Of a stretch of DNA of 38,358 bases, positions 1 through 38,358 are shown piece by piece. The notes beneath the pieces were generated by a model. It ran no database searches. It saw nothing but the letters and a program-made list of their open reading frames with translations, and was not told the DNA's origin. Origin of the DNA: Myxococcota bacterium. Lineage in GTDB: Bacteria > Myxococcota_A > UBA9160 > UBA4427. Location of the stretch: NCBI GenBank assembly GCA_029941885.1, contig JAPYTP010000037.1, positions 1-38,358 on the forward strand, in the 5' to 3' direction. The stretch's first letter is position 1. Every line of letters starts with the position of its first letter. The position numbers and the translations under genes were made by a program.

Positions 1-125
1 TCCCACAGATGGGCTTCGTTTCCGTGGCCGTGTAGGAGAACGAGAGTGACGCCCTCATGGCTCCACTCCAGCACATGGAGGTCGAGGTCGTGGCTGCCTT
101 GGACGCGATGGGAGGTGGGTTCCAT
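1..125 (-). CDS. Alpha/beta hydrolase, N-terminal part only (runs off the window)
   Basis: Reading leftward from an ATG at 125, the first 41 codons give a protein beginning MEPTSHRVQGSHDLDLHVLE and reaching LVLLHGHGNEAHLW at the window edge. A hydrophobic strand followed by HGxG and a Trp a few residues later is the oxyanion-hole region of alpha/beta hydrolases. An in-frame TAG lies three codons upstream of the ATG, so the gene begins here or at the GTG just before it. The nucleophile elbow and catalytic His lie outside the window, so the substrate cannot be inferred. The next gene upstream is yhbY on the same strand, about 125 bases away, and nothing recognisable lies between them. Confidence 0.72.
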   Translation of the reverse strand, partial: MEPTSHRVQGSHDLDLHVLEWSHEGVTLVLLHGHGNEAHLW

Positions 126-249
126 CACGACACACTATCACGCTCGGGGAGGGCGCCGAGGGGACGGAATCTTCGCCGTTCGCCTGGCGAGTGAGATGGC
201 CGGGGGGTGTGAGATTCAGCGTTTTCGAATCCCAGCAGCCGGGGCTGGC

Positions 250-597
250 CTACCCGCATCCCGGCAATTCGATCTTCGGCTCTTCCGGGTGGGGCCGGTA
301 GAGAACCACCGTGTGCCCGACCACCCCGCAGAGCGCGGCCGAGCTCGCCTCGGCCAACTGCTGGGCGGCCTCCTTCTTGTTCTCCGGCTGGCGCATGCGG
401 ATCTTGACGAGTTCGTGGCTCGTTAGGGCCTCATCGAGGGCCTTCAGCACGGCTGGGCTGATTCCGCCCTCGCCGATGAAGATGATCGGTTTGAGGGGGT
501 GAGCGAGGCCTCGCAGGTGGCGGCGCACGGCCCCGTCCAGGGTCGGGGCAGGGGTCTGTTTGGCGGCGAGAGTCGGATCGGTGGGTTGGCCGGACAC
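250..597 (-). CDS. yhbY: YhbY-family CRM-domain RNA-binding protein
   Basis: A small protein of about 115 residues with one CRM domain, the fold of E. coli YhbY, which binds pre-50S ribosomal particles. The segment LKPIIFIGEGGISPAVLKAL holds the conserved GxxG loop. It is followed by the helix with the HELVKIRM strand, then a C-terminal VVGHTVVLYRP strand, all in the family order. I chose the GTG at 597 because a GGAG sits seven bases upstream; a longer form could begin at the GTG at 624. The N-terminal 20 residues are low-complexity. The gene is divergent from the PilT-like gene at 782, and the intervening 184 bases show no clear promoter. The family is well established; a role in ribosome assembly is by homology. 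Confidence 0.88.
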   Translation of the reverse strand: MSGQPTDPTLAAKQTPAPTLDGAVRRHLRGLAHPLKPIIFIGEGGISPAVLKALDEALTSHELVKIRMRQPENKKEAAQQLAEASSAALCGVVGHTVVLYRPHPEEPKIELPGCG

Positions 598-781
598 GGG
601 GGATCTCCGAGATCGATGGCGCACGGGGCGGCGAGGCGGGCGCGACCTTAGCCCAGTCCCCGCACGGACGAGTGGGGATTGGCGCTTCCCGCGTCTAGGT
701 GGGTTCTGTCCCGGCTGGGGTCACAAAAGCGGCGGCCCGAGACTCAGGGCGACGTTCGGGCGTGCCGATGGGGACAGCGAG

Positions 782-2446
782 ATGTCCGAAAAAAAGCCGA
801 TACCGCTGGTGGGGCGCCTGGCGATCCAGCTCAAGATGTTGACCTCGGACGAGGTCGACAGAGCCGTTGCTGAGAGCGTCTCTTCCGGAAATCCGCGACT
901 CGTGCGGGTCTTTCTGCAGATGGGTCTCCTCGACCGCGAGCAGGTCGGCAAGCTCCAGAAGGTCCAGAAGGATCTGGTCGAAAAGCATCGCGCCAGGAAG
1001 GCCGCCGCCTCACAAGCTACATCGCCTCCCTCACCGGAACGCGTCGCCGCGGCAAAAGAACCTTCCGTATCCCCCGAAGCGTTCCATGCTGCCGCGGAAC
1101 ACGCGGCCACGACCGCGGTACCCATGACGTCCCGGGACGTCGATCAGTTGCATATCGCGCCGGAGTCCCACGTTGCGGCGCCTCCGGAAGGGGCGGCCGA
1201 GCCGGCGGTTTCCGTCGTCGCTCCCACCGAACCAGCGCCCGCCGCCCCACCCGCGAAGGTTTCGCCCACGCCTTCCGCGAGTCAGCCCGCCCCCCCCGCG
1301 GCTCCGGTCGTGAACCCGCCGGCTGCCGCTCCTGCGGATGTCGGCGAGGGTTGGGTGTCGCTCGAATTGCCCATGCCCGAACCCGGGGGTCCGGACCGGG
1401 AAAAGCTCGAGGCCCTGCTTTCCGCCGGTGTGCAGGCGAGGGCCTCCGATGTCCACTTCCACGCGGGGGGTCCCCTCAAACAGCGCGTGAACGGTGATCT
1501 GGTCGTGACCGAGGAGTCGGTGGATCCCCAACTCGTCGAGCGGATGGTCGCCTCTTCATTGACGCCCGCGCAGCGGCGGGTCCTGCAGGACCACGGTGAA
1601 ATCGACTTCTGTCTCGATCTTCCCGGGATCGGTCGATTCCGAGCCAACGCCTATCGACAGCAACGCGGGCTCGATGTGGTCTTCCGTACGATCTCAGACA
1701 AGCCACCGACCCTCGAAGAACTCGGCTTGCCCGATGAGCTGAAGAAATACACGGATTTTCATCAGGGCATGGTCCTGATCACGGGCCCCGCCGGCTGCGG
1801 AAAATCATCGACTCTCGCGGCCCTGGTGAACCACATCAACGAGAATCGTGACGACCATATCCTGACCGTCGAAGATCCGATCGAGATCATCCATCCCTCC
1901 AAGCGCTGTCTCGTCAATCAGCGTCATGCAGGCCATCACACGGCGAGCTTCTCCCGCGCGCTTCGTGGCGCCCTGCGTGAGGATCCGGACATCATCGTGA
2001 TCGGCGAGCTGCGCGACCTGGAAACGATCAGTCTTGCGATGACCGCAGCCGAGACGGGCCATTTCGTACTCGCGACGTTGCATACGGCGAATGCCGTGCG
2101 GACGGTGAATCGCATGATCGGCGCCTTTCCGTCGAACGAGCAGGATCAGGTGCGAGCGATGCTGTCGGAGTCGCTACGCGCCGTCATCTCCCAGCGCCTC
2201 GTTCCCTCCGCAGACGGCGGCGCTCGAATTCCCGCGCTCGAATTGCTGGTGATCAACCGAGCGATCGGAAATCTCATCCGAGACGAGAAGACCGTCCAGA
2301 TTCGTTCGTCGATGCAGACCGGCAAGGCCCATGGCATGTACCTGCTCGAGCAATCCCTGAACGAACTCGTCGCCGAAGGCAGGATCACCCGCGAAGTGGC
2401 GCTCGGCCTAGCCGACGAAGAGAAATTGATCACCGCCGGGACCTGA
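782..2446 (+). CDS. PilT-family secretion/twitching ATPase with N-terminal helical domain and Pro/Ala-rich linker
   Basis: A protein of 554 residues, far longer than canonical PilT (about 345). Residues 8-70 form a small helical domain (GRLAIQLKMLTSDEVDRAV onward) like the N-terminal modules of GspE/PilB-type ATPases. Residues about 75-190 are a linker rich in Pro and Ala. The ATPase core follows, with Walker A GPAGCGKS at 335-342, an Asp box (LTVEDPIEIIH), a Walker B region (DPDIIVIGELRD) and a His box (TLHTANAVRT). The PilT C-terminal retraction motif is present in altered form as AIGNLIRDEK. These ATPases act as cytoplasmic hexamers at the base of type IV pili. I placed the start at the ATG at 782 because upstream in-frame codons look like non-coding DNA and GGGGA precedes it. 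No pilin, PilC or PilM-Q gene is nearby, so it may be an accessory retraction or regulatory ATPase. Confidence 0.85.
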   Translation: MSEKKPIPLVGRLAIQLKMLTSDEVDRAVAESVSSGNPRLVRVFLQMGLLDREQVGKLQKVQKDLVEKHRARKAAASQATSPPSPERVAAAKEPSVSPEAFHAAAEHAATTAVPMTSRDVDQLHIAPESHVAAPPEGAAEPAVSVVAPTEPAPAAPPAKVSPTPSASQPAPPAAPVVNPPAAAPADVGEGWVSLELPMPEPGGPDREKLEALLSAGVQARASDVHFHAGGPLKQRVNGDLVVTEESVDPQLVERMVASSLTPAQRRVLQDHGEIDFCLDLPGIGRFRANAYRQQRGLDVVFRTISDKPPTLEELGLPDELKKYTDFHQGMVLITGPAGCGKSSTLAALVNHINENRDDHILTVEDPIEIIHPSKRCLVNQRHAGHHTASFSRALRGALREDPDIIVIGELRDLETISLAMTAAETGHFVLATLHTANAVRTVNRMIGAFPSNEQDQVRAMLSESLRAVISQRLVPSADGGARIPALELLVINRAIGNLIRDEKTVQIRSSMQTGKAHGMYLLEQSLNELVAEGRITREVALGLADEEKLITAGT

Positions 2447-2527
2447 GGGTCGGCGTTGGCGGTTCACCGCCGGATGAAGATCGTCGTGTAGCCAGAGAGA
2501 ACTCGGACTCTCAGTAGAGGAAACGCA

Positions 2528-3616
2528 GTGGCCGAAATCGATCCGTTACTCGTCCATCTCAAACAGAACGACGGCTCCGATCTTCATCTGGTCGCCGAAC
2601 AGCCGCCGCGCTTTCGCGCCAAGGGCACGGTTCGAATCATCGAGGGCCAGGCGGTTCTAAGCAATGAGACGCTGCGCGCGATGATGCAGGAAGTGGCCTC
2701 GACGCGGGGCTGGGAAGAGTACGAAACGACGGGAGATCTCGACTTCGCGTTCAGTCTCGATGGAGTGGCCCGTTTCCGTGCCAACTATTTCGTGCAACAA
2801 ACGGGCGCTGCCTGCGTCTTCCGGATCATTCCCGAGGAGATCATTTCACTCGAAGATCTGAATCTGTCACAGGCGATCTGCGATCTCGCCGATCTGAAGG
2901 AGGGCCTCGTGCTCGTGACCGGTCCGACGGGATCCGGAAAGTCGACGACCCTCGCGGCGATCATCGACAAGATCAACAAGACCTATTCCCGGCATGTCGT
3001 CACGATCGAAGATCCGGTCGAATTCGTTCATCAGAATCGGAACTGCCTCTTTTCTCATCGAGAAGTGGGGCTGCACACGCAGGGATTCGAACCGGCACTC
3101 AAGTCCGCAATCCGTCAGGACGCGGACGTGATTCTCGTGGGTGAGATGCGGGAGATGGAGACGATCAGTCTCGCAGTCACCGCCGCCGAGATGGGGATGC
3201 TCGTGTTTGGAACTCTGCACACGAACAACGCAGCCAAGACCATCGATCGGATCATCGATGCCTTCCCGGCGGAAGAACAGAACATGATTCGCTTGTCCCT
3301 CTCTGAATCGCTTGCGGGTGTGGTGTCCCAACTCCTGCTCCCGCGCGCGGATACCGGTGGTCGAATTGCTGCGAACGAGATCCTGCTGAAGTCCCCGGGC
3401 CTCCCGAACATCATTCGAGACGGCAACACGCCCATGCTCAGCCAGATCATTCAAGCCGGAAAGAGCCAGGGAATGCAGTCCATGGACGATGTCCTCTTCG
3501 CGTTCGCGAAAGAGGGCATAGTCACCCCTCAGGATGCCTATATGAAGGCAACCGAAAAGGCGCGCTTCGAGCCGCTGCTTCCGTCCGCAGACGAAGATCC
3601 TCCTCCAGCGGACTGA
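2528..3616 (+). CDS. PilT/PilU-family ATPase
   Basis: A 362-residue protein of normal PilT/PilU size. Walker A is GPTGSGKS at 132-139, followed by an Asp box (VVTIEDPVEFVH), a Walker B region (DADVILVGEMREMETISLAV) and a His box (FGTLHTNNAAKT). The C-terminal AIRNLIRE motif of PilT is changed to GLPNIIRDGN, closer to PilU-like paralogues. The start is a GTG with a good AGAGGA site eight bases upstream. It lies 81 bases after the longer PilT-like gene in the same direction, so the two are probably co-transcribed and may form a mixed or paired motor in the way PilT and PilU cooperate. The last 20 residues are acidic and Pro-rich. Confidence 0.88.
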   Translation: MAEIDPLLVHLKQNDGSDLHLVAEQPPRFRAKGTVRIIEGQAVLSNETLRAMMQEVASTRGWEEYETTGDLDFAFSLDGVARFRANYFVQQTGAACVFRIIPEEIISLEDLNLSQAICDLADLKEGLVLVTGPTGSGKSTTLAAIIDKINKTYSRHVVTIEDPVEFVHQNRNCLFSHREVGLHTQGFEPALKSAIRQDADVILVGEMREMETISLAVTAAEMGMLVFGTLHTNNAAKTIDRIIDAFPAEEQNMIRLSLSESLAGVVSQLLLPRADTGGRIAANEILLKSPGLPNIIRDGNTPMLSQIIQAGKSQGMQSMDDVLFAFAKEGIVTPQDAYMKATEKARFEPLLPSADEDPPPAD

Positions 3617-3798
3617 TCTCCCCCGAGGCAGCTACCCTGACCGGCCATGGCCAATCCAATACGACACTAGACTTGTGTTCAGACGGATATTGATCCTTCC
3701 GACGGGCAGGTCATGCCTAACGTGGCAGGTCGCGTCCTCGCGCAATTGGCCCCGGGCCTTGCTACACCTCTTGAACTTCCACACGAGGTGCCCGGCTC

Positions 3799-6249
3799 GT
3801 GGCAGATGTTCGAGAAAGAATCGAAGAGGGATTCGGATGGTGGTCCGGCGTGGTCGTGCGCTACCGCTGGATCTGGATCCTTCTGACCCTTGCGAGTACG
3901 GCAGCTCTCGGCACGCGGATCCCCTTGATGGAGATCGAGACGTCGACCGATGACTACCTCTTCGACGAGGATCCGGCGAAGATCGCGTACAATGCCTTCC
4001 GCGATCAATTCGGCCGGGACCAGCTGATCCTCGTCGTCGTAGAGCCCCCGCAAGTCTTCAATCTCGAGTTCTTCCGCTGGCTCGAGACGCTCCACCGCGA
4101 CATCGAGGATTCGGTTCCGCATCTCGACGAGGTGACGAGCCTCGTGAACATTCGCTCGGTCTACGGTCGAGGGGACGAACTCGTCGTGGCTGATCTGCTC
4201 GAAGAGCATCCCCGGGACGCGGCCGAGCTCGCCGAGTTCCGCGCGCGCGTGCTCGCGACGCCTTCGTATATCGATTCCGTCATTTCCATTGACGGTCGGG
4301 TCACCGCGCTCCAAGTGAAATCCTTCGCGTACTCGACCGCTCCGGCAGACCAAGACACGGTTGGTGCGTTCGCGGGCTTCGAAGACGTCGACGAAGCCCC
4401 GCCACGCGAATTCCTCACCGCGCGGGAGAATGCCGAGTTCACTCGCGCCCTGATGGAGGTCGTCGACCGCCATCGACGCGACGACACGGTCATCCATCTG
4501 ACGGGACAGCCCCTCGTCGCCTTCGCCCTGACCCGCTCGATGGCCGAGGACATTCCGTTGATCTTCGGAGGGGCACTCTCGCTCGTGGGTGTGATGATCA
4601 TCGTGCTCTTTCGAAGACTCTCAGCCCTCCTCCTCGCGACTTCCGTCGTCGTTCTCTCGCTGATCTCGACCCTCGGACTCGCGCAGCTCGCCGGTTTTCC
4701 GATCAGTCTCCCAACCCAGATCCTGCCCTCCTTCATGCTCGCTGTCGGCGTGGGTTATGTCGTTCATCTGCTCACGATCTTCTTCCGCGCACTGGCAGCG
4801 GACAATGACCGGGTGGCCGCGCTCGACACCGCTCTTCGTCACGTCGGGTTGCCGATTCTGATGACTGCCCTCACGACTGTCGCCGGCCTCGTTTCCTTCG
4901 CCGCGGCGGAGATGGAGCAGGCCTACCAATTGGGCATCACGGGTGCGATGGGGGTCTCCGTGACGGTCGTCTATACGCTCGTCTTCCTGCCCGCCTGCCT
5001 CTCGCTTCTTCCCTTGAGTGCCTCTCGCACGCGATCGGGAATCGAAGGAGCAAACCCGCTCCTCTCCGCCTGTGCGAGGATCTCGATCCGTCATCCCAAG
5101 AAGCTGATCGGAGCCGCGCTGGCGCTGGCGGTGGCTTCTCTCGCGATGTTGCCACGCCTCGACTACTCCGCCGATCCCATGAGCTACTTCCCCGAGGATC
5201 ACTGGCTGCGAGTCGGTACCTACTATACGGATCGAGAACTCGGCGGAATGCAAACCCTCGAAGTCGTGATCGATACGGGTCGGGTGAATGGCCTGCACGA
5301 GATCGAAGTCCTTGCGCGAATGGAGCGGATGGAGGAGCTCGTGGAGACGCTCCGCTCCGAAGGCGAGCTCGTGACGCGGACCTGGTCGGTCCTGTCCGTT
5401 CTCAAGGAGACCCACCAGGCTCTCAACGAGAACCGAGCTGACTTCTATGCGATTCCACAGGATCCCGATCTCGTGGCGCAAGAGTTGTTGCTCTTCGAGA
5501 ACAGCGGCGCGGATGACCTCGAGGATCTCGTCGACAGTGAGTTCAGCAAGGGACGCATGATCATCCTGACCGGGTGGGAAGACGGCGTCGAGAAGCAGCG
5601 CTTCATCGATCGGGTCGGCCACCGCATCGTGGCCACGATGGGCGACACGGCAGAGGTCACTCTCACCGGGGCGGTCGCAATGATCGCGCGTGTGGCTTCC
5701 GCAAGCTCCCAGAGTCTGATTCAGAGCTACTCGCTCGCCCTCGTTCTGATCACGCCAATCATGATGATCCTGATTGGAAGCCTGCGAGCGGGTCTCGTGA
5801 GCATGGTGCCGAATCTGATTCCGATCCTGGCTGCTCTCGCACTGATGGTCCTCGTCGGGATCGAACTCGATATGTTTACGATTCTCGGAGCGTGTATCGC
5901 GATCGGCCTCGCCGTCGACGACAGCATTCATTTCATCTCGGGATTTCGCAGGCATCTCGCGCTGACGGGAGACCCCGAACGGTCCGTTTCGCTCACGATG
6001 GAGTCGACCGGGAGAGCGCTGCTCTTCACCTCGATCGTATTAGTCGTGGGCTTCTCCGCGCTCGGATTCTCCTCGATGGCCAATCTCGGCTACATGGGTC
6101 TGACGACCGCGTTTGCGATCGGCCTGGCTTTCGTGCTGGACGTCACCGTGACACCCGCCCTGCTCATCTTGACCCACCGGAAAGTCGGTTCTTCCGAGAC
6201 CGCCGCCTCGAGATCCATCGGGGCTCGACCGTTTCTCAGGGGGAGTTGA
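3799..6249 (+). CDS. RND-superfamily (HAE3/MMPL-type) membrane transporter
   Basis: An 816-residue polytopic inner-membrane protein with the duplicated RND layout: TM1 near residues 20-40, a periplasmic loop, five helices (about 250-410), TM7 near 435, a second periplasmic loop and five final helices (about 640-800). The second repeat carries GLAVDDSIHF, whose acidic pair is the usual proton-relay position. The equivalent site in the first repeat reads AVGVGYVVHLL and lacks an acidic residue, as in many HAE3 members. The start is the GTG at 3799 with ACGAGGTG upstream. Relatives move hydrophobic or lipid-like molecules, often hopanoids or fatty acyl compounds; the substrate here is unknown. 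No membrane-fusion or outer-membrane partner is adjacent. A small secreted protein follows 63 bases downstream. Confidence 0.87.
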   Translation: MADVRERIEEGFGWWSGVVVRYRWIWILLTLASTAALGTRIPLMEIETSTDDYLFDEDPAKIAYNAFRDQFGRDQLILVVVEPPQVFNLEFFRWLETLHRDIEDSVPHLDEVTSLVNIRSVYGRGDELVVADLLEEHPRDAAELAEFRARVLATPSYIDSVISIDGRVTALQVKSFAYSTAPADQDTVGAFAGFEDVDEAPPREFLTARENAEFTRALMEVVDRHRRDDTVIHLTGQPLVAFALTRSMAEDIPLIFGGALSLVGVMIIVLFRRLSALLLATSVVVLSLISTLGLAQLAGFPISLPTQILPSFMLAVGVGYVVHLLTIFFRALAADNDRVAALDTALRHVGLPILMTALTTVAGLVSFAAAEMEQAYQLGITGAMGVSVTVVYTLVFLPACLSLLPLSASRTRSGIEGANPLLSACARISIRHPKKLIGAALALAVASLAMLPRLDYSADPMSYFPEDHWLRVGTYYTDRELGGMQTLEVVIDTGRVNGLHEIEVLARMERMEELVETLRSEGELVTRTWSVLSVLKETHQALNENRADFYAIPQDPDLVAQELLLFENSGADDLEDLVDSEFSKGRMIILTGWEDGVEKQRFIDRVGHRIVATMGDTAEVTLTGAVAMIARVASASSQSLIQSYSLALVLITPIMMILIGSLRAGLVSMVPNLIPILAALALMVLVGIELDMFTILGACIAIGLAVDDSIHFISGFRRHLALTGDPERSVSLTMESTGRALLFTSIVLVVGFSALGFSSMANLGYMGLTTAFAIGLAFVLDVTVTPALLILTHRKVGSSETAASRSIGARPFLRGS

Positions 6250-6312
6250 GTTTCGACTCCAGGACGTGCGAGAATGAGGTCGGGGGAAGGGGAAGGACAC
6301 GAGGGTCTACCG

Positions 6313-6657
6313 ATGCTGAACCAAGCTGCTGTTCTACCTGCACCTCACACTCGGATCTGCGCTCGCGCTCTGCGAATTCTCGCCGTCGCGAGCGGCGTCG
6401 CTCTTTTCGTGTTTCTCTGGGGAGCGTCGTCGGCGTTCGCGCTCGACGGAATCGACCTCAGCTCGCCCCCGGAGCCGAGCGCCGAAGGCGAGTGTTCGCG
6501 ACTGATCCAGATCAAGTACCCCTTTCTCGGCTGTGCGAACGGCCAGATCGGGCAGTCCGACTCGGACCAGACATGGGACAATTCCCGCCAGATCCCGATG
6601 GGGAGTCGTTTCGTCGAGGGGAGCGGATACTACGGGGACGCACTGAATCGGGACTGA
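6313..6657 (+). CDS. Small exported protein of unknown function, downstream of the RND transporter
   Basis: I do not recognise this family. The 114-residue product has a long N-terminal signal: polar residues to about 21, then a hydrophobic stretch (ILAVASGVALFVFLWGASSA) ending in AFA, a plausible signal peptidase site before LDGIDL. The mature part is only about 65 residues. It has two cysteines 14 residues apart (in ECSRLIQIK and FLGCANGQ) that could form a disulphide, plus a C-terminus rich in Gly, Asp and Tyr. The ATG at 6313 is preceded by GAGGG at -8 and is preferred to the in-frame ATG at 6274. It directly follows the RND gene on the same strand, which suggests a periplasmic accessory, though that is only context. 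Confidence 0.62.
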   Translation: MLNQAAVLPAPHTRICARALRILAVASGVALFVFLWGASSAFALDGIDLSSPPEPSAEGECSRLIQIKYPFLGCANGQIGQSDSDQTWDNSRQIPMGSRFVEGSGYYGDALNRD

Positions 6658-6767
6658 TCGACTGATCGTGCCCCGAGCGTGTCCGTCCACTCGGACGAGT
6701 CGATCGGTGGGATTCCACCCGGCCCCGGTGCTCGCGGGCTCGCGGGCTCGGGCTCGAGGCGACATTG

Positions 6768-7385
6768 ATGTCCAAGCGGGATGCCCCGGCTACCCATCGC
6801 AACCGTCTGCCGATCCTCGAAGTCCTGCGGCGTTGGCTTGGGGAGCCGTCTCGCGTGCTCGAGGTCGCGAGCGGGACGGGCCAGCACGCGGTGTTCTTCG
6901 CGGAGCGACTGCCGCACCTCGAATGGCAGCCGACGGATCACGATCCCTCCGGGCTCGACTCGATCGCGGTTTGGGTCTCGGAGTCGCGGCTCAGCAATCT
7001 CCAAGCTCCGATTGCACTCGATGCGGCGTCGACCGAGTGGCCGATCCCTCCGGGCTCCGTCGACGCGGTCTTCAACGCCAACATGATCCACATCTCGCCC
7101 TGGTGTGTTGGTCTCGGACTCTTCCGAGGGGCAGGGCGCGTGCTGAGGCGGGATGGGCTCTTGTTTCTCTACGGCCCATTCAAGGTCGGCGGCGAACACA
7201 CCTCGCCTAGCAATGCAGCCTTTGACGAGAGCCTGGCTCAGCGTGATTCGAGTTGGGGGGTCCGCGATCTCGAGGACGTGATCACCGCCGCCGGCCAGAA
7301 TGATCTAGTCCACGTCGAGACGAACGACCTGCCTGCCAACAACAAGTTGATTCTATTTCGCCGGACCCCATGCGGCGATGACTAA
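6768..7385 (+). CDS. DUF938 SAM-dependent methyltransferase-like protein
   Basis: A 205-residue protein with a Rossmann methyltransferase core. Motif I is VLEVASGTGQHAVFFAERLP at about 32-51; an acidic second motif follows (EWQPTDHDPSGL), then the segment DAVFNANMIHISPW. The N-terminus ATHRNRLPILEVL and the motif SGTGQHAVFFA are the signature of the DUF938 family. Members are predicted methyltransferases with no assigned substrate. The ATG at 6768 is preferred to the TTG one codon earlier; GAGG lies 9 bases upstream. Just before the gene, 6730-6757, the DNA repeats CTCGCGGG twice and then degenerates. Its stop overlaps the stop of the convergent DUF2889 gene by four bases. Confidence 0.85.
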   Translation: MSKRDAPATHRNRLPILEVLRRWLGEPSRVLEVASGTGQHAVFFAERLPHLEWQPTDHDPSGLDSIAVWVSESRLSNLQAPIALDAASTEWPIPPGSVDAVFNANMIHISPWCVGLGLFRGAGRVLRRDGLLFLYGPFKVGGEHTSPSNAAFDESLAQRDSSWGVRDLEDVITAAGQNDLVHVETNDLPANNKLILFRRTPCGDD

Positions 7386-8476
7386 CGCTCGGGATCGTCC
7401 GTTGTCTGCGAGACCCACGCTCGTTGAATCGGGCCACCGACGCGCCACATATAGCAACTGTCGGCATTGCCACCGAGGTCCGCTACGGCCGGCCTCTCAG
7501 CCGCGTCGGGATTGCTGGCCTTTGCGCGGTTCTCGAAATATTCGTCCATGAGAGCCGCTGTGATCTGGATGAAGCCCGGGGCGAACATCAACAGATTGTC
7601 GAGAATCGGTCGCTCTCTTTGGTCTCCACCCATTAGCTTGAATACGCGCCCGGCCATTCCGGGAATGATCCGCGCGCCGACGAGGGACGACACGAGTTCA
7701 CTGTGATCGACCCATTGGGCGCTGCCGACGGTTTCAAAGGTCCGCTCGCGCTCTCGGACTTCGAGACGCTCGATGGTGAAGCGCTTGCGCTCGATCGACG
7801 CAAAGGTCTTCACCTCGTGAGAGAGAGCCAGGCGTTCGGTGACCCGGGAGTCCGCCTGGAGGGGTCGCGTGTGGGTGTCCGCGAGCTGCACGGCGACATC
7901 GGTGAGATCACCGCTCTGCTCATGCCCATCGACGAAGACGCTCCGTCGAAAGAAGCGCTCCCCAGGGCGTGGCTCGGTGTTTTCCCGCTTGCTCCGCACG
8001 CGTTCGAGTTCGACCGCTCGCGGAACGGTCGAGGCCATCAACTGGAAGAGCGTCAGCAGATGGGAACAGCCGAGGGCGCCGCCGAATTGGAGTGAGAGTT
8101 TCTTGGCGAATCCATCGTCGAGCTTTTCTCCGGTGAGATCCAGCAAGCGCGGCGCGGGATCGCGGCAGCATTCGCCCTTCGTGAATTCGGATGCCTCGAC
8201 CGCCACGTAGGGCTGGTCGACCCTGATCTCCTCGATCATGAGCGTATCCCGATCGAAGTCGAGCTCGATACTCATCATGTGGATGATGCCCGAAGGCTGC
8301 AGATCGTAGTTCGAAGGGACGAAGCCGTTCTTGCGCAGGTCGATCACATCGCCGCGAGCGCGCCAGAGCAGATCGGAGATTCGCGCGACCGAGACGGTGA
8401 GCGAGCGCGTGTGAAGCGGGAGGCCCTGAACGGCCGGGGATGACGCAGCGCGCGACGGAGCAGTAGGCGACGGCAA
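7382..8476 (-). CDS. DUF2889 family protein
   Basis: A 364-residue soluble protein. The N-terminal region (LHTRSLTVSVARISDLLWRA, then GDVIDLRKNGF) and the later GALGCSHLLTLFQLM segment match the DUF2889 pattern, which has a conserved Cys-x-His-Leu. The catalytic role of the family is not known; members are common in bacteria rich in lipid and aromatic catabolism genes. The start is a TTG with GGAG five bases upstream. The ORF lies in the same reading frame as the preceding monooxygenase gene, separated by that gene's TGA and four codons, so the two are surely co-transcribed. No signal peptide or membrane segment is visible. The C-terminal 120 residues are less familiar and may be a lineage-specific extension. 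Confidence 0.8.
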   Translation of the reverse strand: MPSPTAPSRAASSPAVQGLPLHTRSLTVSVARISDLLWRARGDVIDLRKNGFVPSNYDLQPSGIIHMMSIELDFDRDTLMIEEIRVDQPYVAVEASEFTKGECCRDPAPRLLDLTGEKLDDGFAKKLSLQFGGALGCSHLLTLFQLMASTVPRAVELERVRSKRENTEPRPGERFFRRSVFVDGHEQSGDLTDVAVQLADTHTRPLQADSRVTERLALSHEVKTFASIERKRFTIERLEVRERERTFETVGSAQWVDHSELVSSLVGARIIPGMAGRVFKLMGGDQRERPILDNLLMFAPGFIQITAALMDEYFENRAKASNPDAAERPAVADLGGNADSCYMWRVGGPIQRAWVSQTTDDPER

Positions 8477-8488
8477 TGAAGCTCCGAA

Positions 8489-8779
8489 TCAGTCGTGTTG
8501 GTAGGTCGTATGCGTAGGCCGACCGGCCAGAATGTTGAGCGCGCCCCAGTTGGTCACCTTCTTGAAAGCATCCGAGGCGGTGAAATCACGAAAGGCTGAT
8601 TCGCTCTGCCAACGGGAGACGATCAGGTAGACGGGATCCCCTTTGCCGACCTGTCGATAGATCGACGAGGTGTCGTGCCCATCGATGCCCTCCATGGTCC
8701 CCACGACGGTGGCACAGGCGTCCTCAAAGACCTGTTCCTTGCCGGGAATGACGAAATAGTTCATGCCGATAGTGACCAC
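8489..8779 (-). CDS. Antibiotic biosynthesis monooxygenase (ABM) domain protein
   Basis: A 96-residue single-domain protein with the dimeric ferredoxin-like ABM fold. It starts VVTIGMNYFVIPGKEQVFED and contains SSIYRQVGKGDPVYLIVSRW and SESAFRDFTASDAFK, the usual strand-helix order. Relatives include small cofactor-free monooxygenases and haem-degrading enzymes; the sequence alone does not say which. I chose the GTG at 8779 because AGGAGGAGAG lies just upstream; the longer reading to 8815 runs through that Shine-Dalgarno site. It is the first gene of a two-gene unit with the DUF2889 gene (12-base gap). Its promoter must lie in the 365-base region shared divergently with the kinase operon. Confidence 0.82.
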   Translation of the reverse strand: MVTIGMNYFVIPGKEQVFEDACATVVGTMEGIDGHDTSSIYRQVGKGDPVYLIVSRWQSESAFRDFTASDAFKKVTNWGALNILAGRPTHTTYQHD

Positions 8780-8928
8780 GCTTCTCTCCTCCTGGGTTGC
8801 GAGGCCGGCGAGCATAGCGGGGAGATCTCACCATGGAGTCGAGTCTCTGCTCTGGGAGTGACAAAAAGCTCCGCGCCCGAGGGGATTCGCCGTTGGACGG
8901 CTGCGGACCGGCGGGTGCCGCTCGTGGG

Positions 8929-8966
8929 GTGCAGTCTCGTCTCGACAGTGCAGTATTATGGCTGCA
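8929..8966 (+). promoter_or_regulatory. Candidate upstream activating sites (TGCAG half-sites)
   Basis: Two direct copies of GTGCAGT lie at 8929-8935 and 8948-8954. The second forms an inverted repeat with CTGCA at 8962-8966 (TGCAG, eight bases, CTGCA). They sit roughly 65-100 bases upstream of the -24 element at 9030, where enhancer-binding proteins of sigma-54 promoters usually bind. A further TTGCAG occurs near 8993. The rest of the gene-free stretch 8780-9144 shows no open reading frame of note. That the response regulator at 11682 binds here is an inference. Confidence 0.4.
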
Positions 8967-9028
8967 TGCAATCGAACCGCCTCGGGCAGTCTTGCAGGGG
9001 TGAGTGCTCGCAGAGGGCCTGCTCAACT

Positions 9029-9044
9029 GGGCACGACGCTTGCT
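9029..9044 (+). promoter_or_regulatory. Sigma-54 (-24/-12) promoter
   Basis: The sequence GGGCACGACGCTTGCT matches the consensus TGGCACG-N4-TTGCW at every fixed position but the first T. The invariant GG (9030-9031) and GC (9042-9043) are exactly 10 bases apart. The predicted transcript starts near 9055, about 90 bases before the first kinase gene. The operon it would drive encodes an NtrC-type activator, which needs this kind of promoter, so the match and the context support each other. Confidence 0.72.
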
Positions 9045-9144
9045 CTAGCGAAGGGGCATGCACCGGCCCCAGCCACTCCTTGTGTCCCCGCGCGCGCTCC
9101 TTCCGCCCTGCGCGCTGTTCGACGCTCCCTCCGGAGGCCTCGCG

Positions 9145-10413
9145 ATGAGCGACGGCCGGAAGATTTTCGACGACCTGCGCGATGTGTTTCGCGACGGGCT
9201 CGATGATCTCAAGCGGGCCGGCCTGGAGCGACTCGATCGACTATCGGAATCGGGCGGCGCCAGGACCGCGAAGGCGGAACGGAAGGCCGAGCGGGCTTCG
9301 AAGCGTCTCTCGGATCGAACCGCGCACAAAGCCCGCCGTCGCGCGCGAAAATTCCGTCGACGGGGCCACCGCGGGAGTCACCACAAAGAGTCCGCGGCGC
9401 TCGACCCCAACGAGCGGGAGCACCTCCGCCGCATGCGGCTCGCCCGTCACCGCGCAAATCAGCGTCTTGGCTTCCTGAGCCATTTCGGAGCCTACGCCGC
9501 CACCCTCGGAATCGTTCTCCTCGCCACCCGCAGCTTTCGGATCACGACCCTCGTCGCACTCGGCTGGGGCATCGGTGTCTTCTGCCACTATCTCTTCGCG
9601 ATTGCTGCGCCGCGGCTGCGGGATCGATGGGTCGAGGAGGAGGTCGGGACCCGATCCGCGCGCGGCGTCAAGAGCGAGCGCCGCGAGGTGGAGACCCGCA
9701 GCCGACGCTCCCTCGAAGATCTTTCCGCCTCGATCGCCCACGAGATTCGCAACCCGATCACGGCGGCCAAGAGCCTCGTACAGCAGATGGGTGAAGATCC
9801 GGCATCGGGGGAGAACCTCGAATACGCGGGGCTCGCCCTCTCCGAACTCGACCGGGTCGAGCGGTCGATCTCCCATCTGCTGCGTTATGCGCGGGACGAA
9901 GAGCCTCGTTTCGAGCCCGTCGTGCTGGGTGAAATCGCGCGATCGGCCGTCGACGGCCTGCGGGAGAGGGCTGCTTCGCAGGGGATCGAGTTGAGTCTCG
10001 ACTGTGATCGCGCGGGGGAGATGCGGGGCGACCAGGAGAAGCTTCGACGCGTGATCGAAAATCTGATTTCGAACGCGATCGACGCCGTGCGAGAGGCCGG
10101 TACACCGCTCGGCCGAGTCGAGGTCCTGGGAGGCGAAAATCTCGCCGGAAGCGAGCTCTGGTTGAGGGTGGTGGACAATGGCTCGGGGATCCCCGAGGAG
10201 GATCGTGAGCGCATCTGGAGTCCCTTCTATACGACCAAGGATTCCGGGACGGGTCTGGGCCTCGCGCTCTCGCGCAAGACGATCGAGGCCCACGGCGGCC
10301 GAATCGAGCTGTTGACGGATGCCCGTCGGGGGAGCGAGTTCATCCTTTCGTTCCCTAAGGACCCGAGTGCGGGTCCCGGTGGTCACGGAGGAATCTTCGA
10401 TGATGGCCGGTAA
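9145..10413 (+). CDS. 2TM-domain sensor histidine kinase (first of two paralogues)
   Basis: A 422-residue kinase. Residues 1-90 are very basic and predicted cytoplasmic. Residues 95-165 match the 2TM domain, with two close membrane helices at about 108-127 and 133-155 and almost no periplasmic loop. A linker leads to the DHp domain with the phospho-acceptor His199 in SASIAHEIRNPITAAKSL. The ATPase domain has an N box (ENLISNAIDA), G1 (VVDNGSGIPEED) and G2 (GTGLGLALSRKTIEAHGG). With so little outside the membrane, it probably senses membrane state or a partner protein. The ATG at 9145 has GGAGG at -8. It is the first gene after the sigma-54 promoter, followed by a close paralogue, a response regulator and pspA. 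Confidence 0.9.
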   Translation: MSDGRKIFDDLRDVFRDGLDDLKRAGLERLDRLSESGGARTAKAERKAERASKRLSDRTAHKARRRARKFRRRGHRGSHHKESAALDPNEREHLRRMRLARHRANQRLGFLSHFGAYAATLGIVLLATRSFRITTLVALGWGIGVFCHYLFAIAAPRLRDRWVEEEVGTRSARGVKSERREVETRSRRSLEDLSASIAHEIRNPITAAKSLVQQMGEDPASGENLEYAGLALSELDRVERSISHLLRYARDEEPRFEPVVLGEIARSAVDGLRERAASQGIELSLDCDRAGEMRGDQEKLRRVIENLISNAIDAVREAGTPLGRVEVLGGENLAGSELWLRVVDNGSGIPEEDRERIWSPFYTTKDSGTGLGLALSRKTIEAHGGRIELLTDARRGSEFILSFPKDPSAGPGGHGGIFDDGR

Positions 10414-10540
10414 CCTGTTGGCGAGGCGAGACGAAGCGTTGCGGCTCGACTGCGACCCCGCGCGTGTCCTCGAGAGCCCATACAGGCACGAAGGGGAAGA
10501 CGAGATCGCAAGACCTGCGGGATCCCGTAAGGAGGGGCGA

Positions 10541-11689
10541 ATGAGCAAGGATGGGAAGAAGTCCCGGAAGCATCGCCAGCGCGCCGGGCGACACGAGGGC
10601 CGGCAACGGGGCTGGTGGGGCGACGAATTCTTCTTCGACGACGAGGAGTTTCGGGACGACGAGGCCGACGCGCTCGAAGAGATCGACGAGTCGCTGCTCT
10701 CGGAAGACGAACGCGCCTATCGCGCGGCCCGCCGATTGGCGGATCGGAAGGTGGCCCTCTCACGCAAGGCTCTTCGCGCAGCGGCGATTACGATTCCGAT
10801 GCTGATCTTCGTGCCCTTCTTTGGCGTGATTGCACTGATCTACTTTGCCGTTGGCCTCGGGCGGCGTGCCTTCAAGGTCTTCTACGAACCTCAGTTACAC
10901 GAACGCTTCGTAAAGGACGAAGTCCAGCGCCAGGTCCGGACGCGGGTCACGAGCGAGCGGCGAAATCTCGAAGGAGAGCATCATCGTTCACTCGAACAAC
11001 TCTCCGCCTCGATTGCCCACGAAATTCGCAACCCGATCACCGCTGCGAAGAGTCTCGTTCAGCAGTTGGGCGAGGACGCGGGGGGTGTCGACCAGGAAGA
11101 ATTCGCGCGCGTCGCGGTCGCCGAGTTGGAACGCGTCGAGCGCTCGATATCGCATCTGCTTCGCTACGCGCGCGAAGAGGAAATTCGCTTCGCGGAAGTC
11201 GTGATGGAAGACATTCTCGAGTCCGCCGTCGAGACTTTTCGCGATCGAGCGACCCGAGGCGGGATCGATATCGTCCGGCAATACGATGCGCAAGGGCGAC
11301 TCGAAGGGGATGCCGAACAGCTCCGCCGCATCGTGATCAACCTCGTCTCGAACGCAATCGACGCCCTCGAAGAGGGGAAAATCGAAGCACCCGAAATCCG
11401 TGTCACGATGGGGGAAAATCTGGCGGGGACCGAAGTCTGGGTGCGGATCGCGGACAACGGTCTCGGGATCGATGCGGATAAGCGCGATCGCATCTTCGAT
11501 CCCTTCTTTACCTCACGGGAGAATGGCACCGGCCTCGGCCTCGCACTCTGTCGCAAGATCGTAGACAACCACCGGGGCACGATCGACGTCGAGTCACCCC
11601 CGCCCGGTCGCGCCCTGGGGACGGAGTTCGTTCTGACCTTCCCGAGGCGTCGCGGGGCAATGCCCGATGGGGGGCGACGTCATGAGTAG
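10541..11689 (+). CDS. Membrane histidine kinase, paralogue of the preceding kinase
   Basis: A 382-residue kinase nearly identical to its neighbour in the DHp segment (SASIAHEIRNPITAAKSLVQ, His160) and in GTGLGLALCRKIVDNH. The N-terminus differs: residues 22-65 are strongly acidic, with runs of Asp and Glu, where the first kinase is basic. The membrane part is one hydrophobic stretch at about 80-106, either a hairpin or a single helix. TAAGGAGG precedes the ATG at 10541. A second good site (GGAGGA) precedes an in-frame ATG at 10400, overlapping the end of the first kinase; that start would add 47 residues. The stop overlaps the response regulator start by eight bases, indicating translational coupling. 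Tandem duplication followed by divergence of the sensory half is the likely origin. Confidence 0.88.
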   Translation: MSKDGKKSRKHRQRAGRHEGRQRGWWGDEFFFDDEEFRDDEADALEEIDESLLSEDERAYRAARRLADRKVALSRKALRAAAITIPMLIFVPFFGVIALIYFAVGLGRRAFKVFYEPQLHERFVKDEVQRQVRTRVTSERRNLEGEHHRSLEQLSASIAHEIRNPITAAKSLVQQLGEDAGGVDQEEFARVAVAELERVERSISHLLRYAREEEIRFAEVVMEDILESAVETFRDRATRGGIDIVRQYDAQGRLEGDAEQLRRIVINLVSNAIDALEEGKIEAPEIRVTMGENLAGTEVWVRIADNGLGIDADKRDRIFDPFFTSRENGTGLGLALCRKIVDNHRGTIDVESPPPGRALGTEFVLTFPRRRGAMPDGGRRHE

Positions 11690-13082
11690 CAAGATCCTCG
11701 TGGTCGAAGACGAACATGCGATTCGCTTGGCGCTCAAGGGACTGCTCACTCGGGAGGGGCACGAAGTCGAACTGGCGGAGAACGGTGAGATCGCGACCGA
11801 CCGACTCCGAAACGAAGTCTTCGATCTCGTGATTACGGACCTCGCCCTCGGGCGCGGCGCGACTGGTATGGACGTGCTGCGTGTCGCCAAAGAAGAACGA
11901 CCCGAGACGGCGGTTGTCATGATCACCGCACAGGGCAGCGAGAAGATTGCGGTCGAAGCCATGAAGAGCGGGGCGGATGACTATGTGCCGAAGCCCTTCG
12001 ACAACGACGAACTCAGGGTGGTCGTGGCTCGATCCCTCGAGCGCCATCGGCTCGAGCGCGAGAACAGACTGCTGCGTGAACAACTGCAGCGCGACTACGG
12101 CTTCGACCAGCTGATCGGCTCCGGTGCCGCAATGCGGCGCGTCTTCGAAACCATCCAGAAAGTGGCGGAGACGGATCTTTCGGTTCTGATTCGGGGCGAG
12201 AGCGGGACGGGCAAGGAACTCGTGGCGCAGGCGCTTCACTCGTCGAGTTCCAGGCGTTCCCGGCCTTTCGTTGCGGTCAACTGCGCCGCGATCAGCCGCG
12301 AACTCGTCGAGAGCGAGCTCTTCGGTCACGAAAAGGGTGCGTTCACCGGCGCGGATGCAAGGCGGATCGGTCGCTTCGAAGCGGCCCACGGCGGCACGAT
12401 TTTCCTGGACGAAATCGGTGATATGGCGCTCGAGACCCAGGCCAAGGTGCTGCGCGTACTCGAAGAGCGGAAGCTCGAGCGGGTCGGTTCGACCGTGACG
12501 ATCGATGTCGATGTCCGTGTGGTTTCAGCGACTCACCGCGATCTCGAAGCGGCTTCGAAAACGAACGATTTTCGGGAGGATCTCTACTATCGACTCAAGG
12601 TCATCGAGATCGAATTGCCGGCGCTACGCGAAAGGGTCGAAGACCTCGGGGCGCTCACGGATCGCTTTCTCAGCCAGGTCGCGGATCGACTCGGGCGGGA
12701 CAAGAAGGCTCTCGATCCGGCCGCGCTCACTCGGCTCTCTCGCCACGGTTGGCCCGGCAATGTGCGCGAGCTTCGCAACGTGCTCGAACGATCGGCGGTT
12801 CTTGCATCGGGGCCGGAGATCCGCGAAGCGGATCTACAGCTCGATTCCACGGCCGGCGATGTCCGGACCTTCGTGCCGGATCTCGACCTTCCCTTCGCCG
12901 ATGCCAAGCGGCAGGCGGTCGAGGGCTTCGAGCGCCAATTCCTCTCCGACGCGCTGCGGGAACACGAGGGGAACGTGAGTCGGACCGCGAATGCGATCGG
13001 CATGGTCCGACAGAGCCTGCAACAGAAGATTCGAGAACTCGGCCTGAAGGCCGATGAGTTTCGCCGTCGCGCCCGCGACTAG
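11682..13082 (+). CDS. NtrC-family sigma-54-dependent response regulator
   Basis: A 466-residue transcription activator with three domains. The receiver domain has acidic residues at 10-11, phospho-acceptor Asp53 (LVITDLALG) and Lys104 (YVPKPFDN). The AAA+ domain has Walker A GESGTGKE at 172-179, the sigma-54 contact loop GAFTGA at 219-224 and Walker [11 protein letters not shown]. The Fis-type helix-turn-helix is at about 420-460 ([20 protein letters not shown]). It should be phosphorylated by one or both upstream kinases and open sigma-54 promoters, including the one at 9029. The start is the ATG at 11682, inside the end of the second kinase, with a GGGGGG purine run upstream. PspA follows 26 bases later, so pspA is the obvious output gene. 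Confidence 0.92.
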
Positions 13083-13108
13083 CCGGTCCATCCGGCGAAG
13101 GAGAAGAT

Positions 13109-13861
13109 ATGTCCAACCAGAAACCCGGCATGTTCGCCCGAATGCGCAGCCTGTTCCGGGGCCTCTTCGGCTCCTGGGTTCGCGATCGCGAACAACAGGC
13201 CCCGGAGGTCGTTTACGAACAGGCGATCGCGGAGCGTGTGCGCCAATACCGCGAATTGAAGGATGCGGTCGCTGGAATTCTCTACATGCGGAACAAGCTC
13301 GAGAGTGAGATCGCGGATCGCCGCGCCGAGATCGCCCGGCTGCACGACGATGTGCGTCGTTCCATTCGCCGGGGCGAAGACGAAACCGCGTTCACGCTCA
13401 TTGCCCACAAGCAGGCGCTGTTCGAAGATCTCGAACGGGCCGAGCAGGAACTCGATCAGGTTCGTGGCCAGGCCGAGGAGGCGAAAACGAACCTCGTGCG
13501 CTTTCGGGAGGAGATCCGATCGTTGGTCCGAGAGAAGGGGCGGATGCTTGCGACCCTCGCGAACGCCCGGGCCCGCCGCCGGCTCCAGTCGGCCATCGAG
13601 GGGCTCTCGGTCGATGCGGAAATGGATGCCCTCGAGAATGTCCGCGAACACATCTCCCGGACGGCGCTGGCGGGTGAAGTCAACAAGGAGCTGGGAGACG
13701 ATGGAGATGCGTTCCGGGTGAAGCTACGGGGCTTCCGAGACGAGGCTCGGCGAGATTCCGCCCGGGCCGAACTCGAAAGTCTCAAGGACGAACTCACGAC
13801 TCCGTCGATTCCCGCTTCCGTCATCCCTTCCCAATCGGAGCCCGTGTCGGCGGCGAATTGA
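13109..13861 (+). CDS. pspA: PspA/IM30-family membrane-stress protein
   Basis: A 250-residue, almost wholly alpha-helical, highly charged protein typical of PspA/IM30 (usually 220-260). The N-terminal segment (MFARMRSLFRGLFGSWVRD) is an amphipathic helix that would insert into stressed membranes. The next 180 residues form long coiled coils (VVYEQAIAERVRQYRELKDA, then IADRRAEIARLHDDVRRSIR) capable of ESCRT-III-like assembly. The C-terminal 25 residues are Pro/Ser-rich. It closes the four-gene unit with the two kinases and the sigma-54 activator; GGAGAAG precedes the ATG. In enterobacteria pspA is controlled by PspF, also a sigma-54 activator but held by PspA itself. Here a phosphorelay seems to do the sensing. 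No PspB or PspC gene is present. Confidence 0.85.
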   Translation: MSNQKPGMFARMRSLFRGLFGSWVRDREQQAPEVVYEQAIAERVRQYRELKDAVAGILYMRNKLESEIADRRAEIARLHDDVRRSIRRGEDETAFTLIAHKQALFEDLERAEQELDQVRGQAEEAKTNLVRFREEIRSLVREKGRMLATLANARARRRLQSAIEGLSVDAEMDALENVREHISRTALAGEVNKELGDDGDAFRVKLRGFRDEARRDSARAELESLKDELTTPSIPASVIPSQSEPVSAAN

Positions 13862-13915
13862 GAGGGGTGTGATCTGATTTTCCTGCGGGGAGGGCGACTT
13901 CCAGGGCCGCTACGG

Positions 13916-13944
13916 TTGACCCCGTGGCGGCGCCTCGCTAAAAA
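13916..13944 (+). promoter_or_regulatory. Sigma-70-type promoter for rpmB
   Basis: TTGACC at 13916-13921 and TAAAAA at 13939-13944 are separated by exactly 17 bases. Transcription would start near 13951, leaving a leader of about 110 bases before rpmB, in keeping with rpmB having its own promoter after the pspA operon. Confidence 0.55.
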
Positions 13945-14062
13945 CTGCCCTTCCGCGAGGCCTCGAAGGACTCGCGACCCCTTTCGATTCGTGCCGAACC
14001 CAGCATCCGTGGCTAAAACACACGATGGGATTGCAGGGGCGGCATCAGGCGGAGTAACGGCC

Positions 14063-14350
14063 ATGGCCCGCATGTGTGCATTGACAGGCAAGAAGGTTCA
14101 GTACGGACACAACGTGTCCCATTCCAAGCGTGCGACCAACCGCCGATTCGAGCCGAATATCCAGAAGGTTCGACTTCAGTCCGAGGCGCTCGGTCAGCGA
14201 ATCTCACTGAACATCGCCACGCGCACGCTACGCACGGTGCAGAAGAAGGGTGGCCTCGACGGCTTCCTCCTCAACACCGACGACAGCAAGCTCCAGCCGG
14301 GCGCGCTGCGCATCAAGAACAAGATCCGCCGCAAGCTCTCTGGGCGTTAG
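14063..14350 (+). CDS. rpmB: 50S ribosomal protein L28
   Basis: A 95-residue basic protein starting MARMCALTGKKVQYGHNVSH, the L28 signature, followed by RRFEPNIQKVRL and the C-terminal LRTVQKKGGLDGFL. The N-terminal motif keeps only one cysteine, so it is the form without the zinc-binding CxxC pairs. It is somewhat longer than E. coli L28 (78 residues) because of a C-terminal basic extension (ALRIKNKIRRKLSGR). The ATG at 14063 has GGAG nine bases upstream. rpmG, often next to rpmB, is absent here. Two other ribosomal proteins, S14 and L31B, lie about 4 kb away on the opposite strand. Confidence 0.95.
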   Translation: MARMCALTGKKVQYGHNVSHSKRATNRRFEPNIQKVRLQSEALGQRISLNIATRTLRTVQKKGGLDGFLLNTDDSKLQPGALRIKNKIRRKLSGR

Positions 14351-14420
14351 CCCCGATCGAGGGCGACGCGAGAAGCCCCGCGGCTGAGCCCGCGCCGCGC
14401 TGCCGTGGGATGCACGGTTC

Positions 14421-14443
14421 TCTGCGGCGGACGTCCGCGCAGA
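14421..14443. other. Stem-loop after rpmB
   Basis: TCTGCG and CGCAGA flank the palindrome CGGACGTCCG, giving a helix of about 11 pairs with one bulged G. There is no T-run on either side, so it is not a standard intrinsic terminator. It may protect or terminate the rpmB transcript, or serve as a protein site before the ECF sigma gene. Confidence 0.4.
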
Positions 14444-14459
14444 ATCGCGCTCGATCGAA

Positions 14460-14494
14460 TCACGAAATTTCGTGACGAATTTTCGCGATCACGA
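14460..14494. promoter_or_regulatory. Palindrome array upstream of the ECF sigma gene
   Basis: A perfect 16-base palindrome, TCACGAAATTTCGTGA, spans 14460-14475. A third half-site TCACGA follows at 14489-14494, in direct orientation to the first and 29 bases from it. The spacing suggests cooperative dimer binding. It lies about 180-215 bases upstream of the sigma factor start. The binding protein is unknown. Confidence 0.5.
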
Positions 14495-14674
14495 GACCTC
14501 GCTCTTCCCATCCATTCGCACTCGATCTTGAAAACCCAGTGCTTCCAGGGAGTTGGGCCATCGTCCCTCCTTGGCATGGCCTCTGCATTTCAGGCTCTCG
14601 TCCGCGTCGATTCGGTTTCGCGCTTCAGTGAGGAGCGCCGTTCGAAATCGATCCGCCGAGAGGCCTGCAAGGTC

Positions 14675-15376
14675 ATGGATTTCGACCCCACGACTTCCGA
14701 ATTCCCCGAACCCTGGGACGAAGCCCAGCAGACGGAGGTCACCGCCCCAGATTCCGAGACTGCCCACCCCTACACGGGCGAGGTCGTGCGGGGGCCGGCT
14801 CGTGATTTGAGTGACGAGAGGCATTTGATCGAGTCGCTTCGGGCGGGGGACGCGGGAGCCTATGCGTACCTGATGGAGACGCGACGAGATCGGCTGATTG
14901 CCGTCGCCCGTCGCTATTTCTCCGAAGAAGAGGACGTACTAGATGCTGCCCAGGAAGCATTCATCAGCGTATTCCGGGCGATCGGTCGATTCGAGGGCAA
15001 CGCAGCCCTGTCCACCTGGCTGCACCGAATCGCCGTGAACGCGTGTCTGATGAAGCTCCGAAGTCGTCGCAGGAAACCCCAACAGGGACTCAGCCCGGCG
15101 ATCTCGGCGACGCTCGTCTCCACCTCGGCGGGGGGAGCGCAGACCGTCCTCGAGGAAGAGGAGCTCTCCCTACGGGTTCGAGATGCGATCGACGCACTGC
15201 CGGAACTCCACCGAAACGTGATCCGCCTGCGCGACCTCGAAGACAGGGATACGTGTGAGACGGCCCGGGAACTCGTGATTTCTCCGGCCGCCGTAAAGAC
15301 CCGACTTCATCGCGCGCGCATTCTGCTACGTGCTGAGCTGGCTTCCGACGTCGACGCATTTGCCCGATCGGCTTGA
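14675..15376 (+). CDS. ECF-type RNA polymerase sigma factor
   Basis: A 233-residue sigma-70 family member with regions 2 and 4 only. Region 2 is at about 65-135, with EEDVLDAAQEAFISVFRAIG and STWLHRIAVNACLMKLRSRR; region 4 is at about 172-225, with IDALPELHRNVIRLRDLE and SPAAVKTRLHRARILLR. It has an unusual 45-residue acidic, Pro-rich N-terminal extension. The ATG at 14675 is chosen because AGGCC/AAGG purines precede it and upstream in-frame codons resemble non-coding DNA; the 14351-14674 stretch holds only the stem-loop and the palindromes. No anti-sigma gene is adjacent: the next gene is convergent, 21 bases away. Its control must be transcriptional or through a distant partner. Confidence 0.87.
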   Translation: MDFDPTTSEFPEPWDEAQQTEVTAPDSETAHPYTGEVVRGPARDLSDERHLIESLRAGDAGAYAYLMETRRDRLIAVARRYFSEEEDVLDAAQEAFISVFRAIGRFEGNAALSTWLHRIAVNACLMKLRSRRRKPQQGLSPAISATLVSTSAGGAQTVLEEEELSLRVRDAIDALPELHRNVIRLRDLEDRDTCETARELVISPAAVKTRLHRARILLRAELASDVDAFARSA

Positions 15377-15397
15377 AGTCGTTCGATCCGATTGCAG

Positions 15398-17437
15398 TCA
15401 GGAAGAGGCCGGCGGCTCGAACCAGATCGGTGAAGTCCAGGCTCGTTCCTGGATGACACGCGGAATGGCGGGGTCGGAGCAGCCCTCTGGCCGATCGGCT
15501 TCGGGGATTGACAGGCAGGTCCGCCAGCTCCAGCGGCAGCTGGGATTCTCTACCGCGCGCACGTAGTAGGCGGCGGCGCGCTCCGGGTCGAAGGTCGGAT
15601 CCGTCCACATAGCGCAGAGCTGATCGTACCCGATCCCCTGCGGAGAACAGGTCGAGAGATCGACCGACGCCGGTTCCCGACTCTCCGTCCCGCCGAGGCG
15701 GCCGGCGAGATCGTGGACCTCCTGATGGAACTGGCCGTCCGCGCCGTGCCAGACCTTGATGATCTGGAGGCGATCGAGGAGATGCCCCGGATGTTCGGGG
15801 GTGCCCGGGTCACGTGCCACGCTCGCGACGAAGGTCGGTGCGAGCCCGGATTGATCGGGGGATTTCAATCGATCTCCCATCGGAACGCCCCGCTCGTATC
15901 CCGTCCGGATTAGATCGGAACTCGCGCACAGATTTTCGGGTAGATCCCAGCCACCGAAGAATCGGGGCGTCAGGCGAGGACCGCTTGTGGCGAAGGTTTC
16001 TCGCCGTTTGATCGCGTCGAAGATCGAGTCGCGTGTGTTCTGCTCGGACCAGATGCCCATCAGGCCGCCGGGGTTGCGACCGATCGGGCCCGACCCGCCG
16101 AAGGCGGGCGTCGTGTCGAGGCGAGCTTCGACCTCCGCATCCTTGTTCGCGCAGCAGCCCTGCCAATCGTATTCCTCGACGTCTCCCGGGTTGGCATTAT
16201 GGCCATCGGTGCTGCCGATGAAGCCGAATTGAAAGGGGTTGACGCCGATGCGTTCGGCTTCACGCAGGCCCTCGACGAGCGCGTAACGAGCGAAGTCGAC
16301 CCGAGATTGGCAGCCCTCTCCGTTCAGCGCGCCCGAGCCGATTCCCTCGATGCAATCCTCGGGGCGTTCCTGTTTGAAGGCCCGGAGCTTTTCGAACCCG
16401 CAGAGTTCGTCGACTTCTCCGACGACGCCGAACATCCCGTTCTGGCACTCGGATTCGCCCTTGACCTGCATCATCTCGACCACGCGGTCCATACGAGCTC
16501 GAACGCTCGCCTGCCGCCGCTGTTCCTCGAGCGATTCCCGCTTCCACGAGATCTCGAAGAGTCGGCCGTTCGAGACATTGGCGTTGTGGGGAATCGTGAG
16601 CGCTTCGCATCCGCTGCCGGTATTCGTGCAGAGGGCATCCAGGCGATCCCAGAGTTCGATCGCGTCCGGGGCCTCGAGCGACGAGATCGGGATCTCGGGA
16701 ACGCTCGAGTTTCGGAAGATCACGTTGCGATGGACCTTCGACATGTTCACCGAATAGCTGTGTTCCCAGCCGTGGAAGGTGGTGAAAGAACAGCTTTCGG
16801 TCGTGTCGTTCCAGCGTTCCGTGGCTCGTTGGGTACTGCGCCAGGCACTGAGCAGTTCTTCGCGGCATAGCATTCCGTCGGGACCGCAGATGTCCTCCCT
16901 GCGATCGAAGACGCCGATGATCGCGATCATGCGGCCTCGCGCTTTCAAGCCTGGGAAAAGCGGCTTCAGGGGAGCCTCGCCCCGATAGCTCCGGCAGCTC
17001 TCGGAGTCGTAGGAGGGCGAAACCGGGGTGGTGCAGAGCCCGATTTCGCCGATCCATTCGGCGTGATCCGTGACGGCGGCGAAATCGAGGGGGCGTTCGA
17101 GTCGGGCCGTGCGGGAACCCCTGCCGGCCGCGTCGAAGGGGCCGAAACCGATCGCTTCGCCTCGGGCGAAGCGGAGCGCATCATCGGGGCTACCGAGCAT
17201 CTCACGCGAGCGCGCATCCATCGAATGCTTCGTATGGACGTGAAGGTCGCCGAAGAAGGCCTGGCGGAGCGGATTCGAGTTGGCACACGGCACCCGCTCG
17301 GACGGCTTCACCGGCTCGGCGGGGGAGACTGCGGGCTTCCAGTCAGAAGCGGTCGGGCGAAGCAGGATGAAACGGCCGCATGCGACGGCGAGCAGGAGAG
17401 AGAGCACGACGAATGAACGAGAGCGGGGTGTCGGCAT
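15398..17437 (-). CDS. Exported DUF3604 (PHP-like metal-dependent) protein
   Basis: A 679-residue protein with an N-terminal signal (SRSFVVLSLLLAVACGRFIL), either a cleavable signal or a weak lipobox around Cys20. The mature part begins with FFGDLHVHTKHSMDA, the metal-binding DLHxHTxxS motif of DUF3604/PHP-fold proteins. AAVTDHAEWIGE, TFHGWEHSY, TIPHNANVS and FIGSTDGHNANPGDV follow, each giving further His/Asp ligands in the family order. Many cysteines (over 15) suggest disulphides, consistent with the periplasm. The family's reaction is not defined, though a hydrolase on phosphate or sulphate esters is plausible. The ATG at 17437 has GAGGAA seven bases upstream. The gene follows a GST gene on the same strand with a 71-base gap and converges on the ECF sigma gene. 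Confidence 0.82.
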   Translation of the reverse strand: MPTPRSRSFVVLSLLLAVACGRFILLRPTASDWKPAVSPAEPVKPSERVPCANSNPLRQAFFGDLHVHTKHSMDARSREMLGSPDDALRFARGEAIGFGPFDAAGRGSRTARLERPLDFAAVTDHAEWIGEIGLCTTPVSPSYDSESCRSYRGEAPLKPLFPGLKARGRMIAIIGVFDRREDICGPDGMLCREELLSAWRSTQRATERWNDTTESCSFTTFHGWEHSYSVNMSKVHRNVIFRNSSVPEIPISSLEAPDAIELWDRLDALCTNTGSGCEALTIPHNANVSNGRLFEISWKRESLEEQRRQASVRARMDRVVEMMQVKGESECQNGMFGVVGEVDELCGFEKLRAFKQERPEDCIEGIGSGALNGEGCQSRVDFARYALVEGLREAERIGVNPFQFGFIGSTDGHNANPGDVEEYDWQGCCANKDAEVEARLDTTPAFGGSGPIGRNPGGLMGIWSEQNTRDSIFDAIKRRETFATSGPRLTPRFFGGWDLPENLCASSDLIRTGYERGVPMGDRLKSPDQSGLAPTFVASVARDPGTPEHPGHLLDRLQIIKVWHGADGQFHQEVHDLAGRLGGTESREPASVDLSTCSPQGIGYDQLCAMWTDPTFDPERAAAYYVRAVENPSCRWSWRTCLSIPEADRPEGCSDPAIPRVIQERAWTSPIWFEPPASS

Positions 17438-17508
17438 TGAGTTCCTCAAAGCGAGACGTCGAAGCGTCGCCGATCCGCCGATCGAAAACGAGGGTTGACG
17501 ATCATCGA

Positions 17509-18123
17509 TCAGGCATCCCGGTAGCGTGCGATTGCGGCGGTCGGTCGCGAATCGATCTCTTCCCTCCATCGTCGTAGATGCGTGTGGGAAGCAGGGGGGT
17601 CACAGCGCCACAACGTGGCGAGCTGGATTCCACAGAACGAAACGATATCCGCCACGCTGAAGCGATTGCCGGCAACAAAGGGAGTCACGCGCAATTGGGC
17701 GTCGAGGATCCCGAAGGCCCGGACGATCGAATCCAGGCAGAGCCGCGCGTCGTCGGGGGTCTGGTCGAAATGATCCCGAAATAGGGGGTGCGTATGGTGC
17801 CCGAGTTCGACTGCGGGGAGGAAAAGCTGAAATTCGATGCGTCGCGCCCACATATGAATTCGCGCGCGATCCTCCGGTCCTTCGCCGAATAGCGTGGGCT
17901 CCGGGTATCGCTCGTCGAGGTAGCGGCAGATGGCCATCGACTCCGAAAGCGAAAAGCCGTCGGGGCCCTCGAGGAGTGGAATCTGTCCGAGTGGGTTCTT
18001 GGCGAGAAATTCGGGAGAGCGAAGGAAGTCGGAGGTGGAGTCGATCGATCGCGTCGGGATCACGAGGCCCTTCTCGGCGACGAACATCATCACACGCCGA
18101 ACGTTCGGCGAGATCGCGTCCAC
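17509..18123 (-). CDS. Glutathione S-transferase family protein
   Basis: About 204-208 residues. The N-terminal thioredoxin-fold half has AISPNVRRVMMFVAEKGL, NPLGQIPLLEGPDGFSLSES (the glutathione-binding loop with cis-Pro and Ser) and AICRYLDERYPEP. The helical C-terminal half has FVAGNRFSVADIVSF, the conserved N-capping Asp. The only standard start is the GTG at 18123, which lacks a ribosome-binding site and would trim the first strand. A CTG at 18135 has GAGGG at the right distance and gives MLLHVDAISPNV, the normal family length before the SPN motif. Glutathione-dependent conjugation or reduction is inferred from the family; the substrate is unknown. Confidence 0.85.
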   Translation of the reverse strand: MDAISPNVRRVMMFVAEKGLVIPTRSIDSTSDFLRSPEFLAKNPLGQIPLLEGPDGFSLSESMAICRYLDERYPEPTLFGEGPEDRARIHMWARRIEFQLFLPAVELGHHTHPLFRDHFDQTPDDARLCLDSIVRAFGILDAQLRVTPFVAGNRFSVADIVSFCGIQLATLWRCDPPASHTHLRRWREEIDSRPTAAIARYRDA

Positions 18124-18189
18124 GTGGAGGAGCAGTTCGTCCCTCGATGCATCGCACCGATCACTCTAGCGGAGACCCTCGGCTAGAAA

Positions 18190-18232
18190 CGAAAACGAGG
18201 GACCCGCCACAATGCGCGAGTCCCTCGTCTTC
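18190..18232 (-). terminator. Intrinsic terminator after the rpsN-rpmE2 unit
   Basis: ACGAGGGAC (18195-18203) and GTCCCTCGT (18220-18228) form a perfect 9-pair stem with a 16-base loop. On the minus strand the stem is followed by TTTTCGTTTC. It lies 35 bases past the L31 stop and ends that transcript before the GST gene. Confidence 0.75.
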
Positions 18233-18266
18233 GAAATAGTCAGGGTTGAAGAGCCTTTCGTGCCGG

Positions 18267-18512
18267 CTACTTCTTCATGCCATACCGCTTGCGGAAGCGG
18301 TCGATCTTTCCATCGGTATCGAGTTCGCGCATCTTGCCGGTCCAGAAGGGATGGCTCACGGCGGAGATTTCGAGGCGGACGACCGGCACTTCTTCACCGT
18401 CGAGTTCGCGCGTCTCTTTCGAGGTCACGGTCGAGCGGCTGGTCCACTCGCTCCCGGTGGCGGAGTCGATGAAGATCACCTTGTGGTAGTCGGGATGAAT
18501 TTCAGGCTTCAT
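18267..18512 (-). CDS. rpmE2: 50S ribosomal protein L31 type B
   Basis: An 81-residue protein beginning MKPEIHPDYHKVIFIDSATG, with VVRLEISAVSHPFWTGKMRE and the C-terminal DRFRKRYGMKK, the type B L31 pattern. It contains no cysteine, so it lacks the zinc-binding CxxC of type A L31; such forms replace the zinc protein under zinc limitation in several bacteria. AGGAAG precedes the ATG. It follows rpsN by 56 bases on the same strand and is closed by a clear terminator, so the two form an operon. Confidence 0.95.
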   Translation of the reverse strand: MKPEIHPDYHKVIFIDSATGSEWTSRSTVTSKETRELDGEEVPVVRLEISAVSHPFWTGKMRELDTDGKIDRFRKRYGMKK

Positions 18513-18568
18513 GGATCTGGCTTCCTGTTCAGGATCGCGAGCGGAGCAGAGGTTCGAGGAGGAGCTTT

Positions 18569-18874
18569 CTACCAGCTCGACTTGCGTACGCCCGGCAGCT
18601 GCCCACGCAGGGCGAGCTCTCGCAACGCGATGCGGGAGATTCCAAACTTGTTGTAGTACGCCTTTGACCGACCCGAGATCGCGCAGCGGTTGTTCTTGCG
18701 CGTCGGGCAGGAATTTCGCGGAAGCTTTGCGAAGCCGTTCTGGGCTTCGAGCTTCTCCTCGATCGACGCATTCGGATTCTTGAGGATCTTGCGAAGGACT
18801 TCGCGCTTTTCGGCGTGCTTCGCGATCAGTTCGTGGCGGCGGTTGTCCCGGTTGATTTGCGATTTCTTCGCCAT
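18569..18874 (-). CDS. rpsN: 30S ribosomal protein S14, long form without zinc ligands
   Basis: A 101-residue S14 of the E. coli type: [20 protein letters not shown] at the start, [14 protein letters not shown] in the middle and [20 protein letters not shown] followed by RKSSW at the end. Its two cysteines are eight residues apart and do not form the paired CxxC knuckles of zinc-binding S14. The gene stands outside the usual spc ribosomal operon and pairs with L31B. That is the layout of alternative, zinc-sparing ribosomal proteins in other bacteria. The 205 bases upstream contain a TTGACA-like -35 (18921-18926, minus strand) but no convincing -10 and no recognisable Zur box. Confidence 0.94.
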
Positions 18875-19079
18875 GCGGCGCACTACTCCGTCCACACCGC
18901 CGCAGAGGAGGCGGGTGGGTTGTCAAAAGGCTGTTGGGCTCAAGAGGCGCGGAAGAGTACGGGGGACCCTCGCCCGTGGCAAGGCGCGGCCCGAGAAAGC
19001 CAGGCAACCCTGGCCCCGATTTGTCTCTTCCCCGGGGGAGTATGAGTGAAATTCGCCGGCTCGGAAGGGGTGTCCCGGA

Positions 19080-20318
19080 TCAACCCTCTTCGAGGTCGAT
19101 CGAATCGATCACGATCCGGTCCCGGCCGTCGTCCTTGGCCTGGTAGAGCGCCCGATCCGCGCGCTCGATGCATGCGGAGGCGGTCTCGCCCCTGCGAAGT
19201 CGTGCGATGCCCAGGGAGACGGTGATTCGAATGGGCTCGTCGAGTCCTTCGTAGGGGATCTCGAGAAGTCGAATCGCGGTGAGGCCTCGTTCGGCGAGGT
19301 CGGAGGCGACGGGTAGCGCGATATCCCGCAGGACGATCGCGAATTCTTCGCCTCCGTAGCGGGCTACTGAAGTCGCCGCGCCGCATGAAACATCGTGTGA
19401 GCGTCTCGGCGACTTGGCGCAAGACCGCGTCGCCGCACGGGTGTCCGTGGCTGTCGTTCACCCATTTGAAGTGGTCGATGTCCACCATGAGGAGGCAATC
19501 GCGCCAGCCGAAGAGCGTCGAGAGGTCGATTTCGCGCTCGATCTGCTCATCGAAGGCCGCGCGATTGTAGATCTGCGTGACCGCGTCGATCGCGGCCTGT
19601 TTGCGGACGCTGTCGAGTTCGTCCCGAAGGCCGGCGAGGCGTGTGGCCATGTCGCTGATCTGTGCTTCGTATCGATTGCCCCGCTCCGCCAGGTATTCGG
19701 TCAGCAGGGCCACGGTCTGCTGGGCCTCGTTCTTGATCTTGTCGGATTCGCCGCGCTGCACCGCTCCCTCGAGTCGCCGCATCCGGTACCCGATTCGGCG
19801 ATTCGAATTCTGTTCGATGATGAGGGTGCGACGCAGGCCGGTGATGAAGGACCAGGACGCCTCACGAAATTCGCCCAGGGTATTCCTCACATACTCGGAT
19901 TCGGATTCCCGGTGGGCGACGAGGGAGCGTCGCAGACCAGGCAGATCGCGTTTGACGTTCTTCTGCTCGCTTTCCCCCCCCCGCTTACAGGGGCTCGATC
20001 CGGCGAGGGTACGCCGATGAGTAGATGGCGTGCCCAAGCCTCGAAATGCTCTTCGATCTCCTCTGCGCTTCTGGTCCCGACGTCAAAGGCGTGCTCGCCC
20101 AGGACACGGAGCATCTCGGCCATGAAGTCGAGGGCGCGATCCGCCGGAATCACCTCCGTTGCGTCGTCGTCCGACCCCGCGGTATCGATCTCGGTCTCTC
20201 CCGCCGCTTCGCCCTTGGCGGGCACACTCGGTGCGGCCTTTTTCTTGCGCTTTCCGAAGAGCATGGCGAGCTTGTCGATCGGACGGGCCCATGACCCGAG
20301 ACCGACTCCGATTCGCAT
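19080..20318 (-). pseudogene. Diguanylate cyclase (GGDEF) interrupted by two frameshifts
   Basis: Three segments in two reading frames make one GGDEF protein of about 412 residues. Segment 1 (20318 to about 19983) has an Ala/Lys-rich start (MLFGKRKKKAAPSVP) and ADRALDFMAEMLRVLGEHAF. Segment 2 (about 19982-19366) has a coiled coil and the first half of GGDEF (DAVTQIYNRAAFDEQ, LLMVDIDHFKWVNDSHGH). Segment 3 (19364-19080) has ARYGGEEFAIVL to the end IVIDSIDLEEG. The first shift falls in a run of nine C (plus strand, 19974-19982); ten would restore frame. The second is one extra base at 19365. Skipping it places the RRGD inhibitory-site motif exactly five residues before GGEEF, as in intact enzymes. 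As written, translation from the start ends at 19887. Sequencing error, decay or phase variation are all possible. The start is uncertain (ATG at 20318 or 20264). Confidence 0.8.
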
Positions 20319-20492
20319 CCGTGGGTCGGTCTGAATCCGGATAGACCCCCCACATCGCACTCGGGCGAAAGACTGACGAGCGGCGCTAGGGCGAGCTGGA
20401 CTATGCTCGCGCGTTTTCGACCCTCCCCCTCCTCCTCCTGCTGCGGGCGCGCATTTCGTTTCGCGTCGAGCTGCGCATCCCGAGAGAATCCG

Positions 20493-23234
20493 ATGAGTGA
20501 GTCCCAGACGCCGGGCGGCGCATCGCCGCGAACGCCAGTGCGATCGATCGATCCGACCCGTTTCTCGAAGCATTTCGAGGCCGTCGAAGTCGAGGCCCGA
20601 TGGGACGGGGAGTGGCAGCGGAGCGGCGTCTACCACTACGACCCCTCCCGTCCGCGGGACGAGACCTTCGTCGTCGACACCCCCCCGCCGACCGCGTCGG
20701 GTTCTCTGCATATCGGACACGTCTTCTCCTACACCCATGCGGATGTGGTCGTGCGCTACAAGCGCATGCGAGGGATGAATATTTTTTATCCCATGGGCTG
20801 GGACGACAACGGTCTGCCGACGGAGCGCCGGGTCCAGAACTATTTCCATATTCGCTGCGACGCCAATACGCCCTACGAGGAGGGTCTTCGCTTCGAGCAG
20901 GCGTCGTCGAAGGTGCGCAAGAAGCCGGCCCGGCTCGTCTCACGTCCGAATTTCATAGAGGCGTGTTATGACCTCATCAAGGAGGACGAGGACGCGTTCA
21001 AGAAACTCTGGCATCGCCTGGGGCTCTCGGTCGATTGGCGACAGGAATACCAGACGATCGATGAACATTGCCGCCGCACGGCTCAACGTTCCTTCCGCGA
21101 TCTCTGGGACAAAGGACACGTCTACACGTCGGATGCGCCGACCATGTGGGATGTCGATTTTCAATGCGCGGTTGCCCAGGCAGAGGTCGAGGATCGTGAG
21201 CTGCCCGGGGCCTTTCACAAGATCGAATTCGCGATCGAGGGGGAAGACTCGTCCTTCGTGATCGCGACGACGCGGCCCGAATTATTGGCCGCCTGTGTCG
21301 GAGTCACGGCGCATCCCGACGATGATCGCTTCAAGTCCTTCTTCGGCAAGCGTGCGGTGACTCCCGTCTTTCATGCCCCGGTTCCGATTTTTTCGAGCGA
21401 ACTAGCGGATCCCGAGAAGGGAACGGGCGTCTTGATGGTCTGCACCTTCGGCGACCAGACCGACGTCCAATGGTGGCGCGAAGAGGGTCTCGCGCTGCGC
21501 CAGGTCATTGGCGCACAGGGGCGGCTCGAAGCGATCGATTTCGCGGAAGCGCCCTTCGAGAGTCTCGAGTCCGCACGCGCGAACGCGGCGTATGCTGAAA
21601 TCGCGGGCAAGAGTATCAAGCAGGCCCGCGCACGAATGGTCGAGTTGTTAGGCGACCCGGCACACAGTGCGACTGGAAATGGGGCCCCTCTTCGGGAGGA
21701 GCCCGAGGTCATCCAGCACGCGGTCAAATTCTTCGAAAAAGGGGATCGTCCGCTCGAATTTCTTCCGACGCGGCAATGGTTCTGTGGTCTGATGGACAAG
21801 AAGCCCGAACTCCTCGCCAAGGGCGAAGCGTTGCAGTGGCATCCGCCCCATATGTGGGCACGTTATCGAGATTGGACCCAGAATCTCTCACTCGACTGGT
21901 GTCTGTCCCGTCAACGCTATTTCGGTGTGCCGATTCCAGTCTGGTATCCGCTCGACGAGTCCGGCCGACCGGACTACGACCATCCGATCGTCGCCGAGCT
22001 CGACACGCTGCCGGTCGATCCGACGACGGATACGCCGCAGGGATACGAGGACGCCCAGCGTGGGCAGCCCGGTGGGTTCACAGGCGATCCGGATATCTTC
22101 GACACGTGGTTCACGAGCTCATTGACGCCGCAGATCAGCTCGCATTGGGGTGAGGACGACGAGCGTCATGCGCGTCTCTTTCCGGCGGACCTCCGACCGC
22201 AGGCACACGACATCATTCGAACCTGGGCGTTCTACACGATTGCCAAGGCGATGCTCCACGAGGACGAGGTTCCGTGGCACAACGCTCTCATCTCGGGCTG
22301 GATCCTCGATCCCGATCGCAAGAAGATGTCGAAGAGCAAGGGGAACGTAACGACGCCGCTCCCCTTGATCGAGAAATACACCGCGGATGCCGCACGCTAC
22401 TGGGCCGCGAGCGCAAGACCGGGCGCGGATACCGCCTTCGATGAGAACGTCTGGAAGATCGGCAAACGACTCGTGACGAAACTGTTCAACGCGGCCAAGT
22501 TCGTCCTCTCGCAGACGGGCGAGACCGTTCCGGTCACACAAGAACTCGACCGCGCATTCGTCGCCAAGCTGGAGATCCTGGCCGTCAATTCCACGAAGAA
22601 TTTAGACGCCTATCAATACGCACACGCTCTCCAGGAGATCGAGAGCTTCTTTTGGACGCATTTCACCGATACCTATCTCGAGCTCGCGAAGGTTCGCGCC
22701 CGTGGGTTTGCGGAGGGCGCGACTGGCGACGAGGCTGCGTTCTCGGGCTCCGCTGTCGCCTCGCTTCGGCTCGGCCTGTCGGTGCTTCTGCGACTCTTTG
22801 CTCCCACGCTGCCCTATATAACGGAAGAGATATGGAGCTGGGCCTTCGCCGCGGAAGGGCGTCCCGGAACGGATGCGTCGAGCCGAAGTATTCACCGAGC
22901 TGCCTGGCCGGATGCGAGTGACTTCGAGGGAATCGAAGCCCCCAAACACGTCGAGAGCTTCGAAATCGCCGTCGCTGCGCTGGCGGCGGTCAACAAGGCG
23001 AAGGCCGATGCCGAAGTGTCGATGGGGCGCGACGTCGAGTCGCTCTCACTCGCGGCGGCGCCCGCGACACTCGAAATTCTCGACGGTGTGGCTCGGGACG
23101 TGCTCTCGGCCGCACGGGTCGCTTCTCACGCGTTCGTGTCTCGCGATAGCCTGGAAGCAGGTGTTTTCGAAGTCGAGGCGATCGCGTTCGCTCCGAAACC
23201 GGAGAAGCCACCGAAGACCGAAAAGGCGGATTAG
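20493..23234 (+). CDS. valS: Valine--tRNA ligase
   Basis: A 913-residue class I synthetase. HIGH is intact at 73-76 (PTASGSLHIGHVFSYTH) and KMSKS at 611-615 (DRKKMSKSKGN). The segment FYPMGWDDNGLPTERRVQNY is diagnostic of ValRS and resembles the shorter actinobacterial-type form rather than the E. coli type, whose equivalent reads differently. An editing domain lies in between, with TTRPELLAACVGVTAHPDDD. The anticodon-binding helical domain occupies about 680-830 and a short C-terminal tail follows. The ATG at 20493 is chosen because it begins the conserved N-terminus; an in-frame ATG at 20403 adds 30 unlikely residues. It is transcribed away from the diguanylate cyclase and ends in a stem-loop shared with tesB. 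Confidence 0.95.
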   Translation: MSESQTPGGASPRTPVRSIDPTRFSKHFEAVEVEARWDGEWQRSGVYHYDPSRPRDETFVVDTPPPTASGSLHIGHVFSYTHADVVVRYKRMRGMNIFYPMGWDDNGLPTERRVQNYFHIRCDANTPYEEGLRFEQASSKVRKKPARLVSRPNFIEACYDLIKEDEDAFKKLWHRLGLSVDWRQEYQTIDEHCRRTAQRSFRDLWDKGHVYTSDAPTMWDVDFQCAVAQAEVEDRELPGAFHKIEFAIEGEDSSFVIATTRPELLAACVGVTAHPDDDRFKSFFGKRAVTPVFHAPVPIFSSELADPEKGTGVLMVCTFGDQTDVQWWREEGLALRQVIGAQGRLEAIDFAEAPFESLESARANAAYAEIAGKSIKQARARMVELLGDPAHSATGNGAPLREEPEVIQHAVKFFEKGDRPLEFLPTRQWFCGLMDKKPELLAKGEALQWHPPHMWARYRDWTQNLSLDWCLSRQRYFGVPIPVWYPLDESGRPDYDHPIVAELDTLPVDPTTDTPQGYEDAQRGQPGGFTGDPDIFDTWFTSSLTPQISSHWGEDDERHARLFPADLRPQAHDIIRTWAFYTIAKAMLHEDEVPWHNALISGWILDPDRKKMSKSKGNVTTPLPLIEKYTADAARYWAASARPGADTAFDENVWKIGKRLVTKLFNAAKFVLSQTGETVPVTQELDRAFVAKLEILAVNSTKNLDAYQYAHALQEIESFFWTHFTDTYLELAKVRARGFAEGATGDEAAFSGSAVASLRLGLSVLLRLFAPTLPYITEEIWSWAFAAEGRPGTDASSRSIHRAAWPDASDFEGIEAPKHVESFEIAVAALAAVNKAKADAEVSMGRDVESLSLAAAPATLEILDGVARDVLSAARVASHAFVSRDSLEAGVFEVEAIAFAPKPEKPPKTEKAD

Positions 23235-23256
23235 CTCGAGCGAGCGCGGCTCGAGC
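23234..23256. terminator. Stem-loop between convergent valS and tesB
   Basis: GCTCGAGC occurs twice (23234-23241 and 23249-23256) around a seven-base spacer. Each copy is itself a palindrome, so they pair as an 8-bp stem. The first base is the last base of the valS stop codon. No T-run follows, so termination would be weak or Rho-assisted, and could work in both directions for the 75-base convergent gap. Confidence 0.45.
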
Positions 23257-23309
23257 GGAAGCAGACCCTGACGTTTTCGAGGCGCGATGTCCGTGGCCGC
23301 CCGGATCGC

Positions 23310-24194
23310 CTAACGTCGATTTCGGATCAATGCTTCCTGCGCAACGGAGGCGAGTTGAGCCCCGTCCGGTCTGTAGAGTGCGCCGAAAATCAGCGCTCGC
23401 GCCGCGTTGGCTACCGGGCTGACGGAGGTGAAGAGCAGCCAGTCGTCCCAGCGAATCGGATGGTGTAGCCAGACGGCATGATCGATGCTCGCGCCCATGA
23501 AGGTCTTCCCCGGAATCCCGCCGGTCCCGAGCAGCGCCGTGGACATCAGCGTCCGGTCGGTCGCGTAGATGAGAATGGCCGTGTGGAGATCTGGATCCTC
23601 CTGAATCACTCCGCGCGGTCGGATCCAGAGAGAGCGCACGGGGTCACGGGGACCGTCATCTGCAAACTCGCTCGGATCCAGGACGCGGATCTCGATCGGG
23701 TCGTCGACGAAGTCGGGCATGGCCTCCCCCGCTGCTCTCGCGCGCAGCGTCGCCCACTCCTCTAGACCCTCCGGCGAGGCGGCGTCGGGCATCGGTCTCT
23801 GGTGGGTCATGCCGTCCTCAGGCCGCGCGAAGCTCGCGGCCATGTTGAAGATCGCCTCGCCTGACTGATGGGCGACGACCCGGCGCGTGGTGAAGGTCCG
23901 GCCATCGCGGATTCGATCGACGACGAAGCGGATCGGAACGTCGTAGCGCCCGGGACGCAGGAAATAGGCGTGGATGGAGTGGAGCAGGCTCCCGGCAGAC
24001 TTGCCGTCCGTTTCGTCGACGTCAAGGGTCATCATGGCCGCTCGAACCGACTGAGCGGCGACGAGTCCGCCGAAGAGGCGACCGGAACCGCCGCCGGGAC
24101 TTCCCAGAAAGAGGTCTCGATCGAGGGGTTCGAGCGAGAGCCGATCACACAGCTTGTCGATTGGCGTCTGTCCGGATGGTTCGGCAGTGGGCAT
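23310..24194 (-). CDS. tesB: Acyl-CoA thioesterase II (TesB type)
   Basis: A 294-residue double-hotdog thioesterase, normal for TesB. The N-terminal hotdog includes FLGSPGGGSGRLFGGLVAAQ and LHSIHAYFLRPGRYDVPIRF, then RDGRTFTTRRVVAHQSGEAI. The C-terminal hotdog has FMGASIDHAVWLHHPIRWDD, where the Asp in SIDHAVW is the conserved catalytic position, followed by LLFTSVSP. It hydrolyses acyl-CoA to free acid and CoA; chain-length preference cannot be read here. The ATG at 24194 has no strong ribosome-binding site. Upstream is the AT-rich island and a divergent TetR gene, so TetR control of tesB is plausible but untested. Confidence 0.93.
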   Translation of the reverse strand: MPTAEPSGQTPIDKLCDRLSLEPLDRDLFLGSPGGGSGRLFGGLVAAQSVRAAMMTLDVDETDGKSAGSLLHSIHAYFLRPGRYDVPIRFVVDRIRDGRTFTTRRVVAHQSGEAIFNMAASFARPEDGMTHQRPMPDAASPEGLEEWATLRARAAGEAMPDFVDDPIEIRVLDPSEFADDGPRDPVRSLWIRPRGVIQEDPDLHTAILIYATDRTLMSTALLGTGGIPGKTFMGASIDHAVWLHHPIRWDDWLLFTSVSPVANAARALIFGALYRPDGAQLASVAQEALIRNRR

Positions 24195-24383
24195 CGAGGG
24201 CTCTTGGTTGTCGGCTGCTCGGACGAGGTAAATCCTGACGCTGCGGGCGCCGCACCGTAGCAGAGGTCCTTCGGAGCGTGGCCGTAGGCTCGTCGAAGAT
24301 CAAACCCCGAAGAATAGGTGCGCCAGGAGCGGGCGATTCGTCCTTGGAGTCTCATTCGACTGCTGGCAGAGCCTCGATCGATC

Positions 24384-24462
24384 CCATAAAATAAAGAAAC
24401 TATATAAATAGATTTATCATAAATATATAGTAACTATATTATTAGTTATACTCTATAAAATG
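24384..24462. promoter_or_regulatory. AT-rich island with overlapping inverted repeats
   Basis: Only about 11 of some 78 bases are G or C, in a genome that is otherwise GC-rich. Inside are CTATATA/TATATAG arms and TAACT-N8-AGTTA near 24431-24448, plus several TATAAT-like hexamers such as TATAAA at 24454. It lies between divergent tesB (24194) and the TetR gene (24486). It is a likely promoter and operator region; a horizontally acquired or silencer-bound patch is another possibility. The rest of 24195-24485 shows nothing else. Confidence 0.6.
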
Positions 24463-24485
24463 ATCCATCCGCGAGGTTTCAAGCG

Positions 24486-25187
24486 ATGCCCTCCGATTCG
24501 CCTGCGCCAACGAGAGCCGGGAAAAAAGAGCGAACCCGCGATCGCATTCTTGCGAATGCGATCGCATTATTTCGGGATCGTGGAATTCGTCGTACACCTC
24601 TTGCCGAAGTCGCCATCGCCAGCGAGATCTCTCCCGCAACACTCTTCAATTACTTCCCGACCAAGGGCCGACTCGCGGAAGCCTGGGTACGGGGCGAGGC
24701 CGAGGCCATCCTGGCCAGGTCGATCACCGATTCCATCGATCGAGATCGAAGCCTGCGTTCCGCGATTCGGGCCGCGTGTCGAGAACTCGCGACAGCTTCT
24801 GCGCGCGAACCCGCACTGCGACTCGAGGCGTGGCGGGAGTCGGGGCGGGCGGGCGGGCTGCCAGTCGGGGCGGGTGGCATCCTTGCCGCTGGAATCGGGG
24901 AAGAGCAGAGACGCGACCGTGTCCGTGCGGATGTATCAGAAAACGATCTCGCAGAGATCTTGATGGACGCGATCGAAGGGGGTTTGATCGCCGGTCTTCG
25001 GACGCGGACCGGGTCTCGCGGGGAGGCAGGGAGTGCAAGCTCGAACGAGGCGGACTTGTCCTGGGCGATCCGGAGTCGAGTCGATCTCGTCCTCGACGGA
25101 TTTCGAAAGCGAAACGAGCGGGTGTCCGCGCCAGCGGGCCGTCCAAGTGCCGATCGGACGGCTAGGCGCCCGGCGCCGAATACGTGA
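24486..25187 (+). CDS. TetR-family transcriptional regulator
   Basis: A 233-residue regulator. The N-terminal helix-turn-helix runs from about residue 14 to 60: KKERTRDRILANAIALFRDR, then TPLAEVAIASEISPATLFNY and FPTKGRLAEAW, the classic TetR pattern. The ligand-binding helical domain (about 65-205) has no recognisable specificity and ends in a Pro/Arg-rich tail. The ATG at 24486 has GAGG ten bases upstream. The gene sits immediately after the AT-rich island, where its own operator probably lies, divergent from tesB. Its 3' end overlaps the 3' end of the convergent DUF2914 gene by 26 bases. Confidence 0.9.
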   Translation: MPSDSPAPTRAGKKERTRDRILANAIALFRDRGIRRTPLAEVAIASEISPATLFNYFPTKGRLAEAWVRGEAEAILARSITDSIDRDRSLRSAIRAACRELATASAREPALRLEAWRESGRAGGLPVGAGGILAAGIGEEQRRDRVRADVSENDLAEILMDAIEGGLIAGLRTRTGSRGEAGSASSNEADLSWAIRSRVDLVLDGFRKRNERVSAPAGRPSADRTARRPAPNT

Positions 25188-25638
25188 ACGTTTCGGCTGC
25201 GATGACTTCCCCGTCACCGCCGACGATCTCGACCGTCCAGTCTCCGAGCCAATCCTCACGCAGGGCCTTGCTCGACCAGACCCTCCACCGCGGGCCGCGA
25301 ATCTCGAAAGGGATCTCCGCCATGATCTTGCCAGCGAATAGCCAGCGATGCGTAACGGTCTGTCCCGAAAGGCCCCGCAGATCCGAGAAGAGGTAGATCT
25401 TTCGACGCTCACTGGACACGAAAGTGACCTGGTCGATCGGTTCCCTGTCCTCGATGGCGGTGGTGAATTGCGCGAGAACGCTGGGGAGGGCGCTCAGCTC
25501 TACGGCTACGGGATCGGCGTTCGTCGGCTGTGCGATCGAGGGTGCCACCCATCCGATGGTCAGTGCGAGTGCCGCGAGTGCGCCGAATAGACGGGTCGCG
25601 GCGAGCGCTGTGGAAGCGAAACAAGCGAATGAAGCCAT
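25162..25638 (-). CDS. Secreted DUF2914 domain protein
   Basis: A 158-residue exported protein. The N-terminus MASFACFASTALAATRLFGA leads into a hydrophobic stretch ending IAQPTNA, a likely signal peptide. The mature domain has TAIEDREPIDQVTFVSSE, KIYLFSDLRGLSGQTVTHRW and GPRWRVWSSKALREDWLG, ending in a WTVEIVGGDGEVIA strand. This is the DUF2914 arrangement with the conserved HRW and RWRxWSSK elements. The function of the family is unknown; a beta-rich ligand or cell-surface role is usual speculation. The ATG at 25638 has GGAGGG nine bases upstream. Confidence 0.84.
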   Translation of the reverse strand: MASFACFASTALAATRLFGALAALALTIGWVAPSIAQPTNADPVAVELSALPSVLAQFTTAIEDREPIDQVTFVSSERRKIYLFSDLRGLSGQTVTHRWLFAGKIMAEIPFEIRGPRWRVWSSKALREDWLGDWTVEIVGGDGEVIAAETFTYSAPGA

Positions 25639-25762
25639 GTGATGCGCCCTCCGGCTAGGTGTGTCTTCTCGGCTGCGGGCGGCCGAGCAGTCGCCTGGCC
25701 CAGACAACGTAGCGAGTTTCCTCCGACGGGGGGCGCGCCTCGATCGACGCTAGGGTCGCCGG

Positions 25763-26347
25763 ATGGAACTCATTCTTGTCCGACATGCCGAGCCACTCGA
25801 AGAGACGACGACCGACGGTTCACCCGCCGATCCGCCTCTCAGTGATCGGGGCCGAGTGCAAGCTCGGGCGGTGGCGGAGTGGCTCTCGCGGCGCGGCATC
25901 CACCGCGTTCTTTCCAGCCCCGCGCTTCGTGCTCGGCAGACGGCCGAGCAGACGGCCCGGAGATCGGGGGTCGAGATCGCCGTCGATGATCGGTTGCGAG
26001 ACGCCAATGCGCGGGCGGAGAGCTACGTCCCGCTCGAGGCAATGAAGGCGCGCGAACCGGTGCGCTTCCGCGCCCGACTCGACGAATACCGAGACTCCCC
26101 GCGCCTTGCGGAAGTCGCAGATCGCGTCGTTGCGGCACTCGACGAATGGACGGCTCGCTGTCGCGGTGAGCGGATTGTGGCCTTCTGCCATGGGTCGGTG
26201 GTGAATGTCTACGCGGCGAGGGTGCTCGGTCTCGAGCGCCGCGCCTTCCTGGAGGCCGACTATGCGAGCGGACATCGCTTCCTGGTCTCCGGAACCGGGC
26301 TGAGAAGCGTTCAGAGCCTGAACGAGACCGCCTATTTGCCGATCTGA
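25763..26347 (+). CDS. Histidine phosphatase family protein
   Basis: A 194-residue protein of the phosphoglycerate-mutase-like superfamily. The catalytic RHAE motif is at 7-10 (LILVRHAEPLEE), with SDRGRVQARAVAEWL after it. VLSSPALRARQTAEQT contains the second Arg, and IVAFCHGSVVN the second catalytic His. The acidic general acid is probably in RLRDANARAES. Family members dephosphorylate small molecules or phosphohistidine; the substrate cannot be told. It is divergent from the DUF2914 gene, with 124 bases between, and followed by a gene-free leader of nearly 490 bases. Confidence 0.9.
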   Translation: MELILVRHAEPLEETTTDGSPADPPLSDRGRVQARAVAEWLSRRGIHRVLSSPALRARQTAEQTARRSGVEIAVDDRLRDANARAESYVPLEAMKAREPVRFRARLDEYRDSPRLAEVADRVVAALDEWTARCRGERIVAFCHGSVVNVYAARVLGLERRAFLEADYASGHRFLVSGTGLRSVQSLNETAYLPI

Positions 26348-26449
26348 CTCGCGAATTCTCGATACGAAATGCCGATACGCAAAGCGGTGAAAAATCTGAA
26401 GATCGAGGGATATTCTTTGCCACTTCTTCGGTGTGGCCGTGTTAAAAGG

Positions 26450-26565
26450 GAAGAACGCGTTCTTCTCACGGCCTGCCAATCCTGAGAAACCAGCACGACT
26501 TTGAAGCGATCGCGGTCCATGATCGGGCTTAACCTGGGAAGGGATCGGGAGAAGGCAGGCCGTGA
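26450..26565. other. Dyad-rich region in the 490-base gap before the cNMP-binding gene
   Basis: The gap 26348-26836 contains no convincing gene. It holds a perfect 16-base palindrome, GAAGAACGCGTTCTTC (26450-26465). It is followed at once by TCACGGCCTGCC (26466-26477), whose exact complement GGCAGGCCGTGA lies at 26554-26565. The 12-pair closing helix with a 76-base interior could fold as an RNA leader or small RNA. Alternatively the palindrome is an operator. I do not recognise a known riboswitch, and there is no T-run for a terminator. A TTGCCA near 26418 might be a -35, with no good -10. Confidence 0.45.
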
Positions 26566-26836
26566 TTCGCGCCTCCCCTCGGTTCTTGCATGCCGGCTAC
26601 ATCCCGCCCACCTCTCCCTTGCGCGATGACGGCGGCGAACCCAAACCGACCCGGCCATAGGCGGTGTCGGCGTGAGGTCCGTCACACGCAGTCGAGCGGG
26701 ATTCGACCGAAGATCCTCCTACCCTCCGACGCGAACGACCGCGCTGATTCGAGCCGACCGAGCGACAGGGGATCGCTGCGACCCGAGCGCCCAATCCGGG
26801 CCGGAGTCGTGGGTCTCTGTGAGGCCGAGGATCGAG

Positions 26837-28321
26837 ATGCCCTCCGTTCGACAGCTGAAACAGCGCCTCGCGCTCACTCTCAAGGCGAAGAAGCTCGATG
26901 CGGCGCTAGGTGCGCTCAAGTTGCTCGCGCGAGAAGAGCCGGACGATCCGAACTGGCCCCGTCGTGCGGCACGCTTGCTCCATGCGCGAGCGGATACCCA
27001 GGGTGAGATCGCCGCGCTCCGACGGGCGCTCGAATTGCAGGTCGATCGAGGGCTCGTTCTCGAAGCGATCGCGAGTTGCAAGGCGATACTCGATGTCGCG
27101 CCCGAAGACGCCCAAACCCTCGAAACCCTGGACCTGCTGTACCTCGACGGGCCTCCCGTTCAATCGACACCCGTTGGCGGACGGGAGCGGACCCGACCGC
27201 TGGCCATGAAGAGAAGAGGGGCAGCAGGCAGCGCCACGGACCCACCGCTCGATTTGCTTCGGCTGGCGGACGTGGTGCCGGGCGCTCGCTCGATCCAGAT
27301 CGGCGATGCCCGCCCCGGACGGGTCAACGAGATTCCGATCGACGGACCGCCTTCGCCCGACGATGAGGAAGCGCTCGATCTGCGTCTCGACCAATGGTCC
27401 TCCTGCCAGAATCTAAAGGATCTCGCCGCTGCCCAGGTCGTGTGTCTTCCCATCGATCAACCGGCGACCGAAGGAGGCGCGAAGGGCCGAGTGGAACATG
27501 GGGCCTCACTTCGGACCGAGCTCGCGAATATTCCGCTCTTCGGAGACCTCGATCCCGCGAGTCTGCATACGTTGATTCGAAAGGTCCGGGTCGTCGTCCT
27601 CGAATCGGGGCAGGTGTTATTTCGGCAGGGTGATGCAGCCAACAGCCTCTACATCGTCGTCGATGGGGCAGTCGTCCCGATTGCAGAGGGAACTCGGCGG
27701 CGAAAACTGGCCGTTCTCGAGCGCGGAGAGTTCTTCGGCGAGATCGGTCTGATGGCAAAACAACCCCGCAATGCGACGGTCGAGGCGATCGTCGATACCA
27801 AGCTCCTCGCAATCGATCGCCGCGTCGTCTGGGATCTGATCGATGAACAGCCGAGTGTCGCTCAGAGGATCCTGCGTTTCTTGCGCGCGCGCTTGATAGA
27901 CCGGCAGATGCGCACGAATCTGTTCTTCTCCGCTTTCATTCACGCGGAGCGGAAAGCCGTCGCGAGGCAATTCCGCTTTCTTGAAGTCGAGGAAGGGGCA
28001 ACCCTCATCGAGGCGGGTCGACCGCCCAGGGGGCTATTCGTTGTGCTCTCCGGCTCACTCAGCGTGGTGGAGCGCAACCCGGGCGGGGACAAGGAACTCG
28101 ATTCTCTCGGGCTCGGGGATGTCTTCGGAGGACTTTCACTGCTCGAGGGAAGCATCGCGCCCGCGGATGTCATGGCGACCGGAAAGTGCTGGCTCGTGGT
28201 GTTGGGCGAGGGGCGCTTTCGGCGCATCCTCGAAGCCAACCCCCGTCTCGATCGGATTCTCAGACGCATCGCCCGGGAGAGGACCGAGGGTTCCGGTCGC
28301 AGGTCAGTCGTCGCCCTCTGA
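26837..28321 (+). CDS. Tandem cyclic-nucleotide-binding domain protein with helical-repeat N-terminus
   Basis: A 494-residue cytoplasmic protein. Residues 1-105 are TPR-like helices (LALTLKAKKLDAALGALKLL, EIAALRRALELQVD). Residues about 106-225 are a polar linker. The first cNMP-binding domain (about 230-345) has a full phosphate-binding cassette, FGEIGLMAKQPRNATVEA, with Glu302 and Arg311. The second (about 375-480) has FGGLSLLEGSIAPADVMA, where the key Glu is Gly and the Arg is gone, so it should not bind nucleotide in the usual way. No DNA-binding or enzymatic domain is attached, so it may act through protein contacts. GAGG precedes the ATG at 26837. Its 3' end overlaps the convergent M48 gene by 18 bases. 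Confidence 0.85.
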   Translation: MPSVRQLKQRLALTLKAKKLDAALGALKLLAREEPDDPNWPRRAARLLHARADTQGEIAALRRALELQVDRGLVLEAIASCKAILDVAPEDAQTLETLDLLYLDGPPVQSTPVGGRERTRPLAMKRRGAAGSATDPPLDLLRLADVVPGARSIQIGDARPGRVNEIPIDGPPSPDDEEALDLRLDQWSSCQNLKDLAAAQVVCLPIDQPATEGGAKGRVEHGASLRTELANIPLFGDLDPASLHTLIRKVRVVVLESGQVLFRQGDAANSLYIVVDGAVVPIAEGTRRRKLAVLERGEFFGEIGLMAKQPRNATVEAIVDTKLLAIDRRVVWDLIDEQPSVAQRILRFLRARLIDRQMRTNLFFSAFIHAERKAVARQFRFLEVEEGATLIEAGRPPRGLFVVLSGSLSVVERNPGGDKELDSLGLGDVFGGLSLLEGSIAPADVMATGKCWLVVLGEGRFRRILEANPRLDRILRRIARERTEGSGRRSVVAL

Positions 28322-29986
28322 GCGCGTGGTCATTTCCACGTCATTCTCGCTTGCGTCCTCGTTTCCAGAACTCTTCGAAGCTTCCACCTCGCGCTTGGGC
28401 AGATAGGGTTCTGCGATTCCGATCTTGATCGGCGTGCGGTGATCGAGTGGCGTCGACGCGTAGAGGCCGTTCAAGACCCCGGTGAACACGACCTCGAGTT
28501 CGTTTCGGGTCCGGGATGAGAGGGCCTGCAGGGTCTCGTTGTCTAGAGCCCATGCTGTGCGGAGCCGGGTCACCTTGAGCGAGTGGACGCCCTCGTCATC
28601 GAGCGGGCGGAAGCTGTGCGCAAAGGTGCGAGATCGCCCTCGATACTTGGTCCGAGAACTCGAGGGGCTGAGAACCGTCAGTCGGTAGACGAGATCCCCG
28701 TAGCGGACGAAGGTCATCTGGGCTTCGAGGCCGGCGAGTCCAGCCGACGCGCGACCCTCGATTCGGATCGCGGCCAGTTCGCCGATCTTGATCGTTCGAC
28801 GGTCTCGCACGTGGATCCTCAAGCCGTCGAATTCGCTGTCGACAAAATCGTCGACGGCTTTCGCGAGATCGGTCTCGCCTCCTCCCAGCACGGTCAATGT
28901 GGCCTGTGCATCTCGGGCGGGAGAGAGCGCTCGCACCGCCTTCTGTGTATTCATCGTTGTCCACCCCTGCGGGAACCGGATCGAGAAGCGCAGGTCCGGG
29001 TGGATGAAGCGATTCTCGTCGTCGAAGAGTCCACCTGCGGGATCGTCGCCGATGATCAACCCGTCGATCATCTCGTAGTAGCTGCCTGGCGAACTGCCAG
29101 CGACACCGGGAACGCGTTTCCAGGTGAGCGTCGTCGCGCGATTCGAAGCGAGCGCTGAACGTTCGGGACTGGTCGGATGGGTGGCGAGGAAGCTCGGCAA
29201 CCGCGACCAACCGACGACATAGCGTTCCGACGCGTCGAGCTTGCGGAGAAAGCGGGCGATGCCTTCGGGGTCATAGCCCGCTCGGGCTGCCAGGATCTGC
29301 CCACCCCGATCCGCGTCTCGTTCCTGGTCGCGACCATAGGCGGCGATGCGCGCCGCGCGGAGCAGACCGATCGCGAGGGGGTTGATGCGTCGGTTGTACT
29401 CCATGCGCGCCGAAGCGTGACGCTCTGCCGCGTGCGTGATCTCGTGTCCGAGGACGCCGGCGAGTTCGTCTTCGTTCGTGACGAGCGTGAGCAGGCCACG
29501 GGAGACGTAGATCTTGCCGCCCGGGAGCGCGAATGCATTGGGCACGCTCTGATCGACGATCTTGAACTCGTAGTTGAACGGTCGACTCGGTGCGTGTCGG
29601 AGGAGCCGGATCGCGACGCTCCTCACATAACGGTTCAGCGCTTCGTCCTCGACCAGGCCCAGTTCGGATTCGATGACGTGTGTCTGGTCCTCGCCGACCC
29701 GCCGGTCGTCGTAGACGGTATCGAGCACGACGCGACCGGGTCCGTCCTTTTCCTTGGCCTCCTCCTGATCGGAGGCCGGGTCATTCTCAGTCCCCTCTTC
29801 GGCGGACGCGGATTCGCTGCCCTCCGAGGACTCGGTGGGCGGTGCGGCCCCACCGGGCCTCTCGGATGTCGGAGTTGGCTCGGGTCGTTTCGGGCCCGCG
29901 GCGCCATTGGACTCGGGGTCGGGGGAGGATGCGCAGCCCGTGATCAGGAGCATGAGGGCGAAAGCGAGTGCGGCTTTTCCGGTCAC
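28304..29986 (-). CDS. M48-family metalloprotease lipoprotein (BepA-like)
   Basis: A 560-residue lipoprotein starting MTGKAALAFALMLLITGCAS, with a lipobox (LITGC) and Cys18. Residues 19-85 are a Pro/Glu-rich tether. The peptidase domain follows: PNAFALPGGKIYVSRGL, then the zinc site HEITH at 181-185 in VLGHEITHAAERHASARM. Glu222 in DQERDADRGG is the third ligand. A C-terminal half with beta-strand-rich segments (SIRFPQGWTTMNTQKAV, IRIEGRASAGL) is typical of longer M48 lipoproteins. These act in the periplasm on outer-membrane proteins or LPS-assembly factors in quality control; the target is inferred. The start is a GTG with GGAG nine bases upstream. It is divergent from gpmI. Confidence 0.92.
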   Translation of the reverse strand: MTGKAALAFALMLLITGCASSPDPESNGAAGPKRPEPTPTSERPGGAAPPTESSEGSESASAEEGTENDPASDQEEAKEKDGPGRVVLDTVYDDRRVGEDQTHVIESELGLVEDEALNRYVRSVAIRLLRHAPSRPFNYEFKIVDQSVPNAFALPGGKIYVSRGLLTLVTNEDELAGVLGHEITHAAERHASARMEYNRRINPLAIGLLRAARIAAYGRDQERDADRGGQILAARAGYDPEGIARFLRKLDASERYVVGWSRLPSFLATHPTSPERSALASNRATTLTWKRVPGVAGSSPGSYYEMIDGLIIGDDPAGGLFDDENRFIHPDLRFSIRFPQGWTTMNTQKAVRALSPARDAQATLTVLGGGETDLAKAVDDFVDSEFDGLRIHVRDRRTIKIGELAAIRIEGRASAGLAGLEAQMTFVRYGDLVYRLTVLSPSSSRTKYRGRSRTFAHSFRPLDDEGVHSLKVTRLRTAWALDNETLQALSSRTRNELEVVFTGVLNGLYASTPLDHRTPIKIGIAEPYLPKREVEASKSSGNEDASENDVEMTTRSEGDD

Positions 29987-30087
29987 GGTCTCACTCCGTC
30001 GTTGGGCGGATCCGTCGTCGAGTCTATCATCCGACCCGACTGCGGGCTTCGGCCGGCTAGGCGAAGACGGGTGAGGGGATTCGATCG

Positions 30088-31767
30088 ATGGGTGAGTGGA
30101 CGCTCCAGAAGAATGCGCGGTTCCCGGGTGTGAAGGGACCGGTCGTCGTTTGCGTCATGGACGGAGTGGGAGTCGGGCGACGTGACGAGTCGGACGCCGT
30201 CTGGCTCGCGCGGACACCCACTCTCGATTGGCTCGCAGAATCGACACCTACGGCAGAGCTCGTCGCCCATGGGAAGGCCGTTGGGATGCCCTCGGACGAG
30301 GACATGGGCAATAGTGAAGTCGGGCATAACGCCCTCGGTGCCGGCCGCGTCTTCGATCAGGGCTCAAAACTCGTTTCCAGAGCGATTGCGGACGGGACGC
30401 TCTTCGAGGGGGAGCAAGCCTCCGTCTGGCAGGAGATCGTCGAACGCGTCCACCGTCGCAGTTCGACTCTCCATTTCCTGGGACTGCTCTCCGACGGCAA
30501 CGTCCACAGCCATATCGACCATCTCTTCTCGCTCCTGCGTCGCTGCGACCGGGACCAGATCGAGCGTGTTCGGATTCACGTCCTGCTCGACGGCCGAGAC
30601 GTCTCTCGGACGAGCGCTCTCGACTATGTCGATGCGCTCGAAGAGTTGCTCGAGACGATCTCCGAGAAGTCTCGACGCGACTACCGGATCGCTTCCGGCG
30701 GCGGTCGGATGACGACGACCATGGATCGCTATGGGGCCGATTGGGCAATGGTCGAGCGCGGGTGGAAGACTCATGTGAGGGGAGAAGGCCGCGGATTCGA
30801 GAGTTGTCGGTGTGCGATCGAGACATTCCGCGGGGAATCTGCTGGGATCGGTGACCAGACACTTCCCCAGTTCGTGGTGGTCGAGCGAGACGGGAAACCC
30901 CTTGGCCCCGTACTCGACGGGGATGCCCTCGTCCTGTTCAACTTTCGTGGCGATCGCGCGATCGAGATCAGCCAGGCCTTTCTATCGGCGGAGCTGCCTC
31001 ACTTCGATCGTGGCCCGCGTCCGGAGGTGCTCTACGCGGGGATGATGGAATATGACGGGGATCTGCGTCTGCCCGCTCGTTTTCTGGTCGCTCCGCCAGT
31101 CATCGACCGCACTCTCGGTGAATTCCTCGCTCGGGCGGGCCTCCCGCAACTCGCGATCAGTGAAACGCAGAAATTTGGGCATGTCACCTATTTCTGGAAC
31201 GGGAACAGGAGTGGAGCCTTCGATGAAGACGTCGAAACCTACGTCGAGATTCCCTCCGATGTCCGACCCTTCGAAGAACGACCTTGGATGAAATCCGCGG
31301 AGATCACGGACCGTCTGATCGAGGAGCTGCAAACCGGCCGCTACCGGCAGGCTCGCGTGAACTACGCGAACGGGGACATGGTCGGTCACACGGGACATCA
31401 TGGGGCAGCCATCCAGGCGGTCGAAGCGGTGGATCTTCAACTAGCGCGACTGCTTCCGGTCATCGATGCGCTCGGAGGCGCGCTGGTTGTAACGGCGGAC
31501 CACGGCAATGCGGATTGCATGTTCGAAATCGACAAGAGGACCGGCGAGCCCGCTGTGAACTCGGCGGGCCAGGTCAAGCCGAAGACGAGCCACACGCTGA
31601 ATCCGGTTCCGCTGCACGTCTTCGCGCCTGGGGTTCCCGTCTCACTCAACGGGGGCACGAACGATTCGAAGAAGCCGGGCCTCGCCAATCTCGCAAGCAC
31701 GATACTCTCGCTAATGGGCTACGACGCACCGGAGGGATACGATAAGACGCTCGTGGACAGCCTCTGA
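30088..31767 (+). CDS. gpmI: 2,3-bisphosphoglycerate-independent phosphoglycerate mutase
   Basis: A 559-residue manganese-dependent alkaline-phosphatase-fold mutase that interconverts 3- and 2-phosphoglycerate. Metal ligand Asp25 lies in VVVCVMDGVGVG, catalytic Ser76 in DMGNSEVGHNALGAGR, and later metal residues in VNYANGDMVGHTGHHGAAI and VVTADHGNADCM. SGGGRMTTTMDRYGADW is the usual substrate-binding arginine region. It is about 45 residues longer than the E. coli enzyme, mainly through insertions in the middle domain. GAGGGG precedes the ATG. It is expected to be constitutive; the 80 bases downstream contain only weak dyads. Confidence 0.96.
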   Translation: MGEWTLQKNARFPGVKGPVVVCVMDGVGVGRRDESDAVWLARTPTLDWLAESTPTAELVAHGKAVGMPSDEDMGNSEVGHNALGAGRVFDQGSKLVSRAIADGTLFEGEQASVWQEIVERVHRRSSTLHFLGLLSDGNVHSHIDHLFSLLRRCDRDQIERVRIHVLLDGRDVSRTSALDYVDALEELLETISEKSRRDYRIASGGGRMTTTMDRYGADWAMVERGWKTHVRGEGRGFESCRCAIETFRGESAGIGDQTLPQFVVVERDGKPLGPVLDGDALVLFNFRGDRAIEISQAFLSAELPHFDRGPRPEVLYAGMMEYDGDLRLPARFLVAPPVIDRTLGEFLARAGLPQLAISETQKFGHVTYFWNGNRSGAFDEDVETYVEIPSDVRPFEERPWMKSAEITDRLIEELQTGRYRQARVNYANGDMVGHTGHHGAAIQAVEAVDLQLARLLPVIDALGGALVVTADHGNADCMFEIDKRTGEPAVNSAGQVKPKTSHTLNPVPLHVFAPGVPVSLNGGTNDSKKPGLANLASTILSLMGYDAPEGYDKTLVDSL

Positions 31768-31848
31768 ACGTATCATTATGTTAGTCCAGCGTCGAAATTG
31801 AAGGCCGATACGATGGCGAGTCGACATCACATAGAAGATGCGGAACGC

Positions 31849-32334
31849 CTAGAACGTATTGGCCATCTTGCGGACGAGGCGGATGAATTCGTCCTGTTCG
31901 TGGTCCGGCAGGACCTTCTTGATGTGCCCGACCAGTCCCATCATCCCAACGTGATAGCGACCTAGGGCTTCCACGGCGGCGGCTGTGGCTTCGAGCACGA
32001 CCGAACGGCGATCTTGTGGATTCGGAAGTCGATTGACGAGCCCTCGCTCCTGAAGTCGATCGACGATCGCCGTCATCGTGCTGCGAGGAAGGCCGAGATC
32101 TGCAACGAGACTCTTCACGCTCGTCGGCCCCGACGCAGTCAAGAGCGCAACGAGGTCGAGTTCACGTCCGAATAGACCCGTCGACGATTCGAGATCGACG
32201 CCTCGTAGTCGTAATCGGAGACTCATGTGGACCAGCAGATCGAGGAGTCGCCGGTCGCGTTCCGGGAGGTTGGGAGGGGGGGGCCTGAGGCCGAGCCGGG
32301 TCGTTTCTTGTCCTGGCGGATTCATGGCTGCCAT
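31849..32334 (-). CDS. MarR-family transcriptional regulator
   Basis: A 161-residue winged-helix repressor. The DNA-binding domain spans about residues 65-125, with TSVKSLVADLGLPRSTMTAI, VDRLQERGLVNRLPNPQDRR and SVVLEATAAAV, the MarR wing with Asp-Arg-Arg. The flanking helices form the dimer. I chose the ATG at 32334 because GAGGG lies eight bases upstream; an ATG at 32370 would add 12 residues. It is divergent from the exported hydrolase-cytochrome gene. The palindromes between them (32383-32438) are natural operators, so it probably represses that gene and itself. The effector is unknown. Confidence 0.88.
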   Translation of the reverse strand: MAAMNPPGQETTRLGLRPPPPNLPERDRRLLDLLVHMSLRLRLRGVDLESSTGLFGRELDLVALLTASGPTSVKSLVADLGLPRSTMTAIVDRLQERGLVNRLPNPQDRRSVVLEATAAAVEALGRYHVGMMGLVGHIKKVLPDHEQDEFIRLVRKMANTF

Positions 32335-32382
32335 GCTGTCGCCCTCGTGCGAGTGGAGGTCAATGGTCATGCCTGGAAATAC

Positions 32383-32438
32383 GTTCGAATGATCGAACAG
32401 GTTTCCCCGATTGACAATTGAATGGTTCGATCCTCGAA
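32383..32438. promoter_or_regulatory. Probable MarR operators in the divergent intergenic region
   Basis: GTTCGAATGATCGAAC (32383-32398) has perfect 6-base arms around four bases. TTCGATCCTCGAA (32426-32438) has perfect 5-base arms around three and shares the TTCGA half-site. A TTGACA hexamer at 32411-32416 lies between them, so binding would block a promoter. Assignment to the neighbouring MarR protein is by position. Confidence 0.6.
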
Positions 32439-32481
32439 GCAACAATGTGCAGAAGCGCCCTATCAGGCTGCGGAGGGTCTG

Positions 32482-34278
32482 ATGTTTCGGATCGGGATAA
32501 TCGTGCTGGCGCTGTACGGGCTCGCCCCAGGGGTCGCATCCGCCGGCGAGACCCCATCCCAAGATCGGAAGATCGAGCGCCTCGTGGATTATTCCCGGCG
32601 CGGCTCGGGAGCGGGTCCGAATTCGCCCCGAGCGACCGGGCCGGGATCCGCGGCTTTCGACCAATCCTATGACCTGCATCCGGCGCAGGGTTCGGGGGGT
32701 GCACTCGTGCTCTTCGTGCACAGTCGCTTCTGGAACGAGCGGCAGCCGGATTCATTAGTCGAGCGCGGTTTCGTCCGTGGCCTCGTTCGAGCCGGTCATT
32801 CGGTCGCGGTGTTGCGTCATCGACTCGGTGAAAAGGGTCGTCATCCCATCGCGGTGCAGGATGTTGCGCGCGCGGTCGCGTCATTGCTCGATCGCGTCGA
32901 GGCGGGCGAGTTCGATTCGGATCGAGTCTTTCTCGCCGGCCACTCGTCCGGTGCCCAGCTCGCCCTGCTCGTGGCGCTCGACCCTCGATGGCTCGCGCGT
33001 GAGGGGAAGGACGCGAGGGCGCTCGCGGGGGTCCTATCTCTTTCCGGCATCGTCGATCTCGCCGCGGATGCCGTCGGGAGCGACGAGGAAGAGCGGATGA
33101 TTCTCGCGGCCTTTGCCGACTCGAAAGCGCGCCGTGCGGCTTCGCCGAGCGAGTACGTAAATCCCGACCTACCCGCAATCCTGCTGCTCAATGCAGCTCG
33201 TGACATTCCGGGCTATCTCGGAGCAGCGCGACGTTATGCGAAGAAGGCGCGGGCTGCGGGCCAACCGGCGATCGAGAACCTCGTGGCGGTGGGTCGAGAC
33301 CACTACTCGATTCTCGACCTCGCGACGTCCGGGGGAGTCCATCACGTCTTCGAATTCCTGGAAAGCCGACCGCGCGAGGGAATCTTGCCGGAGATGTGGA
33401 GTATCGCCTCGACCTGGCGTGATCCGGAACTCTCGACCGAAGAGTTCCACCTGCGCTACGACGGGTTGGTGCGAGAGTACGAAGCGGATCGACGGATCGT
33501 CGAGGTTGCCAACCTCCCCTTTCGAACGAAGCCCGGAGCGCCGATTCGCCTGCGCTTTTCGCGCTACAAGGCGATCGATCTCGTTGCACTCCTCGAGGCG
33601 ATGGGTCCGAGTCGGATCGGGTCGGGGGAATGGCTCGAAGTGACGAACGCTCGAGGCGAGAAGGCGTTCTTTTCGATGTCGCGAATTCGGGAACTCGCGC
33701 CCCGAGTCGTGATCGGCGTAGACGATGAACGAAACCTCTTCAGGGCGACAGATCTCTATCACACCCGTCGGCGCTACACGTGGGTCGATGCCGCGGCCTC
33801 GCGTGTCGACATGGCGCGGCCCCTAGGCGCGTTTCTCTATTTCTCGGGAGAGGAACCCTCGAACACCGAGTCGAGTACGCTAGTCGGTCGTTATTCGCTC
33901 ACGATCGATTCCTTTCGTCGTCGTCAGAGTGATCCTCTCGAAGCCCTCGCGGATCTGCCGACCCTCGTGCGCGAGACGCTCGTCTCGGAGCACACGTGCA
34001 TCTCTTGCCATCGATTTCGAGAGGTCGGTGGACGAGCCTTTCATATTCGTGCGAGGGACGGAAAATCGATGGGAGGGCACGCGCTTCCCCTCGAACGTTA
34101 TCCCGCCGTCGTCTGGAAACGCTTCGTTTACGATCAGAGGCGGGTCGCGGAGGAGGTTGGAGCGAACGCGGTCGATCTCGCTCCGCCCGTGGCCCGGGCG
34201 CTCTACGATTTCGTCGTCGCGGAGCGCAACCGCCGGCGTCTCGAGCCCTGGAACCGACCCGATCGCGAACGTGACTAG
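32482..34278 (+). CDS. Exported alpha/beta hydrolase fused to a CXXCH (haem c) C-terminal domain
   Basis: A 598-residue protein with a signal peptide (MFRIGIIVLALYGLAPGVAS, cleavage probably after ASA). Residues about 70-290 are an alpha/beta hydrolase: LVLFVHSRFW, the nucleophile elbow GHSSGAQLAL (Ser155), a probable acid in AARDIPGYLG, and His274 in GRDHYSILDL, in the order of esterases of the BD-FAE type. Residues about 300-495 match no domain I know. CISCH at 506-510, in SEHTCISCHRFREVGG, is a haem c attachment motif; KSMGGHALP downstream could offer an axial Met. Export and haem attachment both fit the periplasm. GGAGGG precedes the ATG at 32482. An oxidative or redox-coupled esterase is only a guess. 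Confidence 0.8.
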   Translation: MFRIGIIVLALYGLAPGVASAGETPSQDRKIERLVDYSRRGSGAGPNSPRATGPGSAAFDQSYDLHPAQGSGGALVLFVHSRFWNERQPDSLVERGFVRGLVRAGHSVAVLRHRLGEKGRHPIAVQDVARAVASLLDRVEAGEFDSDRVFLAGHSSGAQLALLVALDPRWLAREGKDARALAGVLSLSGIVDLAADAVGSDEEERMILAAFADSKARRAASPSEYVNPDLPAILLLNAARDIPGYLGAARRYAKKARAAGQPAIENLVAVGRDHYSILDLATSGGVHHVFEFLESRPREGILPEMWSIASTWRDPELSTEEFHLRYDGLVREYEADRRIVEVANLPFRTKPGAPIRLRFSRYKAIDLVALLEAMGPSRIGSGEWLEVTNARGEKAFFSMSRIRELAPRVVIGVDDERNLFRATDLYHTRRRYTWVDAAASRVDMARPLGAFLYFSGEEPSNTESSTLVGRYSLTIDSFRRRQSDPLEALADLPTLVRETLVSEHTCISCHRFREVGGRAFHIRARDGKSMGGHALPLERYPAVVWKRFVYDQRRVAEEVGANAVDLAPPVARALYDFVVAERNRRRLEPWNRPDRERD

Positions 34279-34461
34279 ACAGGTGTGACCCCAGCGCCCC
34301 GTTCTCGTCCCGCGGGGCCAGGTCGGAGCGGTCGAGTGGGCGCCTTCGGTGACGCTGCACGCAGCCGCATCGCTTGAGTGCCGCGGGCGAGCGGGGTACG
34401 TTGCGCGGCCCGAAACCAAACCCCCAGTCACACCGTGGCTGGCTTGATAGGAATCGTCCGC

Positions 34462-35700
34462 ATGTCGAATTCGCAGCCATCCCCCCTGGCCGGCGTCCGG
34501 GTCATCGAGAGCTCCATGCTCGGCCCCGCCGGTATCACGACCCACCTCGCCGATCTCGGTGCGGACGTCATCAAGGTCGAGCCGCCCCAGGGCGACTATA
34601 TCCGCGAAATGACCTGGCCGATCGTCGAGGGCGTTTCCCTTATGCATCTCCACTTGAATCGTGGCAAGAAGAGCATCGCCCTCGATCTCAAGAACCCCGA
34701 AGCGGTTCAGATCTACAAGGATCTCGTAGCGACTGCCGATTGTGTCGTCGAGGCGATGCGACCCGGTTCGCTGGCACGTCGTGGACTCGGCTACGACGAT
34801 CTCAAGGAGATCAACCCCAAGATCGTTTTCTGCAACATCTCGGGCTACGGCATGACCGGTCCGTACCAGAATCTCCCGGCCCACGGCGTCGCATTCGATA
34901 CGTGGGCAGGGATCATTCGGCCCGAATACGACGAGGATGGCTACTGCCATATCCCCGAGCATGCTTCGATCGGCATTCATGCCGGTCCGATCTTCGGTGC
35001 CTTCGGGATCCTCGCAGCAATCGTTCGTGCGCGTGAGACAGGTGAAGGGGCATTCCTCGAAGTCGGTCAGTCCGACGCCGCCGCGTACATGGATTGGTAT
35101 CGATCGGAATCGTTCATGGCCTACCGCCGGCCCGAGGACGTCGTCACCGGTAATAAGGCCGACAACTACGAGCGGCGTGCGGTCGGAACAGCGGGAATGA
35201 AAGAGGGCGTCCGCTATCAGATGTACGACGCGAGCGACGGTGTCGTCATGATCATGTGTTCCGAGCAGGCATTCTGGAAGAACTTCTGTGAGGTCGTGGG
35301 GAGAATGGATCTCTTCGAAAAGTGGCCGGGCTCGAAATATGCCGACCATGCACGCAACAATCGTGAACTACAGGCCGAACTCAAGAGCATTTTCACGACG
35401 AAGACCTGCCAGGAGTGGGTCGATCTCGGGAACGAGAAGAATTTCCCGATGGCTCCCGTCAACACGCCGGAAAACATCGTCGACGATCCTCAGTTCAAGG
35501 ACCGTTTCGATATCTTGCCGCACGAGACGCACGGGGCCGACATGTTGCCCTTTCCGGTGCAATTCGTTGGGGAAGAAATTCCTGCACCGACCAAAGCGCC
35601 GAGCGTCGGTGAGCATTGCGCGAAAGTACTCGGCGACGTCCTCGGCTATGACGAGGCGAAGGTCGAGGAATTAAAGGGGAAGGGTGCCTTCGGCGGCTGA
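34462..35700 (+). CDS. CaiB/BaiF (class III) CoA-transferase family protein
   Basis: A 412-residue class III CoA-transferase. The N-terminal motif is LAGVRVIESSMLGPAGITTH, with LADLGADVIKVEPPQGDYIR and LNRGKKSIALDLKNPEA. FLEVGQSDAAAYM holds Asp205, the position of the catalytic Asp of formyl-CoA transferase that forms the acyl-enzyme. The C-terminal part (VNTPENIVDDPQFKDR) binds CoA. It moves CoA between carboxylic acids; the substrate is unknown. The ATG at 34462 has AGGA upstream and is preferred to an in-frame ATG 28 codons earlier. It overlaps the next gene by 17 bases, so the two are co-translated. The 34279-34461 gap shows nothing. Confidence 0.92.
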   Translation: MSNSQPSPLAGVRVIESSMLGPAGITTHLADLGADVIKVEPPQGDYIREMTWPIVEGVSLMHLHLNRGKKSIALDLKNPEAVQIYKDLVATADCVVEAMRPGSLARRGLGYDDLKEINPKIVFCNISGYGMTGPYQNLPAHGVAFDTWAGIIRPEYDEDGYCHIPEHASIGIHAGPIFGAFGILAAIVRARETGEGAFLEVGQSDAAAYMDWYRSESFMAYRRPEDVVTGNKADNYERRAVGTAGMKEGVRYQMYDASDGVVMIMCSEQAFWKNFCEVVGRMDLFEKWPGSKYADHARNNRELQAELKSIFTTKTCQEWVDLGNEKNFPMAPVNTPENIVDDPQFKDRFDILPHETHGADMLPFPVQFVGEEIPAPTKAPSVGEHCAKVLGDVLGYDEAKVEELKGKGAFGG

Positions 35701-36247
35701 TACCGAACGAGCGCTGGCCGATCTCTACGCGCTCCATGAGGAGATCGACCGCGAGGCCGATCTGCTGGCCCGACAACACGCGGAGCGGCTGCAATGTCGT
35801 CGCGGTTGCTCGGCGTGTTGCCTCGACGACCTGACTGTAGAACTCGTCGAGGCGGAGCGGATTCGCCGTGCCCACCCGGAACTGCTCCGAGCCGGCGTGC
35901 CCCATTCGATTGGTGCCTGCGCTTTCCTCGACGAAGATGGGAGCTGCCGCATCTACGCCGATCGTCCTTCGGTGTGTCGGAGTCAGGGTCTTCCGCTGCG
36001 ATTCCTCTTCGAGAACGACGAGGACGAGATCGAAGAACGGCGAGATATCTGTCCACTCAATCTCGAAGCCGGCCCCCCACTCGAACAGCTTGCCGAGGAG
36101 GACTGTTGGCTCCTTGGTCCAATCGAGCTCCGGCTTGGATCGATCGCCGATGCTTTTTCGGGCGAGGAAGCTCGCGGCAAGGGCGGGCGGATCGCCTTGC
36201 GGACCCTCTTCGAGCGAGCGCTGCGCATGACCGGAGGCTCGTGCTAG
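35684..36247 (+). CDS. YkgJ-like cysteine cluster (Zn/Fe-chelating) protein
   Basis: A 187-residue protein with the YkgJ cluster pattern: QCRRGCSACCLDD near 37-49, then IGACAFLDEDGSCRIYADRP and SVCRSQGLPLRF. The eight spaced cysteines bind metal, probably iron-sulphur or zinc. The start is a GTG with GGGAAG immediately upstream, inside the end of the CoA-transferase gene. Its function is not established, although family members are linked to radical or maturase chemistry. The C-terminal half is acidic and lacks known motifs. Its stop overlaps the stop of the convergent nucleotidyltransferase gene by four bases. Confidence 0.85.
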   Translation: MPSAADTERALADLYALHEEIDREADLLARQHAERLQCRRGCSACCLDDLTVELVEAERIRRAHPELLRAGVPHSIGACAFLDEDGSCRIYADRPSVCRSQGLPLRFLFENDEDEIEERRDICPLNLEAGPPLEQLAEEDCWLLGPIELRLGSIADAFSGEEARGKGGRIALRTLFERALRMTGGSC

Positions 36248-37155
36248 GCCTTCGGCTCGACATCCAGTCGAGATCGTACCTGCTCGGTCGAAAGTCCCCC
36301 GCTCCCGTCGAATCGGAAGTCGAGAAGCCAGCGAACACGATCGGTCGGAACGCTCGGATGCGCCCTCTCGACGGCGGCGATCAATTCGAGTAGATCCGCA
36401 CGAAGCTCGGCGACTCGGTTGGCGTCCGGGTCCCGCAAGAGCTCTTGCAGGGTATCGCCCAGGCGCGGGGGTTTCGCCGAACAGCGCTCGAGCACGTCGA
36501 GGGCGCCCTTCTGTTCGGCCTCGGGGTGGAAGTAGCGTCGATTGAGGGCAGCAACGCAAGCGATCGACTGGGCGCAGATCCGGAGCAGTACGTCCGCGAA
36601 GCCAACGGCATCCCGACGCTCACGGCACATCTCGAGGAGTGCGAGAGGTGGGAAGTGGAGAAACGCCTGAAGGGCCTGTTCGGCCAGGGCCTCGGGATAA
36701 GCGAGGGCCTGATCGCGCAATCGCTTGATCTCCGAATCGCCGCGAAGCGGTACGAGTTCGCTCATCGCAGCGAGGTTCTTGAAGCCCTCGACGCTGATTT
36801 CGTGCCGCTGGACGACTTCACGGGTCAGCTCATCCTGGGAGGACAGGAGTTCGTGGGCGATGTCGACCTTGGTGTCCTCGACGAAGATCTGCTCGAGGCC
36901 ATCGCCGTTCTCGTCGATTCCGGTGAAGATGAACCGGCGCCCGCCGATTGATTCCGTGGGCGCGGTCTCGAAGGCATCTCGTTGGGGTCGCTTCCAGAAG
37001 AGGTAGAGATCGAGGTCGGATTGGTCGTCCGCTGTTCCCCGCGCGACCGAGCCGCAGCAGCCCGCGGCAACGAGATCGGAATTTTCCGCGTAGATCCCGA
37101 CGATCCGGTGCGCGAGGTCGAGGCGAGATCGAGTTGCATCGGTTCTGGGAATCAT
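36244..37155 (-). CDS. Nucleotidyltransferase-fold protein
   Basis: A 303-residue protein with a DNA-polymerase-beta-like nucleotidyltransferase domain. GSVARG is at 35-40; the two Asp of the catalytic pair are D47 and D49 in SDLDLYLFW; the third is probably D98 in TKVDIAHEL. A helical C-terminal domain of about 190 residues follows, as in aminoglycoside or lincosamide adenylyltransferase relatives and MNT antitoxins. No HEPN partner gene is adjacent, so a toxin-antitoxin pair is unlikely. The ATG at 37155 is chosen because it starts the conserved fold; its ribosome-binding site is weak. The substrate is unknown. Confidence 0.82.
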   Translation of the reverse strand: MIPRTDATRSRLDLAHRIVGIYAENSDLVAAGCCGSVARGTADDQSDLDLYLFWKRPQRDAFETAPTESIGGRRFIFTGIDENGDGLEQIFVEDTKVDIAHELLSSQDELTREVVQRHEISVEGFKNLAAMSELVPLRGDSEIKRLRDQALAYPEALAEQALQAFLHFPPLALLEMCRERRDAVGFADVLLRICAQSIACVAALNRRYFHPEAEQKGALDVLERCSAKPPRLGDTLQELLRDPDANRVAELRADLLELIAAVERAHPSVPTDRVRWLLDFRFDGSGGLSTEQVRSRLDVEPKA

Positions 37156-37244
37156 CGTTCGCGAGCGTACCGGTGATCTCTTGATCGGCAATGGAGGATT
37201 CGCGAAGGCCGATTCGGTGCTGGCGCTCGCCACACCGCCGTGGG

Positions 37245-37862
37245 CTACCCGGGGATTTCCATCCCACGCGCGACCGCCGGGCGTACGGCGATCCGGTCGA
37301 GCCAGTCGACGAGACGGGGGCGGCTCGTGATCCAGTCGGCACCCATATTCTGGGCAATGCGCAGCCAGGGGAAATGCATGATGTCGCCGATCGTGTAGTC
37401 GCCCGTGAGATAGTCGCGGTTCCCGTTCTCGAGAATGCGGTCGAGGACACCGCAGAGCCGGTTCATCTCCCTGCCGAAGATTTCGATCATCTCCTGGTTC
37501 TTGTCGCCCTCTTTCCGGAGCGCGGCTCCGAAGCGAGCGAGATTGGGGCCGACACCGCCGATCTGAAAGAAGGCGAATTGGATCGCCTCCATCCGCTTTG
37601 CCGGGTCCCTCGGCAGGATTCGACCGTCTCGATCATGTCTCTCGCCGAGAGGGAGCAGGATCGCGCCACTCTCCCAGATCGTCTGACCGCCCTCGTCGAT
37701 CGCTGGGATCTTGTGGTTCGGATTGACGGCGAGAAATGCGTCACTGAACTGCTCTTCTGCGCCCGTATCGATCGGAAGCACTTCGTACTCTACGCCGAGT
37801 TCTTCGAGTGCGATCGAAACCTTGCGACCGTTGGGCGTCTTCCAGGTATGGAGCTTGATCAT
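37245..37862 (-). CDS. YfcG-like glutathione S-transferase
   Basis: A 205-residue GST. MIKLHTWKTPNGRKVSIALE is the TPNGxK motif of the YfcG/Ure2p-like class, whose members reduce disulphides with glutathione. NPNHKIPAIDEGGQTIWESG holds the cis-Pro and glutathione-binding Glu-Ser pair. The helical domain ends with YLTGDYTIGDIMHFPWLRIA. AGGAAA precedes the ATG at 37862. It lies upstream of the nucleotidyltransferase gene in the same direction with an 89-base gap, and divergent from the carboxymuconolactone-type gene. The 37863-38142 gap shows no clear promoter. Confidence 0.9.
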   Translation of the reverse strand: MIKLHTWKTPNGRKVSIALEELGVEYEVLPIDTGAEEQFSDAFLAVNPNHKIPAIDEGGQTIWESGAILLPLGERHDRDGRILPRDPAKRMEAIQFAFFQIGGVGPNLARFGAALRKEGDKNQEMIEIFGREMNRLCGVLDRILENGNRDYLTGDYTIGDIMHFPWLRIAQNMGADWITSRPRLVDWLDRIAVRPAVARGMEIPG

Positions 37863-38142
37863 GGATTTCCTTTCGGGTTGCGCCGCGAAGACTATCAGGG
37901 GTCCCATCCAGGGTCCGTGCTGATCGACTGACTCGGGCCCGCTTCAGGAACCCATCGGCCGCGAGGGCTTCCGGGAATCTTTCAGCGAGCCATCGGGGCG
38001 GGTACTCGGTTGCTCGACCGACGGCCGCCACATCGCGTTCGTCGCTGTCGGCAGTGCGTTCACGTGGGCGTTCATGAGGTCGGTCGGGAGGGGGTTGCGA
38101 TAGGATCAAATCGGACGCAACCCGCACGAGGAGTACGAATCG

Positions 38143-38358
38143 ATGAGTGAAGATGGTGATCTGCGCGAACGGGCACTCGGTGTGATGGCGAAACTTTTCA
38201 AGGGCGGGGTCAAGGGAGACACGATGCCGGCTCGCGAACTCGCTCCCGAGTTCTTCGATCTCGCGAGTACGTTCTGCTTCGGTGGATTCTGGTCGCGACC
38301 CCAGCTCGACCTTCGTAGCCGAAGCCTCGTCACCGTCGCACAGCTCGCCGCCCTGGGT
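38143..38358 (+). CDS. Carboxymuconolactone decarboxylase family protein, N-terminal part
   Basis: The first 72 codons run to the window edge without a stop. FFDLASTFCFGGFWSRPQLD and LRSRSLVTVAQLAALG match the start of the CMD/AhpD-like fold, where the FG.xWSRPxLDLRTRxL signature precedes the catalytic region. GAGGAG lies ten bases upstream of the ATG. Whether it is a lactone decarboxylase or an AhpD-like peroxidase depends on the C-terminal half, which is outside the window. Confidence 0.85.
   Translation, partial: MSEDGDLRERALGVMAKLFKGGVKGDTMPARELAPEFFDLASTFCFGGFWSRPQLDLRSRSLVTVAQLAALG

Follow-up and report, generated by a model that had tools for sequence, protein, structure and literature searches.

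The window, by which we mean the whole stretch of 38,358 nt analysed here, contains four genes that quite probably form a sigma-54-dependent, self-activating operon through which a two-component system controls the Psp membrane-stress response. Two kinds of control have been described for Psp responses: in E. coli PspA restrains a receiver-less sigma-54 activator, whereas Lia and ClgR represent other regulators, of two-component or repressor type. The locus is best read as a Psp variant with Lia-like logic and NtrC-type hardware.

Two histidine kinases (HK1 and HK2), a response regulator and PspA are encoded one after the other on the same strand between positions 9145 and 13861, nearly without gaps (Table 1). 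Pfam analysis confirmed the genes and domains listed in an earlier note on this DNA, namely two paralogous membrane histidine kinases, an NtrC-type activator and PspA in one same-strand unit. The first 8 nt of the regulator gene are shared with the end of HK2, and 26 nt separate the regulator gene from pspA. No additional gene is present in this interval, the next gene encodes ribosomal protein L28, and a simple scan found no terminator 3′ of pspA. HK2 starts at 10541 or, alternatively, at 10400, which would overlap the end of HK1 (a choice made by rule in loci L045-L048); in several searches the query began at 10532, three codons upstream of the ATG at 10541, which left the domains unaffected.

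Table 1 Features of the psp locus (positions refer to the window)
Feature	Position	Strand	Basis
Distal degenerate palindrome copy TGCAGTCTCGTCTCGACA	8930..8947	+	2 mismatches to TGCAG-N8-CTGCA
Upstream palindrome TGCAGTATTATGGCTGCA, candidate regulator site (UAS)	8949..8966	+	exact TGCAG-N8-CTGCA; conservation
Sigma-54 (-24/-12) promoter GGGCACGACGCTTGCT	9029..9044	+	one mismatch to TGGCAC-N5-TTGCW; conservation
HK1, 2TM-domain histidine kinase, 422 aa	9145..10413	+	Pfam 2TM, HisKA, HATPase_c; GGAGG before start
HK2, paralogous histidine kinase, 382 aa from 10541	10541..11689	+	Pfam domains, comparison with HK1, structure model
Response regulator, 466 aa	11682..13082	+	REC, sigma-54 AAA+ with GAFTGA, Fis-type HTH
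PspA, 250 aa	13109..13861	+	PF04012, 73.5 bits

The PF04012 match covers residues 8-228 of the last gene product at a score well above the gathering score of 33.9, which makes the protein a member of the PspA/IM30 family. It is the only PspA match in its genome (92% complete, 6% contamination). The usual partners are missing, as the earlier note had stated: PspB was found in none of 90 genomes of the class, and PspC in none of the nine genomes of the genus, the window's own genome among them. PspC as a constant partner of PspA was also rejected at the level of the family, where 5 of the 17 genomes that have full PspA encode it vs. 7 of the 13 that do not.

The regulator carries Response_reg (residues 5-114), Sigma54_activat, AAA lid and Fis HTH domains in Pfam. 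Its scores against the PspF models TIGR02974 (270.8 bits, cut-off 443.55) and PRK11608 (224.3, cut-off 529) together with its receiver domain bear out that this activator is not PspF. The best models are NtrC and AtoC, with scores under the curated cut-offs. Since Pfam shows HisKA and receiver domains in the operon but no HPt domain, the locus is most plainly read as an ordinary two-component system, and the term phosphorelay, used before for this locus, is wrong. Judged from these domains, HK1 and HK2 would transfer phosphate from His to Asp of the regulator.

PspA of E. coli docks on the W56 loop of PspF, as stated in PMC3791423, and pspA shares the operon with its own activator here, as it would in a feedback loop. 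PspA might accordingly act chiefly as a negative regulator that docks on the AAA+ domain of the regulator or on the kinases and so closes the loop. However, none of 47 activator loops, the window's included (its loop aligned to PspF residues 50-62), has the YLW residues for docking. This set was picked by motif from all loci compared and may include loops outside the module regulators. We regard control by docking as unlikely. Feedback would rather run through removal of the stimulus.

HK1 and HK2 share 48% identity across 307 aa. The description of both as 2TM kinases holds for HK1, which matches the Pfam 2TM domain (PF13239), but not for HK2, which has no such match and a shorter, diverged hydrophobic hairpin. 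In structure models of moderate confidence (pLDDT 78 and 72, pTM 0.48 and 0.46) the hairpin of HK1 is broken only at its two residues 129-130 (AF2), while that of HK2 has two shorter arms and a break at 91, so that HK2 may or may not cross the membrane. Start sites in the comparison of hairpins across loci follow a simple rule and are uncertain. As modelled, HK1 would have the features of an intramembrane-sensing kinase (two TM helices, a very short loop, no sensor domain). Hairpins in the sequences and structure models thus agree with the claim that the kinases have nearly no extracytoplasmic part, and Pfam detects no ligand-binding, periplasmic or PAS sensor domain and no HAMP domain in either of them. 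Because an extracytoplasmic domain is essentially lacking, we infer that the kinases read the state of the membrane directly. Their top-scoring models, AtoS and ZraS, match under the curated cut-offs of those models.

The HEIRNP box is found in HK1 and HK2. HK2, with its shorter hairpin, has lost the WGIG..H motif of HK1, and in families f5, f8, f11 and f12 the regulator adjoins only one kinase, of the HK1 type, at the informative loci; the kinase tree omits 12 loci with an unmatched kinase pattern or a cut contig. Both observations would suit an HK2 that is not a second sensor and has become a diverged partner, either a heterodimer subunit or a phosphatase, which tunes HK1. Nevertheless HK2 has kept the HEIRNP and ATP-binding motifs, and an HK2-type kinase is the sole kinase beside the regulator and pspA in three genomes (G006, G020, G021), so it can probably function by itself. 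We consider a mere tuning role for HK2 rather unlikely.

A near-perfect sigma-54 promoter had been noted upstream of HK1. The site stands, with one mismatch and good conservation, but it is only part of a larger promoter that includes a palindrome beginning 80 nt upstream of the -24 element. Within the window alone the sigma-54 pattern is weak evidence, with 7 matches at ≤2 mismatches vs. 8.0 expected, although this site is the only match with 1 mismatch; conservation across homologous loci rules out a chance site, and the promoter is accepted for this reason and not from window counts. Indeed, a scan of 17 homologous loci (534 kb of strand sequence, GG and GC held fixed) gave 12 sites with ≤1 mismatch, 11 of which are promoters of this operon. 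All 14 loci of the family having upstream DNA combine a sigma-54 site (≤2 mismatches) with the palindrome (≤1 mismatch). Exact palindromes in 267 kb lie within 250 nt of the 13 promoters found first in 12 cases and elsewhere in one case, which is the promoter palindrome of the fourteenth locus. As judged by sequence and conservation, the pspA operon is thus preceded by a sigma-54 promoter and a putative upstream activator site, as in PspF-PspABC. The palindrome TGCAG-N8-CTGCA is likely the binding site of the regulator, and its position upstream of the operon makes the autoregulation implied by the gene arrangement likely as well.

The composite promoter of palindrome and sigma-54 site is present in 38 of the 90 class genomes (reversed control 0/90), and a relaxed version in 49 (reversed control 1/90). 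The relaxed composite goes with PspA, occurring in 46 of 58 genomes with PspA and 3 of 32 without (Fisher p=6e-11, kinship ignored). In four of the 12 PspA genomes lacking it, the locus is truncated shortly before the kinase or regulator gene (L121, L131, L137, L150); in the remaining ones sites have diverged or gave no match. The window's own genome (6.6 Mb) contains 4 exact palindromes vs. 10 in the reversed control, which means no genome-wide enrichment, and the window copy alone has a sigma-54 site at promoter spacing. A wide regulon was not seen in this genome, where a single composite is found even with relaxed half-sites.

Gene order is conserved throughout the class. A kinase of this kind lies upstream of pspA in 54 of 54 informative loci, and the regulator adjoins pspA in 54 of 55, the exception being G048 (locus L136), where no regulator is next to the kinase and pspA; these counts from 90 genomes take the genomes as they stand, shared ancestry included. 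In the family (30 genomes) the 17 with full PspA are the same 17 that have these kinases. Because this order is kept, a chance neighbourhood was rejected. The earlier note had asked for conserved synteny in relatives, and the arrangement passed within the class but not beyond it: the module is near pspA in none of 20 loci from other classes of the phylum, taken from 66 PspA genomes outside the class and including one locus on a 3.3 kb contig. A phylum-wide trait is accordingly not supported. Conservation of the neighbourhood does not by itself identify the stimulus.

In two genomes of the same genus the locus has lost kinases and regulator along with the greater part of pspA. Both are drafts, only 76% and 89% complete, so that misassembly is not fully excluded. 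These losses, the upstream palindrome and the unlinked genes with a similar promoter go beyond what the earlier note had described.

Of 29 loci with an unlinked gene for a small membrane protein, 27 have a similar promoter in front of this gene. The reversed control gave 5 matches in 1.01 Mb, from which about 0.04 would be expected by chance among these loci. In the window's own genome the protein has 84 aa, lies on contig C35 at 23176-23403 and was found by homologue search; the palindrome there is weak, with 2 mismatches. The protein is not a constant partner, since at E<1e-10 it occurs in 27 of the 58 genomes that have PspA and in 4 of the 32 that lack it. In a few relatives the composite promoter stands before genes for Toastrack (DUF4097) proteins, a known Psp partner domain (discussed in PMC11237479). 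It also precedes genes for a cytochrome P450 (G008:C48, by Pfam; G076:C136, by sequence), a PLD-family protein (G040:C239), lipoprotein-like proteins and unclear ORFs in relatives. Such targets might point to a general envelope or metabolic two-component system that responds to something other than membrane stress and for which PspA is merely one operon-sharing target. We consider this improbable, as targets without a clear Psp link occur once or twice each, whereas the kinase-regulator-pspA arrangement is nearly fixed in the class, the recurrent extra targets are the small membrane protein and Toastrack, and the kinases have no ligand-binding domain in Pfam.

Taken as a two-component Psp response, the system may work as follows. 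HK1, and HK2 through its own short hairpin, would respond to a change within the inner membrane itself and phosphorylate the NtrC-type regulator. The regulator would bind the palindrome, located about 55-110 nt before the -24/-12 promoter, and drive RpoN polymerase. Kinases, regulator and PspA would be raised together, and the unlinked small membrane protein with the same promoter type probably too. By analogy with the PspA family, PspA would then oligomerise on the membrane and stabilise it, so that the stimulus disappears.

The E. coli PspF/PspABC system likewise has PspA as effector, a sigma-54 promoter and an AAA+ activator with a Fis-type HTH. PspF, however, has no receiver domain, its gene is divergent from pspA, whereas the activator here is in an operon with two kinases and pspA, and PspB (class), PspC (genus) and the YLW patch are absent here. 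In the Lia system of Firmicutes (liaIHGFSR), as outlined in PMC11237479, a PspA homologue is also under the control of a two-component system with a short-loop membrane kinase encoded in one operon with it, and a small membrane protein and Toastrack proteins are part of the response. LiaR, in contrast, is a REC-HTH protein, not a REC-AAA+-Fis sigma-54 regulator; the kinases here lack HAMP in Pfam, no LiaF-like gene is in the operon, and only a similar promoter connects the operon with the unlinked genes for the small membrane protein and Toastrack. Actinobacterial variants comprise ClgR-PspA-PspM, PspC-fused kinases and PspA-PspAA with a two-component system. Two-component systems adjoining pspA or pspC are known (PMC9239133, PMC11237479), but the accounts of the variants given there describe no NtrC-type sigma-54 regulator, and the window has no PspC-fused sensor. 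AtoSC, ZraSR and NtrBC share the HisKA kinase and NtrC-type regulator and give the best model scores; the scores stay under curated cut-offs, however, no periplasmic or PAS sensor domain is present, and PspA is in the operon.

Only tentatively can all observations be joined into a separately evolved, class-wide sigma-54 two-component Psp response. Bare-hairpin kinases would read the membrane, with an HK2 hairpin too short to span the bilayer that might report inner-leaflet packing, and the unlinked small membrane protein with its PGLG motif, connected to the circuit through nothing but a common enhancer and promoter, would replace PspB/PspC or LiaI, a place perhaps taken by Toastrack in some other families.

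The locus joins a two-component input to a sigma-54 output, is nearly fixed in those genomes of the class that carry PspA and points to a separate control scheme for the membrane-stress response of bacteria. Its enhancer-promoter signature makes candidate regulon genes readable from sequence alone and names the small membrane protein as a candidate membrane partner of PspA. With kinases that have only a short hairpin, what a membrane-stress sensor measures becomes directly testable in a small, isolated system.

On one strand of the window, two histidine kinase genes (HK1 and HK2) are followed by a gene for a REC-AAA+-Fis response regulator and by pspA, which gives the only PspA match in this genome. 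The assignment as two paralogous kinases, an NtrC-type activator and PspA, made in the earlier note, was borne out by the Pfam domains (see table) and by 48% identity between HK1 and HK2 across 307 residues. The nearest NCBIfam models are AtoS and ZraS for the kinases and NtrC and AtoC for the regulator, with scores under the curated cut-offs. HK2 and the regulator gene overlap by 8 nt and a gap of 26 nt precedes pspA. In four relatives (loci L045-L048) the HK2 start chosen by rule overlaps the HK1 end by 4-14 nt, and the alternative HK2 start in the window would give the same kind of overlap. These overlaps and the short gap make it probable that translation runs through all four genes in one chain. 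Downstream on the same strand lie genes for ribosomal protein L28 and for a sigma factor of the ECF type; L28 is found at most about 0.5 kb past pspA in 7 of 16 family relatives, and tblastn gave no match to the ECF gene in 18 loci of the family comparison.

Positions of the module genes, of adjacent genes and of related elements in other contigs and genomes
Feature	Position	Strand	Description
Sigma-54 (-24/-12) site	9029-9044	+	GGGCACGACGCTTGCT; ends 100 nt upstream of HK1
HK1	9145-10413	+	Pfam 2TM, HisKA, HATPase_c
HK2	10541-11689, or start 10400	+	Pfam HisKA, HATPase_c
Response regulator	11682-13082	+	Pfam Response_reg, Sigma54_activat, AAA lid, Fis-type HTH
pspA	13109-13861	+	Pfam PF04012, 73.5 bits
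Ribosomal protein L28	13916-14350	+	
ECF-type sigma factor	14696-15376	+	
Small membrane protein, own genome (L164)	contig C35, 23176-23403		Sigma-54 site with 1 mismatch, palindrome with 2 mismatches
Deletion scar, genome G023	L061, 8808-9028		Promoter region and pspA stump
Deletion scar, genome G026	L062, from 8143		Intact promoter leads directly into stump

Within the family (30 genomes) a full PspA was found in 17 genomes, and the same 17 contain the kinases (E up to 1e-40). Of the 90 genomes of the class, 60 have a PspA match; without two remnants the number is 58, some of which are truncated at contig ends. All 58 loci were inspected (the window and 16 others from the family, 41 from beyond it). 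The contig ends before any upstream gene in three (L149, L150, L155), and the regulator gene lies immediately upstream of pspA in 54 of the 55 informative loci. One further contig ends within the regulator gene (L135), and a kinase of this kind is in place at all 54 loci informative for it. The single exception for the regulator is L136 of genome G048, which has kinase and pspA with the regulator neither between nor beside them; upstream a sigma-54 site with 2 mismatches and, by eye, a palindrome with 1 mismatch are present. The G048 regulator may be encoded at another site. In a sample of 282 genomes of the phylum PspA (E up to 1e-30) was detected in 101, of which 66 are outside the class, and none of 20 loci examined among these 66 showed a kinase- or regulator-related stretch within 3-11 kb by tblastn (E up to 1e-4). 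The conserved synteny for which the earlier note had proposed to search Myxococcota thus holds inside the class and not at the loci examined outside it, and within the phylum sample the module appears to be a trait of the class.

In G023 and G026, which belong to the genus of the window, the flanking genes on both sides remain together with a pspA stump (approximately residues 155-240), and nothing is left at the locus of the two kinases, the regulator or the front part of pspA; genome-wide no kinase was found at E up to 1e-40. The G023 scar has a sigma-54 site with two mismatches. Since the whole unit was lost in one piece, these loci fit a single functional module, in drafts that are 76% and 89% complete and might be misassembled. 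PspA searches of three other genomes of the genus (G022, G025, G029) gave no match.

The earlier note had described kinases with almost no extracytoplasmic part. Indeed, in HK1-type kinases only few residues separate the two hydrophobic helices, and the sole break in the AF2 model of HK1 is at residues 129-130 (pLDDT 78). The hydrophobic arms of HK2 comprise by eye about 13 and 15 residues with a break at residue 91 in the AF2 model (pLDDT 72), which is short for two membrane crossings. In a tree of 69 kinases (12 loci were left out) one clade of 42 rows (support 100/99) contains HK1, 20 of 26 single kinases and an orphan kinase of genome G031, and a second clade of 18 rows (support 100/99) contains the HK2 kinases found in the window's family and in family f9. 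The second kinases of family f10 branch separately. Since G006, G020 and G021, all from the window's family, have a single kinase and it is of the HK2 type, either type alone is probably sufficient. A kinase with 82% identity to HK2 is encoded on record PBFW01000036.1 (Deltaproteobacteria bacterium isolate SP3084).

The PspB and PspC sensors, stated to be missing, are indeed not found: PspB is absent from all 90 class genomes and PspC from all 9 of the genus. In the family PspC is present in 12 of 30 genomes and does not track PspA. It occurs in 7 of 13 family genomes without full PspA (G012-G019 and others), and in these it might be the sign of another kind of envelope response. No brake of the PspF kind was seen: the docking site of PspA on PspF is a Tyr-Leu-Trp patch in the loop of residues 50-62 (PMC3791423), and this patch was found in none of 47 corresponding loops picked by motif from the loci collected, including that of the window.

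Taken alone, the sigma-54 site in the window might have arisen by chance. The predicted promoter ahead of the operon is corroborated by its conservation: among the 17 family loci, the 14 that reach far enough upstream (all except L052, L053 and L055) each have a -24/-12 site at this position with no more than 2 mismatches, and 11 of these 14 sites deviate at one position at most. Only 12 sites with at most 1 mismatch exist in 534 kb strand sequence of the family loci, and 11 of them are the operon promoters. Upstream of the sigma-54 sites lies a palindrome, TGCAG-N8-CTGCA, exact in 10 and with one mismatch in 4 of the 14 loci. A second, mostly weaker copy is located 19-20 or 33-34 nt off in most of them, as would be expected for two regulator dimers. 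Twelve exact palindromes are within 250 nt of the first-found 13 promoters, and the only other one in 267 kb is the promoter palindrome of L048, the fourteenth locus, itself. The own genome has four exact palindromes, fewer than the reversed control (10), and the copy in the window is the only one accompanied by a sigma-54 site at the distance expected of a promoter.

The composite promoter (palindrome and sigma-54 site 50-80 nt apart) was found in 38 of 90 class genomes and the reversed pattern in none; a relaxed pattern matched 49 genomes compared to 1 for the control. Relaxed matches are present in 46 of 58 genomes with PspA vs. 3 of 32 without (p=6e-11, kinship ignored). Two of these three are the deletion genomes, G026 and G023 (in the latter the match stands before a small membrane protein); the third, G066, carries an HK-type kinase behind the promoter and gave no PspA match. 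Among the 12 PspA genomes without a match are some whose contig stops short upstream and some with diverged sites. Of 44 kinase promoters, 21 have an extra element, YAA[GC]YNN[CT][TC]G, at a nearly fixed position about 31 nt upstream of the -24 GG; it is present in 3 of 28 other composite promoters and was not seen in the window.

When 30 composite promoters were taken as loci, 23 preceded an HK-type kinase, one being the G031 orphan (L071; longer contig stretch in L104). The others, and some relaxed matches, precede unlinked genes, among them the small membrane protein (motif PGLG.vY.G; 84 amino acids in the own genome). It has matches in 34 of 90 class genomes, 31 at E<1e-10, and a Pfam scan of two relatives gave no score above cut-off. 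Among the best 30 of 35 matches 29 have the motif, and 27 of these carry, in a 270-nt upstream stretch, both a palindrome and a sigma-54-like site, neither with more than 2 mismatches (in 13 loci neither with more than 1). Since the reversed control (L121-L156 and L191-L210 backwards) gave 5 site pairs in 1.01 Mb, about 0.04 pairs are expected by chance. In G000, G005, G009 and G027 the gene is directly upstream of a DAHP synthase-like ORF, which from its sequence we take to be aroG-like; its neighbours in the own genome are, presumably, an SDR-like ORF on one side and an aroG-like ORF on the other. This own-genome copy is a candidate unlinked regulon member. The small membrane protein is a frequent but not constant partner, since it occurs in 27 of the 58 genomes with PspA and in 4 of the 32 that lack it; both deletion genomes retain it.

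Furthermore, Toastrack (DUF4097) genes were identified by Pfam behind such promoters in G074 (two in tandem), G045 and G031 (relaxed promoter), and a Toastrack-like gene was judged by sequence in G076; this is a known partner domain in Psp systems (PMC11237479). Cytochrome P450 genes directly follow a palindrome and sigma-54 promoter in two distinct families (G008, L101 on G008:C48; and, named by sequence alone and behind the relaxed pattern, G076, L111 on G076:C136). A PLD-family protein in G040 is, like these P450 genes, an isolated case. The P450 and PLD-family cases may be chance or minor targets.

Intramembrane-sensing kinases are known, LiaS being an example. In the publications searched, no account of an operon joining a kinase, a REC-AAA+-Fis regulator and PspA came up, though survey supplements or web tables may hold one, and we therefore call it an apparently undescribed variant of known Psp-type control. 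How the genes and sites are wired is observed directly; every step from stimulus to DNA we infer, most likely as follows. A disturbance of the inner membrane would alter the hairpins of HK1 and HK2, which would then phosphorylate the regulator, and this would bind the palindrome and open the sigma-54 promoter. HisKA kinases in general can dephosphorylate their regulators. Kinases, regulator and PspA would increase jointly, probably together with the unlinked small membrane protein; PspA would coat and repair the membrane, the stimulus would fade, and the kinases would then remove the phosphate from the regulator.
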